NCBI GenBank assembly: GCA_022775005.1
Contig: JALFJR010000102.1
Span: 1 to 37,180, forward strand
Reading direction: 5' to 3'
Length of the DNA: 37,180 nt
Origin: Parabacteroides sp.
GTDB lineage: Bacteria > Bacteroidota > Bacteroidia > Bacteroidales > Tannerellaceae
This document shows, piece by piece, positions 1 through 37,180 of the stretch. The translations under genes were made by a program, and so were the position numbers. Numbering within the stretch: the stretch's first letter is position 1; each line of letters begins with the position of its first letter. The notes beneath the pieces were generated by a model, which made no database searches, was not told the origin of the DNA, and worked only from the letters and a program-made list of their open reading frames with translations.

Positions 1-50
1 TGTATGTTGGAGCCGATTACATTGTGGCTCTGCATCTTTAGTCGTTCCAT
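1..50 (-). CDS. Site-specific DNA methyltransferase (type III Mod-like), N-terminal fragment
   Basis: Only the first 16 codons are in the window; the gene runs off the left edge. The minus strand reads ATG at 50-48 and begins MERLKMQSHNVIGSNI. This resembles the usual N-terminus of type III Mod-like adenine methyltransferases, which often start ME(K/R)xKMxSxNL, a pattern recalled rather than searched. It lies 18 bases downstream of the DUF4391 gene and is the third annotated protein of a helicase / DUF4391 / methyltransferase operon, an order in which a Res-type subunit commonly follows. An alternative upstream ATG at 72 overlaps the DUF4391 stop codon (ATGA) but is in a different frame, and its protein does not resemble the family. 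No catalytic motif is visible in this fragment, so the call rests on the short N-terminus plus context. Confidence 0.6.
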   Translation of the reverse strand, partial: MERLKMQSHNVIGSNI

Positions 51-68
51 ATTGTTGGTTTATTTGTT

Positions 69-683
69 TCATTCTAACGCAACACGTTGCGTCCCTACCA
101 ATTTCTTTATCTCTTCATAGATGGCTCTTTTCTTTCGGGGTTGCCGTTCATTCGCCATCTTCCGTTTGAGGGTGGCAATTTGAGCGAATAGCTTGGCTTG
201 TTGCTCGTTCATAGCAATCTGCTCAGCCAAGGTATGACCGGCTTCCACCGTGATCTGCCCGATGCTTTTGACCAGATTCTCCCAAGCGGTGTCTATGTTC
301 AACCCCGACAGCGGGAGACGTGCCTCTTCTGTAGGAAACCAAGCGGAGGTAATTAGTTGCGTATGCTCGATGGCAAACTGTGTCTCTTGCTCAAACTGCA
401 AGGCTAACACTAACCGTTGCGGAATGAGCTGAAAGAGCAACGACAGGTTCTTCACCTCATAGTCCTTGCGCTTCAGCTGCACCGCTACGATATAAAACTC
501 CTTTACCTCCGTGCCTGCACCCAAAGCTGGCACGGTGCTCGGCGAGACAACCGCCACAATGTCCATACGAGACACGTCAGTATCAAAGCTTTCCCGTTGC
601 GAAGGCTTCAAGGCGAACTTGGCATAGATGGCCTTCTTGGGCAGTTGCCTCTTTACGATAGCTGATTCAGGTAGTCCGAACAT
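69..683 (-). CDS. DUF4391 domain protein
   Basis: A soluble protein of about 204 residues beginning MFGLPESAIVKRQLPKKAIY, recognised as the DUF4391 family. Members are found almost entirely inside helicase plus Mod-methyltransferase loci of the type III restriction kind; their biochemical role is unknown to me. I see no enzyme motif. The middle is beta-rich and the C-terminal third (EQQAKLFAQIATLKRKMANE) looks like a charged helix or coiled coil, which suggests a structural or subunit-bridging role (inference). A start at ATG 683 is preferred over the TTG at 689 because the family N-terminus fits and because the preceding 23-aa ORF ends at 686, three bases upstream, implying translational coupling. 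The next gene (methyltransferase) begins 18 bases after its stop. Confidence 0.75.
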   Translation of the reverse strand: MFGLPESAIVKRQLPKKAIYAKFALKPSQRESFDTDVSRMDIVAVVSPSTVPALGAGTEVKEFYIVAVQLKRKDYEVKNLSLLFQLIPQRLVLALQFEQETQFAIEHTQLITSAWFPTEEARLPLSGLNIDTAWENLVKSIGQITVEAGHTLAEQIAMNEQQAKLFAQIATLKRKMANERQPRKKRAIYEEIKKLVGTQRVALE

Positions 684-685
684 CT

Positions 686-757
686 TCAATTACCATGTCC
701 GGTTAATTCCTTCCACACAAAAATTACTATCCAAATCATCACTGCGACGTAAAACAT
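686..757 (-). CDS. 23-aa single-pass membrane peptide between helicase and DUF4391
   Basis: A tiny ORF, too short for ordinary gene calling: MFYVAVMIWIVIFVWKELTG followed by HGN and a stop. It is preceded by a perfect Shine-Dalgarno sequence (AGGAGG at 769-764) six bases before the ATG, unusually strong for a Bacteroidota gene. The first 15 residues are almost purely hydrophobic with a charged tail, so it is probably one transmembrane helix. It starts 16 bases after the helicase stop and ends three bases before the DUF4391 ATG, so it fills the operon gap exactly. It could be a real small protein or a translational-coupling ORF that raises DUF4391 translation. I know of no named family. Confidence 0.55.
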   Translation of the reverse strand: MFYVAVMIWIVIFVWKELTGHGN

Positions 758-773
758 GATATACCTCCTTTTC

Positions 774-3700
774 TTATTTGATTACTAAAAAACAGATCAA
801 CTCGAAATCATCCAACCCTCGGATCTCCTCCGTGAAGAGCGACCCTTGCACCCCACTGAGGAAACTCTCTATGTCGCTCTCCTCCTTGACATGAATGATC
901 GAGGAGATGGCCTCGCTCAATAACTCCGAACAGACTTGCATCCGTTTGCCATCCTGCGTAAGGCGATTGAACAGCCGGCAAGCCTCCGCATCCGGCTGGC
1001 TCTTCCCTTTGCAGAGCAGACGCATCCGATCGAGCAGCTCTTTCGGCGCAAGATGGTTGACGATCACCTCCTTCTCCTGCGAGATATAGACCATGTAGAA
1101 GGGATGGAGACGATTCTGATGGTCGATGTTCACTGAGTTGTTGCGATTCTTCAAGACAAACAGTACACCCGCAGGACATTCAGCGGTGGCAGGCACCACG
1201 GCATGAAGCCCAAAAGGCGTGTGCTCCACATCGGGATGCTCCTTCAAGTAGGCCAACAGGTCGAGCCGGAACTCGTTCAAACCCAGATCCATGATATTGA
1301 TGCCACTATTCATCTCCTCTAAATCCACTACCTCATCCTGCAACCGCTTCAGCTGTTCACGTCGATAGGCCAAGTCGCCCTGCTCCTCCGGAGAGATGGG
1401 GTTGTCATCACCCGTACCGGTCATCACCGAGACCTTCATGCGTGCCTCGACTCGCCCCTTCAAATGGATATACTCGTCTAACGAGACATTCGGCCAGTAG
1501 TTCACCAACTGAATTACCGGATTGCGACTGCCGATACGGTCGATACGTCCAAACCGCTGGATGATGCGCACGGGATTCCAATGGATGTCGTAGTTGATCA
1601 GGTAGTCACAATCCTGCAGGTTCTGTCCCTCGCTGATGCAATCGGTAGCGATCAGCACATCAATCTCCTCCTGGATATGCGGATAGAGGGCGGCTTTCTC
1701 TTTCGAGACAGGCGAGAAGAGCGTCAATACCTTATTGAAATCCAACAGTTCACGCTTGGGCAAGCGCAACGTGCTGCGTGCCTCCACACTGCCCGTCACC
1801 AAAGCGGTATGCAAACCATAGTGTGCTTGCAACCAAGGTGCCAAGTGGGCATAAAGGTATTCGGCGGTATCGGAGAAGGCCGTAAAGATCAACACCTTTC
1901 GGTTGCCCGGGTTGATGGGATGGGCGAACTTCTGCCGCAAGTCGGCTTTCAGCTGTTGCAGCTTGCTGTCATGTTCGGGCGTGATGTCCGCCAACAGCCG
2001 AAGCAGTTGTTGCAGGATTGCCAAGTCCTCCTCCAAATAGTTACGCCAAGAGATATGATCCAAATCTTGCAAGGCAATCCGAGTCTGCTTGTCGCCTAAG
2101 GTCAAAGCCACCTCGCTGTCGTCACTATCCAAACTCTCCTCGATCGCTTGCGGCTCCATCAGTAGCTCTGCTGTTTGGGGTCGCAAAGTATCTATCTGCT
2201 CCAAGGTCTTCTCAATTAAAGTGGCAATCCGTTGCAGCGTCAGCCGGAAGGAGTTGACCGAGCTTTCCAATCGCTTCAGCAGGTTGATGCTCATCAACTG
2301 GCGAATACCCTTCTCTCGTCCGCTTCGTGTCAAGCCGGTATAGCCCGCTTGCTCGCTATATTTCTCCATGCAACTGGGCAAGAGGAAGTCTGAGGGGGTA
2401 TAGATCGCCAAGTTCAGCTGACTGACCAATGCGTAGATCTGCTTGAAGCAGACCGCTTGGCTCAGATCGGTTAAATCCGGTCGGCGTGAAAGGGGTGCCA
2501 AACGAGTGGGGAACTGACCGATGTCGGTCGTATCGTAATAGTGCTCGATATGCTTACGGCTGCGGGCGATCGTGACGCTATCCAGCACCTCGAAGAAGTC
2601 AAAACTCAGCCGATCGAGCAACGCTTTCGTGGTCCGTTGCTCTGCGGGTAGCTTCGCCCAGGTGTTGTAGGCGGCTTGTGCCTGTCGGAAAATATCGTCG
2701 ATGCTCGTCGAGGTATTGAGCAACGCATCCAATCGCTCACTCTCGCCTTCATAAGCCAATTGCAGCTGGTTCTTCAAGTCATTGAAACGGGTATTGACGG
2801 GCGTAGCGGAAAGCATCAGCACCTTGGTGCGTACGCCTGAGCGGATCACCCGATTCATCAGTTGCAAGTAGCGGTTCTCCCGGGGACTGTCCTCCTGCCC
2901 ACGGGCCGTGACCTTGCCCCCATTGCGGAAGTTGTGACTCTCATCAATCACCACCAAATCATAGTTTCCCCAATTGATGTGTGAAAGCTCCTTGCCATTG
3001 GTCTTGCCCTCCCGGCGTGAGAGGTCGCTATGAAAAAAGACATCGTAGCGCAGACGATCTTTAGCAAGGGGATTGGTGAGGTAGTTGCTGTTGTAGGTTT
3101 GCCAGTTATCGTTGAGCTTCTTCGGGCAGAGCACCAGCACCGACTTGTTGCGGTTCTCATAATATTTAATGACCGCTAAGGCGGTGAAGGTCTTTCCCAA
3201 GCCCACGCTGTCTGCCAAGATACAACCGTTGTATTTCTCCAACTTGTTGATGATGGCTAAGGCCGCATCCTTTTGGAAGTTGTAGAGTTTCTGCCACACG
3301 ACGCTCTGCTTGAATCCTGTCGCCTCGTTGGGCAGGTCATCCTCAGAAAGATCCTCCAAGAACTCCCGGAAGAGGTGATAGAGCGTCACGAAATAGATAT
3401 ACTCCGGGGCATTCTCCCGATAGACATCCTCGATATGCGCAATGATCGTATCCGTCACCTCCTGAAACTTCTCGCTGTCTTGCCATAGCTCATTGAAGTT
3501 CTGCAAATATTGCTCGACGAAAGGCGAAGGCATACACCAAATACCTGGACAGAGGTTGTTGCCCGACTCGCAGCCTAACTCCGTGGTCGTAAATTCATTG
3601 AAGGGGAAAAAGACGCTCTGCTCTCCAGCTCCATCACAGAGATGCAAGAAGCCATTCAGTACCCCTTGCGAGACGTTGCTCTTGAAATGCGCTTTCCGAC

Positions 3701-4034
3701 GGATCCAGTCGGCACACTCCCGGGCAATGGCTCGTTGCGACAGTTGATTGCGCAAGCGAATCTCGAAGTCGGAACCATAGAGGTTGCGCTCTCGATGCAA
3801 TTTGGGTATATAAAACTCTCGTTGTTGCTTGGGGGCACTGCTTTGGGCAAAGGCGGGCGAGGTGAAAAGGAAACGTAGCTCTTGCACAGCGGATAGCTCC
3901 GCCTTTAAGGCCTCATAGGCATAGATGGAGAAACTGGCGGCTGCGATCGAGACCTTGCTCCCGGCGGTCAGCTGGCTTTTCAGTTCATCAATGACCCGTG
4001 TATGTAGATTGTCAATCAGCTTGGGCTGTTTCAT
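774..4034 (-). CDS. SNF2-like superfamily 2 helicase with PLD-like N-terminus (R-M associated)
   Basis: A 1086-residue DNA-dependent ATPase. Residues 1-65 (VSIAAASFSIYAYEAL) look like the start of a phospholipase D-like region, often found at the front of such helicases. Walker A is ADSVGLGKT (274-282), motif II is DESH (364-367) and motif III is SATP (409-412). The C-terminal RecA lobe shows ATDCISEGQNLQ and QRFGRIDRIGS (motifs V and VI, about 820-865). Length and motif order match the SNF2-like helicases that accompany DUF4391 and Mod methyltransferases. It is the first gene of the minus-strand operon. All helicase motifs are intact, so it is probably functional. The role is probably DNA translocation in a restriction-type defence complex (inference from neighbours). 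It could instead act in another defence assembly built on the same helicase class. Confidence 0.8.
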   Translation of the reverse strand: MKQPKLIDNLHTRVIDELKSQLTAGSKVSIAAASFSIYAYEALKAELSAVQELRFLFTSPAFAQSSAPKQQREFYIPKLHRERNLYGSDFEIRLRNQLSQRAIARECADWIRRKAHFKSNVSQGVLNGFLHLCDGAGEQSVFFPFNEFTTTELGCESGNNLCPGIWCMPSPFVEQYLQNFNELWQDSEKFQEVTDTIIAHIEDVYRENAPEYIYFVTLYHLFREFLEDLSEDDLPNEATGFKQSVVWQKLYNFQKDAALAIINKLEKYNGCILADSVGLGKTFTALAVIKYYENRNKSVLVLCPKKLNDNWQTYNSNYLTNPLAKDRLRYDVFFHSDLSRREGKTNGKELSHINWGNYDLVVIDESHNFRNGGKVTARGQEDSPRENRYLQLMNRVIRSGVRTKVLMLSATPVNTRFNDLKNQLQLAYEGESERLDALLNTSTSIDDIFRQAQAAYNTWAKLPAEQRTTKALLDRLSFDFFEVLDSVTIARSRKHIEHYYDTTDIGQFPTRLAPLSRRPDLTDLSQAVCFKQIYALVSQLNLAIYTPSDFLLPSCMEKYSEQAGYTGLTRSGREKGIRQLMSINLLKRLESSVNSFRLTLQRIATLIEKTLEQIDTLRPQTAELLMEPQAIEESLDSDDSEVALTLGDKQTRIALQDLDHISWRNYLEEDLAILQQLLRLLADITPEHDSKLQQLKADLRQKFAHPINPGNRKVLIFTAFSDTAEYLYAHLAPWLQAHYGLHTALVTGSVEARSTLRLPKRELLDFNKVLTLFSPVSKEKAALYPHIQEEIDVLIATDCISEGQNLQDCDYLINYDIHWNPVRIIQRFGRIDRIGSRNPVIQLVNYWPNVSLDEYIHLKGRVEARMKVSVMTGTGDDNPISPEEQGDLAYRREQLKRLQDEVVDLEEMNSGINIMDLGLNEFRLDLLAYLKEHPDVEHTPFGLHAVVPATAECPAGVLFVLKNRNNSVNIDHQNRLHPFYMVYISQEKEVIVNHLAPKELLDRMRLLCKGKSQPDAEACRLFNRLTQDGKRMQVCSELLSEAISSIIHVKEESDIESFLSGVQGSLFTEEIRGLDDFELICFLVIK

Positions 4035-4618
4035 GGCATACGTTCCTTCCTGTTGCCTCCAAACCGCTCCAAGCCTGGGTATTTCTATCGTTTACAGATT
4101 CATGATCTTGTTATACCATTATATATAAAAAGCGGGAGCTCTTCCATTACTCGTTCCACTCCTTGAGGCCCTGGATTGCCTTTATCCGTCAAACGAGTAA
4201 CTTCCAAGCCCCACGCTGATGAGTATATATACACCATCCCTGCGCTCTCCTGACGGCAGGGTATTAAATCTGCGTCAGGACAGCACAAAGACTGGGATAC
4301 AATACATCCCCGAAGGACGTTGACCGTTACTTTTGTTTAAGACGGATTTGAAATTTTCCAGGTTTCAAGGAGTCAAAAACAAAGCGTAGTAAACGCCTTT
4401 TATATAACTATGTAGGGACTCTCCTCGCCTTTCAGTTCAGAGCATCCCGTTATCATCTCCCTCCCTCCTTTGCTTCACGAACAAAGCCGCCTCAGCGTGG
4501 GGTTTGGAATTTGACGGTTCAAAAGTAATCATTTCTTGGGAAAGAGGAACATAGAGAAGATAAAACATCAAATATATTTCATACCTTCGTGCCAGAAATA
4601 ATCAAAATGTGGTGAGTT
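4035..4618. other. 584-bp intergenic region without a convincing gene
   Basis: Separates the helicase operon (minus) from a small plus-strand gene. It holds an imperfect hairpin at 4248-4280 (TCCTGACG / CGTCAGGA arms, extended by CAG/CTG with one bulged G). TAnnTTTG boxes occur in both directions: TACTTTTG at 4328-4335 on plus, and TACTTTTG on minus at 4527-4520. Downstream of the minus box an 18-codon ORF (MITGCSELKGEESPYIVI) follows a GGAGGGAGGGAG run, but nothing supports it as a gene. The long purine/pyrimidine patches and lack of coding bias suggest a junction or decayed region. Confidence 0.5.
4582..4589 (+). promoter_or_regulatory. Probable -7 element TACCTTCG
   Basis: One mismatch from the Bacteroides TAnnTTTG consensus, 29 bases upstream of the ATG of the small membrane protein at 4619. 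No clear -33 TTTG is seen, so this is a weak call. Confidence 0.3.
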
Positions 4619-4939
4619 ATGATATTTGTAGTAATCATGATCATAGTGCTCTTCTTCGCTATTTGCCTTGCAATAAGCGATATCAGTGGTTCGGATAACA
4701 AAGAACATAAGAAGTCTTCTCGACGATCAACACCGAGAGCAAATCGCAGCAATCCAGACAGAGGTTTTACCTCGGAGGAGTTTGCGCTCTACAAAGACAT
4801 CCATGAGCGTCGGCAACAACATCGCTCAACACCTCCGCAGGCATCCCAACCATTTTATAGTGGCGATGCCGGTGATTTCGCTGCCTTTGAGAATGGTGCC
4901 GCCGATGCGGGCATGGTTGACAGCGAAAGATGCTGGTAA
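4619..4939 (+). CDS. Small membrane-anchored hypothetical protein (106 aa)
   Basis: The N-terminus MIFVVIMIIVLFFAICLAIS is one clear transmembrane helix or uncleaved signal anchor. It is followed by a basic, Ser/Arg/Asn-rich linker (residues 28-70) and a short C-terminal region containing GDAGDFAAFENGAADAGM. The layout (anchor plus polar tail) is typical of small hypothetical proteins common in Bacteroidales. No family was recognised. A weak -7-like box lies 29 bases upstream. The last third overlaps an unrelated minus-strand reading frame that may be a gene remnant, so the C-terminus could be a junction product. Confidence 0.45.
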   Translation: MIFVVIMIIVLFFAICLAISDISGSDNKEHKKSSRRSTPRANRSNPDRGFTSEEFALYKDIHERRQQHRSTPPQASQPFYSGDAGDFAAFENGAADAGMVDSERCW

Positions 4940-5027
4940 ACTTCAAGTAGTATAGTGCAATACCCATCGCCTCGACGGCATCCTTCATCATGTTCTTCTT
5001 CTGAACCAATCTGAACTTTACAGACAT
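4938..5027 (-). pseudogene. Possible N-terminal remnant of an HU-like DNA-binding protein
   Basis: The minus strand reads MSVKFRLVQKKNMMKDAVEA. This resembles the beginning of Bacteroidales HU-family proteins (often MSVKFxxVxRKN, then a region containing KYY or FY). Similarity is lost after about 30 codons and the frame then gives a His/Arg-rich, non-protein-like sequence. It lies just downstream of the decayed RhuM gene. Weak evidence: the match is short and from memory. Confidence 0.2.
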
Positions 5028-5075
5028 AAGGAGGGGATGCGAGGGGATAGGCGCAATTACACGGATCTATCCGGT

Positions 5076-5734
5076 TTATTCTATCTCGAAAGAAGGTAAT
5101 TCTCCATTGGTCAATCGGTCAAAATCCGACTGGAAAAGTTTGTCTTGAATGATGCGGTACTTCTCAAATTCCGACTCGGCAAACCGCTTGGCGAACTCTG
5201 CTGTAATCTTTCCGGCATCCTGTAGAATGGCATCGCCCCCGGCTTCCAATATGATGTCAATGCGTTTGGCCCAATCCTCCATTGTCATGGGGATATGGCG
5301 TTTAGCCATACGCTCGGCCATATCCAGCACACTGTTCACAAGCCGACCCATATCTTCCAGCTCGACACTCTTCAGGTAATTCTTGGCTATGCTGACATCC
5401 GTTTTCACGATCTTCCCATCGGGGGCGTTCTCCCAAGAGGTAAGTCCCATGTGCTCCTTCTCGGCAAGAACTGCGTCTGGTAAGTCTTGCCATCCTCAGC
5501 AGTATGTGCAAATTTTGCACATACTTGCTCCATCGTCAATTCACTCGAATCAAAGATGTTCTTCAAATGTTTGGTTATCACACTTCTGTCCACGTCAAAC
5601 AACGTCGCCATCGCCTTCTGCGTGGCCCAAATCGTCTCATCCTTGTAGAGCACCTGTATGCCCTCCTCCTTGCCTGTGGCCACAAAGGTCAGGAACTCTG
5701 CCGTGCTGTTGCGTATCTCAAGTTTCTTCGCCAT
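5076..5734 (-). pseudogene. rhuM: RhuM family protein with internal deletion and frameshift
   Basis: Two parts of one gene are present in different frames. The N-terminal part starts at ATG 5734, with AGGAGG just upstream, and reads MAKKLEIRNSTAEFLTFVAT through WATQKAMATLFDVDRSVITK to DGKTYQTQF. The C-terminal part reads EKEHMGLTSWENAPDGKIVK through RHIPMTMEDWAKRIDIILEA to a stop at 5076. Both are the RhuM (virulence protein RhuM) family, which typically has about 330 residues. The middle block, roughly 150 residues normally beginning YNLDAI, is missing at about 5480, where the frame also changes. RhuM genes often sit inside type III Mod/Res operons, which fits the adjacent Mod remnant. The protein is probably non-functional, although the N-terminal domain could still be translated. 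Confidence 0.8.
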
Positions 5735-5769
5735 CTTTTTTCCTCCTTTCGCTATCCTTAGCCATGTCA

Positions 5770-6251
5770 TCATAGCTCGTCGAGCATGGCGATAAGCTCC
5801 TTGGTCGTGATGGCACCCTCCACCTCCTTGTTTGGGAAGACCATAAAATAGCTATAGTCGTTACCGGCAAGATCTGCCCACTTGTTGCCGAGCCAAATCT
5901 TATCGCCCACTTGTCGTGTCGAGTGAGGTCTTCGCCCTCAGCGCCTACCACCTCTTTCAACCACTTGCGGATATGCGGATCGTTCACGTTGTCATTATAG
6001 ACCCATCCCTCGTTGCCTGCATTGTAAGGCGGATCAATGTAGATGCAATCTATCTTGCCCTCGTATTCCGGGAGCAACGCTTTCAGGGCCTCCAGATTGT
6101 CACCATGGATGATCTTGTTGCCACTGTGGGTCTCCGCTCGGTCATCGGGATTGTCTCCCCGAAAACCATATTGATGCTCCAGCACACGGAATGGCACTTC
6201 CGCATGATGATTCACTATCCGCTCTTTTCCGATCCAATGAAGTGTAGGCAT
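5770..6251 (-). pseudogene. Type III Mod-like DNA methyltransferase, internally deleted
   Basis: The N-terminal part (ATG at 6251) reads MPTLHWIGKERIVNHHAEVP and contains GDNLEALKALLP and the catalytic DPPYNAGNEGWVYNDN (motif IV of N6-adenine/N4-cytosine methylases). The frame then breaks near 5915. In another frame a coherent tail follows, KIWLGNKWADLAGNDYSYFM ... TTKELIAMLDEL, ending with TGA at 5770, which looks like the C-terminus of the same gene. A full Mod of this type has several hundred residues (about 600, from memory), so most of the middle, including target recognition, is gone. A TACCTTTG promoter box lies upstream (6288-6281). The RhuM ATG lies 36 bases beyond the end of this gene, so the two formed one operon and have decayed together. 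Confidence 0.8.
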
Positions 6252-6280
6252 AATCCGTTTGTCTCTTATCTCGTCAGTCG

Positions 6281-6288
6281 CAAAGGTA
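6281..6288 (-). promoter_or_regulatory. -7 element TACCTTTG of the decayed Mod/RhuM operon
   Basis: Exact TAnnTTTG match on the minus strand, 30 bases upstream of the Mod ATG. It is the same octamer found inside the CRISPR repeats of this window. Confidence 0.55.
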
Positions 6289-6437
6289 ACAAAAAATGCA
6301 GCTATCCCTGCTTGTCTTTTCCTGATTTCACTGGTTCTTCTTCATTAGCTGAAACAGTAGACAATGCATTTATTCCTGAAAATGCAGACGGCACATTCTT
6401 TTTAGTGTCAAATAAATCTTGTATGATAAATTATTCA

Positions 6438-6445
6438 TAGCTTTG
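6438..6445 (+). promoter_or_regulatory. -7 element TAGCTTTG
   Basis: Exact TAnnTTTG match 15 bases upstream of the ATG at 6461. It decides the start of the next small gene, because an alternative ATG at 6419 would lie upstream of the predicted transcript. Confidence 0.5.
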
Positions 6446-6460
6446 CGGAAAAATATTGCA

Positions 6461-6604
6461 ATGTTTGACTACTTATTACACATAGCATGGATTATCTTCG
6501 GCAGACTGATCGGTGTGCTGATGATCGCTGGTGTAATATTGTTTCTGGTTAAGTCGGCTAAGTCGGCCATCTGGCACGGCTGTAAACCTGATAATATTTT
6601 CTGA
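6461..6604 (+). CDS. 47-aa single-pass membrane protein
   Basis: Begins MFDYLLHIAWIIFGRLIGVL and continues with a strongly hydrophobic helix (MIAGVILFLV), then a basic tail (KSAKSAIWHG). It is probably one transmembrane helix with a cytoplasmic positive tail. The start at 6461 is chosen because the -7 box at 6438-6445 leaves the longer 61-aa version outside the transcript. A second hydrophobic mini-gene follows 18 bases later. No family was recognised. Possible roles include a small regulatory membrane peptide or a type I toxin-like peptide; neither is demonstrated. Confidence 0.45.
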   Translation: MFDYLLHIAWIIFGRLIGVLMIAGVILFLVKSAKSAIWHGCKPDNIF

Positions 6605-6622
6605 AACCAAAACTCCCTTTCC

Positions 6623-6730
6623 ATGTTAGCATCCATTTTATACACCATATTCTCGTTTTTGGCTAAGGCGGCTTGTGCACTCTTTGTTGTAGGCGTCTAT
6701 GCCGCCTTGTATAAAGCAATCAAGGATTGA
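6623..6730 (+). CDS. 35-aa hydrophobic peptide
   Basis: Reads MLASILYTIFSFLAKAACAL then FVVGVYAALYKAIKD. It is an almost continuous hydrophobic helix with a short charged end, 18 bases after the 47-aa membrane gene and probably co-transcribed. Both peptides carry an Ala/Lys motif near the helix end (KSAKSA and LAKAAC), which hints at related function or ancestry. No good Shine-Dalgarno sequence is visible. Evidence is compositional and positional only. Confidence 0.35.
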   Translation: MLASILYTIFSFLAKAACALFVVGVYAALYKAIKD

Positions 6731-6932
6731 TCATCCAAACATCTCCAAAATCCTCTTAAAGCAACACCACCATTATTCGTTATGTTGTAATTCACATTTT
6801 GTTACTTACATCAAAAGAACTGATCTGAGGAAAGCTGACGCATGTGCAGTTTGCCGCTTCGAACAGCGTAGAGCGTCAATGTATTCGAGGCTGTTTCCGG
6901 CATAGGGAGTTCATTATTCATGCTGCAATACA

Positions 6933-7253
6933 TCAAGGATCTACTTTTGCAGCATCAATCTCATCTGCATGAGCCTGCAGCCGCTTGGCTATATCCCTAA
7001 ATGCTTCCGCCAATTGATGATACTCCTCCTCCTTGAAAGCCATGGACTTGCTAAGAACTGTGCAGCCATTAACACGTTGGGAGAACCAGCTTTGGGATTT
7101 ACCGAAATACTGCTTCGCTAACTGCGATTTATTAATGATGTCCTCCAGTTCACTAAATGCCGTCGCAGTAGCATCCGACTTGAACTCTATACAGTTCTTT
7201 CTTCTGCACTCGTATTCCTCTTTGTTTAGAATTTCTCTTTTTCCTAAATACAT
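6933..7253 (-). CDS. DUF5053 family protein
   Basis: A 106-residue protein. Its central part, INKSQLAKQYFGKSQSWFSQ followed by RVNG, and the tail EEEYHQLAEAFRDIAKRL match my recollection of DUF5053, a family of small Bacteroidales proteins. The layout (helix, AKxYFGKSxSWxxQRxNG turn-helix, helix) is that of a helix-turn-helix DNA-binding protein similar to small phage or plasmid regulators, so a regulatory role is plausible (inference). A small membrane-protein gene on the same strand lies immediately upstream (31 bases). Confidence 0.6.
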   Translation of the reverse strand: MYLGKREILNKEEYECRRKNCIEFKSDATATAFSELEDIINKSQLAKQYFGKSQSWFSQRVNGCTVLSKSMAFKEEEYHQLAEAFRDIAKRLQAHADEIDAAKVDP

Positions 7254-7284
7254 AATTCAATTTGTAGTATATTTATATGACTTC

Positions 7285-7458
7285 TCACAGCAACACGCAG
7301 AACAAGATGACGATGATTATAAAGATAAGGAAAATCTTGACAAAGAAAGCGATACAGCCAGCCATACCTCCTTCTATCTTAGCCTTTTTCAAGGCTAAGA
7401 GTAACGCCAGAGAAGCTGTTAAACCTATCCAATATATTGACATAGCATAAATCATCAT
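7285..7458 (-). CDS. 57-aa membrane protein downstream of the RelA/SpoT-like gene
   Basis: Not a previously delimited ORF. The minus strand reads MMIYAMSIYWIGLTASLALL, then LALKKAKIEGGMAG, then a very hydrophobic end (CIAFFVKIFLIFIIIVILFC plus VLL). This predicts two transmembrane helices joined by a short basic loop. It begins seven bases after the stop of the synthetase gene, so it is very likely co-transcribed and translationally coupled with it. That raises the possibility of a two-gene functional pair, but partner genes of toxic small alarmone synthetases are usually soluble, so this is only a suggestion. Confidence 0.5.
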   Translation of the reverse strand: MMIYAMSIYWIGLTASLALLLALKKAKIEGGMAGCIAFFVKIFLIFIIIVILFCVLL

Positions 7459-7465
7459 TTTGTTG

Positions 7466-8359
7466 CTACGACCTCAGAAACACATCCAAGAGGGATTGGG
7501 CATCTTGGGGCTCCAAGGCTTGTAGTTCTTTGCTGATCTGCTCGATGCGGTTGATGAGGAAGAGCAACATATCGTATGTCAAGGGGATGGACTTCGTGTG
7601 GTTGAGGAGTGCCAACAGGATGACTAACCGATCGGTCTTCAGAACCCGCTCGGCTACCTCAGGATGCTGACGCAGGAAGTCGCTCACCGCCTCAGAGAAA
7701 TCCTCTCCTTGAAGACGCAAATGCATCTTGTTGCGCAACATAGCCCGATAGTTTTTTGTTTGCATATTGGTATGCGCCATCTGGTCGAAGAGCATCTTCA
7801 TGTTCCACTCTGCAGTCTCCAAGGTGGCGATCAGCCCATTCAACACACGGGAATAGGGCTCACACTGCTCCCAATCCGCCTTGCATTTATAGCGCAAATC
7901 ATGCTCTACCTCATGCCACCCTTCAGAGAAGACCGTACGGATCTGGATCTCATAGGTGTTATCAATGTAGGGCGCATACTCAGCTGGTAATGCCTGCCTG
8001 AAATCGGAGACCAACGCTTCCGGTATTGGACAGGTTAAGTTCAATCGCTGTGGGCAGAAGGTAGAGGAGTTGAGCTCATCAATCGAGGAGCCAACCGCCT
8101 CTCCATAACTGAAATAGGTAGCTAACGCTTCCACATCATCCTGAAAATAGGCGACGATGCGCAAACCGATCATATCTTGTATCAACGACTTACCCGATCG
8201 GTATTTCTCCCCCTTAATGCGCATCTTGTGCGCCAGCGAACTTGTTGTCTTCACCCGTGAGAAGAGGCGAAACATCAATCCACAATTGTTCAATTGCCTC
8301 GTTAACAGCGAGTCCAATTGCTGTGCTATCCCATCCAATATCTTTACTGATTCGTTCAT
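7466..8359 (-). CDS. RelA/SpoT-fold nucleotidyl (pyrophosphate) transferase
   Basis: A 297-residue single-domain protein. SLAHKMRIKGEKYRSGKSLI and QDMIGLRIVAYFQDDV (about residues 41-77) match the start of the synthetase domain, including the conserved D-x-x-G-x-R. EIQIRTVFSEGWHEVEHDLR matches the second conserved block. No hydrolase (HD) domain and no TGS/ACT regions are present, so it belongs with the small alarmone synthetase group that makes (p)ppGpp-like products or modifies tRNA. The usual GTP-binding loop GYRS(I/L)H is not visible; the equivalent segment reads TFCPQRLNLTCPIPE, so substrate choice may differ. The C-terminal 120 residues are helical. A TATTTTTG promoter box lies upstream at 8404-8397. 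Whether it is housekeeping or toxic cannot be told from sequence. Confidence 0.7.
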   Translation of the reverse strand: MNESVKILDGIAQQLDSLLTRQLNNCGLMFRLFSRVKTTSSLAHKMRIKGEKYRSGKSLIQDMIGLRIVAYFQDDVEALATYFSYGEAVGSSIDELNSSTFCPQRLNLTCPIPEALVSDFRQALPAEYAPYIDNTYEIQIRTVFSEGWHEVEHDLRYKCKADWEQCEPYSRVLNGLIATLETAEWNMKMLFDQMAHTNMQTKNYRAMLRNKMHLRLQGEDFSEAVSDFLRQHPEVAERVLKTDRLVILLALLNHTKSIPLTYDMLLFLINRIEQISKELQALEPQDAQSLLDVFLRS

Positions 8360-8396
8360 CGTCCTCCCTCATCCATTTCTATTCAAATACCCAATG

Positions 8397-8404
8397 CAAA
8401 AATA
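8397..8404 (-). promoter_or_regulatory. -7 element TATTTTTG for the RelA/SpoT-like gene
   Basis: Exact TAnnTTTG match on minus, 38 bases upstream of the ATG at 8359. A short palindrome (CTGTT-T-AACAG) lies just upstream at about 8414-8424. Confidence 0.45.
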
Positions 8405-8444
8405 GGCATTTTCTGCTGTTTAACAGTAAAAGAGGCTCAATAAG

Positions 8445-9077
8445 TTACTGAGGTTGTCGCCTCACATAGACCTTATGACTTCCGTAGCCGGTATGATCAA
8501 GGCCGCTTTGGGGATCACTGCAGAAATGACGCAGCTCCTGCGTGGCCTTCGTCTGCCCTAAACCGGTGAGCTCCACATAATCTTTCACCCGGAGAAATCG
8601 GTGGGTGTCAATAAACTGCAAAGCGAGTGCCAAACGCTCCTGCTCACTATACGGTGATTGACGCACCCGACTAATACCGCCCCGGTGCAGGTAACACCGT
8701 TGATCAATGGCACGCACCAACTGCTTATCGACCTTGAAATTGACATCCTTCACCTCGATGCTACGGGCATTGCGCTTCGGCTCCTTGCCATCTAAGGTAT
8801 CGACCTCCTTGTCGGGAGTGACACCTAAGGCCGGCTTGAATGTTCCCACGCCATCCAAGGTGACCGACTGCCCCTCAGCCATTACGGATGCCATCCGCTC
8901 GGCGAGTGTAGTCAGCACATGCCATACCGTGCCCTCGCTCAATCCCGAACCCGGACGTGCGATTTGCTTCACTAACTCATCCATACCGACATTCCTGTAG
9001 ATCCGCATGCGGTAGTAAACCTTCTTTTCGCCCTTGCCTTGCGGGTCGTTCATCTCTTGCTTGATATACTCTGCCAT
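8445..9077 (-). CDS. HU-HIG type DNA-binding protein
   Basis: A 210-residue protein in the Bacteroidales histone-like (HU/IHF-related) group. The first 130 residues contain YRMRIYRNVGMDELVKQIAR, then GTVWHVLTTLAERMASVMAE and GQSVTLDGVGTFKPALG, corresponding to the helical dimer part and the beta-arm base of HU. The C-terminal part (SEQERLALALQFIDTHRFLR, VKDYVELTGLGQTKATQELR) looks like a winged-helix domain, probably a second DNA contact. Such proteins are non-essential, multi-copy nucleoid or regulatory proteins often found in accessory regions. Its promoter region carries palindromes that could be its own operators. Confidence 0.7.
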   Translation of the reverse strand: MAEYIKQEMNDPQGKGEKKVYYRMRIYRNVGMDELVKQIARPGSGLSEGTVWHVLTTLAERMASVMAEGQSVTLDGVGTFKPALGVTPDKEVDTLDGKEPKRNARSIEVKDVNFKVDKQLVRAIDQRCYLHRGGISRVRQSPYSEQERLALALQFIDTHRFLRVKDYVELTGLGQTKATQELRHFCSDPQSGLDHTGYGSHKVYVRRQPQ

Positions 9078-9152
9078 CCTTACTAAATGTATGTTGCTGT
9101 TCTTACTTGACGTATGCTACCCTGCTTGGTAACTAAAACGAGACTTTACGCA

Positions 9153-9171
9153 ATAGAAAACGTTTTTCTAT
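9153..9171. repeat. Palindrome at the predicted transcription start of the HU-like gene
   Basis: ATAGAAAA-CGT-TTTTCTAT, arms of eight bases. It begins eight bases downstream of the TACCTTTG box at 9186-9179 and so covers the expected start of transcription; it may be an operator. Confidence 0.45.
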
Positions 9172-9178
9172 GCAACAA

Positions 9179-9186
9179 CAAAGGTA
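9179..9186 (-). promoter_or_regulatory. -7 element TACCTTTG for the HU-like gene
   Basis: Exact TAnnTTTG match on minus, about 100 bases upstream of the ATG at 9077. A TTTG lies 17 bases further upstream, slightly closer than the usual 19-21. Confidence 0.5.
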
Positions 9187-9218
9187 TGAAGACTTCTATA
9201 ACTTCTCAAAACATCAGC

Positions 9219-9278
9219 GCTGTTTTTATAAATGGCAACGCTATTCTTATAAACACCGACGGTGTTTATAGAAACAGC
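9219..9278. repeat. Nested inverted repeats upstream of the HU-like gene
   Basis: The core is a perfect palindrome at 9248-9270 (TATAAACACCG-A-CGGTGTTTATA, 11-base arms around one base). It is partly enclosed by an outer pair, GCTGTTTTTATAAA (9219-9232) and TTTATAGAAACAGC (9265-9278), matching at 13 of 14 positions. It lies between two minus-strand genes, 66 bases after the ATPase stop. It could be a multi-site operator or an RNA structure at the end of the ATPase transcript. Confidence 0.55.
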
Positions 9279-9343
9279 GACTATATTTTAGGAAGAAAAT
9301 GTAGTGTCAAGCGGTTTGGAGCTATCTCATTGGCTGTTTATAG

Positions 9344-10486
9344 CTATATGCCTGACGTTTTCTGTCGCAAGTATCGGGCGAAGAAACGGTCATAAATCTC
9401 GTATACACCCTCTGATTCCAACAGCAGTTCTTTCTCGACCAGTGCCTTAACGGCAGTCTTTACGGAACTGGCAGCTCCCAAACCATAACGCGAAAGGAAC
9501 GATTTTCCTTGAATCTCTTTTACGGTTCCCTCTTGCGCAATGGCTTTAAGCACTCTCGCTTGCAAAGGCGAAATCAATCGCAGAAAGGTTTGGAAGGTTA
9601 CCTCATTCTCCTCAATGATCTCCTCCAAAGTCTCATTCACGAACGGCTGGGAGAGAACGGGATGAGCCGTCTCATACAACCGATTCAGCAAGGACTGCAC
9701 ATACCATGTATGCGCAGAAAGATCTGTGAATAACCACTCAAATACCTCCTGGGGTATGGATTGCCCATGTCCTTGCAAATGCGCGCTCGCAAAGGCATAA
9801 TAGGCGGTTGAATCAATAGGCCTTAACGTAAGCATCTGTGTGCTTTGATAGAAAGGGCGGGATGCCGCTACAAACATGTTCTCCAGCACATGCCGTTGGC
9901 TACCTGAATAGATAAAATTGACGTTAGTCAGGTGCTGGATATGGGCTCGTAACAATGCTTCCACCTGCTTGTCCGCATAACTGGCTACCGTTTGGAACTC
10001 ATCAAAAGCCACATAACAACGCTGTTCTGATTGCTCCATATAGGCAAAAATCTCAGCTAACGAATGTTCGGCTGACTCCGGCTGCACCTCAACTGAAAAG
10101 TTCGGTTCACCGGTCACCGTATCAAACGAAAGTGTGGGACGGAGCGATTTAAAGAAGGTGGATATGCGTTTGATCAGTTTCTCTTCCGCTGTATCGAGCG
10201 TACCTAACACTGTCTCTCCTAATTTCTTGACCAGCATGGCAAGACTATCCGTTTGGTAAAGATCCACATAATAGCACTTGGCTATGCCTGAAGCCTCCAC
10301 TTGGTGAAACAGATGTCGGATCAGTCCTGTCTTACCCATACGTCGAGGACTGATCAAAGTAATGTTCCTGCCATTTTGCAAAGCAGATGCCATCTTTTGC
10401 GCCTCTTTCTCTCGGTCGCAAAAATACTCCGGCGATACATACCCTGTGAGTACAAACGGATTGAACGGTCGTCTAATGTCTTTCAT
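9344..10486 (-). CDS. AAA/STAND-type ATP-binding protein (archaeal-type ATPase family)
   Basis: A 380-residue protein starting MKDIRRPFNPFVLTGYVSPE. The N-terminal NTPase domain has Walker A SPRRMGKT (residues about 45-52), Walker B YVAFDEFQ and a sensor-like SGSQRHVLENMF. It is followed by a helical region and a C-terminal winged helix (LQARVLKAIAQEGTVKEI, SFLSRYGLGAASSVKTAVKA). This is the ATPase family abundant in Bacteroidales and archaea, whose cellular role is mostly unknown and which often occurs as single genes in variable regions. A TATCTTTG promoter box and a direct repeat lie upstream. It appears intact. Confidence 0.75.
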   Translation of the reverse strand: MKDIRRPFNPFVLTGYVSPEYFCDREKEAQKMASALQNGRNITLISPRRMGKTGLIRHLFHQVEASGIAKCYYVDLYQTDSLAMLVKKLGETVLGTLDTAEEKLIKRISTFFKSLRPTLSFDTVTGEPNFSVEVQPESAEHSLAEIFAYMEQSEQRCYVAFDEFQTVASYADKQVEALLRAHIQHLTNVNFIYSGSQRHVLENMFVAASRPFYQSTQMLTLRPIDSTAYYAFASAHLQGHGQSIPQEVFEWLFTDLSAHTWYVQSLLNRLYETAHPVLSQPFVNETLEEIIEENEVTFQTFLRLISPLQARVLKAIAQEGTVKEIQGKSFLSRYGLGAASSVKTAVKALVEKELLLESEGVYEIYDRFFARYLRQKTSGI

Positions 10487-10491
10487 ACCAT

Positions 10492-10519
10492 CGCATATTT
10501 TACGTCACGCATTTTACGT
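10492..10519. repeat. Direct repeat in the ATPase 5' region
   Basis: CGCATATTTTACGT (10492-10505) and CGCATTTTACGT (10508-10519) lie in tandem between the promoter box and the start codon. They are a candidate operator or translation-control site. Confidence 0.35.
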
Positions 10520-10523
10520 GATG

Positions 10524-10531
10524 CAAAGATA
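10524..10531 (-). promoter_or_regulatory. -7 element TATCTTTG of the ATPase gene
   Basis: Exact TAnnTTTG match on minus, 37 bases upstream of the ATG at 10486. Confidence 0.5.
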
Positions 10532-10563
10532 CGTCTTAGTTTCATATCACCAATTCTTTTCAC

Positions 10564-10571
10564 TACTTTTG
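10564..10571 (+). promoter_or_regulatory. -7 element TACTTTTG in front of the hemolysin III remnant
   Basis: Exact consensus match on plus, a few bases before ATG 10574. The likely start codon is the second ATG at 10580, since the first falls at or before the expected transcript start. Confidence 0.4.
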
Positions 10572-10573
10572 CA

Positions 10574-10636
10574 TGAGTATGGAAGAACATTATCAAGAAG
10601 AGCGTGGCAATAGTGTCACCCATCTCATAGGTTAGC
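10574..10636 (+). pseudogene. Truncated N-terminus of a hemolysin III (PAQR-like) protein
   Basis: Reads MSMEEHYQEERGNSVTHLIG followed directly by a stop. The (E)E(K/R)xNSVTHxIGA pattern is the usual opening of hemolysin III/YqfA family membrane proteins, normally about 210 residues (from memory). Everything after the first 20 codons is missing, and the end of the phosphoesterase gene begins six bases later on the other strand. A promoter box precedes it. This looks like the left scar of an insertion or replacement that brought in the 10.6-13.6 kb cassette. Confidence 0.5.
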
Positions 10637-10641
10637 CGGGG

Positions 10642-11210
10642 TTATCTCAACAGAAACAGTCTCGGCTTTCTGACCAGTTTGTTTCTTTCGTCCAACAAGG
10701 AACCGTTAGAGAAAATCGTACAGTCTTCTTTCAGTGTACCGAAGCTCTCGTGAGCATGGCCAAAGAGATGGTATCGGGGTTTTATCGCCATCAACCGATT
10801 CCTCAAAGGTGCATTCCCCCAGTGGGTTCCAGCCGATTTGTCGAGAATCATAACAGGTGGCTCGTGGGTGACAACGACGTCTGTATCATCAGGAATCAGT
10901 TCTTCCGGATGGTTATAGGCCAGTCCGAAGAACTTCACTCCGCTTATCTCACTCCGCTATCCTGAAGGAAATAGACATTGGCTGGCAAGTCTTCAATGGC
11001 TTCTGCGTCCCACAGACACAGGTCATGATTGCCTGTGACGAAGATTTTGTGAGGATATGGTAGTCCTATGAACCAATTCAGGAAATCAAGCACCTCGCTC
11101 TCTGTACCACTATGGCTGATGTCTCCGCTATGAACGATGACATCAGCCTCTGGTAAGTCACGGATTTGATGATGCAGTCCGTGCGTGTCAGATAGATGTA
11201 GGATCCTCAT
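10642..11210 (-). pseudogene. Calcineurin-like metallophosphoesterase, split by a 1-base frameshift
   Basis: Two ORFs together encode one complete enzyme. The first (from ATG 11210) has SDTHG, GDISHSG and GNHDL, and ends ...VYFLQDSGVR then a stop. The second has ISGVKFFGLAYNHPE, VVVTHEPP and HLFGHAHES. All metal-ligand motifs of the family are present across the two. The sequence around 10940 reads GTGAG-ATAAGC, where one added base would restore the frame (SGVRxISGVKFFGL). So a single-nucleotide deletion explains the break. It could be a recent mutation, a sequencing error or a programmed shift; I see no slippery run. The start overlaps the MBL gene end by 23 bases, so it is the last gene of that operon. 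Confidence 0.8.
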
Positions 11211-12654
11211 CTTTTATCTCGTACTTTTGGTATGGAGAATCCTTGGGACAACTCTCCAAGACGAACTTGACAGCTTCTAAGCCCCTGAAAGGACCAATGT
11301 GTTTTGCATCAAGCCCGTAAGCTTCTTCTCCGTCCTCTCTGCTTTCACAGGTAGTTCCATCTTTGAGTTTCTTGGTACAGAAAATTTCTAACCAGCATGA
11401 ATCTGCTGTCGATGAAGATATGGGCATGATAGACTCTCCGTCATGGAGTCTGATTACCGGCCATTCCTCACAGAATCGTTCTGCAAACTTGTCGGGGCTG
11501 TCTGTATGGATGGGGATTATGGCCTTAGGATGAAGCAACTGAAAGAGATTTTTCATACTGCTCATGTCGCAGTGTCCACTGGTATGTAGGTACTCATAAC
11601 CACCTTCCAATGCTGTTGCCAACGCTGCATGGTAGGCCTCTTTTCTCTCGTCAAGATACCCTTGCCACATGGATAGATATTTTTTCTTCTCGCCGGGAAG
11701 CTCCTGGATGAGTTTGTCAAACCTGGGATTAGCGCGTGCTATCAGCACATATCCTTTGTCCCTTATTGTTTCTACGAACTTGTCGTTAAAGGTAAAGTCA
11801 TTTCCTTCTCTGAAAAGAGTCAATGGCTCATATTCCCCATATCGATACAGTCTGGACTTACTCCACAGTGAACCACTTTTTGCCACGATGTCCATCACCT
11901 GCTTCTGATAAGCATCCACAATGAACGGCATACCAGCCCTTAAAGCAGCGTGATAGAATGAAAACAAACGGTCGATATTTGTTGACGAGAGATAGACAAT
12001 ATGACCAATCTTCTGAGCAAGCGCATTTTCAAATGCTTTTTGAAGTTCCGCTTCGGAGCATGATATTGAATCAGGACGTGTCACGTTGGTGCCCTCGCAA
12101 ACCACATAATCTACTTTCCCCACATATTGTTCAAGCATTTTCCTCAATTTTTTGCTCCTAAAACCATGGGTACGAAAATCTCCTGTATGGAATACGCTTA
12201 CCCCATCAGCTTCTATCTTGAAAGCATAGGCATCAAAGGCGGAATGATCAATGGTGACAGGCATCACATTGAAAGGACCAATAGAAAATGACTGACCAGG
12301 ACTAAACTCCCTTGAGGTGTTCAATCGCTCAATAATCATATACTGGCTCTCATCCACGTAAGACAGATATTCAGAAAGAGCCAGTTGTATATCTCTTCCA
12401 AGCTTACCTATATATAAGGGAAGTTCCTTGGGTAATTCCTTAATGCAACCTATATGATCACCATGATAATGAGTGATGAGCAGCGCACTCTTTGTCAGGT
12501 CGCCTTTGGTCAATCCCTCAATCTCTAAAGGTTTCGACTTTTGGGAACCAGGCAGTTGCTCTCCATAATCAACGAAGAGTTTCCATCCTTTATGTTCATA
12601 CTCTGTGACACAGCCGCCAATTTGGTCAGTGCCACGATGGATTGTAATCTTCAT
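11188..12654 (-). CDS. Beta-CASP-like metallo-beta-lactamase fold protein (RNase J-like)
   Basis: A 488-residue protein with the metal-binding signature THYHGDHIG (H62, H64, D66, H67), DHSAFDAYAF, HTGDFRTHGF and, near residue 355, HTSGHCDMSSMKNLF ... IPIHTDSP. The last block resembles the beta-CASP motif of RNase J/CPSF-type nucleases, so nucleic acid cleavage is the best guess. LSSTNIDRLFSFYHAALRAG fits the inserted CASP domain. The C-terminal 100 residues (EIFCTKKLKDGTTCESREDG) are an extra domain not in RNase J. The start overlaps the upstream gene stop by one base (TAATG) and the end overlaps the phosphoesterase start by 23 bases, so these three genes are tightly coupled. Housekeeping RNase J function is unlikely given the accessory setting. 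Confidence 0.7.
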   Translation of the reverse strand: MKITIHRGTDQIGGCVTEYEHKGWKLFVDYGEQLPGSQKSKPLEIEGLTKGDLTKSALLITHYHGDHIGCIKELPKELPLYIGKLGRDIQLALSEYLSYVDESQYMIIERLNTSREFSPGQSFSIGPFNVMPVTIDHSAFDAYAFKIEADGVSVFHTGDFRTHGFRSKKLRKMLEQYVGKVDYVVCEGTNVTRPDSISCSEAELQKAFENALAQKIGHIVYLSSTNIDRLFSFYHAALRAGMPFIVDAYQKQVMDIVAKSGSLWSKSRLYRYGEYEPLTLFREGNDFTFNDKFVETIRDKGYVLIARANPRFDKLIQELPGEKKKYLSMWQGYLDERKEAYHAALATALEGGYEYLHTSGHCDMSSMKNLFQLLHPKAIIPIHTDSPDKFAERFCEEWPVIRLHDGESIMPISSSTADSCWLEIFCTKKLKDGTTCESREDGEEAYGLDAKHIGPFRGLEAVKFVLESCPKDSPYQKYEIKDEDPTSI

Positions 12655-13571
12655 TAGTCAATGACTTTGTGTTTATATGATATATTTTTATATTTCCAAC
12701 GGGGAGAATCGTTAATAAAATCTATTAGTCCATTAGATAAGAGAGGATGAAGATTATTTGCCAGGAAAATGGATTCAATCTTATTAATAGTTCCTTTTTC
12801 ATATGCTTCATGAAACTTCTTAAACCCACGTATATCATGTTTTACAGCGTATTCCACATTCTTACTTTCTTCGTACATGATGCGATGAGATAAAATATCG
12901 TCCAATATGTTTGTGTAAAACATAAGCTCTGAGATTATTCCCAAAGGTTTGTTTTTGGGTTCCTTTAATTCAAAAATTGATAGGCAGTCATTCTTTATAG
13001 CCCAAATGTCTATTGCACTTTTACCTCCTGTGGTATAATGAGTAGTTCGACTTACCTTTTCATGGAAAATTCCTACGGGGAACTGATGGTTGATGACATC
13101 ATATTCCATGGAATGATCCATCACATACTTACATTCGAGCCATCCCTCTGACTCTGGTGAATGCTTATCAATACTAGCCGCTTTTTCTCTGCCGATGTTA
13201 CAATATAGCGTTGTGGGGATTACAGGAATAGGTTTTGCCGAATGTGCCCAGGAATATGTTTGGACAAACTTGGCAAGTCTATAAACGAATCTATTATAAT
13301 GTAAAATTCCATCTTCGCCATTGGAGAAATCTCGCTCCCAATCTATTGTAATAGTCTCTATATATTCTCTTAGGTGATACTTAAGAGCAATAGCCCAACT
13401 GTCAAAAGAGGCCTCGTCATCTTGCATATTAGCCTTTAGCCCTTTTATTTTCACTAAAAGAGTAAGGTTTTTAATCTCCTTATCATAGATATATCCATAA
13501 GAAGATGGAATATCTGCATTTGGCATAACCTTCGTAAGAAGTTCTTTAATTAGTTTTTTGTTCATTTTCAA
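12654..13571 (-). CDS. Hypothetical protein with PD-(D/E)XK nuclease-like core
   Basis: A 305-residue protein of no family I can name. The segment GKSAIDIWAIKNDCLSIFEL followed by KEPKNKPLGIISEL (residues 183-215) has the spacing of a PD-(D/E)XK nuclease: D188, then a beta strand ending in E201-L-K203, then a helix containing another Glu. The N-terminal 110 residues are mixed alpha/beta with a charged start (MKMNKKLIKELLTKVMPNAD). Base composition is clearly more AT-rich than the flanking genes, suggesting recent transfer. It is the first gene of the operon with the MBL protein (TAATG overlap). A nuclease or restriction-like role is inference from the motif. Confidence 0.5.
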   Translation of the reverse strand: MKMNKKLIKELLTKVMPNADIPSSYGYIYDKEIKNLTLLVKIKGLKANMQDDEASFDSWAIALKYHLREYIETITIDWERDFSNGEDGILHYNRFVYRLAKFVQTYSWAHSAKPIPVIPTTLYCNIGREKAASIDKHSPESEGWLECKYVMDHSMEYDVINHQFPVGIFHEKVSRTTHYTTGGKSAIDIWAIKNDCLSIFELKEPKNKPLGIISELMFYTNILDDILSHRIMYEESKNVEYAVKHDIRGFKKFHEAYEKGTINKIESIFLANNLHPLLSNGLIDFINDSPRWKYKNISYKHKVID

Positions 13572-13612
13572 TAGTGTTAATACCGAAACTATTTGATTAA
13601 AATTTAAACTCG

Positions 13613-13628
13613 TCCAATTTGTATTGGA
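13613..13628. repeat. Inverted repeat upstream of the nuclease/MBL/phosphoesterase operon
   Basis: TCCAAT-TTGT-ATTGGA lies 42 bases upstream of the first ATG of the operon (13571). It is a candidate operator. No exact TAnnTTTG box was seen in this 180-base gap, and nothing else stands out in it. Confidence 0.3.
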
Positions 13629-13751
13629 TACAAGTGATATTTACTATATACGAATGAGCTTTGATACCAAAAGGATTTTGCCCAAATATATGCAGGATTT
13701 AGAATTTCTTATCTGATTTTAAGGTCTTGTATCTTCTCAGAGAACCCTTCC

Positions 13752-14234
13752 TTACAGCAACAACTCGTAATCGACGACATCGAGCCAGCGATTGAACTTC
13801 TGGCCGACCTGTTCGAAATGGGAGACCTTGCGAAAACCTAATTGCTCATGTAGGTGGCAACTGCCCACGTTGTCTGCTGTGATACAGGCCACCAAGGCAT
13901 GAAAGCCTTTCTCTCGGCAATCAGCAATCAGGTGTTCCATCATACGCCGACCGATGCCTTTGCCGGTATGTTCGGGGAATAAATAGATGGTGGTTTCCAA
14001 CGTCGTTTGATAGGCGGCTTTCTCTTTCCAAGGATGGGCGTAGCAATAGCCGATCACCTCTCCTGCCTCTTCTTCTATCCAGCAAGGATAATTCGCAGCT
14101 ATCCCACTTACCTTTTCCCACATGGCCGATTCACTAACCGGGTCGGTATCGAAGGTGGCCACGCTGTGCAATACATATTCATTATATATAGCGGTAATGG
14201 CAGCCGCATCCGTAGGTTGTAATTCTCGCATCAT
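13752..14234 (-). CDS. GNAT N-acetyltransferase (phosphinothricin/MnaT-like)
   Basis: A 160-residue acetyl-CoA-dependent N-acetyltransferase. REL(Q)PTDAAAITAIYNEYV at the start, VIGYCYAHPWKEKAAYQTTL in the middle and the acetyl-CoA loop HTGKGIGRRMMEHLI (Q/R-x-x-G-x-G/A type) are clear. ITADNVGSCHLHEQLGF is the typical C-terminal block of the YncA/Pat subgroup, which acetylates methionine sulfoximine, phosphinothricin or similar amino acids. The native substrate in Bacteroidales is unknown. It is a single gene on minus; the terminator of the GH2 gene lies in the gap beyond its start. Confidence 0.85.
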   Translation of the reverse strand: MMRELQPTDAAAITAIYNEYVLHSVATFDTDPVSESAMWEKVSGIAANYPCWIEEEAGEVIGYCYAHPWKEKAAYQTTLETTIYLFPEHTGKGIGRRMMEHLIADCREKGFHALVACITADNVGSCHLHEQLGFRKVSHFEQVGQKFNRWLDVVDYELLL

Positions 14235-14248
14235 AACACATTCGTATC

Positions 14249-14290
14249 AAAAAAAACGGGGCAAATGTACATAAAACACATTTGCCCCGT
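14249..14290 (-). terminator. Rho-independent terminator of the GH2 gene
   Basis: Perfect 13-base stem ACGGGGCAAATGT / ACATTTGCCCCGT with a 9-base loop. On the minus strand it is followed by eight T, including one at the stem edge. It lies 20 bases after the GH2 stop. Confidence 0.9.
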
Positions 14291-14309
14291 ATATGGATAA
14301 AAAAGTTTT

Positions 14310-16127
14310 TTACTCGTTCATGGAACGAATGACCTCCTGATTGATGGCACGCACCTGTGCCTCGTTGATCTTGATCACTTTACGATCGTAGGTCATCAAT
14401 CCGTTGACCTCGCCTTCCACATCGGTTGTCTGCGTATAGACCGCTGCGGAGAAGCCCTTCTTCACAAAGCTCTTCAGCATCTTGGCGTACTTCACATACT
14501 CCGCTGTCACCTCGTCGCTATTCTTGAACTGGATATAGCCCCAGTTGCGCTTATTCCACCACAAGTGATCCTCCACGGCCAAGCCGATACCGCCATACTC
14601 GCCCAATACATTCACACGAACCGGATCGAAAAGGAACATGTCCGGACCGGGATAGTTGTGCAGGTCAAGGATGTCGCCACAAGGACGGTGGTTACCACCG
14701 CTGGCCGGGTTGACCAAACGAGAGGGATCGTAAGCCTTTGTCCAAGCCACCACCTTCTCGGTATCAAACTGGCCCCAAGCCTCATTGAAAGGTACCCAAA
14801 CAACCACGCTGGGATTGGAGACGCACAGATCCATGATCTCTTTCCACTCCTGATAATAGTTGGCGATGGAAGCCTCCGTACGTTGACGATCCGTTCCACC
14901 ATTATATACACGAGGTTTCCATTGGTTATCCATGTCGCCACTTGGCATATCCTGCCAAACCAAGATACCCTCCTTGTCGCAATGGTAATACCAACGTGCC
15001 GGCTCAACCTTCACATGCTTGCGAATCATATTGAAACCCCACTCTTTCGTCTTCTTAATATCGTAAAGCAACGCTTCATCGGTCGGTGCGGTGTAAAGTC
15101 CGTCTGGCCACCAACCTTGATCCAACGGGCCATACTGGAAGAGCGGTTTATCATTCAAGCACATACGCATCAATCCCTGCGCATCACGCACCGTTGAGAT
15201 CTTGCGGAAAGCCGTATAAGACTTCACCTCATCCACGGAACGACCATTCTTGGTCAGACGCACCTTCATGTCGTACAGATAGGGATTGGAGGGTTCCCAC
15301 AGCGTCGGTTGCTTCACCGCCAAACGAAGCTCCTTGCCCTGTACGCCCTTGGCAGATGCGATCACCTGCCCTTTATCTAACAGCTCCACCTCGACAATGT
15401 CGCTGGCCAAAGAGGGAGAACAGGTGCTAACCGTTACGTGCATCACCTGCTTATCCACATCGGGAATCGCCTTGATAGCCGTGATGTGCGAAGCGTTCAC
15501 CGGCTCCAACCAAACGGTCTGCCAAATGCCAGTCACCGGGGTGTACCAAATACCCTCCGGGTTTGAGACCTGCTTACCTCTTGGCTGATAGCCTTTATCG
15601 CTTGGATCCCAAACACGAACCACCAACTTGTGGGTGGCACTTTTAGCGGAAAGATAGGGAGTAACATTCAAGGAGAAGGGCGTATAGCCACCCACGTGCG
15701 AACCGATCAGCACATCGTCCACGAACACGTCGGCCTGCCAATCCACGGCACCGAAGTGCAGCAGGATTTCCTTGCCTTTCCAGGCGGAAGGCACTTGGAA
15801 GGTACGCTTATACCAGAGCTCATTCGCCTCGCCGACCATCTGCTGCACGCCTGAGAGCGACGACTCCACCGCAAAGGGTACCAAGATCTTGCCATCAAAC
15901 GTAGCGGGCTCCACTTCTCCTTTCGGACGAATCGCATAGTCCCACTCCCCATTGAGGTTCTGCCAATCCGCACGCTCCATGATCGGACGCGGGTACTCCG
16001 GTAATACTTGTTGAGGATTAACTTGTTCTGCCCAAGCTGTCTTGATTTTGTCTCCTGCAGGCTTCCACTGCGCATAGGCCTGCACCACCAATAAAGAAGC
16101 GCATATAGCGCCCAAAACTTTTCTCAT
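14310..16127 (-). CDS. Secreted glycoside hydrolase family 2 (beta-galactosidase/beta-glucuronidase-like)
   Basis: About 605 residues from ATG 16127, which gives a standard signal peptide (MRKVLGAICASLLVVQAYAQ); an ATG 27 bases upstream would add nine residues before it. Domains in order are a jelly-roll sugar-binding domain (about 40-210, with LNGEWDYAIRPKGEVEPATF and LWYKRTFQVP), an Ig-like domain (220-315) and a TIM barrel (320-605). Catalytic residues are visible: acid/base Glu in VPFNEAW (residue 449) and nucleophile Glu in GEYGG (510). Substrate specificity within GH2 cannot be told. It is a stand-alone gene, not in a SusCD-type polysaccharide locus, with its own promoter box (16180-16173) and a strong terminator. 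Confidence 0.9.
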   Translation of the reverse strand: MRKVLGAICASLLVVQAYAQWKPAGDKIKTAWAEQVNPQQVLPEYPRPIMERADWQNLNGEWDYAIRPKGEVEPATFDGKILVPFAVESSLSGVQQMVGEANELWYKRTFQVPSAWKGKEILLHFGAVDWQADVFVDDVLIGSHVGGYTPFSLNVTPYLSAKSATHKLVVRVWDPSDKGYQPRGKQVSNPEGIWYTPVTGIWQTVWLEPVNASHITAIKAIPDVDKQVMHVTVSTCSPSLASDIVEVELLDKGQVIASAKGVQGKELRLAVKQPTLWEPSNPYLYDMKVRLTKNGRSVDEVKSYTAFRKISTVRDAQGLMRMCLNDKPLFQYGPLDQGWWPDGLYTAPTDEALLYDIKKTKEWGFNMIRKHVKVEPARWYYHCDKEGILVWQDMPSGDMDNQWKPRVYNGGTDRQRTEASIANYYQEWKEIMDLCVSNPSVVVWVPFNEAWGQFDTEKVVAWTKAYDPSRLVNPASGGNHRPCGDILDLHNYPGPDMFLFDPVRVNVLGEYGGIGLAVEDHLWWNKRNWGYIQFKNSDEVTAEYVKYAKMLKSFVKKGFSAAVYTQTTDVEGEVNGLMTYDRKVIKINEAQVRAINQEVIRSMNE

Positions 16128-16172
16128 GATATTCCTTTTTTGATCAATAAACATCGAAAACTGTTACGCCGA

Positions 16173-16180
16173 CAAATATA
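16173..16180 (-). promoter_or_regulatory. -7 element TATATTTG of the GH2 gene
   Basis: Exact TAnnTTTG match on minus, 46 bases before the chosen ATG. It is divergent from the lipoprotein promoter 10 bases away. Confidence 0.5.
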
Positions 16181-16189
16181 CGGTAAAAC

Positions 16190-16220
16190 TTGCACACGCA
16201 GAAATATTATCCTACTTTTG
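16190..16220 (+). promoter_or_regulatory. Promoter TTG-N20-TACTTTTG of the DUF3298 lipoprotein gene
   Basis: TTG at 16190-16192 and TACTTTTG at 16213-16220, the consensus spacing of Bacteroides sigma-ABfr promoters. The ATG follows 28 bases later. A useful local reference for judging other boxes in the window. Confidence 0.65.
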
Positions 16221-16248
16221 CGACACATTTAATTAAATCTGTATCTTA

Positions 16249-17097
16249 ATGAGAACTCATTTATTTGTAAGCTTTTGGGTAATTTTTGCGTTCCTTTTGA
16301 GCACGATAGGCTGTAGCCATGGCGATTCAAAGGGGCAAAAAAATGACGTGGCGTTTGACTCTATAGACATAGAGGAGACCTATCATTTGCTGAACAACCC
16401 AGAAAACCCGAATTGCAACTTAGAGATCAAGTTCATCTACCCGACGCATTTAGGAGATCCTTCGCTGTTGGCTGAATTACAAAAACAATTCGTTTCCACC
16501 TATTTTGGCGAGAACTACGAGGCCTATTCACCTGAGGAGGCCGTAAAGCGATATACCGAGGATTACCTTGCGGCATACAAGGATTTGGAGAGCGACTTCC
16601 AGGAGGACTTGAGCAAGGCTGACGAACGACCTGTAGGCGCTTGGTACTCCTATTATGAGATGTCGCAGAATGAGATTGACTTCAACGAGCAAGGCATCCT
16701 TTGCTACACGGTCAGCTTCGAGAATTACACCGGTGGCGCACATGGCGCACATTCTTATAACCACCATGTGATCGACCTCAAGACCGCAAAGCCACTCACG
16801 GAGGCAGACATTTTCGTGGATGACTATGAGGAGAAGTTGGCACAAATCCTGGTGGATCAAATCGCCAAGCAGAACAATGTAGCGAACAACAAGGAGCTGG
16901 AGAATATCGGCTTCTTTAGCATCGACGAGATCTTCCCCAATGGCAACTTTAGGGTGGATGAGACGGGCATCACCTACTCGTTCAATGAGTATGAGATCGC
17001 TGCCTATGTGGTAGGCGCGACGCATGTGCAACTCCCCTACAAGGAGATTCGCCACCTGTTGCGCGACGACAGCCCTATCTCTTCGTTAATTGATTAA
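16249..17097 (+). CDS. DUF3298 (RsiV-like) lipoprotein
   Basis: A 282-residue protein. The N-terminus ends in a lipobox (LSTIGC, Cys 22), so it is a lipidated envelope protein. The centre (YEMSQNEIDFNEQGILCYTV, FENYTGGAHGAHSY) and the end (TGITYSFNEYEIAAYVVGAT) are the hallmark DUF4163/DUF3298 pair, also found in RsiV and peptidoglycan-related proteins. The function is unknown; a role in sensing or binding cell wall or lysozyme-like ligands is suggested by RsiV but not shown. The gene is followed 15 bases later by rsmG on the same strand. Confidence 0.85.
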   Translation: MRTHLFVSFWVIFAFLLSTIGCSHGDSKGQKNDVAFDSIDIEETYHLLNNPENPNCNLEIKFIYPTHLGDPSLLAELQKQFVSTYFGENYEAYSPEEAVKRYTEDYLAAYKDLESDFQEDLSKADERPVGAWYSYYEMSQNEIDFNEQGILCYTVSFENYTGGAHGAHSYNHHVIDLKTAKPLTEADIFVDDYEEKLAQILVDQIAKQNNVANNKELENIGFFSIDEIFPNGNFRVDETGITYSFNEYEIAAYVVGATHVQLPYKEIRHLLRDDSPISSLID

Positions 17098-17112
17098 TGT
17101 TGAACTGTTTTT

Positions 17113-17745
17113 ATGGATTCAAAGAGCAACATCATCACACACTATTTCCCTGAGTTAACGGCGCAGCAGCAACAGCAGTTTGATGCGCTCTATGACCTCT
17201 ATCTGGATTGGAACGCAAAAATCAACGTGATCTCGCGCAAGGACATCGAGAATCTTTATCCGCACCATGTGCTGCACTCTTTGGGTATCACTAAGATGCT
17301 GCATTTCAAGGAGGGATCGAGCATCATGGACTTGGGCACGGGAGGCGGTTTTCCCGGTATTCCTTTGGCTATCTTATACCCTGAGTGCCATTTCCATTTG
17401 GTCGATAGTATCGGTAAGAAGATCAAGGTGGGGCAAGCCGTAGCTGAGGCTATTGGTTTAAGCAACGTATCCTTTCTTCATGCGCGTGCCGAAGAGGAGA
17501 AACAGCAGTTTGATTTTGTCGTGAGCCGTGCGGTCATGCCACTCAGCGACTTGGTGAAGATCGTGCGCAAGAACATCCGGAAGGAGCAGCGCAACGCACT
17601 CCCCAACGGATTGATATGCCTGAAAGGAGGCGAGCTGGAGCGAGAGATCGGTCCTTTCCTCAAACAGTCGATAACCATAGCGTTATCTGACCATTTTAAA
17701 GAGCCTTATTTTGAAACTAAAAAAGTAGTGTACGTACCATTATGA
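17113..17745 (+). CDS. rsmG: 16S rRNA (guanine527-N7)-methyltransferase RsmG
   Basis: A 210-residue SAM-dependent methyltransferase that modifies G527 of 16S rRNA. IMDLGTGGGFPGIPLAIL (about residues 71-88) is the SAM-binding glycine motif characteristic of RsmG/GidB, preceded by the family sequence DLYLDWNAKINVISRKDIEN and followed by HLVDSIGKKIKV and VVSRAVMPL. Length is normal. It overlaps the next gene by four bases (ATGA) and is part of a rsmG / MBL / gcvP run. Confidence 0.95.
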   Translation: MDSKSNIITHYFPELTAQQQQQFDALYDLYLDWNAKINVISRKDIENLYPHHVLHSLGITKMLHFKEGSSIMDLGTGGGFPGIPLAILYPECHFHLVDSIGKKIKVGQAVAEAIGLSNVSFLHARAEEEKQQFDFVVSRAVMPLSDLVKIVRKNIRKEQRNALPNGLICLKGGELEREIGPFLKQSITIALSDHFKEPYFETKKVVYVPL

Positions 17746-18380
17746 TTTCAATCAAATCTTTTGAGGTAAATTATTTCTCCGAAAACACCTACTTGCTGTA
17801 CGACGAGACCAAGGAGGCCGTTTTGATTGATTGTGGTTGTTTGCGCATGGAGGAGCAAGTAGAGTTGAGCGATTTTATCACCGCTAACGGATTGACCCTC
17901 AAACGCTATCTCTGCACGCATCTGCACTTGGATCATGTATTCGGCAATGAGTTTGTACTCAAGACCTACGGGCTGAGCCCGGAGGCGCATAAGGCGGATG
18001 AGGAGAAACTGCCTTCACCCGCAGAACAGGCGAGAGCCTTCGGCGTGCCTATCAAAATCAAGGAGGTGCCCGTGCAGCACTATTTAGTGAATGGTGAACG
18101 CATCAAATTCGGTAACTCCGAGTTGGAGGTGCTGACCGTTCCCGGTCATTCGCCGGGTGGCTTGGCCTTCTACAACGCCAAGAATGGTTTCGTCATCGTA
18201 GGCGATTCCATCTTTGCAAGAAGCATCGGGCGTACCGACTTGTGGGGAGGCAACCAAGATGTGCTGTTGGCTGCTTTACAAAACAAGATCCTCTCCCTGC
18301 CTGACGAGACGATTATTTACCCTGGTCACGGCCCGGAGACCCGCGTTATTGATGAGAAATTAGAGAATCCCTATTTATAA
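17742..18380 (+). CDS. MBL-fold hydrolase (glyoxalase II-like)
   Basis: A 212-residue zinc hydrolase with the signature THLHLDHVFGNEF (H60, H62, D64, H65), VPGHSPGGLAFY, VGDSIFARSIGRTD and YPGHGPETR. These are the hydroxyacylglutathione hydrolase-like ligands in correct order. The last residues (IDEKLENPYL) are typical of YcbL-type small members. The substrate is unknown; thioester hydrolysis is likely. It is translationally coupled to rsmG by an ATGA overlap and sits 11 bases before gcvP. Confidence 0.9.
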   Translation: MISIKSFEVNYFSENTYLLYDETKEAVLIDCGCLRMEEQVELSDFITANGLTLKRYLCTHLHLDHVFGNEFVLKTYGLSPEAHKADEEKLPSPAEQARAFGVPIKIKEVPVQHYLVNGERIKFGNSELEVLTVPGHSPGGLAFYNAKNGFVIVGDSIFARSIGRTDLWGGNQDVLLAALQNKILSLPDETIIYPGHGPETRVIDEKLENPYL

Positions 18381-18391
18381 TCATAGTATAT

Positions 18392-21247
18392 ATGGACACA
18401 AATAAATTCGTAAACCGCCACGTCGGCATCGCAGAGGAGGAGATTCCCGTTATGCTGGATGCGATTGGCGTCAAGTCGTTGGACGAGTTGATCGATCAGA
18501 CTATTCCGGCCAACATTCGTTTAAAGGAGCCGCTCAACCTGCCAGAGGCAATGACTGAGCGCGAGTTTGCGGAGCATATCGCTGAGTTGGCCTCAAAGAA
18601 TGAGGTCTTCACCTCTTACATTGGTATGGGTTGGTACGACACCGTATGTCCCGCCCCCATCCAACGTAACGTCTTCGAGAACCCGATCTGGTACACCTCC
18701 TACACCCCTTATCAGGCAGAGGTTTCACAGGGTCGTTTGGAGGCGTTGTTGAACTTCCAGACCGTGATCGCTGAGATCACCGGATTGCCTTTGGCTAACT
18801 GTTCGTTGCTCGACGAGGCAACAGCCGCAGCGGAGGCCGTGACCATGTTCCATGGCGCACGCAGTCGCCAACAGGTGAAGGCAGGTGCGAACACGATCTT
18901 CGTGGATGAGAAGATTTTCCCCTCTACATTGGCTGTGATTCACACCCGCATGATTCCGCAAGGCATCCAGATCGTGACAGGCGACTATCGCCAGTTTACC
19001 TTCACGCCGGATGTATTCGGTGCGATCGTGCAATTCCCGAACAGCGATGGATCCATCGAGGATTACAAAGCCTTTATTGAGACCGCTCACGCTGCAGGTG
19101 TCAAGGTAGGTGTTGCAGCCGACTTGATGAGCTTGGTATTATTGACTCCTCCGGGCGAGTGGGGTGCGGATGTCGTCTTCGGTAGCAGCCAGCGTTTCGG
19201 TATCCCGATGTTCTACGGTGGTCCTTCTGCCGCTTACTTCGCAACAAAGGATGAGTACAAGCGTACGATCCCCGGACGTATCATCGGTATCTCTAAGGAC
19301 GCATACGGTCATCCGGCCTTCCGCTTGGCTTTGCAGACCCGCGAGCAACACATCAAGCGTGAAAAAGCAACTTCTAATATCTGTACCGCCCAGGCCCTCT
19401 TGGCAACCATGGCCGGCTTCTATGCGGTCTATCACGGTGCGGATGGTTTGAGAGACATCGCCGGACGCATCCATGCGCAAGCCGGATTCTTGGCACAAGA
19501 GTTGGAGAAGTTGGGCTACAAGCAGTTGAACGCTGACTTCTTCGACACGTTGAAGATTCAGTTGCCCTCTAATGTCTCGATCGAGGCGTTGCGTGAGATC
19601 GCCTTGGAGTGCCGTGTCAACCTGCGCTATTTCGAGAGCGGTCAGGTAGGTATCAGCTTGGATGAGACCACACAGACCTCTGACATTGGCGTATTGCTCT
19701 ATATCTTTGCCGGTGCCGCAGGCATGGACTACATGTTGAGCGAGGCCATCCCGACAAAGACCTATTTCGATGCGAAGTTCGCACGCACCTCAGATTTCTT
19801 GCAGGAGGATGTATTCAAGAAATATCATACTGAGACGGAGTTGATGCGCTACATCACCCGTTTAGGTCGTCGTGATGTCTCCTTGGCACACTCCATGATC
19901 TCATTGGGCTCTTGTACGATGAAATTGAACCCGGCCTCTACGATGCTGCCTTTGAGCCGTCCGGAGTTCATGAATATCCACCCCTACGCCCCCGAGGAGC
20001 AAGTGGAGGGTTATTGCGAGTTGATCGAGAACCTATCTAAGGATCTCTGCACCATCACCGGTTTCGCAGGTTGCACCTTACAGCCTAACTCCGGAGCGGC
20101 TGGTGAATATACCGGTCTGCGTGTGATCCGTGCTTACTTAGAGAGCATCGGTCAGGGTCATCGCGACATCGTCCTCTTGCCAGCTTCCGCACACGGAACC
20201 AATCCGGCTTCTGCCGTACAGTGTGGTTTCAAGACCGTAACCGTGAAATGCGATGAGCGAGGCAATATCGACTTGGCTGATTTCCGTCAGAAAGCAGAAG
20301 AGAACAAGGAGCACTTGGCAGCCAGCATGATCACCTACCCCTCTACCCACGGTATCTTCGAGGCAGACATCAAGGAAATGGGCGAGATCATCCATGCGTG
20401 CGGTGGCCAGTTCTATATGGACGGTGCCAACATGAACGCACAGGTAGGCTTGACCAATCCGGGTACAATTGGTGCGGACGTATGCCACTTGAACCTGCAC
20501 AAGACCTTCTCCTCTCCTCACGGTGGTGGTGGTCCTGGTGTAGGCCCGATCTGTGTTGCACAACATTTGGTACCCTTCTTGCCGCAGCATCCAGTGCTTT
20601 GGGGTAGCGATCTCAATACCGTAGCCGCAGCACCCTTCGGTAGTGCAGGCATCTTGCCGATCACTTACGCTTACATCCGTATGTTGGGCACAGAGGGATT
20701 GGAGAAGGTCACGAAGTTGGCTATCTTGAACGCCAACTATTTGGCCGCACGCTTCAAGGATACATACGGCATTGTTTATACCGGAGCGACAGGCCGTGTG
20801 GGTCATGAGTTGATTTTGGAGTGCCGCACCGTGAAAGAGCGTTCAGGCATCGACGAGAGCGACATCGCTAAACGTTTGATGGACTTTGGCTATCACGCAC
20901 CGACACTCTCCTTCCCGGTACACGGCACCTTGATGGTTGAGCCGACCGAGAGTGAGAGCAAAGCCGAGTTGGATCGTTTCGTGGAGATCATGGAATGTAT
21001 CTGGAACGAGATCAAGGAGGTAGAGAATGGTGAGGCCGACAAGACCGATAACGTCTTGAAGAATGCACCACACCCAGAGTATGAGGTAACAGCCGATGAG
21101 TGGAATCACTCCTACCCGCGTAGCAAGGCTGCCTTCCCGTTGGATTGGTTGCATGAGAGCAAGTTCTGGGTGAACGTCGCTCGTGTGGACAACGCATACG
21201 GCGATCGTAACCTGATCCCGACTTTGTGCGCTTGCCAAGCTGAATAA
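18392..21247 (+). CDS. gcvP: Glycine dehydrogenase (decarboxylating), P-protein
   Basis: A 951-residue single-chain P-protein of the glycine cleavage system. It decarboxylates glycine and passes the aminomethyl group to the lipoyl H-protein. Both halves are present: the N-terminal half (FVNRHVGIAEEEIPVMLDAI, YTPYQAEVSQGRLEALLNFQ) and the C-terminal half with the PLP site NLHKTFSSPHGGGGPG, Lys 704. Length is normal. Codon use is strongly biased compared with the accessory genes, indicating high expression. The H and T proteins are not in the window. It is followed by a terminator shared with the convergent gene. Confidence 0.97.
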   Translation: MDTNKFVNRHVGIAEEEIPVMLDAIGVKSLDELIDQTIPANIRLKEPLNLPEAMTEREFAEHIAELASKNEVFTSYIGMGWYDTVCPAPIQRNVFENPIWYTSYTPYQAEVSQGRLEALLNFQTVIAEITGLPLANCSLLDEATAAAEAVTMFHGARSRQQVKAGANTIFVDEKIFPSTLAVIHTRMIPQGIQIVTGDYRQFTFTPDVFGAIVQFPNSDGSIEDYKAFIETAHAAGVKVGVAADLMSLVLLTPPGEWGADVVFGSSQRFGIPMFYGGPSAAYFATKDEYKRTIPGRIIGISKDAYGHPAFRLALQTREQHIKREKATSNICTAQALLATMAGFYAVYHGADGLRDIAGRIHAQAGFLAQELEKLGYKQLNADFFDTLKIQLPSNVSIEALREIALECRVNLRYFESGQVGISLDETTQTSDIGVLLYIFAGAAGMDYMLSEAIPTKTYFDAKFARTSDFLQEDVFKKYHTETELMRYITRLGRRDVSLAHSMISLGSCTMKLNPASTMLPLSRPEFMNIHPYAPEEQVEGYCELIENLSKDLCTITGFAGCTLQPNSGAAGEYTGLRVIRAYLESIGQGHRDIVLLPASAHGTNPASAVQCGFKTVTVKCDERGNIDLADFRQKAEENKEHLAASMITYPSTHGIFEADIKEMGEIIHACGGQFYMDGANMNAQVGLTNPGTIGADVCHLNLHKTFSSPHGGGGPGVGPICVAQHLVPFLPQHPVLWGSDLNTVAAAPFGSAGILPITYAYIRMLGTEGLEKVTKLAILNANYLAARFKDTYGIVYTGATGRVGHELILECRTVKERSGIDESDIAKRLMDFGYHAPTLSFPVHGTLMVEPTESESKAELDRFVEIMECIWNEIKEVENGEADKTDNVLKNAPHPEYEVTADEWNHSYPRSKAAFPLDWLHESKFWVNVARVDNAYGDRNLIPTLCACQAE

Positions 21248-21269
21248 GCCGTCATTTAATTTTACATAG

Positions 21270-21305
21270 AAACGGGAGCTACCGCAATTTGTGGGGCTCC
21301 CGTTT
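21270..21305. terminator. Bidirectional terminator between gcvP and a convergent hydrolase gene
   Basis: Ten-base stem AAACGGGAGC / GCTCCCGTTT with a 16-base loop. There is a T run on plus and a shorter T-rich stretch on minus, fitting the convergent genes on both sides. Confidence 0.8.
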
Positions 21306-21338
21306 TACTTTTACCTATATATTATATTATAACTATTT

Positions 21339-22847
21339 TTATCGAGCGACCTGCTTGATCCAACGGAACAGTTCGTCTAACGCATAGTCTCCTGAGTGCG
21401 GACGGTTCCAAGGCAATTTGAAATCTACATCCTTATCCACAGATCGAAGCATCAACGCAAGATTGATGGGCACGGGAAAAGCGGTGTCTCTATCACGTGC
21501 ACCATGGCGAATATACCAGTGAGGCGCAACCGACGATTGGCTATCCCGAATGAAATTCATCGGATTCATGATGCGTACCCGCTCACGAGTCTCCTCATCA
21601 ATGGTAGCAGAGGCATTGCTCGTGGCTTGGCTCAACGAATAGTCCGTAAAGTTCACACTACTCCCCTGAGCATCACCGAACTCCTCATTCTCAGGACTGG
21701 GCCTTGCACCAGCAACACCTTGGCTATCAAATGCAGGTGGTGTCTTCAATGCAATAGTAGAAACCACATAGTTCAAATAACGAGGCAGATCCACATCCAG
21801 CACATACTCACCTACCTCTCTCGACGGCATACGCATCGGACGAGCCGCTGCACCTTCCGGTTGTGGTTTAGGCTGACGCTGCACCCCATCTACGGGCGCT
21901 TGAAAACGCTTGGTGCCACTAAAGGTGAATCCTAAACTATCAGGAATGGTCGCCCCGGCATCTTTCGCCTCCTGCGCTGAGCGAATCAATAGTTTCTTCA
22001 GATAATCCAAGTAGTTATCCGCATTCAGCGTATGTCCCTCCTCATCCTTTAAATTTAAGCTGGCTAAATAATCTGGATAAAGGGCGGCTAACTGCTTAGA
22101 GACCGCTACCTGTGCATCCGTCAGCGGACGGCTCACGTTGTTGGTACAGCCATACAACCACTCATAAGCCATATCGGCATGATCAAGGTCGATAATCGGA
22201 CAGTAGCAAACCGCCGCATAGATGTCATCGCGGGTATCCGCCGCACCCATCTCCTTCAGATAGTTCGCATAAGCCGGGTGATTGCCGGTCGCGCCCAAAA
22301 GGGAAGACATCGCTCCGCCTGCACTGGTGCCATCGGTAATGATGCGTTCCGCATCACCCGGCATCTCCTTGTCGAACAGCCTTAGATAACGAACAGCCGC
22401 CTTCAAGTCTAACAAACCTCGAGGGGCACGTCCGGCGTACACCTTGTTCCCTTTGGCATCTGTCACCGCTGAGTTACGGCCACGGGCACCCGGAATCACA
22501 ACCACATAGCCCTCTGCCAACGCACGCCCGGAAGCATCCGTGGCATCAATGTTTTGCGGTTTTGACGCCATGTAGCCACCGACATAGTTGCGCATGAAGA
22601 TCGGCGTGTGCTGATCAGCGCCCTGAGGCACAAACACATTCATGTACTGATAAGTGGAATCCTCAATATGCGTAACATAATAGAGGTTTGTGTAAGCAGT
22701 ATAGTGCACGATTTGGCCCTGAGGCATCGTGACAGACCCCGCCACGCCTTTTGAAGCATAGAATGTCAGTTTCGGCATCGGCTTCGTCGCTGCCACAGCA
22801 GATATACAAGCTACCATAGCGAGCGCAGTTACGAAATGTTTACGCAT
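21339..22847 (-). CDS. Secreted alpha/beta hydrolase (subtype B tannase-like)
   Basis: 502 residues from ATG 22847. The longer reading frame would start at 22940, upstream of the -7 box at 22880-22873, so it is rejected. The signal peptide is MRKHFVTALAMVACISAVAA. The catalytic serine is in TDGTSAGGAMSS (Ser 175), followed by LLGATGNHPAYANYL. The likely Asp is in HGARDRDTAFPV and the His in NRPHSGDYALDELFRW near the C-terminus. The G-x-S-x-G-G form and overall layout resemble the subtype B tannase/feruloyl-esterase-like hydrolases; the natural ester substrate is unknown. The Pro/Gln-rich insert around residues 320-350 is a low-complexity linker. A divergent AraC-type regulator gene lies upstream and may control it. 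Confidence 0.75.
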   Translation of the reverse strand: MRKHFVTALAMVACISAVAATKPMPKLTFYASKGVAGSVTMPQGQIVHYTAYTNLYYVTHIEDSTYQYMNVFVPQGADQHTPIFMRNYVGGYMASKPQNIDATDASGRALAEGYVVVIPGARGRNSAVTDAKGNKVYAGRAPRGLLDLKAAVRYLRLFDKEMPGDAERIITDGTSAGGAMSSLLGATGNHPAYANYLKEMGAADTRDDIYAAVCYCPIIDLDHADMAYEWLYGCTNNVSRPLTDAQVAVSKQLAALYPDYLASLNLKDEEGHTLNADNYLDYLKKLLIRSAQEAKDAGATIPDSLGFTFSGTKRFQAPVDGVQRQPKPQPEGAAARPMRMPSREVGEYVLDVDLPRYLNYVVSTIALKTPPAFDSQGVAGARPSPENEEFGDAQGSSVNFTDYSLSQATSNASATIDEETRERVRIMNPMNFIRDSQSSVAPHWYIRHGARDRDTAFPVPINLALMLRSVDKDVDFKLPWNRPHSGDYALDELFRWIKQVAR

Positions 22848-22872
22848 TATAATAATATTAATATTGTCGTAG

Positions 22873-22880
22873 CAAAAGTA
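22873..22880 (-). promoter_or_regulatory. -7 element TACTTTTG of the hydrolase gene
   Basis: Exact consensus on minus, 26 bases upstream of ATG 22847; it decides the start codon. Confidence 0.6.
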
Positions 22881-22976
22881 AGCAATTTTCTTTTCCTCCA
22901 ATGCAGGCATCCTCATCTTTTTCCCGAAATCACTGGTCAATCTTTCACCATATAGCGCAATGAGAGCCTTTTTTAG

Positions 22977-22984
22977 TACATTTG
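22977..22984 (+). promoter_or_regulatory. -7 element TACATTTG of the AraC gene
   Basis: Exact consensus on plus, 27 bases before ATG 23011. It excludes the longer frame that starts at 22960. Confidence 0.55.
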
Positions 22985-23010
22985 TTGGTCAATTGAAAAA
23001 TAAGCGAGAT

Positions 23011-23853
23011 ATGATGACCAGTAACAACCTTCCGTTGCTTGACCTGCCCGTCGGGTTTGTGGTGAGTACCGCCGTAACGGAACAAATCTTGGGTTTCTAT
23101 AAACAGACCTGCCGTTTGAAGGCGGGTATCTTTGCCCTGTGCGTCTCAGGCACACTGAAAGCCTCCATCAATCTGAAAGAATACACCTTGCAACCTGGCG
23201 ATCTGGTGACCCTTATCCCAGGCAGCATCATCCAGTTTTGCGAGGAGAGCGAGGCTGTGCAACTCTCGTTCATCGGCTTCTCCTCCTCGTTCATGGAGGG
23301 AGTCAACCTGATCCAATCCACAACCGACAATGTGACCACAATCTATGAGCACCCGGTCCTCCCGTTAGATATCAAGAAAACCCAACAGCTAAACGATTTC
23401 TTGAAACTGCTGGAACGCATCGTCATGGAGGAGGGAAAGATCAATCCGGAAATCGTGAAGCATATCCTACACGGCCTCATGATTGGCATTGGCGACCTGT
23501 ATCGAGGCAAGCAATGGCCCAGCCAAACAATGACCCGCAGCGACGAGATCCAGAAGAAGTTCTTGAGTTTGGTGATGAAGCATTACATCTCCAACCGGCA
23601 AACTGCCTTTTATGCCAGCCACCTCAGCATCTCGCCCCAGCATCTCTGCATGATCGTGAAGCAAAAAACAGGCCGCTCCGTGTCTGACATCATCGCCGAC
23701 ATGGTGATCATGGATGCGAAGTCGCAACTCAAATCCACCGACCTGACCATTCAGGAGATCGCCTACTCGCTCAACTTCCCAAATGTCTCGTTTTTTGGGA
23801 AATACTTCAAGCGTTATGTAGGCATATCGCCCCAGAAGTTCCGGAACAGTTAA
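23011..23853 (+). CDS. AraC family transcriptional regulator
   Basis: About 280 residues from the tandem ATGs at 23011/23014. The N-terminal half is a cupin-like ligand domain (LQPGDLVTLIPGSIIQF). The C-terminal 100 residues hold two helix-turn-helix motifs (AFYASHLSISPQHLCMIVKQ and LTIQEIAYSLNFPNVSFFGK), followed by the conserved FKRYVGISPQKFRN. It is divergent from the hydrolase gene, with both promoters inside the 163-base gap, so regulation of the hydrolase and of itself is likely. The ligand is unknown. Confidence 0.9.
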   Translation: MMTSNNLPLLDLPVGFVVSTAVTEQILGFYKQTCRLKAGIFALCVSGTLKASINLKEYTLQPGDLVTLIPGSIIQFCEESEAVQLSFIGFSSSFMEGVNLIQSTTDNVTTIYEHPVLPLDIKKTQQLNDFLKLLERIVMEEGKINPEIVKHILHGLMIGIGDLYRGKQWPSQTMTRSDEIQKKFLSLVMKHYISNRQTAFYASHLSISPQHLCMIVKQKTGRSVSDIIADMVIMDAKSQLKSTDLTIQEIAYSLNFPNVSFFGKYFKRYVGISPQKFRNS

Positions 23854-23916
23854 TCAGAAAAAACGTATTAAAAGAAAAAAAACATCACAAATCATTTATG
23901 TTTTCCAAAAAAGCGT

Positions 23917-23924
23917 TACTTTTG
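23917..23924 (+). promoter_or_regulatory. -7 element TACTTTTG of the Phe/Tyr operon
   Basis: Exact TAnnTTTG match, 25 bases before the leader peptide ATG. The -33 region (TTTATG) is poor. Confidence 0.6.
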
Positions 23925-23949
23925 TGGCGTAATTAAAAACGAATAGACA

Positions 23950-24024
23950 ATGCATCGATTTAGCTTTACATATTACTTTTATTACTTTTACTTTAGCAAG
24001 GTGAAGGCAGGAGTTTGTATGTAA
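23950..24024 (+). CDS. pheL: Phe/Tyr leader peptide of the attenuator
   Basis: A 24-codon ORF: MHRFSFTYYFYYFYFSKVKA followed by GVCM and TAA. Residues 4-15 contain five Phe and five Tyr codons, far beyond chance. The operon behind it makes both phenylalanine and tyrosine. Its stop codon lies six bases after an antiterminator strand and 38 bases before a terminator stem. This is the layout of PheL-type leader peptides: ribosome stalling at Phe or Tyr codons when charged tRNA is scarce should favour read-through. The symbol is given by function; the peptide need not be homologous to enterobacterial PheL. Confidence 0.85.
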   Translation: MHRFSFTYYFYYFYFSKVKAGVCM

Positions 24025-24095
24025 AGCATTCAAAACAGAATTTGTAAGTGAATAAATGATATAAAGTCCTGCCGTATAAACGGTGGGACTTTTTT
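24006..24095 (+). promoter_or_regulatory. Attenuator: antiterminator and terminator of the Phe/Tyr operon
   Basis: The terminator stem is AAAGTCCTGCCG (24063-24074) / CGGTGGGACTTT (24081-24092), a 12-pair RNA stem including two G-U pairs. Its loop is TATAAA and a T run follows. The left arm can instead pair with GGCAGGAGTTT (24006-24016), which is complementary to AAAGTCCTGCC except at one position. That upstream strand lies inside the last codons of the leader peptide. A ribosome reaching the leader stop would cover it and allow termination; one stalled at the Phe/Tyr block would leave it free to form the antiterminator. Confidence 0.85.
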
Positions 24096-24127
24096 CGTAA
24101 ATAGCAGTAGAGCAAAAACAGAGAAAG

Positions 24128-24973
24128 ATGAAAAAGAAAGTAGCCATACAAGGTATAGCGGGTTGTTTTCACGACATCGCAGCCCGGAATTATTACGAGG
24201 GAGAAGAGATTGAGATCATTCCATGCATCACCTTCCCGGATGTGATAGCGGCTGTTAAGCGAGACCCCTCTGTTGTCGGAATGATGGCCATCGAAAATAC
24301 GATCGCCGGCAGTTTGCTGCAGAATCACGAGCTGATTCGTGAGAGCGGACTAAAGGTGACGGGCGAATACAAGTTACGCATCTCCCATTCCTTGGTTGCC
24401 CTGCCAGGCTCCTCGATCCACGACATCACTGAGGTCAACTCCCACCCGATTGCCTTGATGCAATGCATGGAATTCCTCAATACGCTCCCCAACGCCAAAG
24501 TGGTGGAGAAAGAGGATACCGCATTGAGTGCCAAATGGATCGCTGATAACAAGCTCGAAGGCCATGCTGCCATCTGCGGCAAACTGGCAGCAGAGATCTA
24601 CGGCATGGAGGTCTTGGCAGAGGGCATCGAGACCAACAAACGCAACTTCACCCGTTTCCTGTCCATCGCCGACCGTTGGGTAGCCGACGAAATCATGCGT
24701 GGAGTCGATAAGAACAAGTCATCGCTGGTGTTCGCCGTGCCCCACAGCTCAGGCAGTCTCTCTAAAGTGTTGGCCGTGCTCTCTTTCTACGACATGAACC
24801 TCACCAAGATCCAATCCCTGCCCATCATCGGTCGCGAGTGGGAATACCTCTTCTATGTCGATCTGACATTCACCGATTTCGCACGCTACCAAAAGGCATT
24901 GGATGCGATTCTTCCATTGACAAAAGACTTAAAAATATTAGGCGAATATGCAGAAGGAAAACAAAGTGTGTAA
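24128..24973 (+). CDS. pheA: Prephenate dehydratase
   Basis: A 281-residue enzyme converting prephenate to phenylpyruvate, the Phe branch. The N-terminal catalytic domain shows VAIQGIAGCFHDIAARNYY, MMAIENTIAGSLLQNHELIR and the active-site motif NFTRFLSIA (the usual TRF). A C-terminal ACT domain (SSLVFAVPHSSGSLSKVLAV, LTKIQSLPIIGREWEYLFYV, containing ESRP-like residues as QSLPI) is the expected Phe-binding regulatory part. No chorismate mutase domain is fused here; it is on the DAHP synthase instead. First enzyme gene after the attenuator; its end overlaps the aminotransferase start by 26 bases. Confidence 0.95.
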   Translation: MKKKVAIQGIAGCFHDIAARNYYEGEEIEIIPCITFPDVIAAVKRDPSVVGMMAIENTIAGSLLQNHELIRESGLKVTGEYKLRISHSLVALPGSSIHDITEVNSHPIALMQCMEFLNTLPNAKVVEKEDTALSAKWIADNKLEGHAAICGKLAAEIYGMEVLAEGIETNKRNFTRFLSIADRWVADEIMRGVDKNKSSLVFAVPHSSGSLSKVLAVLSFYDMNLTKIQSLPIIGREWEYLFYVDLTFTDFARYQKALDAILPLTKDLKILGEYAEGKQSV

Positions 24974-26132
24974 GATTACACCCGCTGACCGTGTAGGCAG
25001 CATTCAGGAATACTACTTCTCCAAGAAATTGAAAGAGGTAGCCGAGATGAACGCTCAAGGCAAGAACGTCATCAGCTTAGGCATTGGCAGCCCCGACCTC
25101 CCTCCTTCCGAGGAGACCATCGAGACCCTATGTGAACATGCGCACCAAGCGAATGAGCATGGCTATCAACCCCATATCGGTATCCCCGAGTTACGTCAAG
25201 GATTCGCTGACTGGTATCGGACGTGGTACGGTGTGGAGCTGGATCCGAAGTCGGAGATCCAACCGTTGATTGGCTCCAAAGAGGGTATCCTGCATATCTC
25301 GCTTGCCTTCTTGAACCCTGGCGATGGCGTGCTGATCCCCAATCCGGGTTATCCCACCTATAGCTCTGTCAGCAAATTAGTAGGTGCCAAACTGATCTAC
25401 TACGATCTGTTGGAAGACAAAGGCTGGCAGCCTGACTTCGATGCCTTGGAACAGATGGATCTGAGCGGCGTGAAGATGATGTGGACCAACTACCCCAACA
25501 TGCCGACCGGAGGCAACGCCACTCCTGAGCTTTATGAGCGCATCGTGGATTTCGGTCGCCGACATGGCATCTTGATCTGCAACGATAACCCCTACAGCTT
25601 TATCCTCAACGAACATCCGCTGAGCATCTTAGCCGTTCCGGGTGCGAAGGAGACCTGCATCGAGCTGAACTCCATGAGCAAAGCGCATAACATGCCAGGC
25701 TGGCGTATGGCTATGCTCGCCTCCAACGCCCAGTTCGTGCAATGGATCTTGAAGGTGAACAGCAACATTGAGTCAGGCCAATTCAAGCCGATGCAGTATG
25801 CAGCCGCCAAGGCTTTGCAAGCAGATAAGAGCTGGTATGACGGCATGAATCGGGTCTATCGCAGTCGCCGAGACCTGGCTGGCCAGATCATGGAGGCTTT
25901 GGGTTGCACCTACGATGAGCAACAGGTCGGCATGTTTCTCTGGGGACGCATTCCCGACTCCGCCGAGAGCGCAGAGGCCATTGCCAACAAGGTGCTCTAT
26001 GAGGCACGGGTATTTCTTACGCCGGGATTCATCTTCGGTAGCCGAGGCGAACGCTACATCCGCATCTCCCTCTGTTGTAAGAGCAAGGCCCTGCAGGAGG
26101 CATTGAATCGAATAAAAACATTGAACAAATAA
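24948..26132 (+). CDS. Class I/II aminotransferase (aromatic amino acid biosynthesis)
   Basis: A 394-residue PLP enzyme. The PLP lysine is in NSMSKAHNMPGWR (Lys 245). NPGYPTYSSVSKLVGAKLIY, the NYPNMPTGG Asn loop and the ISLCC-type Arg motif RYIRISL near the C-terminus are all present. By position it should transaminate phenylpyruvate and 4-hydroxyphenylpyruvate to Phe and Tyr; the fold-type sequence is also close to LL-diaminopimelate- and alanine-type enzymes, so the call rests on the operon. Its start lies inside pheA (26-base overlap). Confidence 0.85.
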   Translation: MQKENKVCKITPADRVGSIQEYYFSKKLKEVAEMNAQGKNVISLGIGSPDLPPSEETIETLCEHAHQANEHGYQPHIGIPELRQGFADWYRTWYGVELDPKSEIQPLIGSKEGILHISLAFLNPGDGVLIPNPGYPTYSSVSKLVGAKLIYYDLLEDKGWQPDFDALEQMDLSGVKMMWTNYPNMPTGGNATPELYERIVDFGRRHGILICNDNPYSFILNEHPLSILAVPGAKETCIELNSMSKAHNMPGWRMAMLASNAQFVQWILKVNSNIESGQFKPMQYAAAKALQADKSWYDGMNRVYRSRRDLAGQIMEALGCTYDEQQVGMFLWGRIPDSAESAEAIANKVLYEARVFLTPGFIFGSRGERYIRISLCCKSKALQEALNRIKTLNK

Positions 26133-26156
26133 TACAACAAATAAAAAATCAACAAT

Positions 26157-27233
26157 ATGGAAATGAAAATTGAACCGTTAGCGTTGCCGGGTATCGACAC
26201 CCAGCGTCCGATTGTTATCGCCGGACCGTGCAGCGCAGAGTCAGAAGAGCAAGTGATGGAAACAGCCAAAGGTTTGGCAGAGAAAGGCGTGAAAATCTTC
26301 CGTGCAGGTATCTGGAAACCCCGTACGAAACCAGGAGGATTCGAGGGCATCGGCACATTAGGCTTGCCTTGGCTGAAACGAGTAAAACAGGAAACAGGTA
26401 TGCTGGTCGCTACGGAGGTAGCTACGAAGGATCATGTCTTTGAGGCCCTGAAAGCAGGCATCGACATCCTGTGGATTGGTGCGCGCACCACGGTGAACCC
26501 CTTCGCTGTACAGGAGATCGCTGACGCCTTGAAGGGTGTGGACATCCCCGTATTGATCAAGAATCCGGTGAGCCCCGACTTGGAATTGTGGATCGGCGCT
26601 TTCCAACGTCTCTATGGAGCAGGCATCCATCGTTTGGGTGCGATCCATCGAGGATTTAGCTCTGACGATAAGAAAATCTACCGCAACCTCCCGCTCTGGC
26701 ACATCCCCATCGAGTTGCGTCGCCGTTTGCCGGAGTTGCCTATCTTCTGTGACCCCAGCCATATCGGTGGTAAGCGTGAGTTGGTAGCTCCCCTCTGCCA
26801 GCAGGCAATGGACTTGAGCTTCGACGGCTTGATCGTAGAGTCGCACTGCACCCCCGATTGCGCATGGAGCGACGCCGCACAGCAGGTAACGCCCGACGTG
26901 CTCGACTATGTCTTGAATCTCCTGGTGATCCGTGATAGCTCACAGACAACGGAGAACTTGACAGCCCTGCGTCGCCAGATCGACGGCATCGACGAGCAGC
27001 TCCTCACGCTGCTGGCCAAACGTATGCGCATATCCAGAGAGATCGGTGTTTATAAGAAAGAGCACAACATGCCGATCCTTCAGTCCCCGCGCTACAGCGA
27101 GATCCTGGAGAAACGCTCCAGCATGGGCTCACAGATGGATCTGAACCCGGACTTCGTGAAGGAGGTCTTGAAGAGCATCCACGAGGAGTCTGTCCGTCAG
27201 CAGATGATTGTCATGAACGAGGAACAAAAGTAA
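26157..27233 (+). CDS. Bifunctional DAHP synthase / chorismate mutase
   Basis: 358 residues, two enzymes in one chain. Residues 1-265 are a class I-beta 3-deoxy-7-phosphoheptulonate synthase (PIVIAGPCSAESEEQVMETA, FRAGIWKPRTKPGGFEG, IGARTTVNPFAVQEIAD, CDPSHIGGKRELV, DGLIVESHCTPDCAWSDAAQ). Residues about 275-350 are an AroQ-type chorismate mutase (LRRQIDGIDEQLLTLLAKRM, RISREIGVYKKEHNMPIL). It supplies the first step of the shikimate pathway and the chorismate-to-prephenate step, explaining why neither pheA nor tyrA here carries a mutase domain. The fusion may give feedback control of the synthase by prephenate, as known for related fusions. Confidence 0.93.
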   Translation: MEMKIEPLALPGIDTQRPIVIAGPCSAESEEQVMETAKGLAEKGVKIFRAGIWKPRTKPGGFEGIGTLGLPWLKRVKQETGMLVATEVATKDHVFEALKAGIDILWIGARTTVNPFAVQEIADALKGVDIPVLIKNPVSPDLELWIGAFQRLYGAGIHRLGAIHRGFSSDDKKIYRNLPLWHIPIELRRRLPELPIFCDPSHIGGKRELVAPLCQQAMDLSFDGLIVESHCTPDCAWSDAAQQVTPDVLDYVLNLLVIRDSSQTTENLTALRRQIDGIDEQLLTLLAKRMRISREIGVYKKEHNMPILQSPRYSEILEKRSSMGSQMDLNPDFVKEVLKSIHEESVRQQMIVMNEEQK

Positions 27234-27243
27234 GCAAGCACCG

Positions 27244-28017
27244 ATGAAGATATTGATTTTAGGCGCAGGCAAAATGGGTTCGTTCTTCACCGACCTCCTC
27301 AGTTTCGACCATGAGGTGGCCGTCTTGGAGAGCGATCCCAAGCGGATGCGCTTCATCTACAATGCCCTCCGCTTGCAAAAGCCGGAGGAGGTGGCTGAGT
27401 TCAAACCGGAATTGGTCATTAACTGCGTGACGTTGAGCTACACGATTGAGGCCTTTAAGTCGGTGATCCCCTACCTACCCGAGACCTGTATTCTGTCGGA
27501 TATTGCCTCGGTGAAGACCCACCTGAAGGAGTTCTATGAGGAGAGTGGCTTCCGTTACGTCTCCACCCACCCGATGTTCGGTCCTACCTTTGCCAACCTC
27601 GGCCAGTTGGAGAACGAGAACACAATCATCATCTCTGAAGGTGACCATCTCGGCAAGATCTTCTTCAAGGATGTCTATGCCAACTTGCGGTTGCACATCT
27701 GCGAATACACCTTCGAGGAGCACGACCAAGTGGTGGCCTACTCTTTGGGTATTCCTTTCGCCTCAACGATGGTCTTCGCAGCCACGATGAAACATCAAGA
27801 TGCCCCGGGTACCACCTTCAAGCGTCACATGAGCATCGCCCGCGGCCTGCTCTCTGAGGATGACTACCTTTTGACAGAGATCCTCTTCAACCCGCGCACA
27901 CCGCATCAGATCGAGCGCATTCAAGAGGAATTAGCGATCTTGCAAGAGATTATCAAGGAGAAGGATTCCGCCAAGATGAAAGAATATCTGACGAAGATTC
28001 GCAAGCATATCGAGTGA
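27244..28017 (+). CDS. tyrA: Prephenate dehydrogenase
   Basis: A 257-residue NAD(P)-dependent enzyme making 4-hydroxyphenylpyruvate for tyrosine. The Rossmann motif is KILILGAGKMGSFFTDLLS at the start. DIASVKTHLKEF and STHPMFGPTFANLGQLENEN are the catalytic region motifs of TyrA. The protein is short and lacks an ACT domain, so feedback control probably lies elsewhere. It starts 10 bases after the DAHP synthase gene and is the last gene of the attenuated operon. Confidence 0.93.
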   Translation: MKILILGAGKMGSFFTDLLSFDHEVAVLESDPKRMRFIYNALRLQKPEEVAEFKPELVINCVTLSYTIEAFKSVIPYLPETCILSDIASVKTHLKEFYEESGFRYVSTHPMFGPTFANLGQLENENTIIISEGDHLGKIFFKDVYANLRLHICEYTFEEHDQVVAYSLGIPFASTMVFAATMKHQDAPGTTFKRHMSIARGLLSEDDYLLTEILFNPRTPHQIERIQEELAILQEIIKEKDSAKMKEYLTKIRKHIE

Positions 28018-28053
28018 TCGAGATGCTATTGTTGATCCTTTCAGAAATACAGG

Positions 28054-28088
28054 AGGCTGTGTCGTAATGACTATTTATGGCACAGCCT
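28054..28088. terminator. Hairpin after tyrA
   Basis: AGGCTGTG / CACAGCCT arms around a 19-base loop, followed by only TTT on plus. Probably a bidirectional terminator between convergent genes. Confidence 0.55.
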
Positions 28089-28129
28089 TTATGTTACACT
28101 ATATGATACACATATAGGAAATCCCAGTC

Positions 28130-29461
28130 TCATGGCCTCACAATTTTCTGTCCTTTGATAACATAAATACCCTTAGGCAATGACTTGTAAGCCTCATTCA
28201 GTGTGGTCTGCCGGAAAAGTAAGCGCCCGTCCAGACTGTATATGTCGTGTTTTTGTTCAGCGGGGGACTCACGAAACAACTCCTCCACTCCAGTGGGAAC
28301 AAAACTACTTAGCAGAGAGATAGCCTTCAGTACAAAATAGATGCCCGTATCTTTGTGGCCTCCTTCGCTACTGTCATCCACATCAAAGGCTTCATAACCG
28401 TTGGCAAGCAAGTGGGTCGCCATGTGCTCCAGATTGATGAAGGGCACTACCTCGTCGTTCCTCGCATGCACAAAGGTAATACGGCCTGTTTTCTCAGGTT
28501 TCCAAGAGTCATAAACGAGCGAATTCTGTTTCAGATAATAGACGATCTCCTTCATCACGGCACTTTTCTCATCGAAGAAGGAGGGCTTCACCCATTGATC
28601 CAGCGGCAATTCTCGGTCGTCAGCATGCCCATACCGCTCATATATGAAAGTATTGATATAGCCTTCACTATGTCGCTTGGAGTCGAACAGTTCAGGAAAA
28701 CACGCTACCAAATCGTCTGAAAAGATGTCTTCATTCTTGACCTTGTACCCTCCCGCATCGATCATGCTGCTTAGAATAAGCGCCAAAGCCGCAGGGTTCG
28801 GCGACTGATTATCCAAGACCAGTTGTTGATAGTGCGCATACAGGTCATACGGGCCTCCACCGATGATGCAATAGTCTATCTTAGGCAGTTCATCGCTACG
28901 ATACTCTTCAGCCACCAGTCGGTTTACCCACATTCCTGAGTGTCCACCCTGTGAATAGCCTATATTGACCGTCACATCGCCCCAGGTGTAGCCCTCTTTT
29001 TCCAACAGTTTCCGACCAGCCAGAAAGGCATCTATGTTTACCCGTGCCGTGGCCCTACCCTGTAAATACTTTTGGTTGCGTTCCACATCAATCCCGAATC
29101 CAAAACCATCTGACTCGATCAGTATATAGTTTGTACTCGCAAGCGCACCTTCTAATGTCAACACGCTCGACACATGTGTGGGGCATTGGTCGTCTGCCGT
29201 GATCGTGAAGTGATTAATCAAGCCGCATCCCTTGGCCTTAACCTTTCTGTCATGCACATTGGCAGACAAAAAGATAGCTGCAGACAGCACGATCGGACTT
29301 ACCTCATCTACATCGACAGTCTCATAGTTGAAATCATACCGCCAGAAGCCTCCACAATCCGTACGGTTGACGATTCCAATAGTCGGCTCAATGGTTTGGG
29401 CCACGACAACGGTTGAAATCAACCCAAACACCACATACAATAACACTGACCTAACTTGCAT
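28130..29461 (-). CDS. Secreted lipase-like alpha/beta hydrolase with T9SS sorting domain
   Basis: A 443-residue exported enzyme. The signal peptide is MQVRSVLLYVVFGLISTVVV ending AQ. The catalytic triad candidates are Ser 170 in GYSQGGHSG, Asp 336 in ARNDEVVP and His 369 in EGGHKDTG, in the order and spacing of secretory (fungal LIP-like) triacylglycerol lipases. The last 40 residues (HDIYSLDGRLLFRQTT, LPKGIYVIKGQKIVR) have the form of a type IX (Por) C-terminal sorting domain (YxxxG...LPKGIYxxK), so it should be exported by T9SS and be cell-surface attached or released. Cys pairs in residues 36-93 may form disulfides. The substrate is unknown. Confidence 0.8.
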   Translation of the reverse strand: MQVRSVLLYVVFGLISTVVVAQTIEPTIGIVNRTDCGGFWRYDFNYETVDVDEVSPIVLSAAIFLSANVHDRKVKAKGCGLINHFTITADDQCPTHVSSVLTLEGALASTNYILIESDGFGFGIDVERNQKYLQGRATARVNIDAFLAGRKLLEKEGYTWGDVTVNIGYSQGGHSGMWVNRLVAEEYRSDELPKIDYCIIGGGPYDLYAHYQQLVLDNQSPNPAALALILSSMIDAGGYKVKNEDIFSDDLVACFPELFDSKRHSEGYINTFIYERYGHADDRELPLDQWVKPSFFDEKSAVMKEIVYYLKQNSLVYDSWKPEKTGRITFVHARNDEVVPFINLEHMATHLLANGYEAFDVDDSSEGGHKDTGIYFVLKAISLLSSFVPTGVEELFRESPAEQKHDIYSLDGRLLFRQTTLNEAYKSLPKGIYVIKGQKIVRP

Positions 29462-29482
29462 AATTCCAGGTATTTTTCACGT

Positions 29483-30136
29483 TTATAAACCTATCTTTTT
29501 CATTCTAAAGATAACGGAATATGCATAGCGCATCAATCGCGGACGATTGTACCGTTGCAACAGTACCAATAGGAGATCGCAGGTAGCCGCTCCGATAGAA
29601 GTCAGTACAAAAACAGGCAACGCACCAAACCAATGCGAAAAAGCAATGGGAACAAAACTCAGCGGAATAATCACCTCATGCACCACCTCCGCCTGGCACA
29701 TCACCCCCAACACATCCGAAGGAGTATGTTTGCTTAAATCAAAAAGCTCAGGCGCATAGGTCGGTACCCAGACCTTCCATTGGCGAATCTTCAACCAGCG
29801 GAAAAATCGAGCCTCGAAGCGTCGTTCTCTAAACCATGAGTTATGGGGATTTGCCTGATTGTGCATCACAAGCGTCACTACGATAGAGACCAATGCCCGC
29901 ATCAGTAAGTGATAGGCGATCGTCCCAAATGTAATGGCCAACGAAAGAAAGATCAGTCCATCCACCCGTGCCGCCCACACTGCTAACCCAATAGCCAGCA
30001 CTATGAACAACACTGTGCTTCCGCAGAACAACACACGAGCCGAAAGAAAAGATCGAGGGGTATCAGGCACACCCTGCCTCAAGTGACAATCATCCATCTC
30101 AACATGTTTCCATATCTGTTCCATAAAACCACACAA
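29483..30136 (-). CDS. Membrane protein, CrtO-like acyltransferase family
   Basis: About 217 residues (an ATG at 30124 would give 213). At least four transmembrane segments are visible: LFCGSTVLFIVLAIGLAVWA, IFLSLAITFGTIAYHLLMRA, HEVIIPLSFVPIAFSHW and LPVFVLTSIGAATCDLLLVL. The loop FFRWLKIRQWKVWVPTYAPE between TM2 and TM3 resembles the conserved R-x-x-x-K-x-W-P/LPT motif of glycosyl-4,4'-diaponeurosporenoate acyltransferase (CrtO) relatives. That family is broad in Bacteroidales and not necessarily tied to carotenoids; no other carotenoid gene is here. It is on the same strand as and just upstream of the lipase gene, so the two may be co-transcribed (gap 21 bases). Confidence 0.45.
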   Translation of the reverse strand: MCGFMEQIWKHVEMDDCHLRQGVPDTPRSFLSARVLFCGSTVLFIVLAIGLAVWAARVDGLIFLSLAITFGTIAYHLLMRALVSIVVTLVMHNQANPHNSWFRERRFEARFFRWLKIRQWKVWVPTYAPELFDLSKHTPSDVLGVMCQAEVVHEVIIPLSFVPIAFSHWFGALPVFVLTSIGAATCDLLLVLLQRYNRPRLMRYAYSVIFRMKKIGL

Positions 30137-30152
30137 GTCACCAATAAAACAT

Positions 30153-30236
30153 GAAAAATCCCACCGTTGAAGGACGATGGGACGGGACCTGATGTTTTCA
30201 CAACGGAATAATCCTTATTGTGATTTGCTAGAAATT
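30153..30236 (-). ncRNA. tracrRNA: tracrRNA of the II-C system
   Basis: On the minus strand, AATTTCTAGCAAATCACAA (30236-30218) is complementary to the first part of the CRISPR repeat read as GTTGTGATTTGCTTAGAAATT, with one bulged base. After it come TAAGGATTATTCCGTTGTG (small nexus-like hairpin) and a terminator: TCCCATCG / CGGTGGGA (30182-30175 and 30166-30159, one G-U pair) with an 8-base loop and TTTTT. A TATCTTTG promoter box (30248-30241) sits just upstream, so the RNA should begin at about 30236, at the anti-repeat itself, and be about 84 nt long. It is transcribed divergently from cas9. The AUAAGGAUUAUUCCGUUGUG stretch is familiar from other Bacteroidota II-C tracrRNAs (from memory). 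Confidence 0.9.
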
Positions 30237-30240
30237 ACTG

Positions 30241-30248
30241 CAAAGATA
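30241..30248 (-). promoter_or_regulatory. -7 element TATCTTTG of the tracrRNA
   Basis: Exact TAnnTTTG on minus, five bases upstream of the anti-repeat. The nearest TTG upstream is 16 bases away, shorter than the 19-21 consensus. Confidence 0.65.
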
Positions 30249-30282
30249 GCCATTGTTTCTAAATCAACATGACAAAAATCAC

Positions 30283-30290
30283 TACATTTG
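30283..30290 (+). promoter_or_regulatory. -7 element TACATTTG of cas9
   Basis: Exact consensus on plus, 34 bases away from the divergent tracrRNA box, so the two promoters share their upstream region. It places the transcript start downstream of the earlier ATG (30269) and supports ATG 30320 as the cas9 start. Confidence 0.6.
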
Positions 30291-30319
30291 CCCAAAAATA
30301 TTTCTTTAATAGGACTACC

Positions 30320-33300
30320 ATGGATGAAAAATACATTTTAGGTCTCGACCTGGGCACAAACAGCATCGGTTGGGCTGTCATCAAACAAATCATGCAGGAG
30401 AATGGTATAAGTTCGCTGAGCGGCATCATCGATGCAGGAAGCCGAATTATTCCTATGGATGCGGCCATGCAAAGTGATTTTGCCAAAGGCAATTCCATTT
30501 CTCAAACCGCTGACCGTACACGCTACCGTGGGGTTAGACGTTTGCGAGAACGACAACTTTTAAGACGTGAACGTTTGCATCGAATGCTTGATATAATGGG
30601 ATTTCTACCTCTCCATTATCAAAACGCACTCACCCGATATGGTAAGTTCAAAGAGCAAACAGAATGCCTATTGCCTTGGACAAAAGACGCATTAGGAAAT
30701 GCGATTTTCCTCTTCAAAAACAGCTATGAGGAGATGTTGCGCCTTTTTTGGCAAGCTCATCCCGAACTCATGCAGCAACAATTAAAAGTTCCCTATGATT
30801 GGACGATATATTATTTACGTAAAAAAGCCTTGACTGAAGCGATCACAGGACAAGAGTTAGCTTGGATATTGCTTCACTTCAATCAGAAACGAGGATACTA
30901 CCAAACACGAGGAGAGGAACAAGAAGAAGACAAAAGCAAAAAAGAGGAATATTATGCCTTAAAAGTGATAGATATACAGGATAGTGGCGACAAGAAAGGA
31001 AAAGACATTTGGTGGAATGTGCTTTTGGAAAACGGAATGGTGTATCGTCGCCCATCTAAAGAGAAACCCGATTGGATCGGAAAAATCAAGGAATTTATTG
31101 TCACCACACAACTTAATCCTGACGGTACTCCAAAAGCAGATGCCAAAGGAGAGATCAAACAATCTTTCCGCATGCCGAATGAGAATGACTGGAGTCTTGT
31201 CAAAATCAAGACACAAGCCGACATACAGCAATCACACCTAACCGTAGGAACATATATCTTCCAAGCGTTGCTTGCCAATCCGAAACAAAAAATCAAAGGG
31301 AAGCTGGTGCGCACCATCGAGCGTGACTTCTATAAAGAGGAACTTCGACAAATACTCGAAGCACAGAAACAATTCATTCCTCAATTGAACGATCGGGAGC
31401 TTTATACCCGTTGCATACAGGAGCTCTATCCACAAAATGAAGCCTACCGCTCATCCATTGCGAATCGAGACTTCACCTATCTATTGATGGATGATATTCT
31501 TTTTTATCAACGTCCGTTGAAGAGCAAGAAATCATTGATCAGCGAATGCCCCTACGAACGGCACGCTTTTATCAATGAACAAGGAGAGCCAGCCACCAAA
31601 GCATTGAAATGCATAGCCAAGTCACATCCGCTCTATCAAGAGTTCCGTCTTTGGCAATGGATTTATAACCTGCGTATCTTCAAATCACAGAGGGATGCGC
31701 AGGGCCGTGCACTCGATGATGTGGATGTCACTGAGCAATTCCTGCCAGACGAAGAATCAAAAGCAATCCTATTCGACTACCTCAACAATTTATCCACAAT
31801 CACTCAGAAAGAGCTCTTTGAAAAATATTTCAAGTTGAAAAAGCCCGCAGGGAAGAATGCCGAGCTCCCCTACAGGTGGAACTATGTGCAAGACAAAGCT
31901 TATCCATGCAACACGACACGTGGTGATATCCGTAGCAGACTGCTCAAGAAGGGCATTGACAGCACATTCCTTACCGGCTCTATCGAGCAACATCTTTGGG
32001 AAATACTGTTTAGCGTGAGCGACCGGCAAGAGTTACGCAAAGCATTGGCCAAGTTCGCAATGCGCTACCAGTTAGATGAAGCTTTTGTCGAAGCGATGGC
32101 CAAGTTTCCTCCTTTTGAGCCAGACTATGGAGCCTATTCAGCCAAGGCCATTAAAAAGCTATTGCCCTTGATGCGCATGGGACACCATTGGCATTCAGAA
32201 GACATAGATGAGGCTACCCAACAACGCATGCAGAAAATCATCGACGGAGAGGTAGATGAAGGCATACGCCAACGGGTAAGAGAGAAGGCGATCCATCTCT
32301 CTTCCATCGAGCAATGCCATGGCCTTCCACTGTGGTTGGCTTGCTATTTGGTTTATGACCGGCATAGTGAAGCGAGCGACACGAACAAATGGAACAATCC
32401 GGCTGATATAGATCACTATCTGCAACAATTCCGTCAGCACTCACTGCGAAATCCGATTGTGGAACAGATTATCATGGAAACCTTACGCACGGTTAGGGAT
32501 ATTTGGACCAAAGTGGGGCATATTGATGAGATTCACATTGAGATGGGCCGTGAATTAAAGAACCCAGCCGACAAAAGAGCAAAGATGACAGAGCGGGCGC
32601 TGCAAAATGAAAACGCAAACCTCCGCATCAAAGCCTTATTAACCGAGTTCATGAATCCAGCATTTGAGATTGAGAACGTGCGTCCCTTCTCTCCCAGTCA
32701 ACAAGAACTATTGCGCATTTACGAAGACACCGCCTTGAATAGCGTAGAAACATTGGAAGAGGACATCGCTGATATCATTAAGAAATTCGCTCAGGCAGAC
32801 GTGGCTAAACGGCCAACACATTCCGAAGTGATGCGTTACAAGCTATGGCTCGAACAGCATTACTTGTCTCCTTATACCGGGCAGCCTATCCCCTTGTCCA
32901 GACTCTTCACGACTGATTATGAGATAGAACATGTTATCCCGCAATCACGCTACTTTGATGATTCGCTATCCAACAAGGTCATTTGTGAAGCAGCGGTCAA
33001 CAAGTTGAAAGATAATGCACTTGGCTATGAGTTTATTAAACAGCATCATGGCCAAATGGTACCGATAGGCGGAGGTCGCACTGTCCCAATTTTAGAGACT
33101 GACAGCTATTGTCACCTCGTGGAGCAGACCTACAAGAACAATCGTGCCAAGATGAAGAAGTTGCTCATGGAAGATATACCCGCTGAATTCATTGAACGGC
33201 AACTCAACGACAGCCGCTATATCAGTAAACTGGTGAAGGGGCTACTTTCCAACATCGTGAGAGAACCTGATGAGCAAGAAGCCACTTCCAAGCATGTCAT

Positions 33301-34855
33301 TGTCTGCACAGGTAGCGTAACTGATCGTCTAAAACAGGACTGGGGGATTCATGACGTGTGGAATCACCTCATCCTGCCTCGTTTCGAACGTATGAATGCA
33401 TTGACTGGGACAACCATGTTTACCACCCTAAGTGCGGCTGGACATTGCATTCCCGACATGCCTTTAGCGTTGCAAAAAGGATTCAACAAAAAGCGTATCG
33501 ACCATCGTCATCACGCCATGGATGCGATTGTCATTGCTTGCACCACCCGCGATCATGTCAATTTACTGAGTAACGAAGCAGCTTCACCCAAGAGTAACCA
33601 AAATCGCCATCAACTCTCGCACAAGTTACGTAGATACGAAGAGGTTACTACTATCCAAAATGGACAACCTAAGAAACTAATGGTTGCCAAGGAGTTTGTA
33701 ATGCCTTGGCCATCCTTCCCCGAAGATGTAGCAAAAGCACTGGGCGATATTATTATTAGCTTCAAACAAAACCTAAGGGTCATTAATAAAACGTCCAACC
33801 ATGCTTTACGTTTTGTAGAAGGCAAGAAAAAGCCTATAGCGCAAACAATGGGCGATAGTTGGGCTATTCGTAAGTCGATGCATAAAGAAACGGTTTTCGG
33901 CGAGGTCAATCTGCGTAGGATAAAGACAGTGGCATTAAAAGAGGCCCTACTTCAACCTCAGCGAATCGTGGATCGTGACCTAAAAGAAAAAATCAAGGCT
34001 ATGCTGGCCTTAGGCTATAACGAGAAACAAATGAAAGCCTACTTCGCAGAAAATGCCGATACTTGGCAAGATGTAAACTTGAAGAAGATTGAGGTCTATT
34101 ATTTCACGAAAGAGACTTCTGATCGCTATTTTGCGACTCGAAAGGCCATTGATACCTCCTTTACAAAGGATTTCATTCAAACAAAAATTACGGACACCGG
34201 CATTCAACAAATCTTGCTGCGCCATTTGGAGCGATACGACAATAACGCCGAGTTGGCCTTCTCGCCCGATGGTATTGACGAGATGAACCGAAATATCCGA
34301 GAACTGAACAAGGGGCATAACCATCAGCCTATTTTCTCTGTCAGAGTGTACGAGAAAGCGGATAAGTTCACGGTTGGACAAACCGGAAACAAATCCAAGA
34401 AATTCGTAGAGGCCGCCAAAGGGACCAATCTATTCTTTGCGGTCTATGAAACGACTATCGAAGATAAAAAAACAGGCAAAACGGAAAAGAAACGTAGCTT
34501 CCGCACCATTCCTTTGCATGAAGCCATCTCGAAGATGAAACAGGGTTTGCCACTCGACGAGCAAGCACTCTTTATCCTTTCGCCCAATGATTTGGTGTAT
34601 CTGCCAACGGAGGAGGAGATCATGAAGGGAGAAATACAAATGCCTTTAGACAAAAGCAGGATTTACAAAATGGTATCTTCCAATAAATTTCAGGCTTTCT
34701 TCATAAACGAAAGAGTAGCCGCAATGATTCAAGATAAATTTGAATATTCGCCTCTTAATAAAATGGAACGAGCCATCACGGGTGAAATGATAAAAGAGAC
34801 CTGTATTCCTCTAAAAGTCGATCGATTAGGCAACATTATTCACATAGGAGTATAA
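30320..34855 (+). CDS. cas9: CRISPR-associated endonuclease Cas9 (type II-C)
   Basis: 1511 residues from ATG 30320; a longer frame adds 17 residues but starts upstream of the promoter box. RuvC-I is YILGLDLGTNSIGWAVI with D10. The Arg-rich bridge helix is at 65-92 (DRTRYRGVRRLRERQLLRRE). RuvC-II is HIEMGRELKNP with E741. HNH is DYEIEHVIPQSRYFDDSLSN with H871. RuvC-III is DHRHHAMDAIVIACTT with H1065 and D1068. All catalytic residues are present, so it should be active. At about 1500 aa it is large for II-C (Neisseria and Campylobacter enzymes have about 1000-1080) but usual for Bacteroidota. It is followed four bases later by cas1; no csn2 or cas4 is present, which sets the subtype. Confidence 0.97.
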   Translation: MDEKYILGLDLGTNSIGWAVIKQIMQENGISSLSGIIDAGSRIIPMDAAMQSDFAKGNSISQTADRTRYRGVRRLRERQLLRRERLHRMLDIMGFLPLHYQNALTRYGKFKEQTECLLPWTKDALGNAIFLFKNSYEEMLRLFWQAHPELMQQQLKVPYDWTIYYLRKKALTEAITGQELAWILLHFNQKRGYYQTRGEEQEEDKSKKEEYYALKVIDIQDSGDKKGKDIWWNVLLENGMVYRRPSKEKPDWIGKIKEFIVTTQLNPDGTPKADAKGEIKQSFRMPNENDWSLVKIKTQADIQQSHLTVGTYIFQALLANPKQKIKGKLVRTIERDFYKEELRQILEAQKQFIPQLNDRELYTRCIQELYPQNEAYRSSIANRDFTYLLMDDILFYQRPLKSKKSLISECPYERHAFINEQGEPATKALKCIAKSHPLYQEFRLWQWIYNLRIFKSQRDAQGRALDDVDVTEQFLPDEESKAILFDYLNNLSTITQKELFEKYFKLKKPAGKNAELPYRWNYVQDKAYPCNTTRGDIRSRLLKKGIDSTFLTGSIEQHLWEILFSVSDRQELRKALAKFAMRYQLDEAFVEAMAKFPPFEPDYGAYSAKAIKKLLPLMRMGHHWHSEDIDEATQQRMQKIIDGEVDEGIRQRVREKAIHLSSIEQCHGLPLWLACYLVYDRHSEASDTNKWNNPADIDHYLQQFRQHSLRNPIVEQIIMETLRTVRDIWTKVGHIDEIHIEMGRELKNPADKRAKMTERALQNENANLRIKALLTEFMNPAFEIENVRPFSPSQQELLRIYEDTALNSVETLEEDIADIIKKFAQADVAKRPTHSEVMRYKLWLEQHYLSPYTGQPIPLSRLFTTDYEIEHVIPQSRYFDDSLSNKVICEAAVNKLKDNALGYEFIKQHHGQMVPIGGGRTVPILETDSYCHLVEQTYKNNRAKMKKLLMEDIPAEFIERQLNDSRYISKLVKGLLSNIVREPDEQEATSKHVIVCTGSVTDRLKQDWGIHDVWNHLILPRFERMNALTGTTMFTTLSAAGHCIPDMPLALQKGFNKKRIDHRHHAMDAIVIACTTRDHVNLLSNEAASPKSNQNRHQLSHKLRRYEEVTTIQNGQPKKLMVAKEFVMPWPSFPEDVAKALGDIIISFKQNLRVINKTSNHALRFVEGKKKPIAQTMGDSWAIRKSMHKETVFGEVNLRRIKTVALKEALLQPQRIVDRDLKEKIKAMLALGYNEKQMKAYFAENADTWQDVNLKKIEVYYFTKETSDRYFATRKAIDTSFTKDFIQTKITDTGIQQILLRHLERYDNNAELAFSPDGIDEMNRNIRELNKGHNHQPIFSVRVYEKADKFTVGQTGNKSKKFVEAAKGTNLFFAVYETTIEDKKTGKTEKKRSFRTIPLHEAISKMKQGLPLDEQALFILSPNDLVYLPTEEEIMKGEIQMPLDKSRIYKMVSSNKFQAFFINERVAAMIQDKFEYSPLNKMERAITGEMIKETCIPLKVDRLGNIIHIGV

Positions 34856-34859
34856 CGTT

Positions 34860-36163
<1,304 letters not shown>

Positions 36164-36192
36164 TCAGATTTTTAATCCTAATTTCCATTATA

Positions 36193-36231
36193 AACAACAG
36201 GATATTAGCTAAATACCAATATCCTGTTGTT
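36193..36231. repeat. 14-bp inverted repeat overlapping the first CRISPR repeat
   Basis: AACAACAGGATATT (36193-36206) and AATATCCTGTTGTT (36218-36231) are perfect complements around an 11-base loop. The right arm includes the first six bases of repeat 1. It lies at the boundary between cas2 and the array; it may stop array transcripts that run toward cas2 or mark the array end. No T run follows on either strand. Confidence 0.75.
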
Positions 36232-37180
36232 AATCACCTTTCAAAGGTAAGAATTTCTAAGCAAATCACAACAATATGGTTGGTCTTTTTGTAACTTATG
36301 TGGTTGTTAATCACCTTTCAAAGGTAAGAATTTCTAAGCAAATCACAACTGAGCTCACCCTTGCCCTTGAATGTCACGGTTGTTAATCACCTTTCAAAGG
36401 TAAGAATTTCTAAGCAAATCACAACCTTGAGCAAAAGATTGCAGAGTATGAAAAGTTGTTAATCACCTTTCAAAGGTAAGAATTTCTAAGCAAATCACAA
36501 CTAGTAGTGATTCGCTTAGCTTCATTAAAAGTTGTTAATCACCTTTCAAAGGTAAGAATTTCTAAGCAAATCACAACACCGTTTGCCCTATTTCGTGCGC
36601 TTATGTAGTTGTTAATCACCTTTCAAAGGTAAGAATTTCTAAGCAAATCACAACATTATTTTTTCATCTAATTTTGTCGGGTGCGTTGTTAATCACCTTT
36701 CAAAGGTAAGAATTTCTAAGCAAATCACAACACGCTTATTATCCCTTATCAACTTACCAAAGTTGTTAATCACCTTTCAAAGGTAAGAATTTCTAAGCAA
36801 ATCACAACAAGTTTCAAGGCCGTCAGCTACAGTTTAATGTTGTTAATCACCTTTCAAAGGTAAGAATTTCTAAGCAAATCACAACAACAAAGCTAACAGA
36901 GGCACAGCACCGAAGTTGTTAATCACCTTTCAAAGGTAAGAATTTCTAAGCAAATCACAACTCTGAGGTGAGTGAGCTTGGTCTGACGGTTGTTGTTAAT
37001 CACCTTTCAAAGGTAAGAATTTCTAAGCAAATCACAACAAATTGACGATGAGCATTTTATCGTGACTCGTTGTTAATCACCTTTCAAAGGTAAGAATTTC
37101 TAAGCAAATCACAACAAATTGACGATGAGCATTTTATCGTGACTCGTTGTTAATCACCTTTCAAAGGTAAGAATTTCTAA
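36226..37180 (-). CRISPR. Type II-C CRISPR array, 12 complete repeats plus one cut by the window edge
   Basis: The 47-base repeat, given on plus, begins GTTGTTAATCACCTTTCAAA and ends CTAAGCAAATCACAAC. Starts are at 36226, 36303, 36379, 36455, 36531, 36608, 36685, 36762, 36839, 36915, 36992, 37069 and 37146 (partial, 35 bases). All repeats look identical over the visible part. Spacers are 29-30 bases, 12 in the window; spacers 11 and 12 are identical. The strand is given as minus because the reverse form starts GTTGTGATTTGC, as in other Bacteroidota II-C repeats, and because it pairs with the tracrRNA. The internal palindrome ACCTTT-C-AAAGGT lies in the middle of the repeat. The array continues to the right of the window. 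Confidence 0.98.
36242..36271 (-). promoter_or_regulatory. Promoter embedded in the CRISPR repeat (example: repeat 1)
   Basis: Read on minus, the repeat has TTG at its positions 2-4 (36271-36269), then 19 bases, then TACCTTTG at positions 24-31 (36249-36242). This equals the Bacteroides promoter consensus TTTG-N19-21-TAnnTTTG except that the first T is a G. The expected start is about 7-9 bases further, within the last bases of the repeat before the next spacer. The same positions occur in every repeat. Function is predicted, not shown. Confidence 0.6.

Follow-up and report, generated by a model that had tools for sequence, protein, structure and literature searches.

The phenylalanine and tyrosine operon in the Parabacteroides DNA analyzed here (a stretch of 37,180 nucleotides, referred to in full as the window) is very probably controlled by a classical ribosome-mediated transcription attenuator of dual Phe/Tyr specificity, as judged from sequence comparison and modeled ribosome stalling. 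Attenuation had been put forward for this element in an earlier sequence-only reading, and it is supported here by three covarying helices, by the geometry of simulated stalling and by conservation among relatives. The same reading had described a 24-codon open reading frame (ORF) with five Phe and five Tyr codons, which was recovered with that composition (Table 1), and had related these codons to genes behind it that make both amino acids, an assignment upheld by the identification of the operon genes and by the comparison of leader codons with gene content given below. The leader hairpin and the -7 promoter element are additions of the present analysis to the features described before.

Table 1. 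Elements of the leader region and genes of the operon, with their positions in the window.
Feature	Position	Strand	Basis or remark
-7 promoter element TACTTTTG, consensus TAnnTTTG	23917-23924	+	Read from the sequence
Leader peptide ORF MHRFSFTYYFYYFYFSKVKAGVCM	23950-24024	+	24 codons and TAA; five Phe, five Tyr; conserved in relatives
Leader hairpin (segments 1:2)	23963-24027	+	Fold, covariation
Segment 2, left arm of the antiterminator	24006-24020	+	Fold, compensatory changes
Segment 3, right arm of the antiterminator and left arm of the terminator	24059-24073	+	Fold, covariation
Intrinsic terminator (segments 3:4), followed by Ts	24063-24092	+	Fold, covariation
pheA, prephenate dehydratase	24128-24973	+	Pfam PF00800, 1.2e-51
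Class I/II aminotransferase	24948-26132	+	Pfam PF00155, 2.7e-59
DAHP synthase fused to type II chorismate mutase	26157-27233	+	Pfam PF00793 and PF01817
tyrA, prephenate dehydrogenase	27244-28017	+	Pfam PF02153, 7.9e-9

The Leader and Its Genomic Surroundings

The four enzymes of the operon (prephenate dehydratase, aminotransferase, DAHP synthase/chorismate mutase and prephenate dehydrogenase) together serve the synthesis of Phe and Tyr; pheA is also matched by the NCBIfam prephenate dehydratase model (4.9e-57, under the curated cut-off). Most of the Phe/Tyr codons of the leader sit in the 5' arm of the leader hairpin. The upstream neighbor of the leader encodes an AraC-family regulator (Pfam), beside which a gene for a subtype B tannase-like esterase lies on the opposite strand (21339-22940). 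Further along, the window holds a 1528-aa ORF that resembles a type II CRISPR nuclease and is followed by ORFs like Cas1 and Cas2 (30269-36163; labels given by sequence impression) and, after these, an array of 47-nt repeats spaced 76-77 nt (36226-37180), in which the successive repeat-spacer units 36992-37068 and 37069-37145 are identical.

The element TACTTTTG precedes the leader ATG by 33 nt, and the pattern that it fits, TAnnTTTG, has been described as the -7 consensus of Bacteroidota (PMC6847099, PMC9723704). The 60 nt preceding the leader start contain this pattern in 66 of 68 close loci, against 2.0 expected from mononucleotide shuffles, as well as in 24/31 order-level, 10/19 class-level and 0/2 other-phylum loci. 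A generic scan for sigma-70 promoters and terminators listed nothing at the leader, presumably because the sigma-70 boxes sought are ill-suited to the phylum and because the T-run rule starts counting only past the stem, which has by then taken up the first Ts.

Across both strands of the 3.14-Mb genome, a pattern of seven consecutive Phe/Tyr codons (TWY x7) gives three matches, two of them overlapping in the Phe/Tyr leader and the third within a pyrimidine tract at another site, and the reversed control pattern gives two. The codon run is by itself rare in the genome and not decisive; conservation is the stronger evidence.

Conservation and Distribution

Short ORFs rich in Phe/Tyr codons, as the sequence-only reading had suggested looking for before pheA in other Bacteroidales, are widespread. 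The PheA of the window finds its best matches among named genomes in Parabacteroides, and the close set comprised 80 named loci with the nearest PheA, 77 of which have at least 100 nt upstream (L059, L081 and L095 have less). By a criterion of at least six Phe/Tyr in 10 codons, a leader was found in 70 of these 77 loci, two others being cut within the leader by a contig end (L047, L106), and none was found in the remaining five (L085, L099, L100, L105, L108). A terminator follows every one of the 71 close leaders (the 70 relatives and the window), which carry a mean of 10.3 Phe/Tyr codons, with at least three of each in 70 of them; the corresponding controls yielded leaders in 5/71 cases on the reverse strand and in a mean of 2.0/71 after dinucleotide shuffling. 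The commonest runs are YYFYYFYF, YFYFYFYF, YFFYYFYF, and FFYFYF, and Phe and Tyr therefore interchange, the purity of the runs being no independent evidence since they were excised for Phe/Tyr richness. In L100, a locus of the Dysgonomonadaceae where the leader ORF was not found, a terminator-like hairpin is kept before pheA.

At larger distances, PheA searches covered 118 genomes of the phylum and 79 of the order, with a match in 102 and 36 of them, respectively (the genome of the window counted in), and upstream regions were read for 34/35 order-level, 24/24 class-level and 21/77 other-phylum genomes, that of L200 being too short. Leaders rich in Phe, Tyr and Trp codons are present in 32/34, 20/24 and 2/21 of these regions, respectively (reverse-strand controls: 3, 0, and 0; shuffle means: 1.7, 1.3, and 0.15), that is, in 52 of the 58 order- and class-level regions, and were not found in L179, L208, L217, L221, L231, and L232. 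Two of the four class-level misses (L217, L221) have, roughly 3.5 kb farther upstream, a leader and terminator preceding a DAHP-synthase gene; in the genomes of L208, L231, and L232, nothing similar was found. In the distant class members L336 and L337, an aromatic-rich leader (MLITAAIYFTFFYFYFRSQ...) and a terminator stand before a DAHP-synthase gene upstream of pheA. Outside the family, a terminator of -8 kcal/mol or better follows 50 of 54 leaders, and the antiterminator duplex beats at least 95 of 100 shuffles in 42 of 52, falling short of the 5% level in the other 10.

A covariance model of the element (R1), which holds no pheA information, gave many weak matches in searches of the order and the phylum. 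The picture agreed with that of the PheA survey: among the 59 loci read from the best matches, 40 have both an aromatic-rich leader and a downstream pheA or aminotransferase gene, 19 have neither leader nor aromatic gene (two of them, L120 and L144, lying at contig ends outside the scan interval), and none has only one.

Three Exclusive RNA Helices

Folding agrees with the pairing that had been read between GGCAGGAGTTT (24006-24016), within the ORF end, and the left arm of the terminator, the partner being 24063-24073. The core of this antiterminator is GGCAGGA:UCCUGCC (24006-24012 with 24067-24073), beyond which follow one mismatch, UUU:AAA and more weak pairs; with segment 4 omitted, the stretch alone folds with -22.6 kcal/mol, and z is -6.1 for the tightest choice of stretch, -4.6 for a longer one. 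The terminator has a stem of 13 pairs closed by a 4-nt loop ahead of the Ts (-18.5 kcal/mol, z -5.4 over 200 shuffles), and the whole leader, including leader hairpin and terminator, reaches -44.5 kcal/mol (z -5.6). Leader hairpin, antiterminator and terminator are mutually exclusive.

All three helices covary in alignment A1, which holds 67 of the 71 close leaders (L038, L054, L056, and L069 were left out as near-duplicates). Cells changed on both sides of a pair number 29 in the antiterminator, 42 in the terminator and 90 in the leader hairpin, against shuffled means of 5.9, 12.7, and 37.4, and exceed every one of 500 shuffles in each helix, whereas the number of pairs with a both-sides change is reached by 1, 3, and 8 of the 500, respectively; the aligned rows being related, these shuffle counts are not probabilities. 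A control with the partner slid by 1-3 columns, which retains the relatedness, leaves the pairing of all three helices far above it (for the antiterminator, 92.6% of cells paired against 41-50%). The compensatory base pairs to which the sequence-only reading had looked in close relatives are thus present in both antiterminator and terminator, those of the antiterminator at alignment columns 82:169, 83:168, and 85:166, and its key pairs are distributed as G-C 59/A-U 4 (4 unpaired), G-C 54/A-U 13 and A-U 57/G-C 6/G-U 4. Within the codon run (columns 36-54) gaps are of 3 or 6 columns, as expected of a run of translated codons.

A conserved ORF might also encode a functional hydrophobic microprotein, the terminator merely ending its small transcript, and the C-terminal KVKAGVCM is similar in many Parabacteroides loci. 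This tail, however, falls on RNA segment 2; in Tannerella, some leaders (e.g., L063, L078) end short of the tail and yet keep the GGCAGGA nucleotides outside the ORF, and the residues other than Phe and Tyr vary widely in distant relatives, so we give the microprotein hardly any credence. Strong alternative RNA structures ahead of a biosynthetic operon would likewise suit a riboswitch, T-box or protein-binding leader that senses the amino acid or tRNA directly, with the ORF incidental, but we hold this to be very unlikely: no Rfam family is matched at its gathering score in the window or in 16 relatives, segments 2 and 3 are separated in A1 by a spacer of variable length and sequence, and the codon content of the leader appears to track gene content. 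Seven Rfam matches at a relaxed E-value (PyrR, 0.036; GibS, 0.077; others), all below gathering scores, were rejected as chance hairpins.

Stalling Geometry and Proposed Mechanism

For the attenuator, a stalled ribosome was modeled by removing all RNA as far as 12 nt beyond the A-site codon, the figure quoted for a stop codon (PMC4833913), and folding the exposed RNA once segment 3 is out. In the window, the probability of the antiterminator, P, stays at 0.98-1.00 for stalls anywhere in codons 1-14, drops to 0.86 at codon 15, which encodes the last Phe, and to 0.43 at codon 16, and is 0.00 from codon 17 to the stop; in this model, the antiterminator could form while a ribosome is halted in codons 4-15, the interval that covers the Phe/Tyr run, and could not once the ribosome stood at codon 17 or later. 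The mean P over the 71 close relatives is 0.97 for stalls within the run and falls to 0.00 at the stop. An in-run stall gives P above 0.5 in 71/71 close, 26/28 order-level (two do not exceed this value) and 19/19 class-level leaders analyzed, and at the stop P is below 0.2 in all of them, a fall that is partly built in, since segment 2 was sought only after the run, its completion within about two codons not being so.

Folded at equilibrium, the full-length RNA favors the terminator even with a stalled ribosome (P at most 0.08), and the switch must therefore be kinetic, with timing playing a part. With no ribosome, the leader hairpin of the window suppresses the antiterminator (P 0.16); P lies below 0.5 in only 19/71 close, 11/28 order-level and 4/19 class-level leaders, so equilibrium folding gives no strong support to termination by default when the leader is untranslated.

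In the mechanism that we propose, RNA polymerase would begin transcription a short way past the -7 element, and the leader would be translated by a ribosome. With charged tRNA-Phe and tRNA-Tyr plentiful, the ribosome would reach the stop codon and cover segment 2, segment 3 would pair with segment 4, and transcription would terminate before pheA. With either charged tRNA in short supply, the ribosome would stall in the codon run and cover segment 1, leaving segment 2 free to pair with segment 3 once this is transcribed; the terminator would then not be formed in time and the operon would be read. Translation of the ORF, stalling, the efficiency of termination and the response to starvation are the steps that we infer from these elements.

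The ribosome could conceivably act otherwise, through Rho-dependent polarity, for instance, or by coupling translation to pheA, and leader ORFs shortly before genes have been proposed as aids to reinitiation, Bacteroidetes included (PMC4833913). The coupling peak proposed there for Bacteroidetes is nonetheless at 11-14 bp, attenuation being put at distances of at least 40 bp (PMC4833913), and in the window 103 nt separate the leader stop from the pheA start, with the intrinsic terminator between them; we regard such a route as scarcely plausible beside attenuation.

Leader Codons and Gene Content

The codons of the leader could be compared with the genes that follow in 60 stretches, 57 read downstream of pheA and three downstream of leaders before an aminotransferase gene. 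Four genomes, from four different families, have a pheA without detectable aat, aroG or tyrA beside it, and the leaders of these solo genes contain Phe/Tyr codons in the proportions 9/0, 7/0, 6/1, and 6/0 in their richest 12 codons (L181 is without a scored terminator, and the duplex of L196 is not significant). Operon leaders, in contrast, have at least two Tyr codons in 49 of 50 cases and a single one in the other, a split attained by 5 in 316,251 arrangements if all are taken as equally likely and relatedness is ignored. Leader codons thus appear to follow gene content. Genome G141 has a separate aat-aroG-tyrA cluster with its own Tyr-rich leader (MIKNISVFAYFYYYFYFSKK), and in G131 a tyrA-like gene (a weak match, 24% identity) stands before aroG with the leader MNNTFGYYAFYYYFFYNN, a hairpin and a T run; no such leader was found near either aroG copy of G206, and the aroG copy of G151 starts at a contig end.

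Trp codons occur in 3/71 close, 8/32 order-level and 10/20 class-level leaders (relatedness of rows ignored), an enrichment which suggests that all three aromatic amino acids may be sensed; this is possible because DAHP synthase serves Trp synthesis too. In class-level leaders the Trp codons lie in or beside the Phe/Tyr run (e.g., L218, L226, L228). A pattern for runs of His codons matched 51 times, and none of the 12 loci read showed a short His leader that was convincing.

Two successive leader-terminator units precede pheA in 7 of the 58 order- and class-level regions (L175, L184, L201, L204, L206, L209, L229), that of L201 being doubtful as its reverse strand also yields a leader, and tandem units are found in L126, L128, L132, and L143 among six R1 loci with a distant pheA (L126 belongs to the same genome as L175, and L143 to that of L206); these counts are without a control of their own, the single-leader shuffle rate being around 5%.

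On balance, we think it likely, with appreciably less confidence than for attenuation itself, that the element is an ancestral attenuator of the class Bacteroidia, retained in front of the aromatic operon, evolutionarily re-tuned in its leader codons whenever the controlled genes change, sometimes doubled in tandem, and run by the ribosomes of a Shine-Dalgarno-lacking phylum. Re-tuning, as part of this ancestral reading, would account for Phe only before solo pheA, Phe and Tyr before the full operon, Tyr-rich leaders before tyrA-aroG, and Phe, Tyr and Trp in other families. Genomes with a split operon would then constitute natural experiments, in which the sensor codons change with the genes controlled.

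Comparison With Known Systems

In the open full-text literature, which takes in few subscription papers and no supplements, no title or abstract among the matches listed dealt with this Phe/Tyr leader in Bacteroidales. The work of Lopatovskaya et al. in 2010, cited in PMC4833913, may cover related cases. Short ORFs in long 5' UTRs of B. thetaiotaomicron have been described as reminiscent of leader peptides (PMC7366714). For Flavobacterium psychrophilum, clues to leader-peptide attenuation before amino-acid operons in general are mentioned, together with a conserved structured 5' element at pheA that is said to have no Rfam hits (PMC9723704); that element shares gene and phylum with ours, the likeness being one of description, which comes there without its sequence, and the class-level leaders found here contain Phe, Tyr and often Trp codons.

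Within the same phylum, Bacteroid-trp (RF01692) has been considered a likely cis-regulatory RNA of Bacteroidetes (PMC2864571). A copy occurs in the genome of the window, elsewhere than the window (77.3 bits), with a 19-aa leader containing WWW, a folded leader RNA and, ahead of trpB, a hairpin resembling a terminator; it differs from the present element in its Trp codons and trp gene, and the window is without a match at the Bacteroid-trp gathering score. The Trp leader peptide MRTFVNTYWWWRSLQLTKS (L113, 1553-1609 on the minus strand of contig C53, before trpB) follows a plan like that of the Phe/Tyr leader. The claim that attenuation of this kind is not well described in Bacteroidota apparently holds for the element, which matches no Rfam family, and not for the principle, which is not new given Bacteroid-trp and the hints from Flavobacterium psychrophilum.

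The attenuator is real and well conserved, apparently little described, and would work in the ordinary way. It offers a concrete candidate regulator for matching aromatic amino-acid synthesis to supply in gut and environmental Bacteroidota, and its spread points to leader-peptide attenuation as a regular trait of the class Bacteroidia, not confined to enteric bacteria. It also raises the question of transcription-translation coupling in a phylum without Shine-Dalgarno initiation, such sequences being said to be lacking in Bacteroidota (PMC6847099).

A further functional parallel lies in the enterobacterial pheA leader (RF01859, Phe_leader), with a like plan before the same gene and 18.1 bits in the window against a gathering score of 55 (E 1.1), so that the window is not a member of this Rfam family. 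In the enterobacterial system, pheA is preceded by a leader peptide rich in Phe and by an antiterminator and a terminator that form as alternatives; the leader of the window, by comparison, mixes Phe and Tyr codons ahead of an operon that serves both amino acids, and stands behind a promoter of the Bacteroidota type.
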